Below are positions 1-64,000 of a stretch of DNA of 64,000 bases, one piece after another. This DNA comes from Nonomuraea indica. Lineage in GTDB: Bacteria > Actinomycetota > Actinomycetes > Streptosporangiales > Streptosporangiaceae. The position numbers and the translations under genes are program-made. The notes under the pieces are model-generated. The model saw nothing but the letters and a program-made list of their open reading frames with translations, had not been told where the DNA came from and made no database searches. Positions within the stretch are counted from its first letter, which is position 1, and each line of letters opens with the position of its first letter. The stretch is from positions 176,203 to 240,202 of the forward strand of contig NZ_KZ559475.1 of the NCBI RefSeq assembly GCF_002850745.1, in the 5' to 3' direction.

Positions 1-78
1 CCGGCGGTGGGGCGCCGGCCGGGCCGTGCAGCGGTGTGGGCGCGGGCCGGGCCGGTGATGGGCGCGGTCGGCGGCGGA

Positions 79-2715
79 TCAGTACCGGCCGCAGTTCGTC
101 CAGGTGCCGCCGCCCTCGTCGCTGAGCATGTACGTGCCCGGGTCCCTGGCGATCGTCCACGTCACCCGCAGCCTGAGCGTCCCGCCGCCCGTCGCGGTGC
201 CCGCCGTGGCGCGGCCGTCGCCCCGGGCGACACCGGTCCAGCGGACGAGGATCGTACCGGTGCGCGTGACGGCGGGGCCGGCGCAGCCGGGGAGCGCGGC
301 CGGCGCCTTCACCCGGAACGTCCGCCCCGACACCACGATGCCGGACGAGCCGCGCGCCGACGTCACGCGGCACGACCCGCCCCTGCAGGCCAGCGCGAAC
401 GTGCCGGTGCGGCGGGAGCCGAGCCGGACCGCGGCCTGGGACAGGGACGCCACCGGAGGCCGGGGGCGGGGGAGAGCCTGCCGGGTGGGCCGGGGCTCCC
501 GGTCCTGTCCCGCCTCGTTGCTGGTCATGGCGCCCGGCTCGGCCCGCTTCCGGGAGGCCGGGCTCATGGTCCCCGCCGGCGCCGGGCGTTCCGTGGCCTC
601 GCGGGCGGGCGCCGGGGTGGGGGTCGCCGGGGCCGGGCTCGCGGCGAGGGAGGGTGCGCCGTCCCTTCCGCGTTCGGCGTCCCTGTCCTGCGCGGTGTCC
701 CTGCCGGGCCCGGTGTCCGTCAGGGGCCCGGCGCCGGTACCGGCGTCGGCGGGCGGGGGGACCGCCACCGCAGGGCCGGGCGACGGGCGGTCCTGCGGGG
801 CGGGGGTCACCGCGGGCCCCGGGGCCGACACCTCGTTCATCACCGGCATGCGCTGGCGGGCGTTGAGCCCCGACCAGGCCAGGCCCGCCACCAGGAGGCC
901 GACGCCGACCAGCAGCCCGACGCGGGCCACGGCCCTGACCGTGAGCACGGTGTCCGGGTCCGCGTCGCCGGGGCGGTTGCGCCAGAACTCCTCGCCGCCG
1001 TGCAGGTCCACGATCTCGCCGAACTCGGCCCGGCGCGCGCTGGGGAACGGGACGCTCCCGGCCGCCGGAAGGCCTCGCGGCGGCTCGGCCGGACGGGTGC
1101 CCAGCGCCCAAGCCGGGGTGTCCGCCTGCCGCGGCACCGGCCGCCGGCCCGGCCCGTTCGCCGCGGGAAGCGCGGAGGGCGGCGCGGGAAGCGCGGAGGG
1201 CGGCGCGGCCCGCTCGGGGCGCGGTGAGACGGCCGGCGCGGGACGTGCCGGGCCGGGAGGGGCGGGACGGGGCCGGGGAACTCGCGCGGCGGGCGAGAGG
1301 GTGGGCCGCTCCCGGGGCGGGGCGACGGCGAGCTCGTCGCCGGGGATCGGGGCGCTGAGGATCAGGCGGTCCTTGGACGGGGTGCGGGGGGTGCCGGCCA
1401 CGTGGCGGTCCGTGGGAAGGGCGGTGGGGAGCCGGCGGCCGGCGGGGGGCGGGGGCACCGCCGGGCGGCGCTGGGCGGGAACGGCGGCGGCGCCCGTCCC
1501 GCCGGTCCATGGTGGGCCATCGTCCGGGTGGTGCTCCCAGGGCGGGCCACCTTCGGCCCGGCGTGAGGGGTCCCGCTCCTGACCGGCCGGGCCGCTGCTG
1601 CTCCGGTCACGAACGGACGCCGCTGGAAGGTTCCGGTATGGCACGCCTCCGCGGTTGCGGCGGACGATGGCCCACTCTGGAGACCGGTCCGGGGACCGGT
1701 CGGCACCCGAAACCGCGCCGGCACCGTCACCGGCTCTCGCGCGGCCGCCCGCGCGAGAGCCCGTGAGGGAGCCGGTGGCGGCGTCCTCGCCGGCGGCCGG
1801 ACCCTGGTCCGGCGGGCCCGGCCGGGCGTGCTTGCTGGTCGGGCGGGGCGCGGCCGGTTCAGGTGTGTGCTCCGGGCCGGCGGCGGCCGCGCCCGCCGCC
1901 GGCCCGGAGCTTTCCCAGGTCCCCGTCGTGGGGCCGGGGACCGGAGACAGCGGCGGGGGGACGGGCTCCCGGTGCAGGCCGTGCGCCTGCGCGGGGAACC
2001 CGTCCGCCCGCCACAGCCCGTCGTCGCCCGGGAGAGGCAGCGCCCAGGCGAGCTGCTCGTGCAGCGTGCCGGGCGCGGGCGCGATGGGCATCTGCCGCAG
2101 AAGCGTGTCCGCCACCATGGTGCGCGGCGCACGCCGGCAGGCGTCACAGTGGGCGATGTGGCGGCTGATCCGCGCGCGGGTACGCCTGCCCGGAGCCGAG
2201 GCCCAGTCCGTCACCCGCGACTCCAGCGCCGGGCACCCGTGGCGGGTCCGGGCGGCGATGACGGCCGCGAACCACTCCTCCAGCCCGTCGGCCGCCTCCA
2301 GCACGACCGTCTCCACCTCGTCCGGCGTGACATCGAAGATCGCCGCGATCTCGCCGTGCGTCAGCCCGTGCCGTACCGACAGGTCGAGCAGCTCGCGGTG
2401 CGGCGCGTCCAGGGCGCGCAGCGCCTCCGGCAGCAGGTCCGACATCCGGCCGGGCCGCGACCACGAGCCGACGCTGGTGGGGGTGGACAGGTAGGTGCGG
2501 TGCGCGCGGGCCAGCGCGTACAGCCAGGGGCGCAGGAGCGAGCTCTGGTCGACTCGGTCGGCTCGGGCGTGCGCCGACAGCAGGGCCCCCGCCACGGCCA
2601 GCTCGGCGTCGCTCGACGAGAGCTCCGTCCGGCAGTAGTCGTAGAGATGGGGACCGTAGCCGTCGCACAGCTCGCGGACGGCCTCGCGAGCGTCCTCCGA
2701 CAGCGTGCGCCACAT
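79..2715 (-). CDS. ECF-like sigma factor fused to zinc anti-sigma motif, membrane helix and extracytoplasmic domain
   Basis: The protein has 878 residues. Residues about 1-160 look like the sigma-70 region 2 and region 4 of an ECF factor, including a helix-turn-helix stretch (LTHGEIAAIFDVTPDEVE). At about 185-193 comes HIAHCDAC, which fits the Hx3Cx2C zinc motif of ZAS anti-sigma domains. A roughly 390-residue Pro/Ala/Arg-rich linker follows, then one membrane helix near 590-612 (VARVGLLVGVGLLVAGLAW), a second Pro-rich stretch, and a C-terminal domain (about 745-878) with four cysteines. The order suggests a membrane-tethered sigma factor carrying its own inhibitor and an outside sensor domain; related fusions are known among actinobacterial ECF groups. 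Function is inferred from architecture. The start is an ATG 74 bases downstream of the hemB-like stop, so it could be read through from that operon. Confidence 0.72.
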   Translation of the reverse strand: MWRTLSEDAREAVRELCDGYGPHLYDYCRTELSSSDAELAVAGALLSAHARADRVDQSSLLRPWLYALARAHRTYLSTPTSVGSWSRPGRMSDLLPEALRALDAPHRELLDLSVRHGLTHGEIAAIFDVTPDEVETVVLEAADGLEEWFAAVIAARTRHGCPALESRVTDWASAPGRRTRARISRHIAHCDACRRAPRTMVADTLLRQMPIAPAPGTLHEQLAWALPLPGDDGLWRADGFPAQAHGLHREPVPPPLSPVPGPTTGTWESSGPAAGAAAAGPEHTPEPAAPRPTSKHARPGPPDQGPAAGEDAATGSLTGSRAGGRARAGDGAGAVSGADRSPDRSPEWAIVRRNRGGVPYRNLPAASVRDRSSSGPAGQERDPSRRAEGGPPWEHHPDDGPPWTGGTGAAAVPAQRRPAVPPPPAGRRLPTALPTDRHVAGTPRTPSKDRLILSAPIPGDELAVAPPRERPTLSPAARVPRPRPAPPGPARPAPAVSPRPERAAPPSALPAPPSALPAANGPGRRPVPRQADTPAWALGTRPAEPPRGLPAAGSVPFPSARRAEFGEIVDLHGGEEFWRNRPGDADPDTVLTVRAVARVGLLVGVGLLVAGLAWSGLNARQRMPVMNEVSAPGPAVTPAPQDRPSPGPAVAVPPPADAGTGAGPLTDTGPGRDTAQDRDAERGRDGAPSLAASPAPATPTPAPAREATERPAPAGTMSPASRKRAEPGAMTSNEAGQDREPRPTRQALPRPRPPVASLSQAAVRLGSRRTGTFALACRGGSCRVTSARGSSGIVVSGRTFRVKAPAALPGCAGPAVTRTGTILVRWTGVARGDGRATAGTATGGGTLRLRVTWTIARDPGTYMLSDEGGGTWTNCGRY

Positions 2716-2789
2716 CCGAGTCGCCTCTCCTCCCGTGGTTTCCGGCGCGCCCGTGCGCGGTGGCCGGGCGCGGTGGTCAGGGGTGGTGC

Positions 2790-3767
2790 TCAGCGGAGCA
2801 GGTGCTCGGCGACCTCCGTCGCCCAGTACGTGACGACGCTGCCCGCCCCCGCCCGGCGGATCGCGGTGAGGCTCTCCAGGATGGCGCGCTCGCGCGCCAG
2901 CCAGCCGTTCGCCACGGCCGCCTCGATCGCCGCGTACTCACCCGACACCTGGTACGCCGCCACCGGGACGTTGACGGCGTCGGCGACCCGGCGCACCACG
3001 TCCAGGTACAGGCCGGCCGGCTTGACCATCACCATGTCCGCCCCCTCCTCCACGTCGAGCAGCACCTCGCGCAGCGACTCGCGCAGGTTCGCGGGGTCCT
3101 GCTGGTGGGTGGAGCGGGTGCCGACCAGCCGCGACTCCACCGCGTCACGGAACGGGCCGTAGAAGGCGGAGTCGTACTTGGCGGCGTAGGCGAGGATCGG
3201 CACGCGCTCGTGCCCGGCGGCGTCGAGGGCGCGGCGGATGGCGCCGACCTGACCGTCCATCATCCCGCTGGGCGCCACCACGTGGGCGCCGGCGGCGGCC
3301 TGCGCCTCGGCGACCCGGGCGTAGGCCTGGAGCGTGGCGTCGTTGTCGACGTCGCCGTCCGGGCCGAGGATGCCGACGTGGCCGTGCCGGGTGTACTCGT
3401 CGAGGTTGATGTCGCCGATCACCACGGTGGCGTCGCCCACCTCGGCGGCGACGTCGGCGATGGCGAGCTGGGTGATGCCGTCGGGGGCCCACGCGCCGCG
3501 TCCGTCGGCGTCCTTGGCCTCCGGGATGCCGAAGATCAGCAGCCCGCCGACGCCGGCCCGCACGGCCGCGGCGGCGGCCTTGCGCACGCTGTCGCGCGTG
3601 TGCTGGACCTGGCCGGGCATGCAGGCGATCGGGCGCGGCTCGTCGATGCCCTCGCGGACGAACAGTGGCTGGATCAGGTCGGCGGGGTGCAGGCGGGTCT
3701 CGGCGACCAGGCCGCGCAGGGCGGAGGTGCGCCGCAGGCGGCGGGGACGTTCTGCGGGAAAACTCAC
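2790..3767 (-). CDS. hemB: Porphobilinogen synthase (5-aminolevulinate dehydratase), atypical metal site
   Basis: The 325-residue protein has normal HemB length. The family condenses two 5-aminolevulinate molecules to porphobilinogen in the cytoplasm. Both active-site lysines are visible: K197 in AAKYDSAFYGPF and K249 in MVKPAGLYLD. The substrate loop YQVSGEYAAI is present. At the metal-binding loop (about 119-131, DINLDEYTRHGHV) the positions usually held by Cys in zinc enzymes are N121, D123 and V131; from memory, actinobacterial housekeeping HemB keeps at least two Cys there. I chose the GTG at 3765-3767 because it lies two bases after the upstream stop and gives the standard N-terminus. 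It is the last gene of a nine-gene operon without hemC or hemD, so it may be a specialised paralogue rather than the haem-pathway enzyme. Confidence 0.9.
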   Translation of the reverse strand: MSFPAERPRRLRRTSALRGLVAETRLHPADLIQPLFVREGIDEPRPIACMPGQVQHTRDSVRKAAAAAVRAGVGGLLIFGIPEAKDADGRGAWAPDGITQLAIADVAAEVGDATVVIGDINLDEYTRHGHVGILGPDGDVDNDATLQAYARVAEAQAAAGAHVVAPSGMMDGQVGAIRRALDAAGHERVPILAYAAKYDSAFYGPFRDAVESRLVGTRSTHQQDPANLRESLREVLLDVEEGADMVMVKPAGLYLDVVRRVADAVNVPVAAYQVSGEYAAIEAAVANGWLARERAILESLTAIRRAGAGSVVTYWATEVAEHLLR

Positions 3768-3769
3768 GG

Positions 3770-4570
3770 CTAGCCTCCGATGACCTTGCCGAGCAGGACG
3801 CGCTCGGCGTGTTCGACGGCGGCGGCGGGGGGACGCCGCAGCCAGTAACCGGCCGTGCTGCGCGCCGTGATGTGCAGCGCGCGCAGCTCGCACAGATGCT
3901 CGGCCGTCTTGATCGCCAGCCCGCCGGGGTCGATGACCGGCAGGCCGTGCAGCTCGTGGACGCGCAGGTGGACGAGGATGACGTTCGGGATGCCCTCGGC
4001 GGGCACCAGCCACTGCGCCCCCGCCTCGGCGGCGCGCAGGGCGGCCTGGGTGTAGGCGTCGAGGAACGGCTCGAAGTCGCCGTCCAGGGCCCGCTCGACG
4101 ACCGCCCGGCCGTCCTCGACGACCTGGTAGGAGGCCAGGTCGGCGCCGGCGGCGCGGATGTTGTCGGTGATCGGCTCCCTCAGGTGGCCGATGAAGCCGA
4201 GCACGCCCAGCCGGTGCCGCTCCATCCGGGCGGCCTGCCAGACGGCGTCGCCGTACCCGACGACGGGGATCGACACGCGGGTGCGGGCCGCCGCCAGGCC
4301 GGGGTCCTGCCCGGCGCCGCTGATCCAGGCGGCGCAGCCGTCCCGCTCGGCCTGCACGGCCGTCCGGGCGAAGTAGTGGCCGAACAGCAGCCCGATCTCC
4401 CCGTAACCGACCAGGTGCTCGGGCAGCGCGGTGCCGTACGTCTCGGGCGGCAGCGTGTGGACCTCCACGGTCGTGCCCGGGCCGGTGACCATGGCCAGGT
4501 GCTCGGCGTACATCTTGTCCAGAAGTGCCGAACGGCCCTCGACGGTGTGCTTCTGGAACCAGATCCGCAT
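3770..4570 (-). CDS. Asp/Glu/hydantoin racemase-superfamily protein lacking both catalytic cysteines
   Basis: The 266-residue length and the two-lobe pattern fit the Asp/Glu/hydantoin racemase superfamily: N-terminal beta strand MRIWFQ, mid-protein IPVVGYGDAV, and LGVLGFIG. In racemases and maleate isomerases a cysteine sits in each half. Here the first site reads ISGAGQDPG (83-91) and the second reads LVPAEGIPN (188-196), so neither has Cys. A proton-transfer racemase mechanism with two thiols is therefore unlikely. It could be a decarboxylase, lyase or non-catalytic partner of the second superfamily member encoded at 5744-6472. The ATG follows the upstream stop by one base and its own stop is two bases before hemB, so it is translationally coupled on both sides. 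Confidence 0.72.
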   Translation of the reverse strand: MRIWFQKHTVEGRSALLDKMYAEHLAMVTGPGTTVEVHTLPPETYGTALPEHLVGYGEIGLLFGHYFARTAVQAERDGCAAWISGAGQDPGLAAARTRVSIPVVGYGDAVWQAARMERHRLGVLGFIGHLREPITDNIRAAGADLASYQVVEDGRAVVERALDGDFEPFLDAYTQAALRAAEAGAQWLVPAEGIPNVILVHLRVHELHGLPVIDPGGLAIKTAEHLCELRALHITARSTAGYWLRRPPAAAVEHAERVLLGKVIGG

Positions 4571-4571
4571 G

Positions 4572-5747
4572 TCAGCGATTCCTTACCGCTTGGGGGAGGG
4601 TGTCGAGCATGGACGCCTGCGCCAGGTAGACGCGGGTGGCCCCCGGGTCACCGGCGATGGCCCGCAGTCCCGCCATCGCCGCGGCCAGGCGGGAGGTGTC
4701 GCGGTCCTGCACGCCGGCCACGCGCGCCTCGCTGCGCGGGATGACCTGGTCGAGCAGGACGGCCCGCCGCCGCGCCGCCCAGGTGTCGAGCGCGCCGGGC
4801 CCCGCCTCGCCGGCCAGCACCTCGGCGAGGGCCCGGCCCAGCTCGACGGCGTCGTGGATGCCGGCGTTCATGTTCAGCCCGCCGGCGGTGGAGGTCAGGT
4901 GCGCGGCGTCGCCGGCGAACAGGACCCGGCCGCACCGGTAGGAGGGCAGCACGCCGCGGGCCAGGCCGTACCGGTCGGCGCCGACGACGCGGACCGGGCG
5001 GCTGACGCCGGGCAGCGCCCGCCGGACGAGCGCGGCGACGCTGGAGGTGGCCAGGGGGTTGCGGGCGTCGCACGGGATGCGCACGACGATCCGCCAGTGG
5101 TCGGGCAGCGCGAGCAGGCTGCACGACTGTCCGACGTCGCGCACGTACGTGAGCGGCGCGAGCCGCGGCAGCAGCTCGTCCAGCGGCGAGTCGGTGAAGA
5201 CCCGCAGCGCCTGGGTCGGGTAGGCGACGCGGTGGAACGGCAGGCCGAGCGAGCTGCGCACCGTGCTGTGCGCGCCGTCGGCGGCGACCACGTACCTGGC
5301 CCTGGCCCAGCTGCGGCCCATCCGGATCCGCACCCCGGTGCCGCCCTCGGCCAGGCCGTCCACCCGCGTCCCGAACCGCACGTCGGCCTCCGGGAAGGCC
5401 TCCAGCGCCGACAGCAGCAGCGGGGTGAGCGCCGACTGCTCGGCGTGCAGCCGGAACGGGTGCCGGGTCAGCCCGTCGAGGCTGCCCATCCCCATCTCGG
5501 CCAGCACGAGCCCGGCCCGGTCGCGCCACTGGACGCGGTCCACCACCCGGCCGCGGGCGATGAGCGGCCCGGCGACACCCAGGTCGTCGAGCAGGTCGAG
5601 CGTGGCCGGGTGGAACGTGGAGGCGCGCGACTGCGAGCCGAGCCCCTCCTCCCGCTCGAACACGGTGACCGGCACGCCGGCCCTGGCCAGCGTGAGCGCC
5701 GCCGTCAGCCCGACGGGCCCGGCACCGACCACGATGACGCCCTTCAT
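4572..5747 (-). CDS. FAD-dependent aromatic-type monooxygenase
   Basis: The 391-residue protein belongs to the group A flavin hydroxylases (p-hydroxybenzoate hydroxylase fold). It has the N-terminal GxGxxG dinucleotide motif (GAGPVG, 8-13) ending in an acidic strand (VFERE), the DG motif (AADGAHS, 155-161) and the GD motif for FAD ribose (FAGDAAHL, 277-284) followed by GGLNMNAGIHDAVEL. These enzymes use NAD(P)H and O2 to hydroxylate electron-rich rings or carry out related oxidations. The substrate is unknown; in this operon a pyrrole, pyridine or enol acid is plausible. The ATG overlaps the preceding stop (ATGA) and the stop lies one base before the next gene, so it is an internal gene of a coupled operon. 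Confidence 0.85.
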   Translation of the reverse strand: MKGVIVVGAGPVGLTAALTLARAGVPVTVFEREEGLGSQSRASTFHPATLDLLDDLGVAGPLIARGRVVDRVQWRDRAGLVLAEMGMGSLDGLTRHPFRLHAEQSALTPLLLSALEAFPEADVRFGTRVDGLAEGGTGVRIRMGRSWARARYVVAADGAHSTVRSSLGLPFHRVAYPTQALRVFTDSPLDELLPRLAPLTYVRDVGQSCSLLALPDHWRIVVRIPCDARNPLATSSVAALVRRALPGVSRPVRVVGADRYGLARGVLPSYRCGRVLFAGDAAHLTSTAGGLNMNAGIHDAVELGRALAEVLAGEAGPGALDTWAARRRAVLLDQVIPRSEARVAGVQDRDTSRLAAAMAGLRAIAGDPGATRVYLAQASMLDTLPQAVRNR

Positions 5748-6472
5748 GTCCGCTGCCCCTGCGCCGCCGGCCGGTACGGAACCCGGCCCAGCCCGATCGG
5801 CATGCCCGTCACCCGGGACAGCGCCCACCACGCGCTGCACAGGTTCGAGGTGAGCAGGACCCGGTCGTTCCCCGCGCCGATCGAGACCAGCGCGGGCAGC
5901 GTCAGCATGCCGGTGCCGCTGATCAGCACCACCGCGTCGTCCGGCAGGGCCGCCTGCTCGACCTGCTCGACCAGCTCGGCCTGGGTGACCTTGTACGGGG
6001 CGAACCGGCCGCGGGCCCGCACCTCGACCACCCGCCCGACGTGCACGCCCGCCGCCTTCCAGAACCGCTCGGCCAGCTCCGTCAGCCACGGCTCGTACGG
6101 CGAGACGAGGATGATCTCCTCGGCGCCCAGATGCTCGATGGCCTCCAGCGTGGCCAGCGTCGCCGTGGCGAACGGCACGCCGAACCTCCTGCTCAGCTCG
6201 TCGCAGGCGAGGCGGTCCTCGTCGGGGCCGAGCAGGTAGCGCGAGCCGCTGCACGCCGAGACGATCGCGTCGAGGCGCAGGCCGCCGAACGAGCAGATCA
6301 TCGCGGGCAGGGCCTCGTTGTAGGCCTCCAGCCGCTCGGCGAGCGTCAGGCCGGGCCGTACCGGGAAGCGGGTGACATGCATGTCGGCGCGGGAGCCCAG
6401 CAGCCGGGCCAGCTCCGGCTCGGCCGCCGGGTTGGCCGGGGGCACGATCACGCCCGCCCTGCCGCGGCTCAT
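5744..6472 (-). CDS. Maleate isomerase/arylmalonate decarboxylase-family protein with a single catalytic Cys
   Basis: The 242-residue protein has the layout of maleate cis-trans isomerase and arylmalonate decarboxylase: N-terminal GVIVPPANPAAEPE, first-site SACSGS with C74, and a second-site strand VVLISGTGMLTL near 181-192. In maleate isomerase the second site is normally SCTN with a catalytic Cys; here that position is G186. From memory, arylmalonate decarboxylase has the reverse, Gly near 74 and Cys near 188. The retained C74 argues for a one-base mechanism such as stereospecific decarboxylation rather than two-base isomerisation, but this is inference. The start ATG overlaps the preceding stop (ATGA), and the stop overlaps the FAD monooxygenase start. 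Confidence 0.8.
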   Translation of the reverse strand: MSRGRAGVIVPPANPAAEPELARLLGSRADMHVTRFPVRPGLTLAERLEAYNEALPAMICSFGGLRLDAIVSACSGSRYLLGPDEDRLACDELSRRFGVPFATATLATLEAIEHLGAEEIILVSPYEPWLTELAERFWKAAGVHVGRVVEVRARGRFAPYKVTQAELVEQVEQAALPDDAVVLISGTGMLTLPALVSIGAGNDRVLLTSNLCSAWWALSRVTGMPIGLGRVPYRPAAQGQRT

Positions 6473-7056
6473 GCGGTCCTCCCCTTCCGCGGCTCCGGCC
6501 GGGCGCGCCGGTCTCCGCCCGGGGCGCCCGGCGCGTCGAGGGCGAACAGGGCGCGCATCGCGTCGGCGTAGCTCTCGCCGAGCGGGGAGCCGGCGTTGCT
6601 GGTGAGCCGTGTGATGGGGCAGGCCAGGAACTCGTCCACCACCCGCTGGATCGCCAGCCGGACCTCGTCGCGCGCCTCCTCGTCCAGGGCGGGCGCCCGG
6701 GAGGCGAGCCGGCCCAGCTCGGCGTCGGCGACGGCGTCCGCCCTGCGCCGCAGCGCGACCACGACCGTGCGCGCCCCGGAGGCCGCCGTGCGCAGCCGCG
6801 ACGCCGCCCGCCAGGCCCCGGCCGGGACCGCCTGGGCGCCCGGCGCGCCGTGCGGGTCCGGGGCCCGGCGGCGCGCCCCGAGCGTCGTCACCGGGGTCCT
6901 CGGCGTCGCGGTGCGGGCCGCCGGGAGGGGGACCGGCACCGTGCCGATCCGCGCCGTTCCGGCGGCGCCGATCGGGACCGGGCGGACCGGGACCGGGGCG
7001 TCGTCCCGGCCGCGGTCGTCCGGCAGGACCGGCGTGGGGGCGAGGGTGGCGGTCAT
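6469..7056 (-). CDS. Stand-alone glutamyl-tRNA reductase C-terminal (dimerisation) domain-like protein
   Basis: This is a 195-residue protein. Residues about 1-95 are low-complexity, rich in Pro, Ala and Arg. Residues about 98-174 resemble the helical C-terminal dimerisation domain of glutamyl-tRNA reductase (HemA): a long helix ending ELGRLASRAPAL, the stretch EVRLAIQRVVDEFLACPITRL, and the closing YADAMRALFALD. The catalytic and NADPH-binding domains of HemA are absent, so it cannot reduce glutamyl-tRNA by itself. It may bind a real GluTR elsewhere in the cell and steer glutamate-1-semialdehyde, or be a remnant scaffold. The ATG overlaps the preceding stop by one base (TGATG); the TTG 15 bases upstream is less likely. 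The link to hemB in the same operon supports a haem-precursor connection. Confidence 0.62.
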   Translation of the reverse strand: MTATLAPTPVLPDDRGRDDAPVPVRPVPIGAAGTARIGTVPVPLPAARTATPRTPVTTLGARRRAPDPHGAPGAQAVPAGAWRAASRLRTAASGARTVVVALRRRADAVADAELGRLASRAPALDEEARDEVRLAIQRVVDEFLACPITRLTSNAGSPLGESYADAMRALFALDAPGAPGGDRRARPEPRKGRTA

Positions 7057-7280
7057 CAGCAACCCGACCAAGCCGCTGCCCAGAAGGCCGCCTCCCGCCG
7101 GGCGGCCTCGTCCTCGGCGGTGGTGTCGTGCCGGGCGCCGTCACGCTCGCCGACGTGGAGCAGCACGCCGGTGCGCTCGGCGCCGAGCAGGTCCACCGCG
7201 GCCCCGATCACGGTGTCGGCGAACTCCCGCCGCTGGTCGGCGGCGACGTCGTCCGGGCAATCGACCTTGATGGTGACCAT
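7056..7280 (-). CDS. 4-oxalocrotonate tautomerase-like small protein without Pro1
   Basis: The 74-residue length and the beginning MVTIKVDCPDD followed by an amphipathic helix (ADQRREFADTVIGAAVDLLG) and a second strand (TGVLLHVGE) match the beta-alpha-beta unit of the 4-oxalocrotonate tautomerase family. In active tautomerases residue 2 of the gene product is Pro, which becomes the catalytic N-terminal Pro1. Here it is Val, so normal tautomerase chemistry is not expected. A strong ribosome binding site (GGAGGAG) lies about five bases before the ATG. It precedes and overlaps the GluTR-domain gene. A structural or ligand-binding role is possible; the assignment rests on length and secondary-structure pattern only. 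Confidence 0.5.
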   Translation of the reverse strand: MVTIKVDCPDDVAADQRREFADTVIGAAVDLLGAERTGVLLHVGERDGARHDTTAEDEAARREAAFWAAAWSGC

Positions 7281-7305
7281 GGTCTCCTCCTGCGATGGGG
7301 GGTTG

Positions 7306-7563
7306 TCAGGACGCGTGCTCGAGCACCTGGTCGATCACGCTGATCGCCTGGTCGGACACCAGCCGGATGTGGTGCAGCCGGTGCACGGTCCGCTCGGGGG
7401 CGGGCTCCCCGGGGCGCTCGCCGGGCTGCGCCCCGGTGAACTCGCGGGCGGCCTCGATCCGGTCGCGGAGGGCGCCGGCAGGGGGAGGCGGCAGGCGCCG
7501 CTCGCCACGCGAGGTGACCTCGTAGGGGTGCGGGTACGGCCTGCGGACATCGTCGGCGATCAT
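7306..7563 (-). CDS. Small hypothetical protein in the hemB-like operon
   Basis: I do not recognise this 85-residue protein. It has a charged N-terminal half with a Pro run (LPPPPAGALRDR) and a His-containing C-terminal helix (RTVHRLHHIRLVSDQAISVIDQVLEHA). There is no signal peptide, membrane segment or cysteine. It starts with ATG eight bases after the stop of the MFS gene and ends about 25 bases before the tautomerase-like gene, so it is an internal gene of the operon. The absence of Cys and of a leader/core layout makes a lanthipeptide-type precursor unlikely. It may be an accessory subunit of one of the neighbouring enzymes. Confidence 0.55.
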   Translation of the reverse strand: MIADDVRRPYPHPYEVTSRGERRLPPPPAGALRDRIEAAREFTGAQPGERPGEPAPERTVHRLHHIRLVSDQAISVIDQVLEHAS

Positions 7564-7571
7564 GACAACTC

Positions 7572-9161
7572 CTAGTTCTGGACGGCCCTATGTGGGGCCA
7601 GGTCGCGCGTGCCGAAGCGGGCGAGCTCCTCCTCGGCCTCGTCGCGCACCTGGACGAAACTGGCGCGGAGCTCGGTGAGGAGCCGCCGCAGCATGATGTT
7701 CTCGGCCTCCACCTCGCGCCGGGACATGCGCGCGGCCCGGCGGCGTGGCCGCCCGGCGACCCGCATCAGGGCCACGGTGCCGAGCACCAGGGCCACGACG
7801 AGGCAGCCGACCAGCACCGAGGCAAAGCCCGGCAGCGGCCCGTCGAGCACCGGCTGGTCGACCAGCGCCGAGGCGCCGGCCACGCCGAGCGCGCCGCCGA
7901 GCATGCGGGCGGTGTTGATCGCGCCGACCGCGGAGGCGTACTGGGTGGGATGGGCGGCCATCGTGCCGACCGTGAACGTGCCGGTGGACAGGGCGCCGAA
8001 CCCGCCGCCGAGCAGCAGCGCCGCCAGCACCGTCCACCAGGTGGGGTAGGGGTGGGCGAGCATGAGGGCGCAGCCGCCGCCGAGCGCGAGCGCGCCGGCG
8101 TAGATGACGCCGTTGAGGCCGATGCGCCGGCCGGCCAGCATCGCCAGCGGACTGGAGACGATCATCGCGATCGAGATGGGCGTCAGCCAGAGCCCGATGG
8201 TGACCGGGTCGAAGCCTGAGGTGCGCAGGTACAGCGGCCCCATGGTGAGCACCACGAACGACGCGGCGCCGTACAGCAGCGACGCGCCGCCCGCCCACAG
8301 GAAGCCGGGGCGCCGCCACAGCCGCATGTCGATCGCGCCGGCCGCGTGCCGCCACGAGGTGGCGACGGCGCCGGCCAGCAGCAGCCCGGCCACCGCCGCG
8401 CAGGCCAGCGTCCGCCCGGACGTCCAGCCCCAGGTGCCGCCCCGGGAGACCGCGAGCACGAGCGCCGTGATGGCGCCGACCAGCAGCACCGTGCCGAACA
8501 CGTCGGGCACGCGGCGGGCCGTGTCGCGGGAGCGGGGCAGCATCGGGGTGAGCATCAGCAGCGCGGCCGCCAGGCCGGCGCTGGGCAGGAACAGCCCCCG
8601 CCAGCCGTACTCGGCCACCAGCAGCCCGCCGCCGGCCTGCAGCGTCAGCGCGCCGATCCCCGACGACGCGCTCCACAGCGCCACGGCCCCGGCCCGCTTG
8701 TTCGCGGGCAGCTCGCCCAGCAGCAGGCCGAGCGAGGCGGGGAACATCAGCGCCGCGCCGACGCCCTGGGCCAGCCGGCCGCCCAGCAGCAGCGGCCACG
8801 ACGTGGTCGCGATGACCGCCGCCGCGCCGAGCCCGTACAGGGCCAGCCCGAAGGCGAGCACGGTGCGCCGGCCGAGCAGGTCGGCGAAGCGTCCGGCGGT
8901 GGCCAGCAGCGCGGCCACGGCGGCGAAGTTGACCGTGCTCACCCAGGTGACCTCGGTCATCGGCAGGGAGGCGGCGATCGGGTCGCTGCCGAGCACGGGG
9001 ATGGCCAGCGTCGTCGCCGTGCTGTCCGCCATGATCGCGATGACCACGCCACAGGCGATCAGGCGGAGCACGGCGAAACGTCCCCGGACCTGGGTCCGTG
9101 GCCGCGCCACGGGCCCCATGAACGGTCCGGCGACTCGCTCGCCGACGGGGGACAGCGTCAT
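7572..9161 (-). CDS. MFS transporter (DHA2-like drug exporter)
   Basis: The 529-residue protein has about 14 hydrophobic segments, starting with FAVLRLIACGVVIAIMADST, and the MFS motif A between helices 2 and 3 (GRFADLLGRRTVL). Motif C-like Gly/Pro-rich helix 5 (WSASSGIGALTLQAGGGLL) is typical of proton-driven drug exporters of the DHA2 type. The last ~55 residues are a cytoplasmic, charged helical tail (SRREVEAENIMLRRLLTEL), which is longer than usual. I chose the ATG at 9159-9161 because it overlaps the preceding stop (ATGA). As the only transporter in this operon it probably exports the pathway product or provides self-resistance. Confidence 0.88.
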   Translation of the reverse strand: MTLSPVGERVAGPFMGPVARPRTQVRGRFAVLRLIACGVVIAIMADSTATTLAIPVLGSDPIAASLPMTEVTWVSTVNFAAVAALLATAGRFADLLGRRTVLAFGLALYGLGAAAVIATTSWPLLLGGRLAQGVGAALMFPASLGLLLGELPANKRAGAVALWSASSGIGALTLQAGGGLLVAEYGWRGLFLPSAGLAAALLMLTPMLPRSRDTARRVPDVFGTVLLVGAITALVLAVSRGGTWGWTSGRTLACAAVAGLLLAGAVATSWRHAAGAIDMRLWRRPGFLWAGGASLLYGAASFVVLTMGPLYLRTSGFDPVTIGLWLTPISIAMIVSSPLAMLAGRRIGLNGVIYAGALALGGGCALMLAHPYPTWWTVLAALLLGGGFGALSTGTFTVGTMAAHPTQYASAVGAINTARMLGGALGVAGASALVDQPVLDGPLPGFASVLVGCLVVALVLGTVALMRVAGRPRRRAARMSRREVEAENIMLRRLLTELRASFVQVRDEAEEELARFGTRDLAPHRAVQN

Positions 9162-9916
9162 CGCGGCGTCTCCGCGAGGTCTCTGCGGGCGACGGTGACG
9201 GGGTCGGGGCGGGGGACCTCGGGACGGTTGGGCACGCTGGCCGCCACCATCCGCTCGGTCAGCCCGGTGTACCGGCCGGGCACCCGGGCCCAGGGCTGTG
9301 CCCGCCCGCCGACCAGCGACATGACGACCTGCGCCGCCAGGGTCAGGTGCTCCGCGCAGCGGCGGCTCACCTTGGCCTCCAGCCCGGCGACCTGGGCCAG
9401 GCGCAGCCGCAGCGACTCCAGGGAGGCGGTCCGCTCCAGGCCGTCCAGCTCGGCGAGCCGGTCGGGCCAGCGCAGCTCGCGGCCCAGCCGGGCGCGGACC
9501 TCCGTGGCGATCTGGTCGTCGGGGCAGTTCTCCTGGCGCAGCCGCGTGCCGATGGCGAAGGCCGTGCGGGCGGTGCGCCCGTAGTCGGCGAGCCGGCCGG
9601 ACAGCGCCGCGTCGAGCACGCGCACCCGGTGGACGAGCAGTTCGGCGCTCCAGCCGAGCACCATGAGGCGCTCGGGGCTGACCTCGGTGTGCCAGCCGGC
9701 CAGCCGCAGTTCGCGGGCCATCCGGTGGTAGTGCACCCACCGGTCGCCGTTGCCGTCCACCCACACCTCCACGCCGCCGAGCGGCAGGTTGGCGACGTGG
9801 ACGCGCTTGGTGTCGGGAACCACGCGGGCGCAGATGCGCTGGATCACCCGGTCCGGCGCCAGCACGGCCCTGGGCCGCCTGGCGAACCAGGAACCGTTCT
9901 GGGTTTCGACGGTCAC
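9158..9916 (-). CDS. Hypothetical protein, first gene of the hemB-like operon
   Basis: I cannot assign a family to this 252-residue protein. The N-terminal half (about 20-75) seems to be beta-rich and contains LPLGGVEVWVDGNGDRWVHYH. The C-terminal half is helical and Arg/Ala-rich, with a possible coiled coil around 160-190 (RTASLESLRLRLAQVAGLEAK). There is no signal peptide or membrane helix. It starts with GTG, preceded nine bases upstream by GGAGG, and its stop overlaps the MFS start. As the leading gene, divergent from the DUF5753 regulator, it could be a core enzyme or a regulatory partner. A profile search would be the first thing to do. Confidence 0.6.
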   Translation of the reverse strand: MTVETQNGSWFARRPRAVLAPDRVIQRICARVVPDTKRVHVANLPLGGVEVWVDGNGDRWVHYHRMARELRLAGWHTEVSPERLMVLGWSAELLVHRVRVLDAALSGRLADYGRTARTAFAIGTRLRQENCPDDQIATEVRARLGRELRWPDRLAELDGLERTASLESLRLRLAQVAGLEAKVSRRCAEHLTLAAQVVMSLVGGRAQPWARVPGRYTGLTERMVAASVPNRPEVPRPDPVTVARRDLAETPR

Positions 9917-9959
9917 CTCCGGCCACCTCCTCGCCGGCGACTCTCCAGAACCGTCCGGC

Positions 9960-9965
9960 TGTCAA
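9960..9965 (-). promoter_or_regulatory. Candidate -35 element (TTGACA) of the hemB-like operon
   Basis: Read on the minus strand this hexamer is a perfect TTGACA, 44 bases before the first GTG of the operon. No clear -10 hexamer is visible 16-18 bases downstream, so it may depend on an extended or alternative element. The divergent intergenic space up to 10144 also holds a small dyad (CACT-GAT-AGTG, near 9986-9996) that could be an operator for the adjacent HTH regulator. Confidence 0.35.
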
Positions 9966-10144
9966 GTCTCACTTTCCACGTGTCGCACTGATAGTGACGT
10001 CGTGCCCGAAGGTGTGTCAACTGGTACTTTTCAAAGGGTATGGACGACCGGCGGGCGGCCCGCCCGCCGGACCCGGGCGCGACACACGCGCGCCCGGCCT
10101 CCCCTACGCTGGTGGCCCTTGACGGGCGCGGCAGGAGGTGCGAG

Positions 10145-11377
10145 GTGGCGAACTTCGCCGAGCGACTGGACCTGGCGCTGAGAAGGCGCGGCTTCAGCGG
10201 CGCCCAGGTGGCGGCCGAGCTGACCGAGGCGGGCATCCCGATCACCCGGGCCTACGTCAGCCAGCTGCGCACGGGCAAGCAGACCAACCCGACGCTCCAG
10301 GTGCTGCGCGCCCTCGCCGCCTGCCTCCAGGTCAGCGTGGGCTGGCTGGTGGGGGAGGAGCGCCTGGAGTCGGGCGCCGCCGACGACCCGAGCCCGGAGG
10401 GGCTCGCGGGGCTGTCCGAGGGCTCACGTGAGGTGGTGCGCGGCGTGATCGAGCTGGCCCGCAGGGCCGAGGGCCTGGCCGAGCCGGCCACGACGGAGCC
10501 CGCCGGCGAGCCTGTCGTGCCGGCGCCCGCGCTCGCCGCGCCCCAGCGCGCGGCGCTCGGCGAGCGGCTGCGCGGCCTGCGGCTGGCCGCCGGACTGTCG
10601 GCGGAGCGGGCCGAGGCCGCCCTCGGGCGGGGCGCCGTCCGGATCGAGGCCGTCGAGGCGGGCCGCGCCGCGCCGCCGCCCGCCACCGTGGAACGCCTGC
10701 TCGACGTGTACGGCGTGGCCGCGCTGCCGGTCCGCGAGCACGTGCTGTCGCTGGCGCGCGGCGAGCGCGAGCCCGCCTGGTGGGACGCCGGCTCCGTCCC
10801 CGTCTGGCTGGCCACCACCTACGCGCTGGAGCAGCGCGCCTCGGTCATCCGCACCTATCATCCGCAGGTGGTGCCGCCGCTGCTGCAGACGGAGGACTAC
10901 GCGCGGGCCGCGATCACCGTGGCCGGCCTCGACACGCTCGGCCAGGACTCCCTGGATGCCGCCGTCCGGCTCGTCCTGGCCCGCCAGGAGATGGTGGCCG
11001 AGGGGCGCGGCCCCGTCGTGTGGGCGATCATCGACGAGGGCGTGCTGCTGCGCGTGATCGCCGAGCCGCACGTCCACCTCGCCCAGCTCGACGCCCTCAT
11101 CGCGCACGCCAAGCGGCCCAACGTCTCGCTGCACGTGGTCCCCATGCGGGATCCCGCCTATCTGCCGCGCACGGGGCCGTTCACGCTGTGGCGTTTTCCG
11201 GAGGCGTTCGAGCCCGACATCGCCTGCGCCCACGCCGTGGAGGCCGACGAACTGATCACCGATCCGGCCGCCGTCGAGGCCTATCACCAGGCCTTCGCCA
11301 AGCTCTCGGTCACCACGACCACGCGCGACGAGACGCTCGAACTGCTGAACACATACCGTGACGGCCTCGGCCGGTGA
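10145..11377 (+). CDS. Tandem-HTH regulator with DUF5753 domain
   Basis: This 410-residue protein has an unusual three-part layout. Residues about 4-70 form a first helix-turn-helix (AYVSQLRTGKQTNPTLQVL), reminiscent of the EspR/XRE type. Residues about 140-195 are a second, more diverged XRE-like domain (ALGERLRGLRLAAGLSAERAE). Residues about 215-405 are a DUF5753 domain (TYALEQRASVIRTYHPQVVPPLLQTEDYAR). DUF5753 regulators usually have one HTH and lie next to a DUF397 gene; no DUF397 gene is seen here. The longer frame begins at 10040, but GTG at 10145 has a good AGGAGG six bases upstream, so I prefer it. It is divergent from the hemB-like operon and is the best candidate regulator for it. 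Confidence 0.85.
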   Translation: MANFAERLDLALRRRGFSGAQVAAELTEAGIPITRAYVSQLRTGKQTNPTLQVLRALAACLQVSVGWLVGEERLESGAADDPSPEGLAGLSEGSREVVRGVIELARRAEGLAEPATTEPAGEPVVPAPALAAPQRAALGERLRGLRLAAGLSAERAEAALGRGAVRIEAVEAGRAAPPPATVERLLDVYGVAALPVREHVLSLARGEREPAWWDAGSVPVWLATTYALEQRASVIRTYHPQVVPPLLQTEDYARAAITVAGLDTLGQDSLDAAVRLVLARQEMVAEGRGPVVWAIIDEGVLLRVIAEPHVHLAQLDALIAHAKRPNVSLHVVPMRDPAYLPRTGPFTLWRFPEAFEPDIACAHAVEADELITDPAAVEAYHQAFAKLSVTTTTRDETLELLNTYRDGLGR

Positions 11378-11538
11378 TGATCAGCGATAACGCGGTAACA
11401 GATATTTCCCCATTCCGTTTCGCTCCAATGGGTTGTTTTGTTGGGACATTTGGCTCATTTTTAACTTGGTCTGCCGAGTAGGGGTCGAGGCCGGAACTTC
11501 CCGATAGAGGTTTGTCGGAGGGAAGGGGCGATACGCAA

Positions 11539-12363
11539 ATGCGTCAACGTGCCATCCGAAATTTGGCCAAGCTGAACACGACCCAGGCGCGTATCACCCG
11601 TATGCTCGACGCGGCCGCGGGAGGCAAGAACAACTTCGTCGCCGACCGCGAGGCGGTGCGCCGCTACGACGAGGCCGCCCCCGTCACGACCGAGGCGGCG
11701 CGGGCCGTGCTCGGCTTCCTGGCACGGGTGGTCAGGCACCTCGCGATCCGCGGCGTCGACCAGTTCCTCGTCATCGGCAGCGGCGTGCCCAGCGGCCTGC
11801 CCGCCGGCCGCCAGCTCCACGACCTGGCCCGCCAGGCGCCCGGCCGCCCCGACGCCCGGGTGCTGTACGTGGAGAACGACCCGATGGTGCTGGCCAACGC
11901 CCAGGCCACCATCGAGCCGGTCACCGACCTCGTGCGGGTGGTCGACGGGGACGCCGCCGAGATCGAGGACCTGCTCGCCGACCGCGTCGTGCGGACCTTC
12001 ATCGACTGGGACCGGCCCGTGGGCATGATCCTGGTCTCCACGCACGGCCTCGACGACGAGGAGGCGCGGCACGCGGTCAAGTGCCTCGGCCACGCCGCCG
12101 CCCCCGGCAGCTACCTCGCCCTGCTGCAGACCACGTTCGACGGGATACCGCCGGAGCTGCTGCCCGCCGTCGAGGACCTGCTGGCGATGACCCTGCCCGG
12201 CCACGTCGTCCGCGGCCGCGACGCGTTCGCCGCGCTGCTGGAGGGCCTCGACCTCGTGGACCCCGGACTGGTGTGGGTCAGCGAGTGGCGGCCCGACGCG
12301 ACCGCCGGCTCCAGCCCGCCCGCCGTCTGCGGCAACTACGGAGCCCTCGCGCGGATCCTGTGA
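11539..12363 (+). CDS. SAM-dependent methyltransferase-like protein (DUF574 family)
   Basis: The 274-residue protein fits the actinobacterial DUF574/Methyltransf_19 family: helical N-terminus, strand DQFLVIGSGVPSG (the SAM glycine loop), VLYVENDPMVLANA (acidic end of strand 2) and WDRPVGMILVSTHGL. The family has the Rossmann methyltransferase fold; substrates are unknown and it is often found beside DUF397/DUF5753 regulator genes, as here. I chose the ATG at 11539 with a GGAGGGAAGGGG purine tract upstream; a TTG at 11512 is possible. The preceding 160 bases (11378-11538) are unusually AT-rich for this window and probably hold its promoter. Confidence 0.82.
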   Translation: MRQRAIRNLAKLNTTQARITRMLDAAAGGKNNFVADREAVRRYDEAAPVTTEAARAVLGFLARVVRHLAIRGVDQFLVIGSGVPSGLPAGRQLHDLARQAPGRPDARVLYVENDPMVLANAQATIEPVTDLVRVVDGDAAEIEDLLADRVVRTFIDWDRPVGMILVSTHGLDDEEARHAVKCLGHAAAPGSYLALLQTTFDGIPPELLPAVEDLLAMTLPGHVVRGRDAFAALLEGLDLVDPGLVWVSEWRPDATAGSSPPAVCGNYGALARIL

Positions 12364-12399
12364 CGGCCGCGCCGGCGTACGGGCCGACCCGGAGCCCCG

Positions 12400-13218
12400 T
12401 CAGTCCCACCAGAACGACCAGGTGTGCCGCCCGATGATCTGCTCCGCGTAGCCGCGCAGGTCACCCGGCCCCTGCACGACGTTGTCCGGGCAGAACGTCC
12501 AGTGCTCGGCGGCCACGTGCAGCGCGTGCTCGGCGTCCACCGGAGGCGCGGCCACGCTCAGCTCCAGGGTGTTGAAGCCGACGCACACCACCCGCGCGCC
12601 GAACCGCTCCTCCCAGCTGCGCACCACCGCCGCCAGCGGCACCATCCACTCGTTGTGGTGCAGCGCCCCCTGCCAGCCCATCACCGCCAGCGCGTCGGCG
12701 CCGCGGCGGGCCGCCACCAGACCGAGCGGCATGCCCCGGGCGGCGAGCTGGTCGGCGCACCAGTCGGCGACCTCGCCGGGGTCGGCCTTCGGCACCCCCG
12801 GAGCCGCCAGGCCGGGACAGAACGCCCCGTAGGGGTCGAGCTCCTCCAACGCGCCGGACGGCATCTGCGCCACCCACTCCTGCCACACCTCGGCCATGAA
12901 CCCCTCGGCCGTGAAGTGGTCGATCTGCGCCGCCTCGTCCGGCACCACCTGACCGATCGACCACGGCTGCGCCGACTCGTCGAGCAGCACCGGCCACAGG
13001 CCGCTGCCGGCGTGCTCGGCGCGGAAGCGCGCCCACTCCCGGCCGGTCACCGGGACCTCGCTCATCCAGAACGCCGGCCGGGCCGGCTCGCCCTGCCCGG
13101 TGTAGCCGGCGTCGGGCCAGACGACGTCGCCCGGCGGGAGGGCGGCCCTGAGCGCCCGCCCCCTGCCGCCGTCGGCGAACAGCTGGCACAGCTCCTGCGG
13201 CAGCCGGTGATCGTTCAT
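12400..13218 (-). CDS. DUF4253 domain-containing protein
   Basis: The 272-residue protein ends with the pattern typical of DUF4253: EWMVPLAAVVRSWEERFGARVV, followed by DAEHALHVAAEHWTFCPDNV near 225-250 and a Trp-rich tail (HTWSFWWD). The family is widespread in actinobacteria and its function is not known; it is sometimes discussed with immunity or toxin-associated proteins. There is no signal peptide. It converges on the DUF574 methyltransferase gene with a 36-base gap and starts 142 bases from the divergent esterase gene. Confidence 0.8.
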   Translation of the reverse strand: MNDHRLPQELCQLFADGGRGRALRAALPPGDVVWPDAGYTGQGEPARPAFWMSEVPVTGREWARFRAEHAGSGLWPVLLDESAQPWSIGQVVPDEAAQIDHFTAEGFMAEVWQEWVAQMPSGALEELDPYGAFCPGLAAPGVPKADPGEVADWCADQLAARGMPLGLVAARRGADALAVMGWQGALHHNEWMVPLAAVVRSWEERFGARVVCVGFNTLELSVAAPPVDAEHALHVAAEHWTFCPDNVVQGPGDLRGYAEQIIGRHTWSFWWD

Positions 13219-13360
13219 GCCCTACCGTTCCGATCTGGACCCGTCGGGGAGATGGTAATGCCGAGCACCGACACGCCCTCGGGGGCCAGGACATTTGTCC
13301 CACGCGATCCCGGATCCATGAACCTTCTGCCGGAGCAAGGCGGTCCGGGACCGTGGAGTC

Positions 13361-14896
13361 ATGAAAATCTTCCTGGCCACGGCCGTGCTGCTCGCCGGAT
13401 GCGCCACCGGCGCCGGGAGCCCGGCCGCTCGACCGGACACCGCGGACCCCGCGGTCGTCACGACGGACAAAGGCGCGGTGCGGGGCACCGTGACCCGGAC
13501 CCACCGCCTGTTCCAGGGCATCCGCTACGCCACCGCCGGCCGCTGGGAGGCGCCCCGTCCCACCCCCTCCTGGCGGGGCGTCAAGGACGCCAAGCAGCCC
13601 GGCGCCCTGTGCCCGCAGGTCGGAGCCGAGTACGCCGACACCCGCAGCGAGGAGGAGGACTGCCTCTTCCTCAACGTCACCACGCCCGCCGGCCCCGCCA
13701 CCGGCGGCCGCCGCCCGGTGATGGTGTGGATCCACGGCGACGGCGCCGTGGGCGGCGGCCACTTCTCCGACGCCGGTGAGCTGGCGGCCCGGGGCGCGGT
13801 CGTCGTCACCGTCAACTACCGGCTGGGCGTCTTCAACGGCTTCGGGTACCCCGGCCTGCGCGACCCCGGCACGTACGGACTGCAGGACCAGCAGGAGGCG
13901 CTGCGCTGGGTGCGCCGCAACGCGGCGGCCTTCGGCGGCGACCCCGGCAACGTGACCCTCTTCGGCGTCTCCTTCGGCGGCCTGGCGATCAACGCCCACC
14001 TGACCGCGCCCGCGTCCAAGGGCCTGTTCCACCGGGCGATCCTGCAGAGCTCCCCGGGCATGCTCGACATGCCGGCCGGCAGCATGGTGCCCGGCCTGCC
14101 CGCCATGGACTCCTTCGGGTACCGGACGGGAGCCGAGGTCACCGCCATGGGACAGCTGTTCGCCAAGCAACTCGGCTGCGCCGACCTGGCCTGCCTGCGC
14201 GCCCTGCCGGTGAAGAAGATCCTGGAGGTGCCGCAGATCATGAACGCCTTCCAGGTGTACGCCCACGGCGGCGGCGTGCTGCCCGACCGGCCCGACCGGG
14301 CGCTGCGCGCCGGGCGCTTCCACCGGGTGCCGGTGCTGGCCGGCGCCACCAGGGACGAGCACCGCATCTTCGTCGGGATGACCTACGACGTGCAGGAGAA
14401 GAAGCCCGACTATCCCGCGCTGGTGCGCACCGCGTTCGGCCGCGAGGCCGCGGCCGTGCTCCGCAGGTACCCCGTCAAGGCGTACGGGTCGCCGAGCCTC
14501 GCCTGGGCCGCCGTGCTGACCGACCGCATGTGGGCCCGCGGCACCCATGAGCAGAACACCCTGCTCGCCCGGCACGTCCCCGTCTACGGCTACGAGTTCG
14601 CCGACCGCGAGGCGCCGATGTTCCTGCCCTTCGAGACCGACTTCGACTGGGGCGCCTACCACGCGGGCGACCTGCCGTACCTCTTCCCCGAGCCGAAGGC
14701 CGTCTTCACGCCCGCGCAGCGCGAGCTGGCGGGACGGATGGCCGGCTACTGGACCAACTTCGCCCGCACCGGTGATCCCAACGGCCCCGGACTGCCCGCC
14801 TGGCCGCGCGTCGCGAAGGGCACGCTGTCGCTGGCCCCGGACGCGATCCGGCCGATCGACTACGCTGCCGAGCACCGGCTGGGCTTCTGGAAGTAG
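13361..14896 (+). CDS. Carboxylesterase type B lipoprotein
   Basis: The 511-residue protein starts with a short lipoprotein signal (MKIFLATAVLLAGC, lipid-modified Cys at 14), so it is probably anchored outside the membrane. The rest is a carboxylesterase type B (para-nitrobenzyl esterase) of alpha/beta hydrolase fold: oxyanion-hole region WIHGDGAVGGGHF, EDCLFLNV, and the nucleophile elbow FGVSFGG, where the more usual motif is GESAGG. The AFGGDPGNVTLFG stretch before the elbow is diagnostic of the family. It probably hydrolyses extracellular esters. A response-regulator gene follows 11 bases downstream and is likely cotranscribed. Confidence 0.88.
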   Translation: MKIFLATAVLLAGCATGAGSPAARPDTADPAVVTTDKGAVRGTVTRTHRLFQGIRYATAGRWEAPRPTPSWRGVKDAKQPGALCPQVGAEYADTRSEEEDCLFLNVTTPAGPATGGRRPVMVWIHGDGAVGGGHFSDAGELAARGAVVVTVNYRLGVFNGFGYPGLRDPGTYGLQDQQEALRWVRRNAAAFGGDPGNVTLFGVSFGGLAINAHLTAPASKGLFHRAILQSSPGMLDMPAGSMVPGLPAMDSFGYRTGAEVTAMGQLFAKQLGCADLACLRALPVKKILEVPQIMNAFQVYAHGGGVLPDRPDRALRAGRFHRVPVLAGATRDEHRIFVGMTYDVQEKKPDYPALVRTAFGREAAAVLRRYPVKAYGSPSLAWAAVLTDRMWARGTHEQNTLLARHVPVYGYEFADREAPMFLPFETDFDWGAYHAGDLPYLFPEPKAVFTPAQRELAGRMAGYWTNFARTGDPNGPGLPAWPRVAKGTLSLAPDAIRPIDYAAEHRLGFWK

Positions 14897-14907
14897 GCAC
14901 GCACCCC

Positions 14908-15513
14908 GTGATCAGGATCATGATCGCCGAGGACCAGGGCATGATGCGCGACGCCCTGGCCCTCCTCCTCGGGCTGGAGGACGACCTGGAGATCGTCGCC
15001 CGGGTGCCGTCGGGCGACGCGATCGTGCCGGCCGCGCTGGAGCACCGGCCCGACGCGGCGCTGCTCGACATCGAGCTGCCCGGCCGCAGCGGTCTCGACG
15101 TGCTGCCGGAGCTGCTGGCCGCGCTGCCGGAGTGCGCGGTGCTGATCCTGACGACGTTCGCCAGGCCCGGCTACCTGCGGCGGGCGATGGAGGCGGGGGC
15201 CGCGGGGTTCCTGGTCAAGGACGGGCCGGTCGAGGAGCTGGCGGCGGCCGTGCGGCGGGCGGTGGCGGGGGAGCGGGTCGTCGACCCGGCCCTGGCCGCC
15301 GCCGCGCTGCACGCCGGCCCCAGCCCGCTGACCCCCCGCGAGCGCGACGTGCTGGCGGCGGCGCTCGACGGGTCCACGATCGCCGACATGGCGGCCCGGC
15401 TGCACCTGTCGGAGAGCACGGTGCGCAACCACCTGTCCTCCGCCATCGGCAAGACCCACACCCGCAACAGGATCGAAGCGGCGCGCCTGGCACGCCACAA
15501 GGGGTGGCTGTGA
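14908..15513 (+). CDS. NarL/LuxR-family response regulator (orphan)
   Basis: The 201-residue protein has a receiver domain with acidic pocket ED (8-9), phospho-acceptor D54 (LLDIELPG), switch Thr near 82-83 and K104 (LVKDG). A LuxR-type HTH follows (LTPRERDVLAAALDGSTIADMAARL, with SESTVRNHLSSAIGK). Such regulators usually pair with a DesK-like sensor kinase, but no kinase gene is adjacent. It starts with GTG just after the esterase gene. Its stop overlaps the start of a 40-codon frame (GTGA). Confidence 0.9.
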   Translation: MIRIMIAEDQGMMRDALALLLGLEDDLEIVARVPSGDAIVPAALEHRPDAALLDIELPGRSGLDVLPELLAALPECAVLILTTFARPGYLRRAMEAGAAGFLVKDGPVEELAAAVRRAVAGERVVDPALAAAALHAGPSPLTPRERDVLAAALDGSTIADMAARLHLSESTVRNHLSSAIGKTHTRNRIEAARLARHKGWL

Positions 15514-15632
15514 CCCCTTCCGACGCGGTGCTCCGCGATCGCGACGGCGTCCTGCGCCGGTTCGACCGCGTCTACGAGATCGCCGCCGAGCGGGACCGCA
15601 CCGCGGCCGACCTCGCGGCCGTGCTGCCCTGA
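15510..15632 (+). CDS. Possible 40-aa protein coupled to the response regulator
   Basis: A short frame begins with GTG overlapping the response-regulator stop and encodes a 40-residue, highly charged peptide (LRDRDGVLRRFDRVYEIAAE in the middle). The overlap and the continued codon bias suggest real translation, but there is no recognisable domain. Its last 19 bases lie in a 32-base sequence that is repeated just downstream. It may equally be a decaying tail of a longer gene. Confidence 0.35.
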   Translation: MTPSDAVLRDRDGVLRRFDRVYEIAAERDRTAADLAAVLP

Positions 15633-15685
15633 CCCGGCCTGCTAAGCCGACCGCGCGGCCGTGCTGCCCTGACCCGGCCTGCTAA
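15614..15685. repeat. Two exact 32-base direct repeats, 40-base period
   Basis: The same 32 bases occur at 15614-15645 and 15654-15685, separated by eight bases. The first copy contains the stop of the 40-aa frame on the plus strand; the second contains the TAG stop of tenA on the minus strand. The duplication therefore lies exactly at the junction of two convergent genes. Confidence 0.85.
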
Positions 15686-16326
15686 CCGGCGGCCATGTCG
15701 AAGAAGCGCCGCTCCAGCTCGACCGCGCGGGCGAACACGCCGAGCACCTCCCGGCGGCGCGGCTCGTCCATGCCGGCGCCCAGCCGGTCCAGCTCGCCGC
15801 GCAGGAACCGCACCCAGCCCCGGAACTCCACCCCGTCATGCAGCTCGATCCACTCGCGGTGCACGAAGCTCTCGGGCAGCGGCTCCACGGCCCGCGACGC
15901 CCACCCGAGGTAGGTCCACTCCGCAACGCACAGCACCGCGACGATCAGCGCGTAGTCCTGCGAGGCCCGCGCCTCGTCCATGAGCCGCCGGAAGTCCGCC
16001 GTCACCGGCTCGGGCGCCACCTCGGCGCGCCCGCCGAGCTCCGCCAGCGCCCGGTGGAAGTACGTCTTCTCCTCGGTCGTCGCCACCTGGCCGAGGAAGC
16101 GGCCGAACGGCACCCGCGCCTCGAAGGAGTCGGCGCAGGCCACGGCCGCCCCGAGCAGGGCGGTGAAGGAGTCGACGAACTGGAAGTCCTGCTCCAGGTA
16201 GCGCCGCATCGCGTCGTCGGGCACCGTGCCGTCGTTGATCGCCATCGCGAAGGGATGGGTCACCACGCCGGTCCACTCGTCCGCGCACTGCTCACGCAGC
16301 CAGTCGCTGAAGGGTCGCTCGCTCAC
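15682..16326 (-). CDS. TenA family protein (thiaminase II-like)
   Basis: The 214-residue all-helical protein has the TenA/Thi-4 pattern: FAMAINDGTVPDDAMRRYLEQDFQFVDSF near 26-54, C133 in VLCVAEWTYLGWA and a C-terminal ELERRFFDMA. TenA enzymes hydrolyse aminopyrimidine precursors of thiamin using an active-site Cys (C135 in Bacillus TenA), which C133 matches. The GTG start at 16324-16326 is chosen because the sequence upstream is repeat DNA. No TPP riboswitch or other thi gene is visible nearby, so its role in thiamin salvage is inferred from the family only. Confidence 0.87.
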   Translation of the reverse strand: MSERPFSDWLREQCADEWTGVVTHPFAMAINDGTVPDDAMRRYLEQDFQFVDSFTALLGAAVACADSFEARVPFGRFLGQVATTEEKTYFHRALAELGGRAEVAPEPVTADFRRLMDEARASQDYALIVAVLCVAEWTYLGWASRAVEPLPESFVHREWIELHDGVEFRGWVRFLRGELDRLGAGMDEPRRREVLGVFARAVELERRFFDMAAG

Positions 16327-16366
16327 CCGGCCACTGTAGAGGATCTCCGTCCGGCGCCCGTGGCGG

Positions 16367-16519
16367 GCCTGGCCTGCGGCATGGCCTGGCTTGTGGCATG
16401 GCCTGGCTTGTCGTGTGGCCTGGCTTGCGGTCCGGCCTGGCTTGCGGTCCGGCCTGGCTTGTGGTGCGGCCTGGGTTGTGGTGTGGCGCGGGTTGCGGTG
16501 CGGCCGGGTTTCCGGCACG
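16367..16519. repeat. Nine-copy 17-base tandem repeat
   Basis: Nine consecutive 17-base units with the consensus gcctggcttgtggtgcg fill most of the space between tenA and the TIGR03118 gene, with copies diverging toward the right end. Because 17 is not a multiple of three, the array is unlikely to be coding. It lies upstream of tenA on the minus strand and downstream of the neighbour. Confidence 0.85.
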
Positions 16520-16565
16520 GCCGCGCCGACCGTACCGGAAACGTCGGTGCCCGCGCCGGGAGCCG

Positions 16566-17681
16566 TCAGTAGCCGCCGTACGGTGATCCGCTCGACGACC
16601 TGGCGGGCGAGGTCGGCGAGGCGGAGGGCGAGGAGGACGGCGAGGCCGCCCGCGAGCCGCCCGATCCGGCCGGCCTGATCAGTCCCAGCAGGCCGTGCTT
16701 GCCGCCGTCGCTGCCGGCCGCGAACCACAGCGCGTCGTCGCCGCCGTTCTCCGCGGTGCCCACCTCCAGGTCCCACAGGCCGGGCAGCCTGATGGGACGG
16801 CCGTCCGGGCCGCGCAGCGCGCCCAGGTGGCGGCCCTGCCGGTAGGCGTGGACGGTGCCGTCGCCGAAGTTGCCGACCAGCAGCGCCCCGGCGTACGCGC
16901 CCCGCGGCGCGGCGGTGATCGCCCACGGTGCGTTGAGCCCGGTGCGCGCGATGCGGCCGGTCAGCCGGCCCTCGCCGTTGAAGCGGCTGACGAACCCCTT
17001 GCCGGCGCCCGGGACCGACTTGCCGGTCCGCGGGTCGCGCAGCGCGTACGCCACCCAGATGTTGCCGTTGGCGACCGCGACGTTGAACGGCGAGTAGTTC
17101 GACGGGAGCTCGGGGTCGCGGAACTGCCAGCGCTTGAGGCGCATCCGCTCGAAGTCGGAGTTCCAGGCGTGGATCCGCCCGCCCGCGAAGTCGGCGGCCA
17201 GCAGGTAGTCCTGGTCCTCGGTCTGCACGAGGGCGAGGCCCTTGTAGTCGGCGCCCCGGGTGAACGCCGCGATCACCGCGTTCTTCGGGTCGGCCTCGGC
17301 GTTCCAGCCGGTGATCGCCCCGCTGGGGCTGGCGAAGATGAACGTGGCGGGCTTGCCCTTGACGGTGAACCCCTCGGTGGGGTTGTGCACCTGCCCGGTC
17401 GGCGCGCCGCCCGGGATGGCGACCTCCGTCCGCTCCTTCCTGCCGGTGCCGGAGTACACGGTGGCGGTGCCGGTGCCCGTGCCGGACACCCACAGCGTCT
17501 TGCCCATGGCCAGCCCCCACGGGTTGACCAGCTTGGAGTCGGTGACCGGGGCCCTGCCCCTGACGTCGGAGACCAGGTTCACGACCTCGTACCGGGGCCG
17601 CGGGGTGGCGTGTGCGGGGGTGGCGAGCGTGGCGCCCAGAACGACCCCAACAGCGCAGAGTGTGATGATGCGTGGCCGCAT
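16566..17681 (-). CDS. Secreted TIGR03118-family protein (beta-propeller-like)
   Basis: The 371-residue protein has a Sec signal peptide ([20 protein letters not shown], cleavage near residue 26). The mature part fits the TIGR03118 family: [24 protein letters not shown] at the start, then repeated strand motifs such as [32 protein letters not shown] and [14 protein letters not shown], as in a propeller. A Ser/Pro tail ([14 protein letters not shown]) ends the protein. The function of the family is not established. It is divergent from the polyphosphate glucokinase gene. Confidence 0.85.
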
Positions 17682-17804
17682 CCTTGCCTCCTTGTTAGCG
17701 CTTGTGACGCGAGATACGCGGGAGCCGGGTCGCCAGGTTCAGTTAAGGTCCGGAAATATCGGCCGATACGTTTCTTGCGGGCCGTCTGCGGGAGAGGAAC
17801 GGAC

Positions 17805-18611
17805 ATGAATGTGCTGGGAATCGACATCGGAGGCTCCGGGATCAAAGGGGCGCCCGTCGACACGACGACGGGACGGCTCGTCGCCGAGCGCCACCGCATT
17901 CCCACGCCGCAGCCGGCCGGGCCGGGTCCCGTCGCCGAGGTGGTCCGCGCGCTGGCCGCCCACTTCTCGTGGACGGGTCCGGTGGGGGTGACCTTTCCCG
18001 GGGTCGTGCGCGACGGCGTGGTCATGACGGCGGCGAACGTCGACCGCTCGTGGATCGGCGTGGACGCGGGCGAGCTGTTCGGCGGCGCCGCGGTGCTCAA
18101 CGACGCCGACGCGGCCGGCATCGCCGAGATGACGTTCGGCGAGGGCAGAGGCCGGCGCGGCACCGTGCTCATGCTGACGTTCGGCACGGGCATCGGCAGC
18201 GCCCTCTTCGTGGACGGCGTCCTCGTGCCCAACACCGAGTTCGGCCATCTGGAGCTGCACGGCAAGGAGGCCGAGCACCGCGCCTCCGACCGGGCCCGCG
18301 AGGAGCACGACCTGAGCTGGGAGAAGTGGGCCGAGCGGGTGGAGGAGTACCTCCGGCACATGGAGATGCTGCTGTCGCCCGCGCTGATCGTGGTTGGCGG
18401 CGGCGTCAGCAAGAAGGCGGCCAAGTGGCTGCCGCACATCCGCCTCGACACGCCCGTCGTGCCGGCCGCGCTGCAGAACGAGGCGGGCATCATCGGCGCC
18501 GCCCAGACAGCCGCCCAGATAGCCGCCCAGGCGGGCGGCGGCCGGGCGGGCGTCCGGACGGCCGCTGGGGCCGGCCCAGGCGCTCCGGCGCAGTCGCCGG
18601 GCGACCGCTGA
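17805..18611 (+). CDS. ppgK: Polyphosphate glucokinase (ROK family)
   Basis: The 268-residue protein matches the actinobacterial polyphosphate glucokinase: N-terminal phosphate-binding [24 protein letters not shown], glucose-site region [11 protein letters not shown], and second phosphate loop [12 protein letters not shown], followed by [16 protein letters not shown]. It phosphorylates glucose with polyphosphate or ATP in the cytoplasm. The ATG at 17805 has GGAGAGG upstream and the protein length is typical; the last ~30 residues are Ala/Gly-rich and variable. Confidence 0.93.
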
Positions 18612-19023
18612 CCTGCAAGATCGAAAAAGTCGTCCCGGAGGGCAACCACGGGGCGTCCTGGGGAGTCCAATCAGAGACCGCGACCGTCCACGACGACGAC
18701 TCTGGGGAGAGTGGGCCCGCCGTGGGCGGTCGCGGTGCCCACCCCACACCCCACGGCCGCACCCCCACGGCCGCACCCCCACGGCCGCACCCCCACGGCC
18801 GCACCCCCACGGCCGCACCCCCACCCAGGCACCCCACCCCGGCGGCCCCACCCCCGGAACCGCCGGGCACCGCCGCTCGCCGGTGTCCGCGGCGCAGGGC
18901 GCGATGCGGCGACGGGTGTACTCCGGATGGCGTAGAACGGCCCGCGGTCATCCCGGCGTGGTACGCCAGGTCTCTCCTCCGGGGTGACGACCCGAAGCGG
19001 TGCGCCGGAGGACGATCACGTCC
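18612..19023. other. 412-base intergenic region, no gene seen
   Basis: No convincing coding frame is present between ppgK and the small membrane protein gene. The middle is occupied by a 14-base tandem repeat (18753-18822) in C-rich DNA continuing to about 18860. A GGAGG near 19007-19011 is the likely ribosome binding site of the next gene. The promoter for the next two genes is probably in 18880-19000, but no clear hexamers are visible. Confidence 0.6.
18753..18822. repeat. Five-copy 14-base tandem repeat
   Basis: Five exact copies of acggccgcaccccc lie head to tail downstream of ppgK. The copies are identical, which suggests recent slippage. The unit is strongly strand-asymmetric (C-rich on plus). 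Confidence 0.9.
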
Positions 19024-19410
19024 ATGACAGCCACCGACAAGTCACCGACGTTCCTGCGCATCGCGCTCCTCCTGCAGACCCTGGCGCTCCTCCTCCAGGC
19101 GGTCACCGCCGGGCTGCTGCTGTCCTCGCCGGGCGGGCGGGCCGCGCACGCCGCCTCGGCGATCGCCGTGGCGGTCACGGTGCTGCTGCACCTGGTGGCC
19201 GCGCTCGTCATCCGGCGCCGGGACGTCATCCTGCCCGCCGTCGGCATGCTGGTCATGACGCTGGCGCAGATGGCGCTGGGCATGGCGCACCAGAAGACGC
19301 TGCACGTCCCGCTCGGCGTGCTGATGTTCGGCGGGAGCATGCTGCAGCTCGCCCGGGTCTGGGCCGGCCGCCGTGGCGCCGCCTCCACGGCCACCGCGGC
19401 GACGGCATGA
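19024..19410 (+). CDS. Small four-helix membrane protein
   Basis: The 128-residue protein has four hydrophobic segments: IALLLQTLALLLQAVTAGLL, ASAIAVAVTVLLHLVAALVI, VILPAVGMLVMTLAQMALG and LGVLMFGGSMLQLA. It has no known catalytic motif. Its stop overlaps the ATG of the multicopper oxidase gene (ATGA), so the two are coupled; it may be a membrane partner for that enzyme or for its redox chemistry. Family assignment is not possible from sequence alone. Confidence 0.7.
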   Translation: MTATDKSPTFLRIALLLQTLALLLQAVTAGLLLSSPGGRAAHAASAIAVAVTVLLHLVAALVIRRRDVILPAVGMLVMTLAQMALGMAHQKTLHVPLGVLMFGGSMLQLARVWAGRRGAASTATAATA

Positions 19411-20867
19411 GGGTGACCAGACGGCGGGCGCTGGGCTTGCTCGGCCTCGGCGCGGCGCTGACCGTCTCGGGATGCTCCCTCCTGGGCAGCACCCCGCTGC
19501 CCAGGATGCTGACGAGCACCGCGCCGCTGCCGGAGCCGTACACCGTGCCGCTGCCGCTGCCCGCGGTGGCGAAGCCCGGCCGGACCGACGCCACGACCGA
19601 CTACTACGAGCTGGTCCAGCGCGCCGCCGAGGTGGAGATCCTGCCCGGCCTGCGCACCCCGATCTGGGGGTACGACGGCAGCTTCCCCGGCCCGGCCATC
19701 CGGGCGCGCAGCGGCCGCCGGACGGTCGTGCGCGTCTCCAACGGGCTCGCCGTGCCGACGGTGACCCATCTGCACGGCGGGCACACCCCGCCGGAGTCGG
19801 ACGGGTTCCCCACCGACCTGGTCCAGCCGGGCGCACACCGCGACTACGTCTTCCCGCTGGAGCAACGCGCGGCCACGCTGTGGTACCACGACCATCGCAT
19901 GGACTTCACCGGGCCGCAGGTGTGGCGCGGGCTGGCCGGGTTCTTCCTGGTCGGCGACGACGAGGAGGCCGCGCTGCCGCTGCCGGCCGGCGAGCGCGAC
20001 GTGCCGCTGATGATCTGCGACCGCTCGTTCGACGCCGACGGCGCCATGCCCTACCCCGCCCGGCACGACGGGCCCGGCGCCCGCGAGGCGTTCATGGGCG
20101 GCGTGCTCGGCGACGTCATCCTCGTCAACGGCGCGCCCTGGCCGCGGCACGGCGTGGACCGGGCCCGCCACCGGTTGCGGCTGCTCAACGCCTCCAACGC
20201 GCGCACCTACGAGCTGGCCCTCTCGCCCGGCGGCAGGCTGATCCGGATCGGCGGCGACGGCGGGCTGCTCGCGGCCCCGGTACCGGCCGACCGGGTCCGG
20301 CTGGCGCCGGGCGAGCGCGCGGACGTGGTCGTCGACTTCGCCGCCTACCGGGTGGGCGAGCAGGTCGAGCTGCGCAACCTCCTGGGCGAGGGCGCCCAGG
20401 CGCGGGTGATGCGCTTCGTCGTGGAGCGTGACGCGCGCGACGACTCGGCGGTCCCGCGGACGCTCTCCCGGGTCGAGCGCCTCGACCCGGCCAGGGCCGC
20501 GGTGACGCGCGACTTCGAGTTCACCAGCGGCGACCTGCACGGCCACACCGGCTGGCTGATCAACGGCAAGCCCTTCGACGCCCGCCGCGCCGACGCCCGG
20601 CCGAAGCTCGGCCAGGTCGAGATCTGGCGGCTGACCAGCGACGTCGCCCACCCGGTGCATCTGCATCTGGACCACTTCCAGGTGCTGTCCGTCGCCGGCG
20701 AGCGCCGCGCCGGTCCACCCGAGTGGAAGGACACCATCGAGCTGAGGGAGGCGCAGACGGTCGAGATCGTCACCCGGTTCACCGGCTACCGCGGCCGGTA
20801 CGTCATGCACTGCCACAACCTGGAGCACGAGGACATGGCGATGATGAGCACCTTCGAGGTGGTGTGA
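19407..20867 (+). CDS. Multicopper oxidase, Tat-exported lipoprotein
   Basis: The 486-residue protein starts with a twin-Arg signal (TRRRALGLLGLGAALTV) and a lipobox (VSGC), so it is likely exported folded by Tat and lipid-anchored. All four copper motifs are present: HLHGG, YHDHRMDF, HPVHLHLDHFQV and, at the C-terminus, MHCHNLEHEDMAMM, which carries the His-Cys-His bridge of type 1 and trinuclear copper. Such CueO/bilirubin oxidase-like enzymes oxidise phenols, metals or tetrapyrroles with O2. The start overlaps the preceding membrane protein gene. Confidence 0.93.
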   Translation: MRVTRRRALGLLGLGAALTVSGCSLLGSTPLPRMLTSTAPLPEPYTVPLPLPAVAKPGRTDATTDYYELVQRAAEVEILPGLRTPIWGYDGSFPGPAIRARSGRRTVVRVSNGLAVPTVTHLHGGHTPPESDGFPTDLVQPGAHRDYVFPLEQRAATLWYHDHRMDFTGPQVWRGLAGFFLVGDDEEAALPLPAGERDVPLMICDRSFDADGAMPYPARHDGPGAREAFMGGVLGDVILVNGAPWPRHGVDRARHRLRLLNASNARTYELALSPGGRLIRIGGDGGLLAAPVPADRVRLAPGERADVVVDFAAYRVGEQVELRNLLGEGAQARVMRFVVERDARDDSAVPRTLSRVERLDPARAAVTRDFEFTSGDLHGHTGWLINGKPFDARRADARPKLGQVEIWRLTSDVAHPVHLHLDHFQVLSVAGERRAGPPEWKDTIELREAQTVEIVTRFTGYRGRYVMHCHNLEHEDMAMMSTFEVV

Positions 20868-21108
20868 CGGCCGATCTCTCCGCCCTCTGACCGGCCGCGC
20901 GGGCGCCGACGGTCGAGGTCCAGACGGTCGAGGTCCACCTGTTCGCGCCGCTCGCCGGCGGCGGGAGGGTGTGCCGGGCCGGTCCGTCAGCCGGACGGTG
21001 ACCGGGGAGGAGCGACCGTAGGCGTTATTGGGATGCGGCCGGGCGGGTGGTCGGGCAGCATGGTGCGTTGGCTCCGGCCGCGCGGGGCTCAAATATCCTG
21101 AAAGCAGT

Positions 21109-24100
21109 ATGGGAACCTCTGCGTTGTCCTCTCCACTCACCGAGCTCCAGTCCCGCCTGCCCGAGCTCATGCCCCGTGACCAGCGCCGGCTGCGCCGCCG
21201 GCTCGACGGCGCGCGCCGCGTGCGCTCCCGCGAAGCGCGGGAGAAGATCGCCGCGGAGATCCTCGCCGAGGTGGAGCGGGCCGAGCAACGGCTGGCCCGC
21301 CGCCGCGAAGCCGTCCCGGTGGTGAAATATCCCGACAACCTGCCGGTCTCGCAGCGCAAGGACGACATCCTCGACGCCATCCGCGACCACCAGGTCGTGA
21401 TCATCGCCGGTGAGACCGGCTCCGGCAAGACCACCCAGATCCCCAAGATCTGCCTGGAGCTGGGCCGCGGCGTGCGCGGCCTGATCGGCCACACCCAGCC
21501 GCGCCGCATCGCCGCCCGCACGGTCGCCGAGCGCATCGCCGAGGAGCTCGGCACCGACCTCGGCGAGGTCGTCGGCTACAAGGTGCGCTTCACCGACCAG
21601 GCGAGCGACCGCACGCTGGTCAAGCTGATGACCGACGGCATCCTGCTCGCCGAGCTGCAGCACGACCGGCTGCTGGAGCAGTACGACACCCTCATCATCG
21701 ACGAGGCGCACGAGCGCAGCCTCAACATCGACTTCATCCTCGGCTACGTCAAGCAGCTCCTGCCCAGGCGTCCCGACCTCAAGGTCGTCATCACCAGCGC
21801 CACGATCGACCCCGAGCGGTTCTCCCGCCACTTCGGCGACGCCCCGATCATCGAGGTCTCCGGCCGCACCTACCCCGTCGAGGTCCGCTACCGGCCGCTC
21901 GGCGACGACGACGACCAGACGCAGGGCATCGTCGAGGCGTGCCGCGAGCTGGCCGGTGAGGGCCCGGGCGACGTCCTCGTCTTCCTCAGCGGCGAACGCG
22001 AGATCCGCGACGCGGCCGACGCGCTGGTCAAGGCCGACTTCCGCAACACCGAGGTGCTGCCGCTCTACGCCCGGCTCAGCGCGGCCGAGCAGCACCGCGT
22101 CTTCCAGAGTCACACCGGCCGGCGCATCGTGCTGGCCACCAACGTGGCCGAGACGTCGTTGACCGTCCCCGGCATCAAGTACGTCGTCGACCCCGGCTAC
22201 GCCCGCATCTCCCGCTACAGCCACCGCACCAAGGTGCAGCGCCTGCCCATCGAGGCGATCTCGCAGGCCAGCGCCAACCAGCGCAAGGGCCGCTCGGGCC
22301 GCACCTCCGACGGCATCTGCATCCGGCTGTACGAGGAGGAGGACTTCCTCAGCCGGCCGGAGTTCACCGACCCCGAGATCCTGCGCACCAACCTCGCCTC
22401 GGTCATCCTGCAGATGACCTCGATCGGGCTGGGCGACATCGAGGCGTTCCCGTTCGTCGAGCCGCCGGACCGCCGCCAGGTGCGCGACGGCGTCAACCTG
22501 CTGCACGAGCTGGGCGCGTTCGACGCGCAGGGCCGGCTCACCCCCGTCGGCCGGCGGCTCGCCACCCTGCCGGTCGACCCGCGCCTGGGCCGCATGGTGC
22601 TGGAGGCCGAGAAGAACGGCTGCCTGCGCGAGGTGATGGTGATCGCCGCCGCGCTGTCCATCCAGGACCCGCGCGAGCGTCCGGCCGACAAGCAGCAGCA
22701 GGCCGACGAGAAGCACCGGCGCTTCGCCGACCCCGAGTCCGACTTCCTGACCTACGTCAACCTCTGGCACTACCTGCAGGACAAGCAGAGGGAGCTGTCC
22801 TCCAGCGCCTTCCGCAGGCTGTGCAAGGCGGAGTTCCTCAACTACCTGCGCGTGCGCGAGTGGCAGGACATCTACAGCCAGCTCCGCCAGGCGCTCGGCG
22901 CCCACCCCAACAGCGCGCCCGCCGACCCGCACAGCGTCCACGTGTCGCTGCTGGCCGGGCTGCTGTCGCACATCGGCGTCAAGGACGTCGTGGACAAGCA
23001 GCGGCCCTCCGACGGGCGCCGCCCCATCCAGGAGTACCTCGGCGCGCGGGGCGCCCGCTTCGCCGTCTTCCCCGGCTCGGCGCTGGCCAAGAAGCAGCCG
23101 CAGTGGGTGATGTCCGCCGAGCTCGTCGAGACCTCGCGGCTGTGGGCCCGGGTCAACGCCAAGATCGAGCCGGGCTGGGTCGAGCCGCTCGCCCAGCACC
23201 TCGTCAAACGCTCCTACTCCGAGCCCCACTGGGAGAAGGACCAGGGCGCGGTCATCGCGCTGGAGAAGGTCACCCTGTACGGGGTGCCGCTCGTCGTCGG
23301 CCGCAAGGTCAACTACGGCCGCATCGACCCGGAGCTGTCGCGCGAGCTGTTCATCAGGCACGCCCTCGTCCAGGGCGAGTGGGACAGCCACCACACCTTC
23401 CTGCGCGAGAACCGCCGGCTGCTGCAGGAGGTCGAGGAGCTCGAGAACCGAGCCCGCCGGCGCGACATCATGGTCGACGACGAGGCCCTGTTCGACTTCT
23501 ACGACCAGCGGGTGCCCGCCGAGGTGGTCTCCGCCCGGCACTTCGACTCCTGGTGGAAGAAGGCCAGGACCACCGATCCCGGGCTGCTCACGTTCTCGCC
23601 CGAGATGCTCGTCAACGAGGGCGCCGACGTCAGCACCCGCGACTACCCCGACACCTGGCGGCAGCTCGGCCAGCGGATGAAGCTGACCTACCAGTTCGAG
23701 CCCGGGGCCGACGCCGACGGTGTGACCGTGCACGTGCCGCTCCAGGTGCTCAATCAGGTCAGCTCCGAGGGGTTCGACTGGCAGATCCCCGGCCTGCGCG
23801 AGGAGCTGATCACCGAGCTGATCCGGTCGCTGCCCAAGCACCTGCGCCGCAACTTCGTGCCCGCCCCCGACTACGCCCGCCGGATTCTGGAGCACGTCCG
23901 CCAGGGCGGCGAGCCGCTGCTGGAGGCCGTCGAGCGGGAGCTGCTGCGGCTGACCGGCATCCGGGTGCCGCGTGACGCCTGGCAGCTCGACCAGGTGCCC
24001 GACCACCTGCGGATCACCTACCGGGTGATCGACGAGCGCAGGCGCACGGTCGCCGAGGACAAGGACCTCGACGCTCTCAAGCGCCGCCTGGCTCCCCGGC

Positions 24101-24981
24101 TGCGGCAGACGCTGTCGGCCGCCGGCGACGACCTGGAGCAGTCGGGCCTGCACACGTGGAGCATCGGCACCCTGCCCAAGGTGTTCGAGCAGGGCCGCAT
24201 GAAGGGCTACCCGGCGCTGGTGGACGACGGCGACGCGGTGTCCGTCAAGATCTTCGAGACGGAGGCGGAGCAGCGTCGTTCCCACTGGCCGGGCACCCGG
24301 CGCCTGCTGCTGCTGGGCGTCACCAACCCGGCCAGGTCGCTGCTCGGCGGCCTGTCCAACCAGGCCAAGCTGGCGCTGTCCCGCAGCCCGCACGGTGGCG
24401 CGGTGGCCCTGTTCGAGGACGTGGTCAACGCCGCGGTCGACAAGCTCATGCTCGACATGGGCGGCCCCGCCTGGGACCCGGCCGGGTTCGACCGCCTGCA
24501 CCGGCACGTCCGGGCCGAGCTGTACGACACGGCGGCCGAGGTGCTGGGCCGGGTGGAGCAGATCCTCGCCGTCTGGCACGCGATCGGCACCCGGCTGGGC
24601 GCGCTACGGCAGAGCGCCTCCACCGACGACGTCCGCGACCAGCTCGGCAGGCTCGTCCATCCCGGCTTCGTCACCGCGACCGGCCATCGCCGCCTTCCCG
24701 ACGTGCTGCGCTACCTGCGCGCGATCGAACGGCGCCTGGTCAAGCTGCCGGAGGAGCCGTGGCGCGACGAGGAGTGGATGGACCGGGTGCACAAGGTCGA
24801 GGACGACTACCACGACGTGCTGCAACGCCTGCACCCCGCCCGCCGCTCCGACCCCGACGTGACGGAGATCCGCTGGATGATCGAGGAGCTGCGGGTCAGC
24901 TTCTTCGCCCAGACGCTCGGCACGCCGACACCCGTCTCGGAGAAGCGCATCGCCAAGGCGATGGAGAAGCTCCTTCCCTGA
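21109..24981 (+). CDS. hrpA: ATP-dependent RNA helicase HrpA (DEAH-box)
   Basis: At 1290 residues this has the normal size of HrpA. Walker A is GETGSGKTTQ (about 101-110), the DEAH box starts at about 198 (IIDEAHERSLN), motif III is ITSAT, and motif VI is NQRKGRSGR. The helicase-associated and OB-fold regions follow, and the C-terminal ~600 residues are the long DUF3418 type extension found only in HrpA. It is predicted to remodel structured RNA or ribosome complexes. The frame opens at 21028, but I prefer the ATG at 21109, which gives the standard N-terminus (LTELQSRLPELMPRDQRRL). The stop codon is part of a 7-base tandem repeat. Confidence 0.95.
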   Translation: MGTSALSSPLTELQSRLPELMPRDQRRLRRRLDGARRVRSREAREKIAAEILAEVERAEQRLARRREAVPVVKYPDNLPVSQRKDDILDAIRDHQVVIIAGETGSGKTTQIPKICLELGRGVRGLIGHTQPRRIAARTVAERIAEELGTDLGEVVGYKVRFTDQASDRTLVKLMTDGILLAELQHDRLLEQYDTLIIDEAHERSLNIDFILGYVKQLLPRRPDLKVVITSATIDPERFSRHFGDAPIIEVSGRTYPVEVRYRPLGDDDDQTQGIVEACRELAGEGPGDVLVFLSGEREIRDAADALVKADFRNTEVLPLYARLSAAEQHRVFQSHTGRRIVLATNVAETSLTVPGIKYVVDPGYARISRYSHRTKVQRLPIEAISQASANQRKGRSGRTSDGICIRLYEEEDFLSRPEFTDPEILRTNLASVILQMTSIGLGDIEAFPFVEPPDRRQVRDGVNLLHELGAFDAQGRLTPVGRRLATLPVDPRLGRMVLEAEKNGCLREVMVIAAALSIQDPRERPADKQQQADEKHRRFADPESDFLTYVNLWHYLQDKQRELSSSAFRRLCKAEFLNYLRVREWQDIYSQLRQALGAHPNSAPADPHSVHVSLLAGLLSHIGVKDVVDKQRPSDGRRPIQEYLGARGARFAVFPGSALAKKQPQWVMSAELVETSRLWARVNAKIEPGWVEPLAQHLVKRSYSEPHWEKDQGAVIALEKVTLYGVPLVVGRKVNYGRIDPELSRELFIRHALVQGEWDSHHTFLRENRRLLQEVEELENRARRRDIMVDDEALFDFYDQRVPAEVVSARHFDSWWKKARTTDPGLLTFSPEMLVNEGADVSTRDYPDTWRQLGQRMKLTYQFEPGADADGVTVHVPLQVLNQVSSEGFDWQIPGLREELITELIRSLPKHLRRNFVPAPDYARRILEHVRQGGEPLLEAVERELLRLTGIRVPRDAWQLDQVPDHLRITYRVIDERRRTVAEDKDLDALKRRLAPRLRQTLSAAGDDLEQSGLHTWSIGTLPKVFEQGRMKGYPALVDDGDAVSVKIFETEAEQRRSHWPGTRRLLLLGVTNPARSLLGGLSNQAKLALSRSPHGGAVALFEDVVNAAVDKLMLDMGGPAWDPAGFDRLHRHVRAELYDTAAEVLGRVEQILAVWHAIGTRLGALRQSASTDDVRDQLGRLVHPGFVTATGHRRLPDVLRYLRAIERRLVKLPEEPWRDEEWMDRVHKVEDDYHDVLQRLHPARRSDPDVTEIRWMIEELRVSFFAQTLGTPTPVSEKRIAKAMEKLLP

Positions 24982-25054
24982 CGCCTGACCCCTGACCCCT
25001 GACCCCTGACCCCTGACCCCTGACGCCTGACGCCTGACGCCTGACGCCTGACCC
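24978..25054. repeat. Eleven-copy 7-base tandem repeat at the hrpA 3' end
   Basis: Eleven units of ctgaccc or ctgacgc run without a break from the hrpA stop codon; two further degenerate copies lie near 25073-25086. Each unit contains TGA, and because 7 is not divisible by three the array puts stops in all three plus-strand frames. Confidence 0.92.
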
Positions 25055-25181
25055 CGGCCTCGTCCCCTGGCTCCTGACCCCTGACCGTGCCCGCGGCCCG
25101 CCCGGCCGCCGCCGCGCGCGCGCGGGAGAGACCGCGCGGTCGACGGCGGGCAGGCCGGGGGAGGTCCGGCGGCGGAGCCGA

Positions 25182-25805
25182 TCAGCGCACCTCGCCGGAC
25201 CACTGCCACCGCCCTCGCGGCAGCCGGGCCAGGCCCGGAAGGGCGACGCGGCCGCACGCCCACAACAGCGTGAGCCCCGGCGCGTGGCCCGCCGGTGCCG
25301 CGGGGAACAGCCGCCCGACCACCGGCTCCGCCAGGTCGTCGGGCGGTGTCCAGCCGAAGCCGAGCGTGCGCGTCATGTCGTGGGCGTGCACGAGGATCTC
25401 CACGGCGGCCATCGCGGCGAAGCCCGTCCGGTCCGAGGCGCCCCACGGGTGGTACGCCCGCACCTCGGGCGCCGTGGCTCGCACGGTGTGCGACAGCAGG
25501 GTCGCCGCGATGGTGATCGACTCCAGGCGTTCGGCGACCGGAGCGTGCGGATCGGTGCCTGTGCGCAGCGCTATGTAGCGGTCCGCGGGCCGCGCGACGA
25601 GCAGCCCCGCGTACCCCATGACCCCCAGGGTGATGTGGTCGATCAGCTCCACCAGGCTCCAGCCGGTCTCGCCGGCCGGCCGTGACCAGTCCTGCTCCAG
25701 CCCCTTCTCCAGCAGGGGGAGCGCGTGGGCCGCGGCCGCGGTCGGCAGCTCGGGCCAGAGGGTCGTCACGGCGGTGGACTCCTTCGTCGGGATGCGGTCA
25801 GACAT
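25182..25805 (-). CDS. DinB-like / maleylpyruvate isomerase N-terminal domain protein
   Basis: The 207-residue protein matches the MDMPI/DinB four-helix family: residues near 38-75 contain DWSRPAGETGWSLVELIDHI and later AAVEILVHAHDMTRTLG, with the His residues expected to bind a metal. Family members are thiol-dependent (often mycothiol) enzymes; the substrate here is unknown. The gene overlaps the 3' end of the upstream ECF sigma gene by eight bases, so the two are coupled. ATG at 25805 is chosen; a GTG two codons upstream is possible. Confidence 0.75.
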   Translation of the reverse strand: MSDRIPTKESTAVTTLWPELPTAAAAHALPLLEKGLEQDWSRPAGETGWSLVELIDHITLGVMGYAGLLVARPADRYIALRTGTDPHAPVAERLESITIAATLLSHTVRATAPEVRAYHPWGASDRTGFAAMAAVEILVHAHDMTRTLGFGWTPPDDLAEPVVGRLFPAAPAGHAPGLTLLWACGRVALPGLARLPRGRWQWSGEVR

Positions 25806-26805
25806 GGTCACCGGCCAGCGTCATGGGCAGGCCGAAGGTGCGGAACAGCGCCCGGTCCTCCAGCACCTCGATCCGTTCGAGGCCCGAACCGGTGATCGTC
25901 AGCACGTCGATGGTGTACGCCCGGTACTCGCCGCCGGGCGAGCGGCGGTAGACGCCGAAGCCGGGCCGGCCGTTGGCGGAGAGGGGGACCATCCGGCACT
26001 CGCCCATGGCCGGGCAGTGCTCCAGGAACCTGGCGATCTCGTCGGGCCCGTCGAGACGCGTGCCGGCGGGCCGCCGCTCGCACACGGTGTCCTCGGTCAG
26101 CAGGCGCACCAGGGCGTTGACGTCGCCGGTCTCGAACGCCGCGGCGTACTCACCGAGGAGCCGCCGCAGCCGCAGGTCGTCCACCTCGGCGCCGGCCGGC
26201 GCCGGGGCGGCCTGGGCGAGCTGGGCGCGGGCCCGCCGCAGCATGCTGTGCACCGCGCTGCCCGAGGTGCCGAGCAGTTCGGCGATCTCGTTGGCGTGCC
26301 AGGCGAGCACGTCGCGCAGGATCAGCACCGCACGCTGGCGCGGCGACAGGTGCTGCCACACCACGGTGAGCGCCCGCCTGCGGTCGTCGCGGGTGACCAC
26401 GATGTCGGCGGGGTCGGCCGACAGGCCGAGCGGCGCGTCCCGGTCCGGCCGCCGTCCGGCGTCGCCGTCGAGCGGGCCGGGCGCGGAGTCGCCGTGCTCC
26501 GGCCGCGCGTCGGGCAGACCGGCGGGCACGGGCAGCCGCCGCCTGCCGTCCAGCGCGGTCAGGCACACGTTGGTGGCGATCCGGTGCAGCCAGGTCCGGA
26601 CCGACGAGCGGCCCTCGAACTCGGCGTACGCCCGCCACGCCCGCAGATAGGTCTCCTGGACCAGGTCCTCGGCGTCGTGCGCCGAGCCTGTCATGCGCCG
26701 GCAGTGGGTGAGCAGCTCGGCGCGGAACGGGTCCACCAGCCGGGCGAAGTCCTGCCGGCGCAGGGCCTCCGCCGCCGTGGCGGCCCCGTCGTCACGTACC
26801 CGCAC
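25798..26805 (-). CDS. ECF sigma factor with C-terminal SnoaL-like domain
   Basis: The 335-residue protein has sigma region 2 (AHDAEDLVQETYLRAWRAY) and region 4 (LSPRQRAVLILRDVLAWHANEIAELL), separated by a Pro/Asp-rich linker. The C-terminal ~120 residues resemble an NTF2/SnoaL fold (LLGEYAAAFETGDVNALVRLLTED), as in TIGR02960/SigJ-like factors, where this domain can replace an anti-sigma factor. No anti-sigma gene is adjacent. It overlaps the DinB-like gene, which could be its target or partner. Start is a GTG; the gene is divergent from the HAD gene. Confidence 0.9.
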   Translation of the reverse strand: MRVRDDGAATAAEALRRQDFARLVDPFRAELLTHCRRMTGSAHDAEDLVQETYLRAWRAYAEFEGRSSVRTWLHRIATNVCLTALDGRRRLPVPAGLPDARPEHGDSAPGPLDGDAGRRPDRDAPLGLSADPADIVVTRDDRRRALTVVWQHLSPRQRAVLILRDVLAWHANEIAELLGTSGSAVHSMLRRARAQLAQAAPAPAGAEVDDLRLRRLLGEYAAAFETGDVNALVRLLTEDTVCERRPAGTRLDGPDEIARFLEHCPAMGECRMVPLSANGRPGFGVYRRSPGGEYRAYTIDVLTITGSGLERIEVLEDRALFRTFGLPMTLAGDHV

Positions 26806-26963
26806 GCCGTCCCCCTGATGACATCTCGATTTCTCTCACCCTTGGTTAGACCATTCTGGCCGCGCCGATTCGTCGCGGAGCGCCGCGCGGACCCCCGTCC
26901 ACCCCTGACTGCCGTGCACTGGGGCGAATCCGTACAGTTGGGGGCGAACGAGAAGGGGGTCCG

Positions 26964-27629
26964 ATGGCCGGTCTGGTGGTCAAGGCAGTGGTGCTCGACG
27001 TCGGCGAGACGCTCATCGACGAGACGCGCATCTGGTCGCGCTGGGCCGACCGGCTCGGGGTGAGCCGGTTCGTGCTGATGGGGGCCCTCGGCGGGATGGC
27101 GGCACTGGACCGCTCGCATCGGGAGGCGTTCGAGCTCGTCCGGCCCGGCCTCGACATCGAGGCGGAGCTGGCGGCGTGGGAGCGCGACGATCCCGGCGGC
27201 CTGCGCAACCACTTCGACGCCGCCGACCTCTACCCCGACGTCCGTGACGCGCTCGGCGCGCTGCGGCGGGCCGGATACCAGGTGATCGTGGCGGGCAACC
27301 AGCCGGCCCGGGCGTACGACGCGCTGGTCGCGATGGAACTGCCGGTGGACTCGGTGCACACCTCGGAGGGCTGGGGCGTGGCCAAGCCCGCCCCCGAGTT
27401 CTTCGCCAAGGTGGCCGCCGTGGCCGGGCGCGAGCCCGGCGAGATCCTCTACGTGGGCGACCGGCTCGACAACGACGTGCTGCCCGCCGGCCGGGCGGGC
27501 ATGCGCACGGCGCTGCTGCGCCGCGGCCCGTGGGGCTACCTGCACGCCGAACGGCCGCAGGCGAAGGCCGCCGACCTGGTGGCCGACGACCTGCACGCCC
27601 TGCTGCCCGCTCTGGAACGGCTCGGCTGA
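26964..27629 (+). CDS. HAD-superfamily hydrolase
   Basis: The 221-residue protein has the HAD layout: motif I VLDVGETL (11-18), motif II near VIVAGN, motif III Lys in VAKPAPEFF, and motif IV YVGDRLDNDV. In motif I the usual second Asp (DxD) is Gly, as in some DVGGTL-type members; this Asp normally is the acid/base, so phosphatase activity may be weak or different. The ATG follows a GAAGGGGG ribosome binding site. Substrate unknown. Confidence 0.85.
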   Translation: MAGLVVKAVVLDVGETLIDETRIWSRWADRLGVSRFVLMGALGGMAALDRSHREAFELVRPGLDIEAELAAWERDDPGGLRNHFDAADLYPDVRDALGALRRAGYQVIVAGNQPARAYDALVAMELPVDSVHTSEGWGVAKPAPEFFAKVAAVAGREPGEILYVGDRLDNDVLPAGRAGMRTALLRRGPWGYLHAERPQAKAADLVADDLHALLPALERLG

Positions 27630-27672
27630 GTCCGGGCCGCTCCGCAGGGGCTCCGCCGGCGCGGCGGCGGGC

Positions 27673-27999
27673 TCATCCGAGCGGTTCGTCCGGCTCGACG
27701 CGGACGGCTCGCTCCTCGGCCGACAGGTCGCCGCTGTCGCCGCCCCAGTCCTCGCCCACCTCGTCCCCCTCCAGGTCCGGGGCCAGGCCCTCGTCGGGCT
27801 GGGTGAGGCGGTGCTCCGGCCGTTGCCCGCGCTCCGGGCGGTCGGGCTTCTCCCGCCACAGCCGCTCGTCGAGGGTGTCCTCGTGCCGCGGGTCGTCCTC
27901 CTCGATCCGGTGGTTCAGCCCGCGGTCGTCGGTCGCCGCCTCGACCTCGATCTGCTGTTCGTCGGCCAGGCCGTGCCTGTCCGGAGGTAGTTCGGTCAT
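27673..27999 (-). CDS. DUF5709-like small acidic protein
   Basis: The 108-residue protein is very acidic and probably disordered. It contains the pattern DDPRHEDTLDERLWREKPD and ends with a DUF5709-like tail (GDLSAEERAVRVEPDEP). The family is common in actinobacteria and has no known function. It begins with ATG and lies 33 bases downstream of the hemerythrin gene on the same strand, so the two may be coexpressed, perhaps in stress. Confidence 0.7.
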   Translation of the reverse strand: MTELPPDRHGLADEQQIEVEAATDDRGLNHRIEEDDPRHEDTLDERLWREKPDRPERGQRPEHRLTQPDEGLAPDLEGDEVGEDWGGDSGDLSAEERAVRVEPDEPLG

Positions 28000-28032
28000 A
28001 CGCGCCCCCTTTCCCAGGAATCTGTCCGAAAC

Positions 28033-28599
28033 CTAGGACCCGGCCTTGCCGACCGCCTTCTCCAGCTCGTCCTTGCTCATCTGGGAGCGGCCCGGGATGT
28101 CGGCCTCCTGGGCCTTGCGGTAGAGCTCCTCCTTGGTGGGGGAAGCGCCGCCGGCCTGCGACGTCGCCGAGCCGTTCGAGGCGGCGAGGGCGCGCAGCTC
28201 CTCGTCGCGGCGCTGGGCGAAGGCGGCGCCGAGCTCCTTCAGCCGCTTCTCACCGGCCTGCTTGGCCAGCTCGGGAAGCAGCTCGTTCTCCTCCTCCTCG
28301 ACGTGGTGGCTGACGGCCTCCACGAGCTTGACGAGCGTCTCCTCGAACTCGGCCGTCCCCGGCTCGGCCCGGACGAGCGAGTCGAGCAGCACCTCGGCCT
28401 CCTTGTGCTCCTCGACGCCGTGGTGGGCGTCGATGCCCGGGTAGACCCGGTCCTCCTCCGCGCGGGCGTGCGCGATCAGCAGGGCGTGCAGCTCGGCCAC
28501 GGTGGCCCGCTGGTCGCCCTGCTTCTTCTGGAGCCGCTCGAAGAGCGTCTCCACCTTGCGGTGGTCACTGGTGATGAGAGTGATGACATCGGTAGTCAT
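28033..28599 (-). CDS. Hemerythrin HHE-domain protein
   Basis: The 188-residue protein has an HHE cation-binding domain: ITSDHRKVETLFERL, then LLIAHARAEEDRVYPGID, HHGVEEHKEAEVLLD and VSHHVEEEENELLPEL, which supply the His and Glu ligands of a di-iron site. The last ~45 residues (KEELYRKAQEADIPGRSQMSKDEL, broken here only by my reading) resemble a Rho N-terminal or SAP-like nucleic-acid motif. It may sense oxygen or NO, or store iron. ATG at 28597-28599 is preferred over a GTG 33 bases upstream. Confidence 0.88.
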   Translation of the reverse strand: MTTDVITLITSDHRKVETLFERLQKKQGDQRATVAELHALLIAHARAEEDRVYPGIDAHHGVEEHKEAEVLLDSLVRAEPGTAEFEETLVKLVEAVSHHVEEEENELLPELAKQAGEKRLKELGAAFAQRRDEELRALAASNGSATSQAGGASPTKEELYRKAQEADIPGRSQMSKDELEKAVGKAGS

Positions 28600-28621
28600 G
28601 GCGCCGGAGCTACCCGGAGCG

Positions 28622-30187
28622 TCACCGTCCAATCGCCGCGCCGACGAGTGACCGCGGATCCGCCGCGCCCGCGAGCATCCCGCCGGGCCGCACGTCGATC
28701 ACGTGCGCGTGGCCGAACATGCTTCCGTACGGCCGCGCCGCGACGGGATGGCCGAGCGCGGCCAGCCCGTTTGCCCAGGGCGCGCCCTCCTCCACGTCCA
28801 CCACCGTGTCGTCGGGGGCGTCCCAGGTGTCGAACCCGGTGCCGCCGGTGCCGAGCCGCCACCGGGGCGCGGCGACGGCCGGACCGGGCTCCTCGCCGTG
28901 GCGGAGCAGGCGGGCGATGACCTGGAGCAGGATCTGCGGCTGCGCGTCGCCGCCCATCGTGCCGAGGACCGAGCGCAGGGAGCCGTCGGGGCGGGTGATC
29001 AGCGCCGGCGTCAGCGTGTGCGGCGGGCGGCGGCCGGGCCCGTACTCCGCCGGATGGCCGGGCCGCAGGGAGAAGCCGATGCCGCGGTTGTGCAGGTTGA
29101 TGCCGGTACGCGGCTCGAACAGCATGCTGCCGAAGCCGGAGGCGTTCGACTGGATGAGGGAGACGCCCATGCCGTCGCCGTCCACGACGCACAGGTACGT
29201 GGTGTCGCCCGGCTCGGCCGGCGCCCGCAGGCGCAGCCGGGAGGCCGGATCCACCAGCGCCCGCCGCCGCGCGATCTCCTCGGGGGTGAGCAGGTCCTTG
29301 GCGTTCTCGTGCAGGACCGACAGCCGGTCGTGGCCGCTGACCCGGGCGGCTTCGGCGAGCAGGTGGGCCCACGACGGGTGCCCGGCCGAGACGGGCAGCT
29401 CCAGCCCGTCGGCGATGCCGAGCGCCATCAGCAGCAGGTAGCCCTGGGAGTTCGGCGGCATGGACCACACGTCGTGCCCGAACGCCCGCACGCGCAGCGG
29501 CTCCACCCAGTCGGCGGCCGGGACGGCGAGGTCGGCCCTGGTGTACTCGCCGCCGCCCAGCTCCAACAGGCCCCCGCCGAACTCGCCCAGGTAGAAGCCG
29601 TCGCGGCCGGCCGCGCCGACGGCCTGGAGGGCACGGGCCACGCCGGGGCGGGTGACGCGGTCGCCTGGCGCGCGGGCGGCGGTGAAGTCGCCGCCGCCGG
29701 GGCGCCGCGCGGCCACGCGGGCGCCCGGGACCAGCAGGGGCGAGGCGGGGAAGCCGTCGCGGGCCAGCCGGACCGCCGGGGCGAGCAGGTCGGCCAGCGG
29801 CAGCCGGCCGTAGCGGGCGTGCAGGGCGGCCCACCCGTCGACGCAGCCGGGCACGGGCACGGACCGGATGTCGTGCAGGTGCGGCATCCGGTCGTGCCCC
29901 TCGGCGCGCAGCCGGTCGGGGTCGGCCCCGGACCCGGCCCGGCCCGAGGCGTTGAGCGCCCGTACGGCCCCGCTCCCGCCCGCCTCGCCGGGCGGCTCGT
30001 ACACCAGGGCGAACAGGTCGCCGCCCAGCCCGCACATGTGAGGGGCGGTGACGGCGAGGACGGCGTTCACGGCGATGGCCGCGTCGGCGGCCGAGCCGCC
30101 GCGGTCGAGCACCGCCGCTCCCGCCGAGGAGGCGAGATGATCGACGCTGCACACCATGCCGGAAGGGGCGTATCGGGTGTTGTGCAC
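28622..30187 (-). CDS. Gamma-glutamyltransferase family protein
   Basis: The 521-residue protein fits the Ntn-hydrolase family of gamma-glutamyltransferases: GGSAADAAIAVNAVLAVTAPHMCGLGGD at the start, PGCVDGW, and the nucleophile Thr at the autocleavage site (GDTTYLCVVD). GFGSMLFEPRTGINLHNRG follows, and GTMGGDAQPQILLQV near the end. No signal peptide is seen, which differs from periplasmic Ggt enzymes and suggests an intracellular member, possibly one acting on acylated amino acids. The start is GTG. Confidence 0.88.
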   Translation of the reverse strand: MHNTRYAPSGMVCSVDHLASSAGAAVLDRGGSAADAAIAVNAVLAVTAPHMCGLGGDLFALVYEPPGEAGGSGAVRALNASGRAGSGADPDRLRAEGHDRMPHLHDIRSVPVPGCVDGWAALHARYGRLPLADLLAPAVRLARDGFPASPLLVPGARVAARRPGGGDFTAARAPGDRVTRPGVARALQAVGAAGRDGFYLGEFGGGLLELGGGEYTRADLAVPAADWVEPLRVRAFGHDVWSMPPNSQGYLLLMALGIADGLELPVSAGHPSWAHLLAEAARVSGHDRLSVLHENAKDLLTPEEIARRRALVDPASRLRLRAPAEPGDTTYLCVVDGDGMGVSLIQSNASGFGSMLFEPRTGINLHNRGIGFSLRPGHPAEYGPGRRPPHTLTPALITRPDGSLRSVLGTMGGDAQPQILLQVIARLLRHGEEPGPAVAAPRWRLGTGGTGFDTWDAPDDTVVDVEEGAPWANGLAALGHPVAARPYGSMFGHAHVIDVRPGGMLAGAADPRSLVGAAIGR

Positions 30188-30250
30188 CTCACGAGGGTAA
30201 GGCCGCCGGCCGCCGCCGGGGCAGAGGCCGCGGCGATTGCCGGCCGGTCG

Positions 30251-31984
30251 TCAGACGGGTTCGAGCGGCCGGTCGCGGCTCACCAGCCCGGCGTAGTGGC
30301 CGCCGAGCGCCACCAGCTCGTCGTGGGTGCCGCGCTCCACCACCCGCCCGCCGTCCAGGACGGCGATCTGGTCGGCGTCGCGGATCGTGGACAGGCGGTG
30401 CGCGATGGTGATCGTGGTACGGCCCTCGGCGAGGGTGTCGAGAGCCTCCTGCACGGCCCGCTCGGTCTGCGTGTCGAGGGCGCTGGTGGCCTCGTCCAGC
30501 ACCAGCACCGGCGGGTTGCGCAGCAGCGTGCGGGCGATGGCCAGGCGCTGCTTCTCGCCGCCGGAGAACCGGTATCCCCGCTCGCCCACCAGCGTGTCGT
30601 ACCCGTCCGGCAGCGCGGCGATGTGGTCGTGGATGCGGGCGGCCCGCGCGGCGGCCTCCAGTTCCTCGTCGGTGGCGTCGGGCCTGGCGAAGCGCAGGTT
30701 GTCGGCGATCGAGGCGTGGAACAGGTACGTCTCCTGCGACACCACGCCGACCGTCGCCGCCAGCGACTCGAACGTCAGGTCCCGGACGTCCACCCCGTCG
30801 ATGGTGACCCGTCCGCCGGTCACGTCGTACAGGCGCGGCAGCAGGTAGCTGAGCGTGGTCTTGCCGGAGCCGGTCTCGCCGACGACGGCCAGGCTGGTGC
30901 CCGCCGGCACGACGAGGTCCACGCCGGTGAGCGTGGGCGCGTCGCCGTAGGAGAAGTCGACGTGCTCGTAGCGCACCTCGCCGCGCACCCCGGACAGCGT
31001 CCGCGTGCCCGGGTGGATGTCGACCGGCAGGTCGAGGTACTCGAAGATGCGGCCGAACAGCGCCAGCGAGCTCTGCACCTCCACCCCGAGCCGCAGCAGC
31101 GACACCGCCGGCCTGAACAGGCTCACCTGCAGCGTCGTGAACGCGACCAGCGTGCCGACGGAGATGGCGCCGGTGTGGCCGACCGCCCAGTAGGTCATCG
31201 CGGGCATCGCGGCCATGACGATCTGGATCGACGACTGCCGCCACCGGCCGGCCATGCTGGAGCGCACGCCGAGCTCGGCCAGCTCGTCCGAGGCGCCGGC
31301 GAAGCGGCTCGTCAGCTGGGGGGAGCGGCCCATCGTCCGGCCGAGCAGGATGCCACTGATCGACAGCGACTCCTGCACCATGGAGGCGAGCACGGCGAGC
31401 TTGCGCTGGCGTTCGGCGGTGATGCGCCGGCGCTCGGCCCCGACCTTGCGGCTGATCCACACGAACAACGGCAGCAGCGCCAGCGAGACCACGGTCAGCC
31501 GCCAGTCGAGCGCGACCATGGCGACGATCGTGGCGACCACGGTGGTGAGGTTGGAGACGATCGAGGTGGCGGTGGAGGTGACGACCGACTGCATGCCGCC
31601 GATGTCGTTGGCGATGCGCGACTGCACCTCGCCGGTCCTGGTGCGGGTGAAGAACGCCATCGACATGCGCTGCAGGTGTTCGTACACGGTGGTGCGCAGG
31701 TCGTGCATGACGCGCTGGCCGACCGTGGTGGACACGAACGTCTGCACCACGTCGAACACGCTGGTCGTGACCGCGACCAGGATCATGCCCAGCGCGAGCA
31801 GGGCGAGCAGGGTCGTGTCGCGCCGGGGGATGGCCACGTCGAGCACCTCGCGCAGCAGGAACGGCGAGGCCAGCGACACCAGCGACGACAGCAGGATGAG
31901 GAAGGCCACCAGGGCCAGCCGGCCCCGGTAGGCGCGGAAGAGCTTCACGATGCGCCGCAGCGGCGCACGGGGTTCGTCTGCCAA
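30251..31984 (-). CDS. ABC exporter, fused permease and ATPase
   Basis: The 577-residue half-transporter has six membrane helices in residues about 20-290 and a C-terminal nucleotide-binding domain: Walker A GETGSGKTT, signature FSGGEKQRLA, Walker B VLVLDEATSALD and H-loop IAHRLSTI. It should homodimerise and export drugs, lipids or peptides. The start is TTG with AAAGGGG seven bases upstream. It is divergent from a MarR gene across 71 bases, an arrangement typical of a regulator controlling an efflux pump. Confidence 0.93.
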   Translation of the reverse strand: MADEPRAPLRRIVKLFRAYRGRLALVAFLILLSSLVSLASPFLLREVLDVAIPRRDTTLLALLALGMILVAVTTSVFDVVQTFVSTTVGQRVMHDLRTTVYEHLQRMSMAFFTRTRTGEVQSRIANDIGGMQSVVTSTATSIVSNLTTVVATIVAMVALDWRLTVVSLALLPLFVWISRKVGAERRRITAERQRKLAVLASMVQESLSISGILLGRTMGRSPQLTSRFAGASDELAELGVRSSMAGRWRQSSIQIVMAAMPAMTYWAVGHTGAISVGTLVAFTTLQVSLFRPAVSLLRLGVEVQSSLALFGRIFEYLDLPVDIHPGTRTLSGVRGEVRYEHVDFSYGDAPTLTGVDLVVPAGTSLAVVGETGSGKTTLSYLLPRLYDVTGGRVTIDGVDVRDLTFESLAATVGVVSQETYLFHASIADNLRFARPDATDEELEAAARAARIHDHIAALPDGYDTLVGERGYRFSGGEKQRLAIARTLLRNPPVLVLDEATSALDTQTERAVQEALDTLAEGRTTITIAHRLSTIRDADQIAVLDGGRVVERGTHDELVALGGHYAGLVSRDRPLEPV

Positions 31985-32019
31985 GCGGATCCCCTTTCTG
32001 ATGTCCTCTCAAACGGAGG

Positions 32020-32049
32020 TTAGCTCATATTTGTTCCCGGCTCTAAGCT
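32020..32049 (+). promoter_or_regulatory. Candidate marR promoter in the exporter/marR divergent region
   Basis: TTAGCT (32020-32025) and TAAGCT (32044-32049) are spaced by 18 bases, and the marR ATG lies seven bases after the second hexamer, which would give a nearly leaderless transcript. The same bases on the other strand face the exporter gene, so MarR binding here could control both. Confidence 0.35.
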
Positions 32050-32055
32050 TGGGGC

Positions 32056-32475
32056 ATGGACGACCCGGAGCTGCCCGAGCTCCTGCACCTGGTGAGCCGC
32101 CGGTTGCGGCACGGCTGGCTGCACCGGCTGGAGCCGCTCGGGCTGAGCCCCGGCCAGGCGCGGGCGCTGCGTGTGCTCATCGAGGCCGGCCGGCCGCTCA
32201 GGATGGTGCAGCTCGCCGACGAGCTGCGGATCGTGCCGCGCTCGGTCACCCCCGTCATCGACGCCCTGGAGGAGGCCGGTCACGTCCGCCGGGAGGTCGA
32301 TCCGGCCAACCGGCGCTCCACGCTGGTCGTCATCACACCGTCCGGCCACGAGGTCTACGAACGGGCCCAGGAGGCGCGCAGGCAGGCCGGCCAGGACCTG
32401 TTCGCGGTGCTGTCGCAGGAGCAGCGCGACCAGCTCAAGGTGCTGCTCGGCGCGGTCGACGCCCAGTTCAGGTAG
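32056..32475 (+). CDS. MarR-family transcriptional regulator
   Basis: The 139-residue winged-helix protein has the MarR pattern: LSPGQARALRVL, recognition helix IVPRSVTPVIDALEEAGHV and wing RREVDPANRRSTLVVITPSG. It is divergent from the ABC exporter and probably represses it, releasing on ligand binding. The final codons and stop are in the first unit of a 22-base repeat. Confidence 0.92.
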   Translation: MDDPELPELLHLVSRRLRHGWLHRLEPLGLSPGQARALRVLIEAGRPLRMVQLADELRIVPRSVTPVIDALEEAGHVRREVDPANRRSTLVVITPSGHEVYERAQEARRQAGQDLFAVLSQEQRDQLKVLLGAVDAQFR

Positions 32476-32525
32476 CGGCGGCGGCCCGTTCAGGTGGCGG
32501 CGGCGGCCTGTTCAGGTGGCGGCGG
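32466..32525. repeat. 22-base repeat bridging the ends of two convergent genes
   Basis: Units starting at 32466, 32488 and 32510 share gttcaggtggcggcggcggcc (about 2.7 copies). The first covers the stop of marR, the last covers the stop of the amidohydrolase-like gene on the other strand. Confidence 0.8.
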
Positions 32526-33636
32526 TCCGGGTGCCGTCGGTGCGGATCCGGCCGCCGACGACCGTGGCCAGGCAGTCGGGGCGGGCCAGCAGGGCGCTGT
32601 ACGGGTAGCGGCCGCGCGCGTCGAACACCGCGAAGTCGGCGCGCCCGCCGGGGACGAGGCAGCCGATCCGGCCGGCGCCGCGATGCATGCCCAGGGCGCG
32701 CGCCCCGCCCAGCGTGGCGGCCTCGACGAGCCTGCGGTCCAGCCCGCGGGGGCGCGGCCCGAGAGCCCGCGCGCGTTCCCGGATGCCGCGCGCCTGCCCC
32801 AGCAGGCCGCTCCAGCCCGCGGCCCCCGTCCCGTCGCCCGTCCCGCTGCTCGTCCCGTCGCCCGTCCCGGCTCCCGGGTCCAGGGTGGTGCACAGGGCCA
32901 GGGGGTTGCCCTCGTCCAGCAGGGCGAGCACGTCGTCGGGCCCGGCCGCGGCGCCGACGGCCACCACGGTGTCGCGCAGCCTGAGCAGCTTGCGCTCGCC
33001 GGGATCCAGCGGCCGGTCGCAGGTGGCGTGGCAGTGCGGCCCGAGGACGCCCGCCTCGTCGAGCGCCGCCACGGAACGCGCCCCGAGGTCCACCAGCAGC
33101 CGCAGCCCGAACGTCCTGGCCAGCACGGCGATGTCCTCCAGCACCACCGGGTCCGGCGTCCGGGCGGCGATCCCGACGATGTGCGGCCGGTCGGACTCCC
33201 GCATCGCCGTGACGACGGCGTCGCGCCCGCGCCTGTCCCAGGCGTCCTCGTCCTCGCATGTCACCTCGACGTAGCCGACGCCGGGCAGCGCCGCGTGCTC
33301 GGCCGGGTCGGCGGCGGCGCCGCGCGACGACCCGCCGGTCACCACCCGGGCCCGCGTGGTGACCCCGTGGGCCAGCGCCTCGGCGGCGGAGGTGACGGAG
33401 GCGGCGTCCACCAGGCCGGGCACGATCATCCCCGGCCAGCGCCGCTCCCCGGCGCCGGGGAAGCGGGCCAGCAGGTCGCCGCGCGCGGCCACCTGGAGCA
33501 CCCGCTCCCCTCGTACGGCCACGGCGCCGTCACGGACGGGGTCGCTGGCGAGGGGGAGCACGAGCGGGGCCGAGTGGACCACGACCGGCGCGGGCGCGCG
33601 CCTGCCGAAGATCGGCCTGGCACGCTGAGCAGGCAT
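32512..33636 (-). CDS. Amidohydrolase-like protein lacking the metal-binding HxH
   Basis: The 374-residue protein has the outline of a metal-dependent amidohydrolase: N-terminal beta-sandwich strands (VLPLASDPVRDGAVAVRGERV), the core entry PGLVDA, ALAHGVTT, and the C-terminal IGCLVPGGRADFAVFDARG. In active members the entry continues as HxH or HxHx, but here it reads VDAASVTSA, so the first metal ligands are missing. A later PHCHATC could supply one His. It may be a pseudoenzyme or a ligand-binding protein. It follows the PucR gene by 61 bases on the same strand, and ATG has AGGAG upstream. Confidence 0.7.
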   Translation of the reverse strand: MPAQRARPIFGRRAPAPVVVHSAPLVLPLASDPVRDGAVAVRGERVLQVAARGDLLARFPGAGERRWPGMIVPGLVDAASVTSAAEALAHGVTTRARVVTGGSSRGAAADPAEHAALPGVGYVEVTCEDEDAWDRRGRDAVVTAMRESDRPHIVGIAARTPDPVVLEDIAVLARTFGLRLLVDLGARSVAALDEAGVLGPHCHATCDRPLDPGERKLLRLRDTVVAVGAAAGPDDVLALLDEGNPLALCTTLDPGAGTGDGTSSGTGDGTGAAGWSGLLGQARGIRERARALGPRPRGLDRRLVEAATLGGARALGMHRGAGRIGCLVPGGRADFAVFDARGRYPYSALLARPDCLATVVGGRIRTDGTRTAAT

Positions 33637-33697
33637 CCGCGCTCCTGTCGAAATGTCCCTTTTTGGTATTAAACGTGACGTCAGCCCGGGGGCGCAA

Positions 33698-34870
33698 TCA
33701 CCCGCCCGGCCGTCCGTCCCGAGGCCGGTACCGGCCCGACAGCCGCGCCAGCTTGAGGCTCAGATGCAGGGCGAGCCGCTCGCCGCCGTCCTTCAGATCC
33801 GTACGCGCCAGCTCCTCCACCCGCTGCAGCCGGTAGTACAGCGAGGTGCGGTGCAGCCGCAGCGCCCGCGACGCCGCCCCCGCGCTGCCCGCCAGATCCA
33901 GGTACGTCTCCAGCGTCTCCAGCAGCGGCAGGTGCTGCTCGTCGGCGAACAGGGGCGCGAGGCCCGGATGCAGCTCGTGGTGCGGCAGACCGGTGAGCAT
34001 CCGGTACACGCCGAGCCGCGCCCACTCCACCGACCGGCCGAGGCCGGGCACGCGCGCGGCCACCTCGGCGGCGTGGCGCGCCTCCGCGTACGACTCGGCC
34101 GCCGCCACGAGCTCCGGCCGCGACCGCCCGATCCCGACGGTCACCGGCACGGACAGCACCGCGTGCGCCTCCTCGGCCAGCGCGGTCCAGGAGCCCGGGG
34201 CGCCGGCGGTCAGCAGCACGGCGTGGTCGTAGCGCACCAGATGCAGCGGATGGTGGCCGCCCAGCCGCCGCCGCAGCGCGAGCAGGCCCTGCTCCAGGGC
34301 GAGCCGGAGGGCGTCGTCCGGCTCGGCCGCCAGCGGCCGGGCCACGAGCACGGTCACCGGCTGCGCCTGCGGGAACGCCCCCGCCTCGATGAGCTGACGG
34401 GCCGCGTCGTGCTCGCCCAGCATCAGCCCCGTCACCGCCTCCAGCTCCCGGTGCGAGGCGAGCCCCGTGGCCAGGCTCTCGTGAAACAGCGCCAGGGCCA
34501 GCGCGGGCGCCGCCGCGGCCGCCTCGGCGATCTGCGCCCGCGACATGGCCGGGCCGGTGTCGATGAACCACAGGAAGCCGAGCAGCCCGGCATCGTGGCG
34601 TACCGGGACGCAGACCCGCGGCAGCAGGCCCAGATGGTCCGCGCCTGGCGTGCGCAGCGGGGCGACCGCCTCGTGGATGCCGGCGGCGCCCAGCCACTGC
34701 CGCACCTCCGGCGTGGTGCGCCTGCGCAGGATGGAGTCGCGCCGGATCTCGTCCATCGCGCCGCTCTGCTCGCTGTAGACGACGACCCGCTGCAGCCGGT
34801 CCTCCAGGAGCAGCGGCCGGCCGAGACGCGCCGCGAGCTCGTCCACGAGCCGCTGGAGGTCCGCCACCAC
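33698..34870 (-). CDS. PucR-family transcriptional regulator
   Basis: The 390-residue protein has an N-terminal GAF-like sensor region and a C-terminal PucR HTH (ETYLDLAGSAGAASRALRLHRTSLYYRLQRVEEL, split over about 325-358). Family members control purine, ureide or amino acid catabolism or DNA uptake of ligands. Start is GTG, with a second GTG next to it. It is divergent from the M6 protease gene and upstream of the amidohydrolase-like gene, which may be its target. Confidence 0.88.
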   Translation of the reverse strand: MVADLQRLVDELAARLGRPLLLEDRLQRVVVYSEQSGAMDEIRRDSILRRRTTPEVRQWLGAAGIHEAVAPLRTPGADHLGLLPRVCVPVRHDAGLLGFLWFIDTGPAMSRAQIAEAAAAAPALALALFHESLATGLASHRELEAVTGLMLGEHDAARQLIEAGAFPQAQPVTVLVARPLAAEPDDALRLALEQGLLALRRRLGGHHPLHLVRYDHAVLLTAGAPGSWTALAEEAHAVLSVPVTVGIGRSRPELVAAAESYAEARHAAEVAARVPGLGRSVEWARLGVYRMLTGLPHHELHPGLAPLFADEQHLPLLETLETYLDLAGSAGAASRALRLHRTSLYYRLQRVEELARTDLKDGGERLALHLSLKLARLSGRYRPRDGRPGG

Positions 34871-34881
34871 TCACCTGGATG

Positions 34882-34900
34882 TTTCGACACTTGTCGGAAA
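34882..34900. promoter_or_regulatory. Candidate PucR operator (TTTCGACA dyad)
   Basis: The 19 bases read TTTCGACA, two bases, then TGTCGGAAA, an inverted repeat with one extra base, 12 bases before the pucR start. The half-site TGTCGAAA also occurs at 33646-33653, ten bases before the start of the downstream amidohydrolase-like gene. Two matching half-sites at both gene starts suggest autoregulation plus target control. Confidence 0.4.
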
Positions 34901-34968
34901 GAGTGCTACAGCTCTTCCCTACAGCTGATCGGTGATCTCTGTCAACGGTCGGCTATAGCGTCCGATCC

Positions 34969-37068
34969 GTGACTGCCCCGAAGAAGCTGCTGAAGGGCCT
35001 CCTGGCGGCCTTAGTGCTGATCCCGGTGAGCCTGGTGGCGACCCCCGCTTCCGCCGCACCCCCCAGCGACCCCGAGCATCCCTGGCGCCAGGACCACTGG
35101 CCGCGGACCCAGCCGTGGCAGCGGGACGCGCCCGACGCGAGCGCGCTGCGCGGCCGCCCCACCGGCGGCATCGAGCCGATCGACCCGCAGAACTGGGAGA
35201 ACCCCGACCACATGACGTGGGCGGACTACAAGAAGATCCCCGGCACGACGTGGAACGACCCCGCCGTCAAGGGCTCCCAGCGCACCTTCAAGGGCGCGCT
35301 CGTGCTGCTCGACTACCCCAACCAGCCGTTCGTGGTGACCCAGCCCAAGGGCTCGACGATCTTCAAGAACCCGAGCGCCGAGGCCCACGACGTCCCCCGC
35401 GAGCAGGTGGCGAAGTTCTACCAGGACTTCCTCAACACCCCGAACGACCTCAACAAGGGGCACACCATCCACGAGTACTGGATGGAGGACTCCGGGGGCC
35501 GCATCGGCGTGGAGCTGACCGGGTTCGGCCCGTACACGATGCCGGGCAAGGACCACGAGTACGCCATGGAGTACCAGGCGGACGCCTGCCCGGCGGGTGA
35601 CACCTGCAACCGCAACCTGCGCGCCGACGGCAACGCCGCCTGGGTCGCCGCGGTGGGCGAGGAGACGGCCAAGCAGTTCGACTTCGTCTTCTACCTGAGC
35701 GCCGGCCAGGACGAGTCGTCCACCTGGCAGGAGTTCGGGATGATGAAGTTCCCGAACAAGGAGGCCGTCACCGACGACTTCGGCCCGCCCGACCCTGCCC
35801 TGCCCAACTGGTCCAGGACCCGCTACGTCGACTGGACCTCCTGGCAGGCCGGCTCCACCTTCTGGCCCAACGCCCGCTTCGGCGTCGACTCCGTCCAGGC
35901 CGAGAGCTCCGGCATGTCGGTCTACGCCCACGAGCTGAGCCACATCATGGGCGTCGCCGACAACTACAACAACCCGTACGGCACGCCGCTGCGCCGGGCG
36001 TACTCCGGCATCTGGGAGATGCTCAGCCGCGGCACGTTCAACGGCCCCGGCGGCCCGCACAGTCGCTGGCTGATCCCGCCCACCTCCGGCTCCTCGATGG
36101 GGGCCCAGCACATGCTCCGCAACAAGATCAAGCTGGAGATGGTCGACCAGGCCAACGTGCTCAACCTGTCCCGCGACGCGCTGGACGAGTCCGGCGTGGT
36201 CACCGCCAGGGTCACCGCCCGCGCCGTGCAGCCCGGGCCGGCCGGCCTGTCCGGGGTGAACATCGCCTTCGGCACCGGCGACCGCAGCCCCGCCTGCGAC
36301 GCGCGCACCGACCCGCTGTGCGACGGCGGCGGCTACGACAACTACACCGTCGAGGTCGTCGACCGGATGGGCACCGACTCCTTCACCCCCGACTCGGGCG
36401 TCCTGCTGGCCAAGACCAAGAACCAGGACCGCGCCCCGTTCATCTGGGTGGTCGACGCCAACCCGCAGGACATCGGGATGACCGACTACGTGCTGCCCGA
36501 CGGCACCCAGGTGCCGATCACGATGGGCGACTACCGCCAGCTGTCCGACGCCCTCTTCCACGCGGGCACGGACTCCGGCAGCGAGTACGAGTACGTGGAC
36601 GAGGCCAACCGCCTGCACTTCTACGTCACCGACATCAGGCGCGACCGGGCGGGCGTGCTCTCCTACACGGTGGCGATCCGCTCCCTCGACGGGGCCGGCC
36701 CGCACCGCCGCGGCGTCAAGGTGCTGCCCGGGGCCGGCGTCCCCGCCGCCAAGGGCGTGTCCACCTGCACCTTCCCGGTGCTCAACACCGGACGTACGGC
36801 CGACGTCCAGGCCGGCCACCCCGAGGACGTCACCGCCTACCTCGGCTCCGACGTCTACCGGCTCAAGGCCGAGGTGCGGGGCAAGGGCTGGACCGTCCAG
36901 GTGCCCAACGCCCTGGCCGCCGTCCCCGCCGGCAAGCACGCCCCGGTCAAGGTCAACGCGGTGCGCGAGGCCGGCGGCGACCGGCTCGCCGAGGTCAAGC
37001 TGACCGTCACCTCCGAGAGCGACCCGGGCAGGACGGCGACGGCCACCTGTCGCGTGGTCGGCCTGTAG
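34969..37068 (+). CDS. Secreted M6-family metalloprotease (immune inhibitor A-like)
   Basis: The 699-residue protein has a Sec signal peptide (KLLKGLLAALVLIPVSLVAT, ending ASA near residue 29). The catalytic zinc motif is HELSH (321-325) followed by MGVADNYNNPYG, as in M6 peptidases. The region before it (TIHEYWMEDSGGRIGVELTG) is also typical. A C-terminal beta domain of ~130 residues (VLPGAGVPAAKGVSTCTFPV onward) resembles an NEW3/Ig-like module. Start is GTG with no clear ribosome binding site; an AT-richer TATAGC lies about 14 bases upstream, so the mRNA may be nearly leaderless. A strong terminator follows. Confidence 0.9.
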   Translation: MTAPKKLLKGLLAALVLIPVSLVATPASAAPPSDPEHPWRQDHWPRTQPWQRDAPDASALRGRPTGGIEPIDPQNWENPDHMTWADYKKIPGTTWNDPAVKGSQRTFKGALVLLDYPNQPFVVTQPKGSTIFKNPSAEAHDVPREQVAKFYQDFLNTPNDLNKGHTIHEYWMEDSGGRIGVELTGFGPYTMPGKDHEYAMEYQADACPAGDTCNRNLRADGNAAWVAAVGEETAKQFDFVFYLSAGQDESSTWQEFGMMKFPNKEAVTDDFGPPDPALPNWSRTRYVDWTSWQAGSTFWPNARFGVDSVQAESSGMSVYAHELSHIMGVADNYNNPYGTPLRRAYSGIWEMLSRGTFNGPGGPHSRWLIPPTSGSSMGAQHMLRNKIKLEMVDQANVLNLSRDALDESGVVTARVTARAVQPGPAGLSGVNIAFGTGDRSPACDARTDPLCDGGGYDNYTVEVVDRMGTDSFTPDSGVLLAKTKNQDRAPFIWVVDANPQDIGMTDYVLPDGTQVPITMGDYRQLSDALFHAGTDSGSEYEYVDEANRLHFYVTDIRRDRAGVLSYTVAIRSLDGAGPHRRGVKVLPGAGVPAAKGVSTCTFPVLNTGRTADVQAGHPEDVTAYLGSDVYRLKAEVRGKGWTVQVPNALAAVPAGKHAPVKVNAVREAGGDRLAEVKLTVTSESDPGRTATATCRVVGL

Positions 37069-37077
37069 CCGAACACT

Positions 37078-37106
37078 GGGGTACGGCCTGGCGTGGGCCG
37101 TACCCC
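37078..37106 (+). terminator. Hairpin terminator after the M6 protease gene
   Basis: A perfect 11-base-pair stem (GGGGTACGGCC with GGCCGTACCCC) with a seven-base loop lies ten bases after the stop. No T-run follows, as is usual in high-GC actinomycetes. Confidence 0.8.
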
Positions 37107-37139
37107 ATCGGCTTGAATACGGGCTGTAGGGGGTGATCA

Positions 37140-39662
37140 TTGTCCGATCGGTTACCTGACCCGCAGGAGCCCAGACGCCGCAGGGCGTCCCTGGCCGCCC
37201 CGGTGGCCGCGGGACTCGCCGCCGCCACCGCCAGCGCGCTGGCCGCCTCCCTGGAGTGGGAGCTGCCGCCCGAGGCGAAGATCGGGGTCACGGCCGCCGC
37301 CGCGGTCCTCGTCGGCCTGACCACCTGGGTGAGCACCGGGCACCGGCAGCGCCCCGCCGCGCCGAGGCCGCGGTTCCCCCGCGCGCCCGACCAATGGCCG
37401 CCCGTCCCCGAACACTTTACCGGCCGCACCGAGGCGCTCGCCGAGCTGCGGGCGGTCTTCACCGCCCGCCGCCGTGCCAAGGACGTCTCGCCGCCGCTCG
37501 TCGTCTCCGTGTACGGCCGGGGCGGCGTCGGCAAGTCGGCGCTGATCGCCCGGTTCGGCCAGGAGATCGCCGGCGCGTTCCCGCACGGCCGGCTGCACGC
37601 CGACCTGCGCGGCGGCGCGGGCGCCCCGGTGCGGCCGGAAGAGGTCCTGATCGGCTTCCTGCGGGCGCTCGGCGTCCGCCTGACCACCGACCCCGGCGGC
37701 CTGGAGGAGCTGCGCAAGCTCTGGCTCACCTGGACCAAGGACCGCAGGATCCTCATCGGCCTGGACAACGCGCACAGCGCCGACCAGGTCAAACCGCTCA
37801 TCCCCGCCGAACCCGGCTGCGCCGTCCTGGTCACCTCCCGCCAGCCGCTGTTCCTGAACGGCACCCACGACAGCCGCCTCGGCGTGCTCAGCGAGGCGCA
37901 GGGCGTCGAGCTGCTGGCCCGGCTGGCCGGCAGCGCCCGCGTCGTCGACGACCTCCACGCCGCCAAGAAGATCGTCGAGCTGTGCGACCACCTGCCGCTC
38001 GCGATCAGCATCTGCGGCGGCCGGCTCGCCACCCGCGAGCAGTGGACGCTGCGCGAGATGGCCGCCCGGCTCGCCGACGAGCGCCGCATCCTCGACCAGC
38101 TCGAGCTCGCGCCCACCACCGACAAGAGCGTCCGCGCCTCCGTCCAGCTCAGCTACGACGACTGCACCGGCATGCAGCGCCGCCTGCTGCGCCTGCTGTC
38201 CTCGCTCACCTCACCCGACGTGCCCGGCTGGGTCGCGGGCGAGCTGCTCGACATCTCCGGCCTCGACGGCGCCGACCAGCTCGAAGCGCTCATCGACGCC
38301 CAGCTCGCCGAGTGCTCGGGCACCGACCAGACCGGGGCCATGCGCTACCGGCTGCACGACCTGGTCAGGGTGTTCGCCGCCGAGCTGGCCGCCGAGGACG
38401 GGGAGGAGCGCCGGCGGGCCGCCGTCGAACGGGTGCTGTCCGGCTACCGCCGCCGCGCCGAGGAGGCGGCGCAGGACCGCTGGCCGCAGGACTGGAGCAA
38501 GGGCGGCCGCCGTTCGAGCGCCGAGGGCCAGGTGCACGCCGGCGACTGGCTCAACGCCGAGCGGCTGTCCCTCGTCTCCATGGTCCACCTGGCCAGGCAG
38601 GAGGAGCTGTGGGAGCTGACCTGGGGGCTGGCGCGGGCGTTCTGCTCGCTGTGCCACTCGCTGCGCGCGTACTGGTCCGACTGGCAGGCGGTGGCCGAGC
38701 TGGGCTGCGAGGCCGCGCTGCGGATGGGCGACCGGCGCGCCCACGCCATCTCCCTGCTCGACCGCGCCGCCGTCCAGGGCGGGCTCGGCGCCCACGAGCT
38801 GGGCCGCGCGGACGCCGAGCGGGCGCTGGAGCTGTTCACCGAGCTGGGCGAGTCGTGGTGGGCGGCCAGGGCCCGGCGGACCGTCGGCATGACGCTGTTC
38901 TCCGACGGCCACCTCGACCGGGCCCAGGACCACCTGGTCGGCGCGATCGCCGCCTTCCGTGCCCAGGACGACCCGTGGTGGATGGCCCGTACCCAGCGCA
39001 ACCTGGCCGAGCTGCGCCTGGCCGAGCGGCGCGCCGAAGAGGCCAGGGAGCTGCTGGAGGCCGCGCTGGAGGTGTTCAAGCACGCGGGCAACCGCTACTC
39101 CGAGGCGCAGACGCTGCGCGCGTACGGCGAGGTGCTCGCCGCCCAGGCGCGCGGCCTGCGGCGCGACGGCGACCAGCGGGCGGCGCAGGACGGCTTCGTC
39201 AAGGCGCACCTCAGCCTCGACCGGGCCGGCGCCATGTTCCGCCAGCGCGGGGAGCTGTGGGAGGAGGCGCGCTGCCTGCGCGCCGCGGGCGAGGTCGGCG
39301 ACCCGTCCAACGGCCTGCGCGAGCTCGACTTCGTCCGGCGGGCCGAGGAGATCCTCGCCGCCCTGGGCGACTCCTGGGGGGTGGCCCGCACCGCCCTGTC
39401 CGCCGGGCGGGCGCTCGCCCGGCTGGGCCGCGTCGCGGAGTCCGAACGGGAGCTGCGCCGGGCCGTCCGGGCGTTCGAGGAGCTGGACGACCAGTGGTGG
39501 CAGGCGCTGAGCCTGCGCTACCTCGGTGAGACCCACCTCGACGCGGGCGGCGCGGCGGCCGCGCTGGAGCCGCTGAGGCAGGCCCGCGCCATCTACCGCA
39601 GCCTCGGCAACGAGGCCGGCATGCGCCGCACCCTCGAACTGCTCAGGAGAGCGGAGGCGTGA
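37140..39662 (+). CDS. Membrane-anchored NB-ARC/TPR STAND protein
   Basis: The 840-residue protein starts with two hydrophobic stretches (about 16-38 and 48-65). An NB-ARC type NTPase follows: Walker A GRGGVGKSAL near 125-134, Walker B ILIGLDNAHS, the sensor VLVTSRQPL and the LPLAISICGG motif. The C-terminal ~380 residues are TPR-like helices (for example ALELFTELGESWWAARARRT). It resembles AfsR without its SARP DNA-binding domain, so it likely acts as a signalling or defence switch rather than by binding DNA. Start is TTG with TAGGGGG seven bases upstream. Confidence 0.85.
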   Translation: MSDRLPDPQEPRRRRASLAAPVAAGLAAATASALAASLEWELPPEAKIGVTAAAAVLVGLTTWVSTGHRQRPAAPRPRFPRAPDQWPPVPEHFTGRTEALAELRAVFTARRRAKDVSPPLVVSVYGRGGVGKSALIARFGQEIAGAFPHGRLHADLRGGAGAPVRPEEVLIGFLRALGVRLTTDPGGLEELRKLWLTWTKDRRILIGLDNAHSADQVKPLIPAEPGCAVLVTSRQPLFLNGTHDSRLGVLSEAQGVELLARLAGSARVVDDLHAAKKIVELCDHLPLAISICGGRLATREQWTLREMAARLADERRILDQLELAPTTDKSVRASVQLSYDDCTGMQRRLLRLLSSLTSPDVPGWVAGELLDISGLDGADQLEALIDAQLAECSGTDQTGAMRYRLHDLVRVFAAELAAEDGEERRRAAVERVLSGYRRRAEEAAQDRWPQDWSKGGRRSSAEGQVHAGDWLNAERLSLVSMVHLARQEELWELTWGLARAFCSLCHSLRAYWSDWQAVAELGCEAALRMGDRRAHAISLLDRAAVQGGLGAHELGRADAERALELFTELGESWWAARARRTVGMTLFSDGHLDRAQDHLVGAIAAFRAQDDPWWMARTQRNLAELRLAERRAEEARELLEAALEVFKHAGNRYSEAQTLRAYGEVLAAQARGLRRDGDQRAAQDGFVKAHLSLDRAGAMFRQRGELWEEARCLRAAGEVGDPSNGLRELDFVRRAEEILAALGDSWGVARTALSAGRALARLGRVAESERELRRAVRAFEELDDQWWQALSLRYLGETHLDAGGAAAALEPLRQARAIYRSLGNEAGMRRTLELLRRAEA

Positions 39663-39691
39663 CACACCGGCCACCGGCACGCCGTACCGGG

Positions 39692-39708
39692 CCGGGTCTC
39701 ACACCCGG
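39692..39708 (+). terminator. Candidate terminator after the STAND gene
   Basis: CCGGGT and ACCCGG form a six-base-pair stem with a five-base loop about 30 bases after the stop, between convergent genes. Confidence 0.4.
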
Positions 39709-39794
39709 GCGGCGGTCACGACGGAGCGGGGGGATCCGGCCGGGCTCAGCCGAGGAGACGTCCGTGACAGGTGGGCCACACGGCCGTGACGGCG

Positions 39795-41138
39795 TCACGG
39801 CCGCGACGGTCGCCTGTGCGTGGCCGGCGACGTTCTGAACGGGTCCTGCGTGGGCGGGGACGGGGGCGCGACGGCCGGGCCGTCGGCGGACGGCATCCTG
39901 ATCGGGATCGTCGGCGTGGCCGACTCGTCGGCGGGCGACGCCGCCCCCGCGTGCGCCGATGCCGCCGCATCACCGGCCCACCGCCCGGCGGACGGCGGCT
40001 CGGCGCGACTCGGGGCCGGGCCGGCGGCCGGAGCCGGGCTCGAGGTCGAGGACGGGGCCGAGTCCCGGTTCGAGGTGGGGGCCGGGCCGGCGGACGGAGC
40101 AGGGCTGGAGGCCGGGGCGGGGTCGGCGGCCGGAGCCTGAGCCGGGGTCGGGGCTGGGCTTGGGGCCGGTCGTCCGGCGGCGCCGGCCGCGGTCAGGTCG
40201 CCGGCCGCCGGAGCCTGTCGTGGAACCCGCGGCGCGGCGGCGGGCGCCCCAGGAAGGGGGTCGGTGAGGGACAGCGGCGACCTCAGCAGCTCCCCCGCAG
40301 TCCGCCGGGCCTCGTGGATGCTCTCCTCGAACAGCTTGCGCGCGTGCTGCGCCTGCTCGCCCAGCCGCCTGATGTGGTCGCGCGCCATGTCGTCGCGCAC
40401 GGTGTCGGCGATCAGCCGCTGGTAGTCGGGCGTCCGCGCCGCCAGAGCCTCCAGCCGCTGGTGCGCGTGGAACACCTTGTCGGCCCGCATCACCCGCTTG
40501 GCGTACTCCTCCAGGTGGCGTACCCGCCTCGACAGCGACGTCCACGCGGCGTCCAGCGCCGTCGAGTACGGCTTGACCGCGTCCTCGAGGCCCGGCGGCA
40601 GCTCGCGCGGCACCAGCCGGCGATGCTCGGCGTGCATGGCCGACAGCCGCGCCAGACGCTGGGCGATCTGCCAGACCTCCTCCGGCAACGTCACCTGGTT
40701 GTCGATCGTGTCGATCAGCCCCGCCTGGTGCACCCGCGACCGCAGCACGGTGTTCACCGCGTCCTGGGCGCGGCGCAGCAGCCGCTGGCAGGGGTAGTCG
40801 AGGTCCTCCGGCAGGACGTAGCGGGCGGCGTGGTCCTGGGCGACCCGGAGGCTCCTGCGCGTCTTGCGGGTCGCGGAGCCGACGGCCATCCAGCGCATGA
40901 GCCCGATGGCGCCCATCGCGAACGCGCCGCCGATCAGGCCCGGCAGCCCGACGGTGACGAGGACCAGGACGAGCATCACCGATGCGACGAGGATCAGCGC
41001 CGGATCCAACGGCTGTTCCGGGCGCGCGCCGGTGCGGGCCATGCGGAGCACCTGCGGATTGGCGTGGAGCTGGGCCGAGATCTCCCCGGGCAGCGATGGA
41101 TCGATCACCAGCCGTGGGGGCAGAGCGCGCGGATCCAT
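39795..41138 (-). CDS. Hypothetical membrane protein with coiled helices and Pro/Ala tail
   Basis: I do not recognise this 447-residue protein. Residues about 48-85 form one or two membrane helices (ALILVASVMLVLVLVTVGL). Residues about 90-290 are helical and charged, probably coiled coil (VWQIAQRLARLSAMHAEHRRL). The last ~150 residues are a low-complexity Pro/Ala/Ser tail. It could be a membrane-tethered scaffold. The second ATG (41136-41138) is chosen because GGGAG lies six bases before it; the first ATG is two codons upstream. The decayed transposon lies directly upstream. Confidence 0.65.
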   Translation of the reverse strand: MDPRALPPRLVIDPSLPGEISAQLHANPQVLRMARTGARPEQPLDPALILVASVMLVLVLVTVGLPGLIGGAFAMGAIGLMRWMAVGSATRKTRRSLRVAQDHAARYVLPEDLDYPCQRLLRRAQDAVNTVLRSRVHQAGLIDTIDNQVTLPEEVWQIAQRLARLSAMHAEHRRLVPRELPPGLEDAVKPYSTALDAAWTSLSRRVRHLEEYAKRVMRADKVFHAHQRLEALAARTPDYQRLIADTVRDDMARDHIRRLGEQAQHARKLFEESIHEARRTAGELLRSPLSLTDPLPGAPAAAPRVPRQAPAAGDLTAAGAAGRPAPSPAPTPAQAPAADPAPASSPAPSAGPAPTSNRDSAPSSTSSPAPAAGPAPSRAEPPSAGRWAGDAAASAHAGAASPADESATPTIPIRMPSADGPAVAPPSPPTQDPFRTSPATHRRPSRP

Positions 41139-41156
41139 CACCATCTCCCGAGGGGA

Positions 41157-41722
41157 TCGTCGCCTTCAGGCGACGGGGGTGTCGGGGGCGGGAGGGCCGT
41201 CAAGGCCCGAGTGTGCGGGGACCCGCAGGTTCGGGGCATCGGAGATCTCCGTTCGTCGCGTATGAGATGCGTGACGCTGTGATGATGATCGCGTGACCCT
41301 GCGCACCTCCAAGGGCGCGGTGTATGACCTCGGGTACCACCTCGTAGGCTGCCCGACATGCCGCCGCCCGATCCTTGGGCGGGCGGGTGAACACGCACCA
41401 GGGGTCGATCCGGCCGTCGAGACGTGGGACGAACGGCCCGCCAGGGCGGGCGGCCGTGCGTAGGTCGTTGAAGTTCCCGTTGCGCCCCACCGCGAAACAG
41501 GCCGCCGTGCTCGCGCAGTGCACCTGCCCCCGATGCGGGCAGTGCGCGGCGGACGACCGCGTCGCCCAGGCCGCGTTCCGATGCACGGCGTGCGGGCACA
41601 CCGCGCACGCCGGCGTCAACGCGGCGGTCAACATCCTCAGGGCAGGGCTTGCCCTTCGCGACGCTGCGGAAGCGGCCTGGCGAGAAGCCGCCCCCTTCAG
41701 GGAGCGGAGGAGTCACAGGTTC
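41157..41722 (+). mobile_element. Degenerate IS200/IS605-type element
   Basis: The interval contains a TnpA fragment and an internally deleted TnpB in the tnpA-tnpB order. A perfect seven-base-pair hairpin with loop TTCA (41158-41175) may be the left end; the right end has a similar interrupted stem with loop TTCA followed by GAGGAGTCAC, which resembles right ends of actinobacterial IS605 elements. The element should be immobile. Borders are approximate. Confidence 0.6.
41293..41463 (+). pseudogene. tnpA: TnpA (Y1 transposase) N-terminal fragment
   Basis: A 56-codon frame starts with GTG. Its first 30 residues (TSKGAVYDLGYHLVGCPTCR, then RPILG) match the N-terminus of IS200/IS605 TnpA, usually SVYNLxYHLVxxxKYRRPVL. 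The catalytic HUH and Tyr regions are absent; the remainder is unrelated. It overlaps the TnpB remnant. Confidence 0.65.
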
Positions 41723-41770
41723 ATGCTGCGTTATGACGGAGGAATTCGCTCACACTTGGCGGACATATAG
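41456..41770 (+). pseudogene. tnpB: Internally deleted TnpB (N-terminus joined to zinc finger)
   Basis: The frame reads SLKFPLRPTAKQAAVLAQ, which is the start of IS605-type TnpB, and passes directly into CPRCG...FRCTACGHTAHAGVNAAVNI (about residues 20-60), the C-terminal zinc finger and the last RuvC block. About 300 residues including the RuvC active sites in between are missing. In the last block the usual HADxNAA reads HAGVNAA, so the third RuvC Asp is also Gly. It keeps an open frame, so a short fused protein could be made, but it cannot be a nuclease. Confidence 0.7.
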
Positions 41771-41781
41771 GGTCAGATCTG

Positions 41782-42573
41782 ATGAACGCGATGACGAGAT
41801 GGATCGAGCTCGAAGGTGCCGTCAACGTCCGCGACCTGGGCGGACTACCCACGCATGACGGCGGCGTCACCCGTCACGGCCGCATCCTGCGGGCCGACAA
41901 CCTCCAGGGGCTCACCGAGCGCGACGTGTCGCGGCTCGTCGGCGAGCTGAAACTGCGGCACGTCGTGGACCTCCGGTCGACGGCCGAGGTCACCCTCGAA
42001 GGCCCCGGCCCGCTCACCCTGGTGCCCGAGGTGACCCACCACCATCTGACACTGTTCGCCGAGGGCGGCCGGTACACCGACGTCGAGGCCGACACCATCG
42101 ACGCCGAGCGGGTGCTGCCCTGGCAGACGCGCCGGCTGGACGAGGACCTGCGGATGACCGGGATCTACTACGGCTACCTGCGTGACATGCCGGACGCCGT
42201 GGTGGCGGCGCTGCGGGCCATGTCGCTGAACGACGGCGCGGCCGTGGTCCACTGCGCGGCGGGCAAGGACCGTACCGGGGTGCTGACGGCGCTCGCGCTG
42301 GAGACGGCCGGAGTCACCCGCGAGGCGATCGTCGAGGACTACACGGCGACGGGGGAGCGGCTGGAGTTGGTGCTGCGGCGGCTGCGCGCCAGCACCACGT
42401 ACCGCGACGACCTCGACTCGCGCCCGGCCGACGACCACATGCCGAGGCCTCGCTACATCGAGCAGTTCCTGTCGGTGCTCGACGACCGCTTCGGCGGGCC
42501 GATGGGCTGGCTGAAGCAGCACGGCTGGACCACCGCCGACACGGACGCCCTCCGTACCCGCCTCCTCGCCTGA
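41782..42573 (+). CDS. PtpB-like tyrosine/phosphoinositide phosphatase
   Basis: The 263-residue protein resembles mycobacterial PtpB: N-terminal GAVNVRDLGGLPT, DLRSTAEV and the P-loop HCAAGKDRTG with nucleophile C158 (157-166). The extended P-loop with Lys and Asp is typical of the bacterial dual-specificity group. It likely removes phosphate from proteins or lipids. The IS remnant lies immediately upstream; ATG at 41782 is used, and an ATG nine bases later is possible. Confidence 0.9.
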   Translation: MNAMTRWIELEGAVNVRDLGGLPTHDGGVTRHGRILRADNLQGLTERDVSRLVGELKLRHVVDLRSTAEVTLEGPGPLTLVPEVTHHHLTLFAEGGRYTDVEADTIDAERVLPWQTRRLDEDLRMTGIYYGYLRDMPDAVVAALRAMSLNDGAAVVHCAAGKDRTGVLTALALETAGVTREAIVEDYTATGERLELVLRRLRASTTYRDDLDSRPADDHMPRPRYIEQFLSVLDDRFGGPMGWLKQHGWTTADTDALRTRLLA

Positions 42574-42583
42574 CGGCCCGGAG

Positions 42584-42750
42584 CCCGCACGGGCCGGCGG
42601 GGCGTGCCTGCGGGACCCGCACGGGCCGGCGGGCGTGCCTGCGGGACCCGCACGGGCCGGCGGGCGTGCCTGCGGGACCCGCACGGGCCGAGGGGCGTGC
42701 CTGCGGGACCCGCACGGGCCGGCGGGCATGCCTGCGGGACCCGCACGGGC
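42584..42750. repeat. 31-base tandem repeat, each with a TGCGGG-A-CCCGCA palindrome
   Basis: Five copies of a 31-base unit plus a partial first copy fill the space between two convergent genes. The invariant part is cctgcgggacccgcacgggc at 42607, 42638, 42669, 42700 and 42731. Each copy contains the perfect inverted repeat TGCGGG-A-CCCGCA. It could act as a bidirectional terminator or be a REP-like array. Confidence 0.9.
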
Positions 42751-42776
42751 CATGGTGGTGCCGGGCGGGATCCGGG

Positions 42777-43850
42777 TCAGCCGACGGGGACGACGGCCCG
42801 TTCGGTCGCGGACCGGCGGGCCGCCTCCAGGACCGTCAGCGTGTCGATCACGCTCTCCGCGCTCACCGGCGGCGGCCCGCCGTCGCGCAGGCACGCCACG
42901 ACCCCCCGGTAGAAGTCGAGGTAGCGCCCGGCCCGCGTGGGAGCGGCGGTGTGCCCCTCGCCGGCGCCGACCGTGCCCCACCGCTCCTCGGGCTCCTCGC
43001 CGAAGCCGGGCGCGCCGGGCGACATCCCGCCGCGCAGCCGTTCCTCCTGCACGTCGAGACCGTACTTCTCGTACGCCGCCGCCGAGCCGAGCACCCGGAA
43101 CCGGGGCCCCAGCCGCGCGGCCACGGCGCTCACCCACAGATGCGACCGGGCGCCGCCGTCATGGGTGAGGGCGACGAACGTGTCGTCGTCGGCCCGCACG
43201 CCCGCGCGCCGCACGTCGCTCTCCGCGTAGACCTCCCGCACCGGGCCCAGCAACTGGATCGCCTGGTCGACGAGGTGGCTGCCGAGGTCGTAGAGCAGGC
43301 CGCCCACCTCGTCGGGGCCGCCGCTCTCCCGCCAGCCGCCCTTCGGCACCGGACGCCACCGCTCGAAACGCGACTCCAGCCGGTACACCTCGCCCAGCCT
43401 GCCGCCGGTCACCAGCTCGCGCACGGTCAGGAAGTCGCCGTCCCAGCGCCGGTTCTGGAACACGGTCAGCATGAGACCGCGTCCGGCGGCCAGCCGCGCC
43501 AGGTCACGCGCCTCACCGGCGGTGCGGGCCATCGGCTTGTCGATCACAACGGGCCGGCCGTGTTCGAGCGCCTCGGTGGCGATGGGCACGTGGGTGCGGT
43601 TGGGCGAGGCGACGACGACCAGGTCGCACCGGTCCCACAGCTCCGCCACGTCGGGCACGACCGCCGCGCCGTACCGACCGGCGGCGTCCTCGGCCCGCGC
43701 CGCGTCGCGCGTGACCACCGCCGACAGGGTCAGGCCGGGCGTGGCGTGGACGAGCGGCGCGTGGAAGTACGCCCCCGCGACGCCGTACCCGACCAGCCCG
43801 ACCCGTATCGCGCCGTCCGGCGCCCCGGCCGGGTGCGCAGCCTCGCCCAT
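42777..43850 (-). CDS. GFO/IDH/MocA-family oxidoreductase
   Basis: The 357-residue protein has the N-terminal NAD(P) fold (VGLVGYGVAGAYFHAPLV) with the family signature VIDKPMA (EKP-like) and a C-terminal alpha/beta domain beginning GRLGEVYRLESRF and containing LYDLGSHLVDQA. Family members oxidise or reduce sugars, inositols or related compounds; the Scyllo-inositol dehydrogenase-like branch is possible. No sugar transport or inositol genes are adjacent. Start is ATG; the stop is just beyond the 31-base repeat. Confidence 0.88.
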   Translation of the reverse strand: MGEAAHPAGAPDGAIRVGLVGYGVAGAYFHAPLVHATPGLTLSAVVTRDAARAEDAAGRYGAAVVPDVAELWDRCDLVVVASPNRTHVPIATEALEHGRPVVIDKPMARTAGEARDLARLAAGRGLMLTVFQNRRWDGDFLTVRELVTGGRLGEVYRLESRFERWRPVPKGGWRESGGPDEVGGLLYDLGSHLVDQAIQLLGPVREVYAESDVRRAGVRADDDTFVALTHDGGARSHLWVSAVAARLGPRFRVLGSAAAYEKYGLDVQEERLRGGMSPGAPGFGEEPEERWGTVGAGEGHTAAPTRAGRYLDFYRGVVACLRDGGPPPVSAESVIDTLTVLEAARRSATERAVVPVG

Positions 43851-43864
43851 CGCCGTCGCCCCCG

Positions 43865-44764
43865 TCAGTCCTCGTCCCGCTCGGCCAGGAACCGCTCGAA
43901 CTGGGCGGCCAGCTCGTCACCCGTCGGCATCTGGACGGGTTCGGCGATCAGGTTCTCGCGCTCGGAGCCGCCCGCGAAGGCGTCGTACTGCTGCTCCAGC
44001 CCGTTGATCGCGGTCAGCAGCTCGGCCGAGGCCTGGATCTGCTCCTCGACCTCGGCGTTGGTGCGCAGCGCGGCCTCGCGCAGCGCGTCCATGGGGAAGA
44101 CCAGCCCGGTGCCGCGCGTGACCGCCTCCAGCGCGGCGACGGCCGCGTGCGGGTACTCGGCCTGCGCCAGGTAGTGCGGCACGTGCACCGCGAAGCCCAT
44201 CGCGTCCCGGCCCTGCTCGCCCAGGCGGTACTCGATGAGGGCGGCGGCGCTGCCCGGCACCTGGACGCGGCCGAACGAGCCGCTCTGGCCGTGGAGCAGC
44301 TCGGGGCGGCTGGCGTGCGGGGTGACGCCCAGCGGGCGGGTGTGCGGCACGGCCATGGGGATGCCGTGCACGGTGACCAGCCTGCTCACGCCGAGCCGCT
44401 CGACGAGCGCGCCGACGGCACGGGTGAACGCCTCCCACTCGCGGTCGGGCTCCGGCCCGGTCATCACGAGGAAGGGGGTGCCGGTGGTGTCCTGCGTGAC
44501 GTGGACGGCGAGCCGTGGGCTCTCGTAGGCGACCCACCTGTCGGTGTCGAAGGTCATGATGGGGCGGCGCGAACGGTAGTCGAGCAGCCGGTCGACGTCG
44601 AACGTCGCCACGACCCGGTGCTCCAGCTCGGCCAGCACGTGACCCAGCGCGAGGCGTCCGGCCCCGCCTGCGTCGACGAAGCCGTCGAAGTGGTAGAGCA
44701 GCACCGGATCGGACAGCTCGGGCACATCGTCGGCGAGCTCGTAGAGATCCGTCGGGTCGAACAC
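43865..44764 (-). CDS. PAC2-family protein
   Basis: The 299-residue protein matches actinobacterial PAC2 (proteasome assembly chaperone 2-like) proteins: FDPTDLYELADDVPEL at the start, LLYHFDGFVDAGGAGRLA, and GIPMAVPHTRPLGVTPHA. They are homologous to eukaryotic proteasome chaperones and probably have a role in protein homeostasis in species with a proteasome. I chose GTG 44762-44764 for the family-like N-terminus; a GTG 42 bases upstream would add 14 residues. It lies 14 bases upstream of the oxidoreductase gene on the same strand. Confidence 0.85.
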   Translation of the reverse strand: MFDPTDLYELADDVPELSDPVLLYHFDGFVDAGGAGRLALGHVLAELEHRVVATFDVDRLLDYRSRRPIMTFDTDRWVAYESPRLAVHVTQDTTGTPFLVMTGPEPDREWEAFTRAVGALVERLGVSRLVTVHGIPMAVPHTRPLGVTPHASRPELLHGQSGSFGRVQVPGSAAALIEYRLGEQGRDAMGFAVHVPHYLAQAEYPHAAVAALEAVTRGTGLVFPMDALREAALRTNAEVEEQIQASAELLTAINGLEQQYDAFAGGSERENLIAEPVQMPTGDELAAQFERFLAERDED

Positions 44765-45130
44765 GGTTGGACAGCCTTTCCCTAGGTACTCACTGCTGAA
44801 ACCCACGGCGAGCCGGAACGATTCCGTTCAGGGCACACTATCGAGGCAGAAACGAAAGACGCGGACGGGGATCCGGAGCCGGAGGAGCGCGCCGGACGGA
44901 CACCCGCCCTGGCCAGGAGGGCACGACCGGCACGTCGCGCGCCTGCGGACGCGGTCGGCCCAGCCGACGGCAAGGTGACACTTCGCTGGTGCCGGCGGCA
45001 CATGGCGGTCACGCCACGACAGTGCGCATGCTCGCCCAGCACGCTTCGACGACCAGCGCGACGGGCGTGACAGAAAAAACTCGCTTGACTCCCTATAGGC
45101 ATCTCCGGGGATCAGCGCGATCATCGGGGG
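44765..45130. other. 366-base intergenic region upstream of the terpene synthase
   Basis: I see no credible gene here; the frames on the minus strand are antisense. The right part is AT-richer (gacagaaaaaactcgcttgact, then ccctatagg near 45090-45098) and probably holds the terpene synthase promoter, though the hexamer spacing is not ideal. It also includes the alternative PAC2 start. Confidence 0.5.
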
Positions 45131-46135
45131 ATGGCTAGTTCTGCGCGTCTGTCCAACGCCACGCCCCTCCGCATCCCGCCGCTGCGCTGCCCGTTCCCCA
45201 GCCGGGTGAACCCTCACGTCACCGAGGCCAGCGAGGACAGCTTCGCGTGGCTGCTCCGATCCGGCATGCTCGACGAGCCGGACATGCTGGAAAGGTATCG
45301 CAGCGCCAGGTTCGGCTGGCTCACCGCCCGCGCCTACCCCCTGGTCGAGCGGGACATGCTGAAACTGCTCATGGACTGGTGCATCTGGCTGTTCGCCTTC
45401 GACGACGGATTCTGCGAGTCGGAGGACCTCAGCAGGCACACAGCGCTCATCGCACGGGCCTTACCGCAGATGTTCAGGGTCTTACACGACATCGAGACCG
45501 ACGAGCCGGTGACCAACGTGTTCGCCCGGTCGCTGCGGGACCTCAAGGCCCGGATCGCCGTCCACGCCCGGCCCGACCAGCTCGACCGGTGGTCCACGGC
45601 CACCAAGGAGTACATCTTCGCCCAGGTGTGGGAGGCGGCCAATCGCGAGTCCGATGTGGTGCCCACCCCCGAGGACTACGTCTTCATGCGCCGCCGCACC
45701 GGAGCGATGTACCCGGTCTACGCCCTCATCGACATCGCCGCCGGTCACCGTCTCACCCCGGACGAATGGCACCACCCCGATATCCGTGCGCTCACCGAGC
45801 ACGCCAACGACCTCGTTGTCTGGGACAACGATCTCTTCTCCTATGCCAAGGAGCGCAAGCACGACAAGGCCCGGCACAACCTCGTCAACGTCCTCGTCAC
45901 CCACCGCGGTTACTCGCTGCAGGAGGCCCTCGACGAGGTGGCCCAGATGCACGACCGCGCTGTGGCCGAGATGGTACGGCTGCGCCGGTCCGTGGAGACC
46001 TGGGCGGGAGACTCGGTGCTGGCGTACGTGGACGGGCTGGAGCACTGGGTGCGCGGGCACATCGAGTATTCGCTCGGCAGCGCCCGTTATGTCCACGCGT
46101 GGCCGAGCGACACGCAATGGACGCAGGCCGACTGA
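45131..46135 (+). CDS. Class I terpene synthase (sesquiterpene-type)
   Basis: The 334-residue protein has the hallmarks of a bacterial class I terpene cyclase: the acid-rich metal motif DDGFCE (91-96), sensor Arg near 188-189 (RRRTGAMYP), the NSE triad NDLFSYAKE (233-241) and a C-terminal RY pair (SARYV near 325). It should ionise farnesyl diphosphate or a similar prenyl diphosphate and cyclise it. I cannot predict the product. No prenyl transferase or P450 gene is adjacent; the nearest P450 is about 8 kb to the right. It converges on a STAND ATPase gene with a 15-base gap. Confidence 0.92.
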   Translation: MASSARLSNATPLRIPPLRCPFPSRVNPHVTEASEDSFAWLLRSGMLDEPDMLERYRSARFGWLTARAYPLVERDMLKLLMDWCIWLFAFDDGFCESEDLSRHTALIARALPQMFRVLHDIETDEPVTNVFARSLRDLKARIAVHARPDQLDRWSTATKEYIFAQVWEAANRESDVVPTPEDYVFMRRRTGAMYPVYALIDIAAGHRLTPDEWHHPDIRALTEHANDLVVWDNDLFSYAKERKHDKARHNLVNVLVTHRGYSLQEALDEVAQMHDRAVAEMVRLRRSVETWAGDSVLAYVDGLEHWVRGHIEYSLGSARYVHAWPSDTQWTQAD

Positions 46136-46150
46136 CCGCCGGATCCGCGC

Positions 46151-48247
46151 CTAGAGCTCCTCCTCGCCGAGCGCCATCGCGGACGCCTCTTCGAGGTCCA
46201 GCCGCATGCCGGCCTCGAACAATCGCTGGTAGCGCTCGACGCCCAACGCCCTCTCGCACTCCTTGACGCACTTCTCGTGCTCCACCGTCAGGAACGGCGC
46301 CCCGAGCTGCGGCAGGCCGGCAGTCCTCCAGTTCTGCTGCAATGCGCCCAGCAGGCGTGTGGCGAGGTCCACCTCGTCGAGCGCGACGTAGATCCTGGCT
46401 GTGGTCTCCAATGCGATCAGGATGCCCAGCGTGTCGTGGAAGTGCCGCTTGATGCGCAGGCTCTCCTGGGCGTTCTTCAGCGCTTCTCCAGGCCGTCCGC
46501 CCGCCAGCCGTGGAAGGGACAGCGCCCAGTGCGCGTACGAGCTCACGAACAGCTCGCCGCGCTCCATGCACACCTGCAGACAGTCCTTGAGCAGCGACTC
46601 GGCCTCGTAGAGCTCGCCCTGCGAGGACAGCACCATCGACAGCTCGACGATCGCGGGCAGCAGGCCCGGGTTGAGCTCCTTGTTGTCGGTGTTGAACTCG
46701 ATCGCCACGCCGAGCAGCGCGCTGGCCTTCTGCAGGTCGCCCTGGAGCAGCGCGGCCGTGCCCTGCATCTTGGAGGCCAGGATCACCGCCTTGGAGTCGC
46801 CGACCCGGACCGCCTCGGTGCTGCACTGCTCGGCCGCCTCCAGCGCGCCGACGCTGTCGCCCTGGGCGCTGCGCACGTACGACAGCACCCACAGCGCCTT
46901 GCAGCGTTCCTTGCTCGCGCCCGGGTTGGCCGCCAGGGCGCGCTCCAGATAGAGCCGGCCCTCGCGGGCGAAACCGCAGCAGACCCACATGAACCACAGC
47001 GACGACAGCAGCGTGAGCGCCAGAGGTGTCTCGCTGGGCGTGCGCAGCGCGTGTTCGAGGGCGACGCGGACGTTGTCGTGCTCCTGCCGCATCCTGATGA
47101 ACCAGTAGATCTGGCGCGGACCCGACCAGGCGTCCTCGCTGCGCCGGGCGAGGCTCAGGTAGTACTCGAGGTGCTTGTGGCGCATCCGCTCGCGCTGGCC
47201 GAGCTTGTCCAGCCACTCTTCGCCGTACTCGGCGAGCGTGTCGATCAGCTTGTAGCGCACGCCTGCGTGGTTGCTGGTGATCAGCAGCACGGACTTCTCC
47301 ACGAGCCCGGTCACCAGGTCGGTGATCCGGTCGGCCGGAAGCTGCTCGTCGGAGCAGACGGCCCGGGCCGCGTCGAGCTCGAAGTCGCCCGCGAACACCG
47401 ACAGCCGCGCCCACAGCAGGCGCTCCGCGGGATCGCACAGCTCGTGGCTCCAGCCGATCGCCGCCCGCAGCGTCTGATGTCTCGGCAGCGCCGTACGGCT
47501 GGCGCCCGCCAGCAGGCTGAACCGGTCGGTCAGCAGCCCGAGGATCTGCTCCACCGAGAGCGCCCGCAGCCGCACCGCCGCCAGCTCCAGGGCCAGCGGG
47601 ATGCCGTCGAGTCGCCGGCACAGCTCGGCCACCGTGCCGATGTTGTGCTCGTCCAGCACGAAGTCGGGCACCACCGCGCCCGCCCGCGCCGCGAACAGCT
47701 GGACCGACTCGTTGGTGAACAGGCTCTCGGCCGGGTCGTCGCCGGGCACCTGCAACGGCGGCACCGGCACCACGTGCTCGTACGGCAGGTGCAGCGACTG
47801 CCGGCTGGTGGCCAGCACCTTGAGGTTGGGGTTGCTGTTGAGCAGCTCCTCGACCAGCTCGGCGCAGCCCTGCACCAGGTGCTCGCACGTGTCGATGATG
47901 AGCAGCATCTGCCGGTCGGCGACCCACTCCGACAGCGTCTCGGACGCCGCACGGGAGGACTGGTCGGCGATGCCGAGCGCGGAGGCGATGGTGTGCTTGA
48001 CCATGCCCGCGTCCTGCAGCCTCGCCAGGTCGGCGAACCAGACGCCGTCGGCGTACTGGGCCCGGACCTGGTGCGCGAACCTCAGCACCGTGCGCGACTT
48101 GCCGACGCCGCCGATCCCCGTGACGGTCACCAGGCGTGACTCGCCGAGGTGACGCTTGAGGTTGGCGAGAAGGCGCGTCCTGCCGACGAAGCTGGTGAGC
48201 TCGGCCGGCAGATTGCCTTCTCGTCGCCAGCCTGACGGAGTGGCCAT
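46151..48247 (-). CDS. STAND ATPase with TPR-like C-terminus (AfsR/LuxR-type core)
   Basis: The 698-residue protein begins with LPAELTSFVGR, then Walker A GIGGVGKSR (44-52), Walker B MLLIIDTCEH, sensor VLATSRQSLH and the LDGIPLALELAA motif, all of AfsR/MalT-type NTPases. The last ~330 residues are TPR-like helices. There is neither a SARP nor a LuxR DNA-binding domain, so it may work with a partner. ATG at 48247 has GAGG six bases upstream. It is convergent with the terpene synthase and divergent from a tiny protein gene. Confidence 0.87.
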   Translation of the reverse strand: MATPSGWRREGNLPAELTSFVGRTRLLANLKRHLGESRLVTVTGIGGVGKSRTVLRFAHQVRAQYADGVWFADLARLQDAGMVKHTIASALGIADQSSRAASETLSEWVADRQMLLIIDTCEHLVQGCAELVEELLNSNPNLKVLATSRQSLHLPYEHVVPVPPLQVPGDDPAESLFTNESVQLFAARAGAVVPDFVLDEHNIGTVAELCRRLDGIPLALELAAVRLRALSVEQILGLLTDRFSLLAGASRTALPRHQTLRAAIGWSHELCDPAERLLWARLSVFAGDFELDAARAVCSDEQLPADRITDLVTGLVEKSVLLITSNHAGVRYKLIDTLAEYGEEWLDKLGQRERMRHKHLEYYLSLARRSEDAWSGPRQIYWFIRMRQEHDNVRVALEHALRTPSETPLALTLLSSLWFMWVCCGFAREGRLYLERALAANPGASKERCKALWVLSYVRSAQGDSVGALEAAEQCSTEAVRVGDSKAVILASKMQGTAALLQGDLQKASALLGVAIEFNTDNKELNPGLLPAIVELSMVLSSQGELYEAESLLKDCLQVCMERGELFVSSYAHWALSLPRLAGGRPGEALKNAQESLRIKRHFHDTLGILIALETTARIYVALDEVDLATRLLGALQQNWRTAGLPQLGAPFLTVEHEKCVKECERALGVERYQRLFEAGMRLDLEEASAMALGEEEL

Positions 48248-48368
48248 GGGCAGCCTCACGGGGGTTAGGCGACAACCTGCCTTCGCATCGTACCCCTGGA
48301 GATCCCCGCTGTCCGGCGCCCTGAGTGGCGACCGGGACAGGTTTGTCCTCCTCTGTAGCATGTATGCC

Positions 48369-48485
48369 GTGAGCGATTTCCTCCCTGAGCAGACGGCCGA
48401 CGACACGGACGCCGGCTGGGGCGACTGGCGCGAGACCGACCCGGACGCCTTCTACCTGGACAACAAGCCCCCGCACTGGTCCTGA
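48369..48485 (+). CDS. Very small acidic conserved-type protein
   Basis: This 38-residue protein (SDFLPEQTADDTDAGWGDWR at the start, ending DNKPPHWS) follows a pattern I recall in small actinobacterial proteins: LPEQTxDDTDxGWGD and a PPH tail. Codon bias continues and a strong terminator follows, so I think it is real. It is divergent from the STAND ATPase. GTG at 48369 is used; an ATG three codons upstream is possible. No function is known. Confidence 0.65.
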   Translation: MSDFLPEQTADDTDAGWGDWRETDPDAFYLDNKPPHWS

Positions 48486-48489
48486 CCCG

Positions 48490-48527
48490 CCGTACCCCGC
48501 TGTGACGCGGGGCGCGGCGGTACGGCA
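48490..48527. terminator. Bidirectional hairpin terminator
   Basis: Nested inverted repeats GCCGTACC/GGTACGGC (outer) and CCCCGC/GCGGGG (inner) lie between the convergent small gene and the Ddn-like gene. Confidence 0.75.
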
Positions 48528-48542
48528 CGCGTCGCCGGAGCG

Positions 48543-49007
48543 CTAGCCGGCACCGGGATGGGCCCGTTCCAGCACCACGACCGGAATGGTCCTGCGAGTC
48601 TTCGTCCGATAGCGCTCGTAGTCGCCCCAGAGTCCCGCCATCATCCTCCACAGGCGTTCCCGTTCCTCGCCGGTCGCCTCCACGGCCGTGACCGCGAACC
48701 GCTCCGCCCCTGCCTGCACCTCCGCGGCCGGGTCGGCGAGCAGGTTGAGATACCAGGCGGGGTGCGCGTCCGCACCGCCGTTCGACGCCACGACGACCAG
48801 CCGCTCACCGTCCCTGCCGTAGATCAGCGCCGTCCTCCGTGGCCGCCCCGACCTCCGCCCCCGGGTGGTGAGCAGCAGCGTCGTCACTCCCCACCGCCGG
48901 TGCCCCTTGCGCCCGTCCGTCTCGACGTACTCCTTGATGTGCCGGGCAACCCAGTCGATCGGGCTGTCCGTGGGCTCCTCGGTCGCCCCTGTGGCCTGCG
49001 TCGCCAT
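48543..49007 (-). CDS. Ddn-like nitroreductase-family F420-type protein
   Basis: The 154-residue protein has the split-barrel pattern of deazaflavin (F420)-dependent nitroreductases: LLLTTRGRRSGRPRRTALIY, LVVVASNGGADAHPAWYLNL and WYLNL-type core, with KTRRTIPVVVLE at the end. Members reduce nitroaromatics, quinones or other unsaturated compounds. There is no neighbouring F420 gene. Start is ATG; the upstream region contains several short dyads. Confidence 0.88.
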   Translation of the reverse strand: MATQATGATEEPTDSPIDWVARHIKEYVETDGRKGHRRWGVTTLLLTTRGRRSGRPRRTALIYGRDGERLVVVASNGGADAHPAWYLNLLADPAAEVQAGAERFAVTAVEATGEERERLWRMMAGLWGDYERYRTKTRRTIPVVVLERAHPGAG

Positions 49008-49094
49008 GCGCCCTCCTGTTTATGGTGTACACATCGGTGTGCAGCATATACCGAGCGCCGCGCGATGCGTCGAGTCAAGGAAGAGGTGTAGGAC

Positions 49095-49109
49095 TGAGTG
49101 CGGCACTCA
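49095..49109. promoter_or_regulatory. Perfect 15-base dyad TGAGTGC-G-GCACTCA
   Basis: The perfect seven-base inverted repeat with a one-base centre lies about 90 bases upstream of the Ddn-like start and 180 bases from the 3' end of the ABC-2 permease gene. Its short spacer fits an operator better than a terminator. Confidence 0.4.
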
Positions 49110-49287
49110 ACTAAGAATCTGGACCAGTTTCGTAACGGATTTTGTCACGAACGAGCTCGTCGCCCGTCATGAGGGCCGGCGGTGGCGGCCCGGGGGGGCA
49201 GCGTGAAACGCGGCCGCCCGCGACAGACCGGCTCTCCGGGCGTCGCGGGCGGCGTGCGTGGTACGGGCGCGGTACGGGCGCGGCCCG

Positions 49288-50150
49288 TCAGCTGACCACG
49301 TCCTTCGTCCGGAAACGGCGGAAGGCGACCGCGATGAGGATGGCCGCGTACGTCACCGACACCGAGGCGCCCTTGAGCATCCCGCTCCAGTCGAGCTCGG
49401 GTGCGAGGGCGTCCAGCCAGGCGGTGTTCCAGAACGTGGGCAGGAACTCCCGCAGCGACCCCAGCGCCTCCACCGCCTGCAGGATGGTGCTCACGATCCA
49501 CAGTCCCACCGCCCCGCCCACCGCGCCGAGGGGCGAGTCGGTGACCGTGGAGATGAGGAACGCCAGTGCGGCGACGACGAGCTGGCTCACCAGCGCGTAG
49601 CCGATCACGATGCCGAAGCGGGGCAGCACGTCGAGCGCCGCGATCGTCTCGCCGGTGCCGGGCACCTGGATGTCGTGCCAGCCGAACGCCAGAGTGCCCG
49701 CCAGCAACGCCATCAGCGGCAGGCAGATGATCGCCGTGGCGGAGTAGCCGAGGGCGACGATCAGCTTCTGTCGCAGCAGCCGGTCGCGGGGCACCGGCGC
49801 GGCCAGCAGGTAGCGCAGCGACGACCAGTTCGCCTCGCTCGCCACCGTGTCACCGCAGAACAGCGCGACGGCGACGACCAGCAGGAAGCTCACCGACACC
49901 GACAGCACGAACGCCGCGAAGTTGAGGCCGCTCGCCGACGCCAGGTCGGAGATGCGCAGCGACGGCTGCCGGTCGCCGCTGGCCTGCGGGCCGAACTGGA
50001 ACGCCACCACGAGGATCCACGGCAACGCCATCAGCAGCCCGAACATGACGAGAGTGCGGCGGCGCTTGAACTGCCTGACGATCTCGACCTTGAGCGGCAG
50101 CGTCCGGTGCGGCGCGTAGCCGGGCGCGGCGGTCCCGGTCGTCGCGGGGG

Positions 50151-50154
<4 letters not shown>
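49288..50154 (-). CDS. ABC-2 type transporter permease
   Basis: The 288-residue protein has six membrane helices, starting with TLVMFGLLMALPWILVVAF, and an ABC-2 permease pattern (CGDTVASEANWSSLRYLLAAPVPRDRLL). It pairs with the fused hydrolase/ATPase encoded directly upstream, with which its start overlaps (GTGA). Together they would form an exporter; substrate unknown. Confidence 0.88.
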
Positions 50155-53006
<2,852 letters not shown>

Positions 53007-53324
53007 GGCGGTGAGCCTACTTTCCGCACCTGAGAGATCGCTGAGACGGAACGCCCGGGGCGCGGCGCCGAGAAGGTGACGACCGGTGGAGGACATGCGA
53101 TCGAGAGCGTGCGGCGGCGGTCAGATCGGAGGCGGTCGTTGGTGGTGGTCGCGGGTGGTGGTGGGACGGTGGTGGTCGGGGTGGTGGTGGGAGGTGGTGG
53201 TCGGACGGTGGTGGTCGGACGGTGGTGATCGGACGGTGGTGATCGGACGGTCGGGATGAGGCGCTGCTGGTCGGGGTGGCGGCGAGGCGGTGTGGTGAGG
53301 CGGTGGTGGTGGGGCGGCGGTGGA
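53007..53324. other. Repeat-rich 318-base intergenic region
   Basis: The stretch is dominated by ggtggt-type low-complexity DNA, including four units of a 14-base repeat (tcggacggtggtgg or -ga) from about 53200 to 53252. No believable gene is seen. It separates the fusion-protein gene from the thioesterase gene on the same strand. Confidence 0.7.
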
Positions 53325-53732
53325 TCAGGCGAGGATGGCGTAGACCGTGGACGCCCGCGCGGCGGGCTCGGACGTGCCGTCCGGGGTGAGCGTGACCTCG
53401 GAGAAGGCCAGCGTCCGGCCGAGTTTGGTGATCCGCACGTCGATCAGCACGTCCGCGCCCACGACCGGCCTCTGGAACGTCGTGGACTGCTGCACGGTGG
53501 TCATGGGCACGAACCCGCCTCTGGCCGACGAGATGGCGATCACGGTGGCCGTGTCGGCGGCGGCCATCATGGCCTGCCCGCACAGCCCGCCGCCCTCTCG
53601 GGCGAGCGCGTCGGACCAGGGGAGCCGCACCACCGCGTGCCGCTCGCCGGTCTCCTCGACCCGCAGCCCGAGCCGCTGGATCCACGGAGCGAAGTAGTCA
53701 TGGAGGATGGCGTCGCCTTCTTCTGGAGTCAC
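53325..53732 (-). CDS. Hotdog-fold thioesterase (PaaI-like)
   Basis: The 135-residue protein has the hotdog pattern: VRLPWSDALAREGGGLCGQAMMAAADTA, with the Gly-rich turn before the long helix, then FVPMTTVQQSTTFQRPVVGADVLIDVRI. It probably hydrolyses acyl-CoA thioesters. GTG at 53730-53732 is the most family-like start; longer frames upstream are antisense to the P450 leader. It is divergent from the P450 gene. Confidence 0.82.
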   Translation of the reverse strand: MTPEEGDAILHDYFAPWIQRLGLRVEETGERHAVVRLPWSDALAREGGGLCGQAMMAAADTATVIAISSARGGFVPMTTVQQSTTFQRPVVGADVLIDVRITKLGRTLAFSEVTLTPDGTSEPAARASTVYAILA

Positions 53733-53784
53733 GCGCTCATGATGCACGCTGGAGGCACGAACGAGGAGGGGGGCACGACCGCCT

Positions 53785-55098
53785 GTGGACAACTGCCGGC
53801 CCGACGGACCCGCTGTGGACAACCCGGCCCCTGGAACGAGCCGGGCGGCGGACGTCTTCCTGCCCGCCACGTACGCCCGAGGAGTGCCGTACGAGCTGTT
53901 CGCGCGGCTCAGGCGGGAGGCTCCAGTCTGCCGTGTCCCCGAGCCGGCCGTCGGACCGTGGAGGGAAGGGCCGGGCTACTGGGCGGTCTTCCGGCACGCC
54001 GACGTCAAACACGTCCTGCGCACCCCGGCCGACTTCTCCTCCCACCTCGGCGCCACCCAGATCCGCGACCCCGACACCCCGGCGGACCTGGAGTTCGTCC
54101 AGGCGATGATGCTCAACACCGACCCGCCCGACCATTCCAGGCTGCGCCGCATCGTGGCCGCCGCCTTCACGCCGCGCGCCGTACGGGCGCTGGAGGCGGC
54201 GATCGCCGAGCGGGCCGCGTCGCTGTTCGCCGCGGGCGAGTGCGATTTCGTCGAGGTCGCCGCCGACCTGCCCGTGTGGACGCTGGCGCACGTCATGGGC
54301 GTGCCCTCCCAGGACAGGCGGCTGCTGTACGACTGGGCGTCGCGGGTGATCGGCTACCAGGACGACGAGTACGCCGGACTGTCCACGGCCGACGCCGCGC
54401 GGCTCACCCCGATGGGCCGGCGGGCCGTCGCCGCGCGCCCCCGGCCCGTCCCGGGGGCGAATCCCCGGTCCCGGGCGGCGCTGCGCGACATGTTCGGCTA
54501 CGCGCACGACCTGGCCCGCTCGCCGCAGGACCCGGAGTCGGTCATGTCGGCCATGCTCCGCGGCGGCCTCACCGAGGCGGAGTTCGAGAACATGTTCTTC
54601 CTGTTCGCCGTCGCGGGCAACGAGACGCTGCGCAACGGCATCCCCGGGGGGCTGCTGACGCTTCTGGAGCACCCGGCGCAGTTCGCCCGGCTGCGCCGCG
54701 ACCCGTCGCTGCTCGGCCCGGCGGTGGAGGAGATGCTGCGGTTCTGGCCGCCGGTGATCCACTTCCGGCGTACGGCGACGCGCGACCTGACGCTCGGCGG
54801 CAGGCGCGTCCGGGCGGGCGAGAAGGTCGTCGTCTATCACGCCTCCGCCAACCGCGACCCGTCGGTCTTCCCCGAACCCGACCGGTTCGACGTCGCCCGC
54901 ACCCCCAACGACCACGTCAGCTTCGGTTCCGGCCCGCACGTCTGCCTGGGGGCCCACCTGGCCCGGGTGCAGCTGCGCGCGGTCTTCGCCGAGCTGCTGA
55001 GCTGGGACGTGACCCTCGCGGGCGAGGCCGTCCGGCTCACCTCCAACTTCCAGAACGGGCTGAAACACCTGCCGGTACGCCTGCGACCCCGGACCTGA
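53785..55098 (+). CDS. Cytochrome P450
   Basis: The 437-residue protein has the I-helix AGNET, the K-helix EMLR (ExxR) and the haem loop FGSGPHVCLG with Cys near 387, then AHLARVQLRAVFAELL. The overall style (AFTPRAVRALE, VPSQDRRLLYDWASRVIG) is like CYP125/CYP142-type actinobacterial enzymes that act on sterol side chains or related lipids, but I cannot assign a substrate. Start is GTG at 53785 or at 53812. It lies upstream of the membrane protein gene on the same strand. Confidence 0.92.
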   Translation: MDNCRPDGPAVDNPAPGTSRAADVFLPATYARGVPYELFARLRREAPVCRVPEPAVGPWREGPGYWAVFRHADVKHVLRTPADFSSHLGATQIRDPDTPADLEFVQAMMLNTDPPDHSRLRRIVAAAFTPRAVRALEAAIAERAASLFAAGECDFVEVAADLPVWTLAHVMGVPSQDRRLLYDWASRVIGYQDDEYAGLSTADAARLTPMGRRAVAARPRPVPGANPRSRAALRDMFGYAHDLARSPQDPESVMSAMLRGGLTEAEFENMFFLFAVAGNETLRNGIPGGLLTLLEHPAQFARLRRDPSLLGPAVEEMLRFWPPVIHFRRTATRDLTLGGRRVRAGEKVVVYHASANRDPSVFPEPDRFDVARTPNDHVSFGSGPHVCLGAHLARVQLRAVFAELLSWDVTLAGEAVRLTSNFQNGLKHLPVRLRPRT

Positions 55099-55158
55099 GC
55101 CGGAGCTCCAACCCAGGCGCGGTGTCCGATTCCTCCAAGAGCGCACCGTTCTCCCGGG

Positions 55159-55186
55159 TGGACGGTGCGGCGGATCACCGTAAGAT
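55159..55186 (+). promoter_or_regulatory. Candidate promoter giving a leaderless mRNA
   Basis: TGGACG (55159-55164) and TAAGAT (55181-55186) are spaced by 16 bases. Transcription would begin about at the GTG at 55194, which is the likely start of the membrane protein. Confidence 0.4.
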
Positions 55187-55193
55187 GCTCGCC

Positions 55194-56363
55194 GTGAACG
55201 CACCAGCATTCGTCAAAGAAGCCGCCTCGTGGGCCCAGCCCCACTGGACCAGAGGGCCGGCGGGGCGCGAGACGCCGCCCGACCTGTTCCGGGTCCTCTA
55301 CTACGGCTGGCTGGTGGCGCTCACGCTCAAACTGCTCGGCTCGGCGTGGGACGTCTCGTGGCACTTCAAGTGGCTGCGTGACGACCTGGCCCCGCCCCAC
55401 CTGCTCAACTCCGCCGGCACCGTGCTGGCGCTCGCGCTGACCGTCGTCCACGGCTACACCGGCTACGGCGTCGACCGGACGGCCCTGCGGCTCATCCAGT
55501 GGGGCACCGGCGTCTTCCTCGTGGCGGTGCCCCTCGACCTGATCAACCACCGGGTCAACGGCCTCGACATCACCTCGTGGAGCCCCTCCCACATCCTGCT
55601 CTACGTTGGAACGTTCTTCATGATCGCCGGTGTCATCCGCGGCTGGTTCATGGGCGCCCCGCCCGGCCGGGAGCGCACGGTGCTGCTGGGCGCCTTCTTC
55701 GCGTTCTTCCTGGAGAACGTCCACTTCCCCGAGCAGCACCAGGAGTACGGCATCCTGTCGATCGGCGCGTGGGACAACAACGCCACCTACGCCGAGCCGA
55801 TCCTGCTGCGGTTCGCCGCCGAGCAGATGGGCCGCCCGATCGACCGGGTGATGATGACCGGGTTCGCCCTGCCGGTGCCCGACGTGCTCTACCCCGTCTA
55901 CGCGGTCGTCGCGACCGTGGCGGTGCTGGTCGTGGCGCGGATGATGATCGGCAGGGCCGGCGCCGCGACGCTGGTGGCCGCCGGCTACGTGGGGTTCCGC
56001 GCGCTCGTCTGGCCGCTGCTCACCTTCACCGGGTTCCCGCCCTCGGCCGTGCCGTTCTTCCTCGTGGTGGCGGGGCTCTGCGTGGACGTGGCGTTCGCGG
56101 TGCGGATGCCGCTGGCGCGCGCCCTGCTCGGGTCCGCCGGGGTGACCGCCGCCGTCTACGCCGCACTGGCGGCCCAGAGCACGCTCATGGGCTCCGTGTA
56201 CGGCCTGCTCACGGGCCACGAGGGCCTGGCGGGCGCCCCGCCCCTGGCGACGGCGTCGGCCGTCTGGGCCGGGGCGGGGCTGCTGGCCGTGTGGCTGGCG
56301 TGCGAGTGGTGGTCGCGCCGTCAGCCGATCGAGGCGCGGGTGATGGCGACCGCCACGCCGTAG
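55194..56363 (+). CDS. Polytopic membrane protein of unknown function
   Basis: The 389-residue protein has about ten hydrophobic helices (for example LFRVLYYGWLVALTLKLL and LVLALTVVHG-type stretches). It contains WDVSWHFKWLRDD and DITSWSPSHILLYVG, with conserved-looking His and Trp residues, but I cannot assign a family. GTG at 55194 is preferred because a promoter-like TAAGAT lies just upstream and no ribosome binding site is visible; an ATG at 55185 is in frame. The last 43 bases overlap the convergent copD-like gene. Confidence 0.75.
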   Translation: MNAPAFVKEAASWAQPHWTRGPAGRETPPDLFRVLYYGWLVALTLKLLGSAWDVSWHFKWLRDDLAPPHLLNSAGTVLALALTVVHGYTGYGVDRTALRLIQWGTGVFLVAVPLDLINHRVNGLDITSWSPSHILLYVGTFFMIAGVIRGWFMGAPPGRERTVLLGAFFAFFLENVHFPEQHQEYGILSIGAWDNNATYAEPILLRFAAEQMGRPIDRVMMTGFALPVPDVLYPVYAVVATVAVLVVARMMIGRAGAATLVAAGYVGFRALVWPLLTFTGFPPSAVPFFLVVAGLCVDVAFAVRMPLARALLGSAGVTAAVYAALAAQSTLMGSVYGLLTGHEGLAGAPPLATASAVWAGAGLLAVWLACEWWSRRQPIEARVMATATP

Positions 56364-57346
56364 GACAGGCCCATCACGGCCAGCTCGGCCGTGGCCCAGG
56401 CGACCACGGCCGTGGTGGCGCCCCGGCGGACGGCGGGCAGCAGCCGAAACCTGATGTGCGCGGCCAGCGGCACCAGGAGCGCCACCAGCGCGGTCTTGGC
56501 CACCACCAGCAGCCCGTACTCACTGGTCACGATCGCGCCCGGCAGCCGCAGGCCGGGTGTCAGCGCCATCGTGGCGAGGCCCGTCACCAGCCCCGACAGG
56601 GCGACCAGCAGCAGGCAGACGCCGGCGATCCGGGAGAAGCGGGGCAGCACGTCGGCGAGCAGGTCCCCGCGCGGCGCGACGAACACCATGACCGCGGCCA
56701 GGCCGCCGGTCCACGCGGCCGCGCCCATCACGTGGATCTCCATCGAGATCATGATGGGGTCGTGCCAGACGGAGTTGACGGCGTGCCCGGTCACCGGGAT
56801 CGGCAGCAGCCCGAACAGGGCGACGACGATCCGCAGCTCGGCCGGCACCTTCTCGCCGAAGCGCACCGCCATCAGGCCGATCCCCGCCGCGGCGAGCGCG
56901 CACGCGGCGCTGAACAGCAGGCCCTGGCCCGTGCCGACGGTGTCGACGTAGCCGGCGATCATGCCCAGGGTCGGCACCCCGCCGGGGTTGAGCTCCGCCG
57001 TCTGGAACACGATCGTGAGCAGCGCGCTGACGGCCCACGCCCACGCGGCGGTGACGGTCAGGGGGCGCGCCCGGCGCATGACGGGCTCGGTGCGCTCGGG
57101 GGCGTCGAAGCCGAGCAGCTTGGGCAGCAGACTCAGTCCGACGACCGCCACGGCGGCGATGTCGAGCGCCACCCGGACGACGGGCAGCCCGACCTCCACG
57201 ACGGGGCCCGGCATGGGGATGCCGGGCACGGCCTCCTGGGCGGTCAGCGTGCTGGCGACCACGGCCGCGACGACCGCGCACACCGCGAAGACACCCGCGG
57301 GAACCCCGGTCCCGGCGCGCCGGCGCACGGGGACGGCGACACTCAC
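56321..57346 (-). CDS. copD: CopD-family membrane protein
   Basis: The 341-residue protein has about eight membrane helices and the CopD pattern: TVTAAWAWAVSALLTIVF, HVMGAAAWTGGLAAVMVF and RFSRIAGVCLLLVALSGL. CopD proteins move copper across the inner membrane, usually beside CopC. Start is GTG overlapping the stop of the copC-like gene (GTGA). The 3' end overlaps the convergent membrane protein gene by 43 bases. Confidence 0.88.
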   Translation of the reverse strand: MSVAVPVRRRAGTGVPAGVFAVCAVVAAVVASTLTAQEAVPGIPMPGPVVEVGLPVVRVALDIAAVAVVGLSLLPKLLGFDAPERTEPVMRRARPLTVTAAWAWAVSALLTIVFQTAELNPGGVPTLGMIAGYVDTVGTGQGLLFSAACALAAAGIGLMAVRFGEKVPAELRIVVALFGLLPIPVTGHAVNSVWHDPIMISMEIHVMGAAAWTGGLAAVMVFVAPRGDLLADVLPRFSRIAGVCLLLVALSGLVTGLATMALTPGLRLPGAIVTSEYGLLVVAKTALVALLVPLAAHIRFRLLPAVRRGATTAVVAWATAELAVMGLSYGVAVAITRASIG

Positions 57347-58233
57347 GCGCCCGTCCCCTCACCGGACCGGACGGCGCCCGTCCCCTCACCGGACCGGACG
57401 GCTGCCGTGCCGTCTGCGGGTCGGGTGGCGCCCGTCCCCTCATCGGGCGGGGCGGCGGCCGTGCCGTCTCCGGGTCGGGTGGCGGTCGCTCCCTCATCCG
57501 GCGGGGTGGCGGCCGTGCCCTGCCCGGGCGGGGTGGCGGCCGTGTCCTCGCCGGGCAGGGTGGGGACGGCGTACGGGGCAGGGGAGGGGCGGGAGCGGCG
57601 CAGGGCGACGGCGGTGCCCGCGGCCAGCACCAGGAGCGCCCCGACGATCCAGACCACGGCCATCCCGGCCCCACCGTTGGCGGCGGCCTCGTAGGCCTCG
57701 GCCCGCTGCGCCTCGTCGGCCGGAAGGGCGTCGGACGCGGTGGCGCCGTCGGGTGCGGTGGTGGGCACCTGGGTCTCGGGCACCGGCTGCCCGCCGCTCG
57801 TGGGCGGCACCGGCTGCCCGGCCCCCGTGGACGGCGTCGGCCCGGGCACGGGCTGCCCTGTGGTGGCGGGCGCGACGGCCTTCAGGGTGAAGGTGATCTT
57901 GCCGGTGATCGGGTGGCCGTCGGCCGACAGGACGCGGTAGCCCACCGTGTACGCGCCGTTCGCCGGCAGCGGCTCGACCTTGACCGACACCTTCTCGGCC
58001 GCCACGACCGCCTCGCCGTCCACGTGCGACGCCCCGTCGGGGCCGGTGACGCTGACCTGCGCGTAGCCCTTCCGGGCCGGCTGGTCGAACACCAGGGTGA
58101 TGCGGTCAGGCGCGGACGACAGCGTCGCCCCGTCCTTCGGGTCGCTGCCCACCAGCACGTTGTGCGCCAGGGCCGGGGCCGGGAGCCCCGCCACGGCGCA
58201 TGCCAGCACCAGGACCGTGAGTAGCCGCCTCAC
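57343..58233 (-). CDS. copC: CopC-domain copper-binding protein with membrane helix and repeated tail
   Basis: The 296-residue protein has a signal peptide ending ALA at 23, so the mature chain starts with H24, the copper-brace His of CopC. The second copper site DGHP is present (SADGHPITGKITF). After the CopC domain (24 to about 118) come a Pro/Thr linker, one membrane helix (VVWIVGALLVLAAGTAVAL), and a cytoplasmic tail of roughly ten-residue repeats (TPPDEGTAA-like). It is coupled to copD. It should bind copper outside the membrane and pass it to CopD. Confidence 0.9.
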   Translation of the reverse strand: MRRLLTVLVLACAVAGLPAPALAHNVLVGSDPKDGATLSSAPDRITLVFDQPARKGYAQVSVTGPDGASHVDGEAVVAAEKVSVKVEPLPANGAYTVGYRVLSADGHPITGKITFTLKAVAPATTGQPVPGPTPSTGAGQPVPPTSGGQPVPETQVPTTAPDGATASDALPADEAQRAEAYEAAANGGAGMAVVWIVGALLVLAAGTAVALRRSRPSPAPYAVPTLPGEDTAATPPGQGTAATPPDEGATATRPGDGTAAAPPDEGTGATRPADGTAAVRSGEGTGAVRSGEGTGA

Positions 58234-58283
58234 CGATCACTACCTTCCGTCAACGCAGCACAAACCTGTATATGGTCGCATCC

Positions 58284-58579
58284 ATGCGGCACCTGTTCGG
58301 CGGTGCGGCCCCCTACTACGCCCGCTACCGCACCGATCGCGGAGAGCGGGCTCGGCGTTCGGCCGGGTGAGCGCCGCGCGGTTCGAGCGGCGGCTCACCT
58401 GGCGGGTCGACGAGCTGGTCGGCCTCCAGCTGTCGTACTCGTACGCCTCTCCCGCCCGGCTCGGTGACCGGGTGGAGGAGTTCCCGCGGGCCGCTCGGCG
58501 GGCCCTGCCGGCCGACAACCCGTCGGGCGTCTGGAGCCACGTGGAGGTGACCGAGGTCCTCGTCGCCCGCCGTCCCTGA
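58284..58579 (+). pseudogene. SAM methyltransferase pseudogene, internal deletion and frameshift
   Basis: The start (MRHLFGGAAPYYARYR) is the typical N-terminus of a class I methyltransferase. After about 28 codons this frame stops, while a second frame from about 58366 carries the typical C-terminus (FERRLTWRVDELVGLQLSYS and YASPARLGDRVEEF). About 150 residues including the SAM-binding core are missing, and the two parts are in different frames. A TATATG lies upstream of the start. Confidence 0.7.
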
Positions 58580-58596
58580 CCCCGGGCGCCGGCGTG

Positions 58597-59196
58597 TCAC
58601 AGGTCGGCCGGTGTCACCCCCAGCTCCACGGCCGCGGCCGTGCGGACCAGCTGGGCGGCGCGGCGGCGCGACAGCGCCTGCGGGTGCACGTGGATCTGGA
58701 TCGCCAGGCCGTCGATCAGCGCGAAGATCCGCCAGCTCGACGCCTCGGGGTCGGCGCAGGCGAAGTCGCCGGTGCGCACCCCGTCCTCGATGATGGCCCG
58801 CAGCAGCAGCCTGCCCTGCTGGTCGAGACGGCGGGAGATCTGCTCCAGTTCGCGGCTGCGGATCGACTCGGCCCAGGCGTCGATCCACAGCCGCCAGCCG
58901 TCCGGCGCCGCGCCCGGCGAGCACCGGCGCAGCAGCGTGCGCAGGCGGTCGAGCGGCGGCCGTTCGAGCCGTTCGATGGACTCCAGCGCGGTGCGGTGGA
59001 TCTGGGCCGCGTAGGCGAACGCCTGGGCGAACAGCTGTTCCTTCGTCTCGAAGTGGTAGAACAGCAGCGCCTGGCTGACGCCGGCGGCGCGGGCGATGTC
59101 CAGGGTCCTGGTGTGCCCGAACCCCCGCTCCGCGATCACCTCACAGGCCGTCTTGAGCAAGTCCTCACGCCGTAATCGACTGAAACCTGATGTCAC
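58597..59196 (-). CDS. TetR-family transcriptional regulator
   Basis: The 199-residue protein has the TetR HTH (about 10-55): LLKTACEVIAERGFGHTRTL followed by DIARAAGVSQALLFYHFETKEQL. The C-terminal part is a helical ligand domain with a Trp-containing core (GWRLWIDAWAESIRS). Start is GTG. Targets are unknown; it may control itself or the methyltransferase remnant beside it. The histidine kinase gene lies 81 bases upstream on the same strand. Confidence 0.9.
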   Translation of the reverse strand: MTSGFSRLRREDLLKTACEVIAERGFGHTRTLDIARAAGVSQALLFYHFETKEQLFAQAFAYAAQIHRTALESIERLERPPLDRLRTLLRRCSPGAAPDGWRLWIDAWAESIRSRELEQISRRLDQQGRLLLRAIIEDGVRTGDFACADPEASSWRIFALIDGLAIQIHVHPQALSRRRAAQLVRTAAAVELGVTPADL

Positions 59197-59277
59197 AGCG
59201 GGCCACTTTAACCAGTGGCCGGAGCAGGAGTAAGGACAAACCGGGCGGGGCTATGGGAGCGTTACCAGGGAGTTCGG

Positions 59278-60618
59278 TCAGTCGGCCCTGGCCGGAAGCC
59301 GCAGCACGAACCGCGCGCCGCTGTCGCTGTCCTCCAGTGTGAGGGTTCCGTGGTGGGCCTGCGCGATGTCCCTGGCGATGGACAGGCCCAGCCCGGTGCC
59401 GCCGGCGTCGCGGCTGCGGGAGGCGTCGAGGCGGGTGAAGCGCTGGAAGACGACCTCGCGCTGCTCGGGCGCGATGCCGCCCCCGTCGTCGAGGACCTCC
59501 AGGAGAGCCTGGCCGTCGATGCGCCGGACCGTGACGATGATCGTGGACTCGGCGTGCCGTTCGGCGTTGTCGAGGAGGTTCGTCAGCAGCCGGGCGAGTT
59601 GGAGCCGGTCACCGGTGACGCGCACGCCGGGCTGCAACGTCGAGATGAGCTTCTTGGAGCGCTGCCTGGCCGTCTCGGCGGAGACGAGGTCGGCCAGGTC
59701 GAGGGGCTCGCGGCTCATCGGAGCGCCGGCGTCGAGCTTGGCCAGCGTCAGCAGATCGGTCACGATGGCCTGCAGCCGGTCCAGGCTCGCCAGCAGCGCC
59801 ACGCCGATCTCCTCCCAGTCGGCGTCGCCGGGATGCAGCATGGCCTCCTCGACCTGGGCCCGCATCGCGGTGATGGGGCTGCGCAGGTCGTGCGAGGCGT
59901 CGGAGGCGAACCTGCGCTGCTGCTCCACCGCCGCCTCCAGCCGGTCGAGCGTCTGGTTGGCGGTCTCCGCGAGCGATCGGATCTCGTCGGCCTGCCCTGT
60001 CACGGGCAGCCGCATGCCGAGGTCGCTGCTGGTGATCTTGGCGAGCTTGTCGCGGATGTCCTCCACGGGGGCCAGGGTCCCGGCCACCACCCGCGACGTG
60101 CCGAACGCGGCCAGGGCCACGAGCAGCACCGACAGCCCGGCGAGGGCGGCGAGCACGCCCGGGTGGACGTACCAGGGCGCCAGGGGGTCGGCGGCGTACA
60201 CCAGCCAGTCGCCGTCCTGCTCGTACACCCGGAAGACCGCCAGGAACTCGCACCTGCCGGGAAAGTGCGGCAGGTCGCAGTCCACGGTGGTGCGGTGGGC
60301 TCGGAACGCGTCGGGCAGCATCATGCTGATGCGCGGCCGTCCCTCGAGATTGGGGGTGGAGGCCACCACCTGGCCCGAGGCGTTCACGACCTGGACGATG
60401 TCCAGGCCGCTGTCGATCACGGTGGGCAGCTCGCCGCGCTTGACCCGGTGGACGATGTCCAGGCCGGTGTTGATCACTTGGGTCTTCCGGTAGTCGTCGG
60501 CCCCGCCGTGCAGGGAGTACAGCACGAGGCCGTTGACGACGAGGCTGAGCAGCGCCGCGCCGATCGCGGCGAGCAGCGTCAGCCTCGTCCGGATGGACCT
60601 GCCGAACCGTGCGATCAC
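59278..60618 (-). CDS. Sensor histidine kinase (orphan in this window)
   Basis: The 446-residue protein has two membrane helices (about 12-36 and 153-175) flanking a ~115-residue external sensor region with two Cys (about 114 and 123). A HAMP linker follows, then HisKA with H243 (SDASHDLRSP), and the ATPase domain with N box LLDNAERHA, DDGGGI and GTGLGLSI. No response-regulator gene is adjacent. Start is GTG preceded by GGGGGAAAGG. The intergenic region to the acyl-CoA dehydrogenase gene is divergent. Confidence 0.9.
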   Translation of the reverse strand: MIARFGRSIRTRLTLLAAIGAALLSLVVNGLVLYSLHGGADDYRKTQVINTGLDIVHRVKRGELPTVIDSGLDIVQVVNASGQVVASTPNLEGRPRISMMLPDAFRAHRTTVDCDLPHFPGRCEFLAVFRVYEQDGDWLVYAADPLAPWYVHPGVLAALAGLSVLLVALAAFGTSRVVAGTLAPVEDIRDKLAKITSSDLGMRLPVTGQADEIRSLAETANQTLDRLEAAVEQQRRFASDASHDLRSPITAMRAQVEEAMLHPGDADWEEIGVALLASLDRLQAIVTDLLTLAKLDAGAPMSREPLDLADLVSAETARQRSKKLISTLQPGVRVTGDRLQLARLLTNLLDNAERHAESTIIVTVRRIDGQALLEVLDDGGGIAPEQREVVFQRFTRLDASRSRDAGGTGLGLSIARDIAQAHHGTLTLEDSDSGARFVLRLPARAD

Positions 60619-60778
60619 GCCTTTCCCCCTGGTAATCAGGTGATCACACTAGGTCGCTCCAGCTCTAATTAACGGAGATTCGCCGACAAATCCGGATAAA
60701 ACGTGCAGGACATTCGGTGCTAGGCGTCTCCCGCGGGGCTGGTTATTGTAAGTGAACACTGATGCCCGAGGAGGCGAC

Positions 60779-61945
60779 GTGAACCTCGACGCGTACCGGC
60801 GCGAAGCCCGCGCCTGGCTGCAGGCGAACACCCCCTCCGAGGTTCCCCCCGGCGACGACGGCGTCGCCCGGGCCAAGGAATTCATGGCCAAGCTTTACGA
60901 CGCCGGATACTCGGGCATCACCTGGCCCGAACGCTGGGGCGGGCAGGGACTCACCCAGGCCGAGGAACGCGCGTTCGCCGCCGAGGCGCGGCACTACGCC
61001 CTCCCGACCTATGTCTTCTCCATCGGGCTCGGGATGACCGGCCCCACCCTCGTCGACCGGGGCACCGACGAGCAGCGCGCGCGCTTCGTCCGGCCGCTGC
61101 TGCGGGGCGAGGAGATCTGGTGCCAGCTCTTCTCCGAGCCGGGCGCGGGCAGCGACGTCGCCGCCCTGCAGACCAGGGCCGTACGCGACGGGCAGGGCTG
61201 GCTGATCAACGGCCAGAAGGTGTGGACGTCGGTCGCCCAGCACGCCGACTGGGGGTTGCTGCTGGCCCGCACCGACGTCGAGGCGCCCAAGCACAAGGGC
61301 CTGACCATGTTCGTCGTCGACATGCGCCATCCCGGCGTGACCGTCCGGCCGCTGCGCGACATGACCGGCCGGGCCCACTTCAACGAGGTCTTCTTCGACG
61401 ACGTCCCGGTTCCCGACGAGCACCGCGTGGGGGACACGAACGACGGGTGGAGCGTCGCCGTCACGACCCTGCTGCACGAGCGGCTGTCGATCTCCGCCGG
61501 GGTCGGCATGAGCGGCGGCGAGGACGACCCGTCCGGGCTGGAGGCGCTGCGCCGGACGGCCGACACCACGGACCCGCTCGTCCGCGACGAACTGGTGGAG
61601 CTCCACATCCGCACCCGCGCCCTGGCGCTGTTCAACCAGCGCCTCGCGCAGGAGGCCGAGGCCGGCATCTTCCCCGGCGCGCGCGGCAGCGTCGCCAAGC
61701 TGCTGCTGGCCGAGCTGACCATGTACCGGGCGGACCTCGCGACCCGGCTGGCCGGACCGGCCTGCGTGGTCGGCGGCGACCCGCTCTCCCACGCGATCAG
61801 CTTCGCCCCGGCCATGTCACTGGGCGGCGGCACCAACGAGATCATGCGCAACATCATCGGGGAGCGCGTGCTGGGGCTGCCGCCCGGACCGCGCGTGGAC
61901 AAGACCGTGCCGTTCAAGGACCTGAAGGTGGGGACGCAGGAATGA
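60779..61945 (+). CDS. Acyl-CoA dehydrogenase (FadE-type, subunit 1)
   Basis: The 388-residue protein has the acyl-CoA dehydrogenase fold: TWPERWGGQGLTQAEERAFA, the FAD site WCQLFSEPGAGSDVA, and C-terminal LGGGTNEIMRNIIGERVLG. It removes two hydrogens at the alpha-beta bond of an acyl-CoA. GTG at 60779 has GAGGAGG four bases upstream. A second, more diverged dehydrogenase follows 43 bases downstream; such pairs form alpha2beta2 enzymes in sterol side-chain and related catabolism. Confidence 0.92.
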   Translation: MNLDAYRREARAWLQANTPSEVPPGDDGVARAKEFMAKLYDAGYSGITWPERWGGQGLTQAEERAFAAEARHYALPTYVFSIGLGMTGPTLVDRGTDEQRARFVRPLLRGEEIWCQLFSEPGAGSDVAALQTRAVRDGQGWLINGQKVWTSVAQHADWGLLLARTDVEAPKHKGLTMFVVDMRHPGVTVRPLRDMTGRAHFNEVFFDDVPVPDEHRVGDTNDGWSVAVTTLLHERLSISAGVGMSGGEDDPSGLEALRRTADTTDPLVRDELVELHIRTRALALFNQRLAQEAEAGIFPGARGSVAKLLLAELTMYRADLATRLAGPACVVGGDPLSHAISFAPAMSLGGGTNEIMRNIIGERVLGLPPGPRVDKTVPFKDLKVGTQE

Positions 61946-61988
61946 CGCTCACACGCGGCGGGCCCGCGCCGGCGAGGACGGAGGCCCG

Positions 61989-63053
61989 ATGGTGAAGCTC
62001 GTGCTCGGGGAGGAGCAGCGACAGCTCCGCCAGGCCGTCCGGTCGTTCCTGGCGGCGGCCTCGCCGCCGGCCAGGGCGCGCGACGGCTACGACCCGGCCG
62101 TCTACGCCCGCCTCAACGGCGAGCTGGGCCTGTCCGGCCTCATCGTGCCGGAGGAGTACGGCGGGGCCGGCGCGGGCTTCGCCGAGCTGGCCGTGGCGCT
62201 GGAGGAGACGGGCGCCGCGCTGCTGCCGGGCCCGTTCCTGGCCACCGTGTTCGCCACGGTCGCGCTCACCCGGGTGCCCGACAAGGACCTGCTGACCGGC
62301 ATCGCCGAAGGCCGCACCACCGCCACCCTCGCTCAGCCGCCCGGCGGCGGCCAGCTCGCCGACGTGACCGCCGCGCCCGCTCCAGGCGGGGGCGTGGCCG
62401 TGCACGGCGAGCTGGCGCAGGTGCTGAGCGGCATGGAGGCGGACGTGCTCGTGGCGCCGGCGCTCACCGGTGACGGCGTGGCACTGGTGGCCGTGGACCT
62501 CACGGCCGGCGGGGTCACGCGGACCCCGCTGGAGGCGCTCGACGTCACGCGCGGACAGGCGCGCGTGGAGCTCGACGGCGCGCCCGGCAGGGTGCTCGGC
62601 ACGCCGCCCGCCGGCGACGCCGTCGGCGACCGGCTGGCGGTGGCCCTGGCGGCCGAGCAGCTCGGGGTGCTGCGCGGATCGCTGGACGCCATCGTCGCCT
62701 ACGCCAAGATCCGCGTGACGTTCGGCCGGGCCATCGGCTCCTACCAGGGCGTCAAGCACAAGCTGGCCGACATGCACGGCAAGCTCGAACAGGCCGAGTC
62801 GATCGTCCGCTACGCCGCCTGGGCCGCCGACGAGTCGCCGGGCGAGCTGCCGGCCGCCGCCGCGCTCGCCCAGGCGTACGTGGGACGTGCCTGCTTCGAG
62901 GTGGCCCGCGACCATCTGCTGCTGCACGGCGGCGTCGGCTTCACCTGGGAGCACGACGCGCACCTGTTCTACAAGCGGGCCAAGACCGACGAACTGCTGC
63001 TCGGCCCGCCCCGCGTCCACCGCGCCCGCCTCGCCGGCCTGCTGGAGCTGTGA
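61989..63053 (+). CDS. Acyl-CoA dehydrogenase-like protein (subunit 2)
   Basis: The 354-residue protein is a shorter, diverged acyl-CoA dehydrogenase: GLIVPEEYGGAGAGFAELAVAL, then VTFGRAIGSYQGVKHKLADM and LHGGVGFTWEHDAHLFYKRA. Its FAD-binding central motif is less complete than in the neighbour, as expected for the partner subunit of a heteromeric dehydrogenase. ATG is used; its stop overlaps the start of the acyl-CoA synthetase gene by one base (TGATG). Confidence 0.9.
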   Translation: MVKLVLGEEQRQLRQAVRSFLAAASPPARARDGYDPAVYARLNGELGLSGLIVPEEYGGAGAGFAELAVALEETGAALLPGPFLATVFATVALTRVPDKDLLTGIAEGRTTATLAQPPGGGQLADVTAAPAPGGGVAVHGELAQVLSGMEADVLVAPALTGDGVALVAVDLTAGGVTRTPLEALDVTRGQARVELDGAPGRVLGTPPAGDAVGDRLAVALAAEQLGVLRGSLDAIVAYAKIRVTFGRAIGSYQGVKHKLADMHGKLEQAESIVRYAAWAADESPGELPAAAALAQAYVGRACFEVARDHLLLHGGVGFTWEHDAHLFYKRAKTDELLLGPPRVHRARLAGLLEL

Positions 63054-64000
63054 TGGCAGCCGACCTGCCGCCGGGCTTCTACGCCATCGCCGCCGCCGAC
63101 CCCGGCCGCCCGGCGCTGATCGACGACGACGGCACGCGCTATACCTACGGCGAACTGCTCGCCCTGGTGCACCAGGTCTCCCACGGGCTGCGGGCGCGCG
63201 GGCTCACCACCGGCGACGTGGTGGCGGGAGTGCTGCCCAACGGCGCCGAAGCCGTCGCCCTGCTGATGGCCACCGGGCAGATCGGCCTCTACTACGTGCC
63301 GGTCAACTGGCACCTCACCGAGCCGGAGATCGCCTACATCCTGGGCGACTGCGACGCCCGGCTCGTCGTCGCCGCCCCCGAGTACGCCGCCAAGGTCCCC
63401 GGCGCCGCGTCAGGCGTCCGCGCCCTGGCCGAAGGACAGCCGGCGACGGCGCCCGACGGGCGCACCGCCGGAGCCGTCATGTGGTACACCTCCGGCACCA
63501 CCGGCTTCCCCAAGGGCGTGCGGCGCCCGCTGTCCGGCGCCGAGCCGGAGGCGGTCGTCCCGCTCTACACGTGGTTCCTCGGCGAGGTGGTCGACCTGAC
63601 GCCGGGCGACGACGTCCACCTGGTGACCTCGCCGATGTACCACTCGGCGCCGTGCGCCCACACGCAGTTCGCGCTGCACCTCGGGCACACGGTGGTGATC
63701 ACCCGCAGGTTCGACCCGGAGCACGTCCTGGAGCTGATCCAGCGCCACCGGGTGACGAACGCGATGATGGTGCCGACCATGCTGCACCGCATGCTCCGGC
63801 TCCCGGAGCAGGTGCGGGAGCGCTACGACGTCTCCAGCCTCCGGCAGGTGATCCACACGGCCGCCGCCTGCCCGGTCGAGGTCAAACGGCAGATCATGGA
63901 CTGGTGGGGCCCGGTGCTGTACGAGTACTACGGCTCCACCGAGTCCACCATCGCCTTCGCCGTCAAGCCGCACGACTGGCTCGCCAGGCCCGGCACCGTC
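63053..64000 (+). CDS. fadD: Acyl-CoA synthetase (ANL superfamily), cut by window end
   Basis: The first 316 residues are visible. They show the ANL N-terminal domain (DDDGTRYTYGELLALVHQVS), the AMP-binding P-loop YTSGTTGFPKG (about 144-154), MYHSAPC and the A5 motif YEYYGSTE (near 292-299). The C-terminal lid domain lies beyond the window. It should activate a fatty or other organic acid as acyl-AMP and acyl-CoA to feed the two dehydrogenases with which it is coupled. Confidence 0.93.
   Translation, partial: MAADLPPGFYAIAAADPGRPALIDDDGTRYTYGELLALVHQVSHGLRARGLTTGDVVAGVLPNGAEAVALLMATGQIGLYYVPVNWHLTEPEIAYILGDCDARLVVAAPEYAAKVPGAASGVRALAEGQPATAPDGRTAGAVMWYTSGTTGFPKGVRRPLSGAEPEAVVPLYTWFLGEVVDLTPGDDVHLVTSPMYHSAPCAHTQFALHLGHTVVITRRFDPEHVLELIQRHRVTNAMMVPTMLHRMLRLPEQVRERYDVSSLRQVIHTAAACPVEVKRQIMDWWGPVLYEYYGSTESTIAFAVKPHDWLARPGTV

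Follow-up and report, generated by a model that had tools for sequence, protein, structure and literature searches.

A conserved actinobacterial operon containing a second, altered HemB suggests a side-branch from porphobilinogen

Why does Nonomuraea indica keep a gene for HemB, the enzyme that forms the first ring of heme, in an operon that also encodes an oxygenase, isomerase-like proteins, and an exporter? We addressed this question for an operon near the start of the window (the whole stretch of 64,000 nucleotides analyzed, from contig NZ_KZ559475.1). The combination of a spare, altered HemB with these partners suggests that, in some soil bacteria, a heme building block is diverted to an undescribed small molecule.

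Gene content and conservation of the operon

Nine minus-strand open reading frames occupy positions 2790..9916 (Table 1), with intergenic gaps of −4, 8, 25, −1, −4, −4, 1, and 2 bases, in agreement with the original prediction of nine tightly packed genes with gaps of at most about 25 bases. Profile matches bear out the family make-up proposed there, namely HemB, two racemase-fold proteins, an FAD monooxygenase, a lone glutamyl-tRNA reductase (GluTR) dimerization domain, and an MFS exporter, and neither hemC nor hemD is among the nine genes, as had been noted. The other three products (g1, g3, and g4) are small or without family and gave no family match above cut-off in the profile search, g4 having a predicted fold like that of 4-oxalocrotonate tautomerase (4-OT). 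The exporter matches the EmrB subfamily at 5.5e-31, which is under the cut-off of that NCBIfam model, and the FAD monooxygenase scores 192.9 bits against FAD_binding_3 (cut-off 22), its nearest solved relatives being PnpA (1e-38) and HspB (7.1e-35). The stop codon of g4 overlaps the start of g5 (TGATG).

Table 1 Operon genes, flanking genes, and sites, with positions in the window
Feature	Positions	Strand	Description
g1	9158..9916	-	252 aa, first operon gene; nothing over cut-off in Pfam/NCBIfam
g2, MFS exporter, DHA2-like	7572..9161	-	MFS_1 5.3e-37
g3	7306..7563	-	85 aa, family-less; C-terminal stretch conserved
g4	7056..7280	-	74 aa, predicted 4-OT-like fold without Pro-1, C-terminus W-S-G-C
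g4 C-terminal W-[ST]-G-C	7059..7070	-	conserved in 13/13 rows
g5	6469..7056	-	195 aa; GluTR dimerization domain only
g6, AMDase/maleate-isomerase-like	5744..6472	-	Amdase 1e-8
g7, short class-A FAD monooxygenase	4572..5747	-	391 aa; FAD_binding_3 1.2e-56
g8, allantoin/hydantoin-racemase fold	3770..4570	-	Asp_Glu_race 3.4e-12
g8 Ala86	4313..4315	-	first catalytic Cys position of hydantoin/allantoin racemases; HMMER alignment to 3qvj/3qvk
g8 Glu192	3995..3997	-	second catalytic Cys position; HMMER alignment to 3qvj/3qvk
g9, HemB	2790..3767	-	second of the genome, separate HemB lineage; ALAD 1.8e-127
HemB metal-site stretch D-I-N-L-D-E-Y-T-R-H-G-H-V-G	3372..3413	-	Asn, Val replace canonical Cys, Cys
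Divergent regulator	10040..11377	+	conserved flank; top NCBIfam match Sco1979 family, below cut-off
Sigma-70/ECF-like gene	79..2715	-	possible tenth gene; weak sigma70-ECF match 1.3e-5, below cut-off

The nine genes stand in identical order in eight Nonomuraea loci (L033-L040, the g4 match in L040 surfacing only under a laxer search) and in L057 and L060. In L033-L040 the divergent regulator adjoins the operon, as does the sigma-factor-like gene, which in the window follows the last operon gene after 74 bases and is transcribed in the same direction; the latter is near the operon in L041 and unmatched in L042. Each of the ten loci L033-L042 has a match to g1. When the window is compared with L033, dN/dS is 0.08-0.16 for the six larger genes, which argues that the arrangement is not due to chance; the ratios for g3 (1.48), g4 (1.18), and g5 (0.45) rest on few changes and do not demonstrate selection. 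The low ratios, together with the separate lineage of its HemB, led us to reject the idea that the operon is the remnant of a decayed hem operon.

Beyond these loci, genes for HemB, the Cys-less racemase-like protein, the AMDase-like protein, and the FAD enzyme co-occur in Nonomuraea, Streptomyces, Micromonosporaceae, and actinobacterial MAGs, so that the search for the gene set in other genomes proposed with the original prediction finds it, with conserved neighbors, in several actinobacterial families. In 14 of 17 loci (12 from Streptomyces, 2 from Micromonosporaceae), a 13-gene set includes full-length HemA and HemL, and in L102 these exceed the cut-offs of TIGR01035 and TIGR00713; a 13-gene cluster of this kind is carried by plasmid NZ_CP109002.1 of Streptomyces sp. 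NBC_00704; the transporter of the Streptomyces cluster is EamA-like, below cut-off.

Parts of the set also occur separately. Among 54 Nonomuraea genomes, 48 have the AMDase-like gene and 13 the racemase-like gene, and 35 have the former without the latter. Five regions sampled from these 35 retain the AMDase-like and FAD genes, a g1 match, and the sigma-factor-like gene, and HemB, g4, g5, and g8 were not found in them at 1e-5; the AMDase-like and FAD genes can thus persist apart. An ancestral status of the reduced operon is not favored, since the starred branches of the FAD tree nest the five reduced loci inside full ones; the best AMDase-like tree does the same, and its starred branches do not force it. 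In Leucobacter (L064), g6, g7, and g8 are present with no HemB beside them. A survey of g8 gave 32 genomes with a match, and 10 of the 20 regions fetched hold g8 without g6, g7, or HemB; a further survey gave 16 genomes with a match, of which 13 regions were fetched (including G496).

HemB and the changed catalytic positions

Elsewhere in the same genome, on contig C4, hemA, hemC, a hemD-like gene, and a canonical hemB lie together. The original prediction had named such a cluster as a check, and its pathway idea was to fall if the operon held the only hemB of the genome and the other genes were not conserved beside it in relatives; neither is the case. Nonomuraea genomes have two hemB matches in 11/11 cluster-positive cases (the second in G185 is a fragment) and one in 5/5 cluster-negative cases. 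In Streptomyces, each of the 15 genomes in which HemB adjoins the racemase-like gene carries two HemB copies, and of ten Streptomyces without a g8 match, nine have one HemB and one has an extra partial match of 54 bits.

The product of g9 passes the HemB profiles (ALAD, 425 bits, cut-off 24.6; NCBIfam PRK09283, 441 bits, cut-off 297), and one supported branch (97/94) parts the cluster HemBs from the canonical ones. The first and third metal-site Cys are each kept in 0/31 cluster HemBs and are both kept in 22/22 canonical HemBs; the count covers 31 of 32 cluster proteins, since the HemB of L042 is broken, its middle missing together with the metal-site stretch. In 30 of the 31 the motif reads N-L-D with V, S, or T in the third Cys place, and in L068 it reads G-L-S with S. 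The solved relatives compared show Cys-rich or Ala-Asp-Asp forms of the metal site, and g9 fits neither the Cys-rich nor the Asp-rich motif. Both active-site lysines are present in g9 and in the displayed alignment rows, where the catalytic Arg, Gln, Ser, and Tyr, placed like the lysines from PBGS structures, also look retained. The site comparison used 16 of 18 cluster rows (L068 and L070 being omitted), and at one position all 16 have Gln in place of Leu.

The structure model of g8 (pLDDT 92.5) has allantoin racemase 3qvk as its top Foldseek match (E 2.3e-11), and both sequence and Foldseek place it nearest, among solved structures, to allantoin and hydantoin racemases, enzymes that act on five-membered N-heterocycles. 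Despite the shared fold and best sequence match (3qvj, 2eq5, 5lfd), neither of the two catalytic Cys of these racemases is kept in the 22 aligned g8 relatives: the first position is Ala in 18 of them and Thr in the other 4, and the second is Glu in 21 and Ala in L042. For g6 the best sequence match is maleate isomerase 4fq5 (4.3e-17), within an AMDase/maleate isomerase group that includes 2xed and 3dtv, but the second catalytic Cys of that group (AMDase Cys188) aligns with Gly186, invariant in 13/13. In AMDase, this second Cys is the sole proton donor (PMC4996985). In the HMMER alignments, Cys74, present in 10/13, is offset by one or two columns from where maleate isomerase has its first catalytic Cys.

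The AlphaFold2 model of g4 (mean pLDDT 74.1, pTM 0.49) has members of the 4-OT superfamily as all 20 of its best Foldseek matches (best E 6.3e-3, none ≤1e-3). Whereas 4-oxalocrotonate tautomerases have an N-terminal catalytic Pro, no Pro stands at position 2 in the 10/10 g4 rows that begin at their own start codon (the remaining 3 of 13 begin at cut points set by hand), and g4 has instead the conserved C-terminal W-[ST]-G-C, whose conservation is at the amino-acid level, because the Ser and Gly codons vary. The product of g5 matches PF00745 (GlutR_dimer) at 1.6e-12 over residues 94-173 only and just the C-terminal part of NCBIfam hemA models; Pfam and NCBIfam profiles detect neither the N-terminal catalytic nor the NADPH domain of GluTR. 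The same domain exceeds its cut-off for g5 in G223, G170, G185, and G236, and the family search misses it in G249. The dimerization-domain tree groups g5 with the cluster HemA, of which it may be a relic, at support 48/30 only. With catalytic Cys residues of their relatives missing from both racemase-fold proteins and the GluTR gene reduced to a dimerization domain, the family labels give no activities.

A candidate pathway and its alternatives

We favor, at a probability of about 60%, a dedicated side-branch in which porphobilinogen would be oxidized, isomerized, and exported. In the fullest form, in Streptomyces and Micromonosporaceae, cluster HemA and HemL would convert glutamyl-tRNA to 5-aminolevulinate (ALA), which the cluster HemB would turn into porphobilinogen or a close analog; in Nonomuraea, ALA would come from the primary pathway, and g5 may pair with the canonical reductase. 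The class-A monooxygenase would hydroxylate the electron-rich pyrrole, most likely at its free alpha carbon, to a hydroxypyrrole or pyrrolinone. The hydantoin-racemase-like and maleate-isomerase-like proteins, joined in Nonomuraea by the 4-OT-like g4, may then shift protons or cleave side chains on the five-membered ring, and the product would leave through the MFS or EamA exporter. The ALA- or porphobilinogen-derived pathway of the original prediction thereby gains a second hemB, a conserved gene set, and HemA/HemL in relatives; the supported branch of the cluster HemBs and the five-membered N-heterocycles used by the nearest solved relatives of g8 also speak for the side-branch. The substrate of the oxygenase and the final product stay putative. 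Against the side-branch stand the changed metal site of HemB, the separate persistence of the AMDase-like and FAD genes, the broken HemB of L042 with Ala at the Glu192 position of g8, the Leucobacter locus, and the ten fetched loci that hold g8 without g6, g7, or HemB.

The altered metal site means that the product may not be porphobilinogen. The loss of both metal-site Cys, the fixed Gln, and the separate lineage would fit a HemB that couples ALA with some other molecule or forms another kind of ring, the remaining enzymes tailoring that product. We consider this unlikely, since the presumed catalytic residues look retained, the fullest clusters get ordinary ALA from their own HemA and HemL, and L042 keeps g6 and g7 despite its broken HemB, as if the canonical enzyme supplied the intermediate, although that cluster may be decaying. 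Quite improbable is a catabolic island for an N-heterocycle in which HemB is incidental. PnpA and HspB as relatives of the FAD enzyme, maleate isomerases as those of the AMDase-like protein, the HemB-less Leucobacter form with aldehyde-dehydrogenase-like and lyase-like genes, and distant g8 genes in operons that read as catabolic speak for it, but HemA-HemL-HemB is biosynthetic rather than degradative, and the transporters, MFS in Nonomuraea and EamA-like (below cut-off) in Streptomyces, belong to exporter families.

Alaremycin is an ALA analog that inhibits porphobilinogen synthase, and a second HemB whose active site is changed, encoded beside an exporter, could be the insensitive target in a producer of such an inhibitor. 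Self-resistance of this kind is nonetheless very unlikely: the fullest clusters also carry HemA and HemL, the FAD, AMDase-like, and racemase-like genes are not known from the alaremycin pathway, and no HemB was found in the five reduced loci that retain FAD and AMDase-like genes. Zinc-free paralogs of zinc enzymes exist, and the lost Cys ligands could mark a spare HemB for heme synthesis in zinc shortage, with its neighbors as the regulon. We give this hardly any credence, because the operon lacks hemC and hemD, the genes that constantly accompany this HemB encode an oxygenase and isomerase-like proteins, and the initial 14 kb of the window hold no site resembling the Zur-box consensus (≤4 mismatches). 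Of 33 scanned stretches, 24 have none and nine have 1-2 sites with 3-4 mismatches, one of them, L126, between YCII and LysR genes. Zur regulation of the window operon itself was rejected, no site being nearby.

The side-branch can be cast more broadly, and here we are tentative, on balance leaning against: a HemB lineage that has lost the customary metal ligands, fed in Streptomyces by the HemA/HemL of its cluster, might serve a purpose other than tetrapyrrole synthesis and form porphobilinogen or a novel Knorr-type pyrrole, which the monooxygenase and three tautomerase/racemase folds, each missing a family catalytic residue, might oxidize and isomerize to a new class of monopyrrole natural products across several actinobacterial families. 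A conserved HemA/HemL/HemB cluster without adjacent hemC/hemD points to a monopyrrole product, for which Streptomyces and other carriers could be screened right away. With the cluster HemBs, nature provides a test of the role of the active-site metal in porphobilinogen synthase, and the racemase-like protein without Cys and the tautomerase-like protein without Pro could show how such folds function when the customary catalytic residues are absent.

Relation to known systems

The alaremycin pathway ties actinomycete metabolism to ALA and HemB, as this operon does, with enzymes of other families. To our knowledge, porphobilinogen has no use other than as a tetrapyrrole precursor. The original prediction knew of no described system with this gene set, and we found none in the open-licence PMC literature, where absence proves little; a review, in its passages on porphobilinogen, treats it solely as a tetrapyrrole precursor (PMC7242693). 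The C5N-unit pathways show actinomycete secondary metabolism recruiting a paralog of the first heme step, but their cyclizing ALA synthase leads to an aminocyclopentenone, and the abstract names no HemB, HemL, or racemase-like genes (PMC4525017). The tolyporphin clusters of a cyanobacterium, as outlined in PMC10548856, resemble the operon in gathering hem-like genes for a specialized product, which there is a tetrapyrrole, whereas the Nonomuraea operon is without hemC and hemD.

HemB copies and the window operon

The nine-gene operon of the window stands as first noted: its genes are real, run in the same direction and are tightly packed, with gaps of -4 to 25 bases. The sigma-like gene downstream has a long C-terminal part and corresponds to two separate matches in several relatives.

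Genes of the window operon (minus strand, 2790..9916) and its flanks
Gene	Operon position	Coordinates	Assignment and remarks
g1	1		Unknown, 252 aa
g2	2		MFS
g3	3		85 aa
g4	4		74 aa
g5	5		GluTR dimerisation domain only
g6	6		AMDase-like
g7	7		FAD monooxygenase
g8	8		Asp/Glu-racemase-like
g9	9 (last)		HemB
Divergent regulator		10040-11377	Flank in the window and in L033-L040
Sigma-like gene		79-2715	Downstream, operon's strand; flank in the window and in L033-L040

A PF00490 search identified two HemBs in this genome, the window copy and one on another contig, C4, where hemB is preceded by a hemD-like gene, with a hemC-like gene and a full hemA just upstream. The complete hemA-hemC-hemD-hemB run sought elsewhere in the genome is present there (hemC and hemD assigned by reading the sequences), and haem synthesis is therefore covered outside the operon. 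Among Nonomuraea, HemB matches number two in all 11 cluster-positive genomes (one being the L042 fragment) and one in each of five negative genomes. Across 29 genomes, two HemBs occur in 15/15 Streptomyces with HemB beside g8 (in G912 the second copy is in two pieces) and in the Micromonosporaceae genome G1275; a single HemB occurs in each of three genomes with g8 but without the cluster and in nine of the ten without a g8 match, the tenth having an additional weak partial match.

A tree built from 18 cluster HemBs and 22 canonical ones has a branch that separates the two sets (97/94; 98% of bootstrap trees), with L068 on a very long branch and L070 as a partial row; in this tree, the cluster HemBs are a separate lineage. 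Neither the first nor the third metal-site Cys is kept in any of 31 cluster HemBs, whereas both are kept in 22/22 canonical ones. In the solved relatives compared, this site is either Cys-rich or Ala-Asp-Asp; the cluster HemBs match neither type. The window HemB and the aligned rows inspected have the catalytic lysines, residue roles being taken from PBGS structures.

Full and reduced forms in Nonomuraea

Searching 297 genomes of the order with g8 gave matches at 1e-20 in 32, from which 20 regions were fetched. Ten of these (L033-L042) carry g6, g7 and g8 together; in the remaining ten, none of g6, g7 and HemB accompanies g8. Loci L033-L040 contain all nine genes, with flanks as in the window. 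L041 has HemB, g8, g7, g6, the g5 domain, MFS and g1, as well as a small protein ending W-T-G-C and an additional ThDP enzyme. In L042, the HemB ORF is 134 aa and lacks the middle of the enzyme, and Glu192 of g8 is replaced by Ala. Adjoining this cluster (L042:4902-9137) are isochorismate-synthase-like and PLP-decarboxylase-like genes, together with isochorismatase-like and SDR genes by sequence reading, a set as for a dihydroxybenzoate-type product. Further off (15154-16140) is a HemC-like gene whose dipyrromethane-cofactor Cys is replaced and which scores 138, below the NCBIfam hemC cut-off of 164.

At a threshold of 1e-50, 48 of 54 Nonomuraea genomes have the AMDase-like gene. The racemase-like gene occurs in 13 genomes, always together with the AMDase-like one, which leaves 35 genomes with the AMDase-like gene alone of the two. 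Five loci read from these 35 have the flanks of the full form, g1, and the AMDase-like and FAD genes, and three of the five also match g3. Their MFS gene is absent, fragmented or weak, and a search at 1e-5 gave no match to g4, g5, g8 or HemB. All five have changes in common within conserved motifs of the AMDase-like protein. Starred branches of the FAD tree nest these loci inside the full form, as does the best AMDase-like tree, in which this nesting is not forced. This placement favours an origin of the reduced form by loss of HemB, g8, g4 and g5. Since the FAD and AMDase-like genes are able to remain where HemB is absent, the case for a strict pathway link is weaker.

Distribution beyond the genus and a 13-gene form

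A contig scan with the g8 alignment returned 19 loci, nine from genomes already in the comparison. HemB adjoins g8 in eight of the ten examined: two from Nonomuraea, one from Paractinoplanes, four on MAG contigs whose labels are mycobacterial or mixed, and one on a Solirubrobacterales MAG contig that showed no g6. The HemB of locus L068, one of the four, is only 37% identical. In a Leucobacter locus, g6, g7 and g8 occur together but no HemB accompanies them; in Streptomyces canus, g6, g7 and HemB are all missing beside g8. The Leucobacter set (L064:4444-14816) lies between an ABC permease and apparent thiamine salvage genes, in a region also holding HemL-like, aldehyde-dehydrogenase-like and CitE/RipC-like genes. 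The L067 contig, labelled as a Bifidobacterium breve MAG, has a core like the mycobacterial MAG contigs and one neighbour that looks mycobacterial; it is probably mis-binned.

Among 396 genomes spanning the phylum, 1e-50 was passed only by the genome of the window itself and by a single Streptomyces; the cluster is therefore rare overall. Passing matches occur in 16/343 Streptomyces genomes and 4/250 genomes of the Paractinoplanes family. An identical 13-gene set is found in 14 of 17 compared loci (12 Streptomyces, two Micromonosporaceae; the exceptions are L117, L127 and L128): LLM oxidoreductase, LysR-like (a label from sequence reading), EamA-like, YCII-LuxR, AMDase-like, FAD, racemase-like, HemB, full-length HemA, ADP-forming acyl-CoA synthetase, HemL, OsmC/Ohr and CaiB. 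Gene order is constant among the Streptomyces loci, and the edges are rearranged in the two Micromonosporaceae loci. In L102, HemA and HemL pass the TIGR01035 and TIGR00713 cut-offs. The set may move between strains, since this locus is a 90-kb plasmid record (NZ_CP109002.1, Streptomyces sp. NBC_00704).

Proposed pathway and known systems

The retention of an own-lineage HemB with an oxygenase and isomerase-like proteins is supported, as is the addition of both 5-aminolevulinate-making enzymes to the HemB set in the fullest form. In the most likely scheme, a side-branch, cluster HemB would supply porphobilinogen or an analogue, g7, whose closest solved structures are PnpA and HspB, would hydroxylate the pyrrole, g8, g6 and g4 would transfer protons on the five-membered ring or remove a side chain from it, and the exporter would release the product.

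The best alignments of g8 are to hydantoin and allantoin racemases, and allantoin racemase is the top structural match of its model (pLDDT 92.5). Neither catalytic Cys is kept in any of 22 aligned rows, the first being replaced by Ala (18) or Thr (4) and the second by Glu (21) or Ala (1). The substrates of the nearest g8 relatives are five-membered N-heterocycles. Distant g8 genes in L045 (3893-9990) and L128 (3501-10097) have neighbours read as hydantoinase-like and CoA-transferase-like, in operons also read as having CaiB-like, MmgE/PrpD-like and CitE-like genes; the L128 CoA-transferase also matches CaiB. These substrates and neighbours are compatible with the proposed ring tailoring. These distant operons read as catabolic, which also speaks for the less likely alternative that the window operon is an island for N-heterocycle catabolism.

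The nearest relatives of g6 are maleate isomerases. It differs from AMDase, in which, according to PMC4996985, one Cys is the sole proton donor; g6 has an invariant Gly at this position. The predicted structure of g4, of moderate confidence (pLDDT 74.1, pTM 0.49), has a 4-OT-like fold, with a best Foldseek E of 6.3e-3 and no match at 1e-3 or below; Pro-1 is absent in 10/10 rows beginning at their own start codon, and the C-terminus is W-[ST]-G-C in 13/13 rows, with varying Ser and Gly codons. PF00745 recognises g5 in genomes G000, G170, G223, G185 and G236, and does not in G249.

We know of no earlier description of this branch point, and a search of open-licence PMC papers returned no system with the operon's gene set. 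PMC4525017 describes recruitment of a haem-pathway step into secondary metabolism for the C5N unit, and PMC10548856 a dedicated tolyporphin cluster with hem-like genes. A specialised cluster borrowing primary-pathway enzymes is an already known kind of arrangement.
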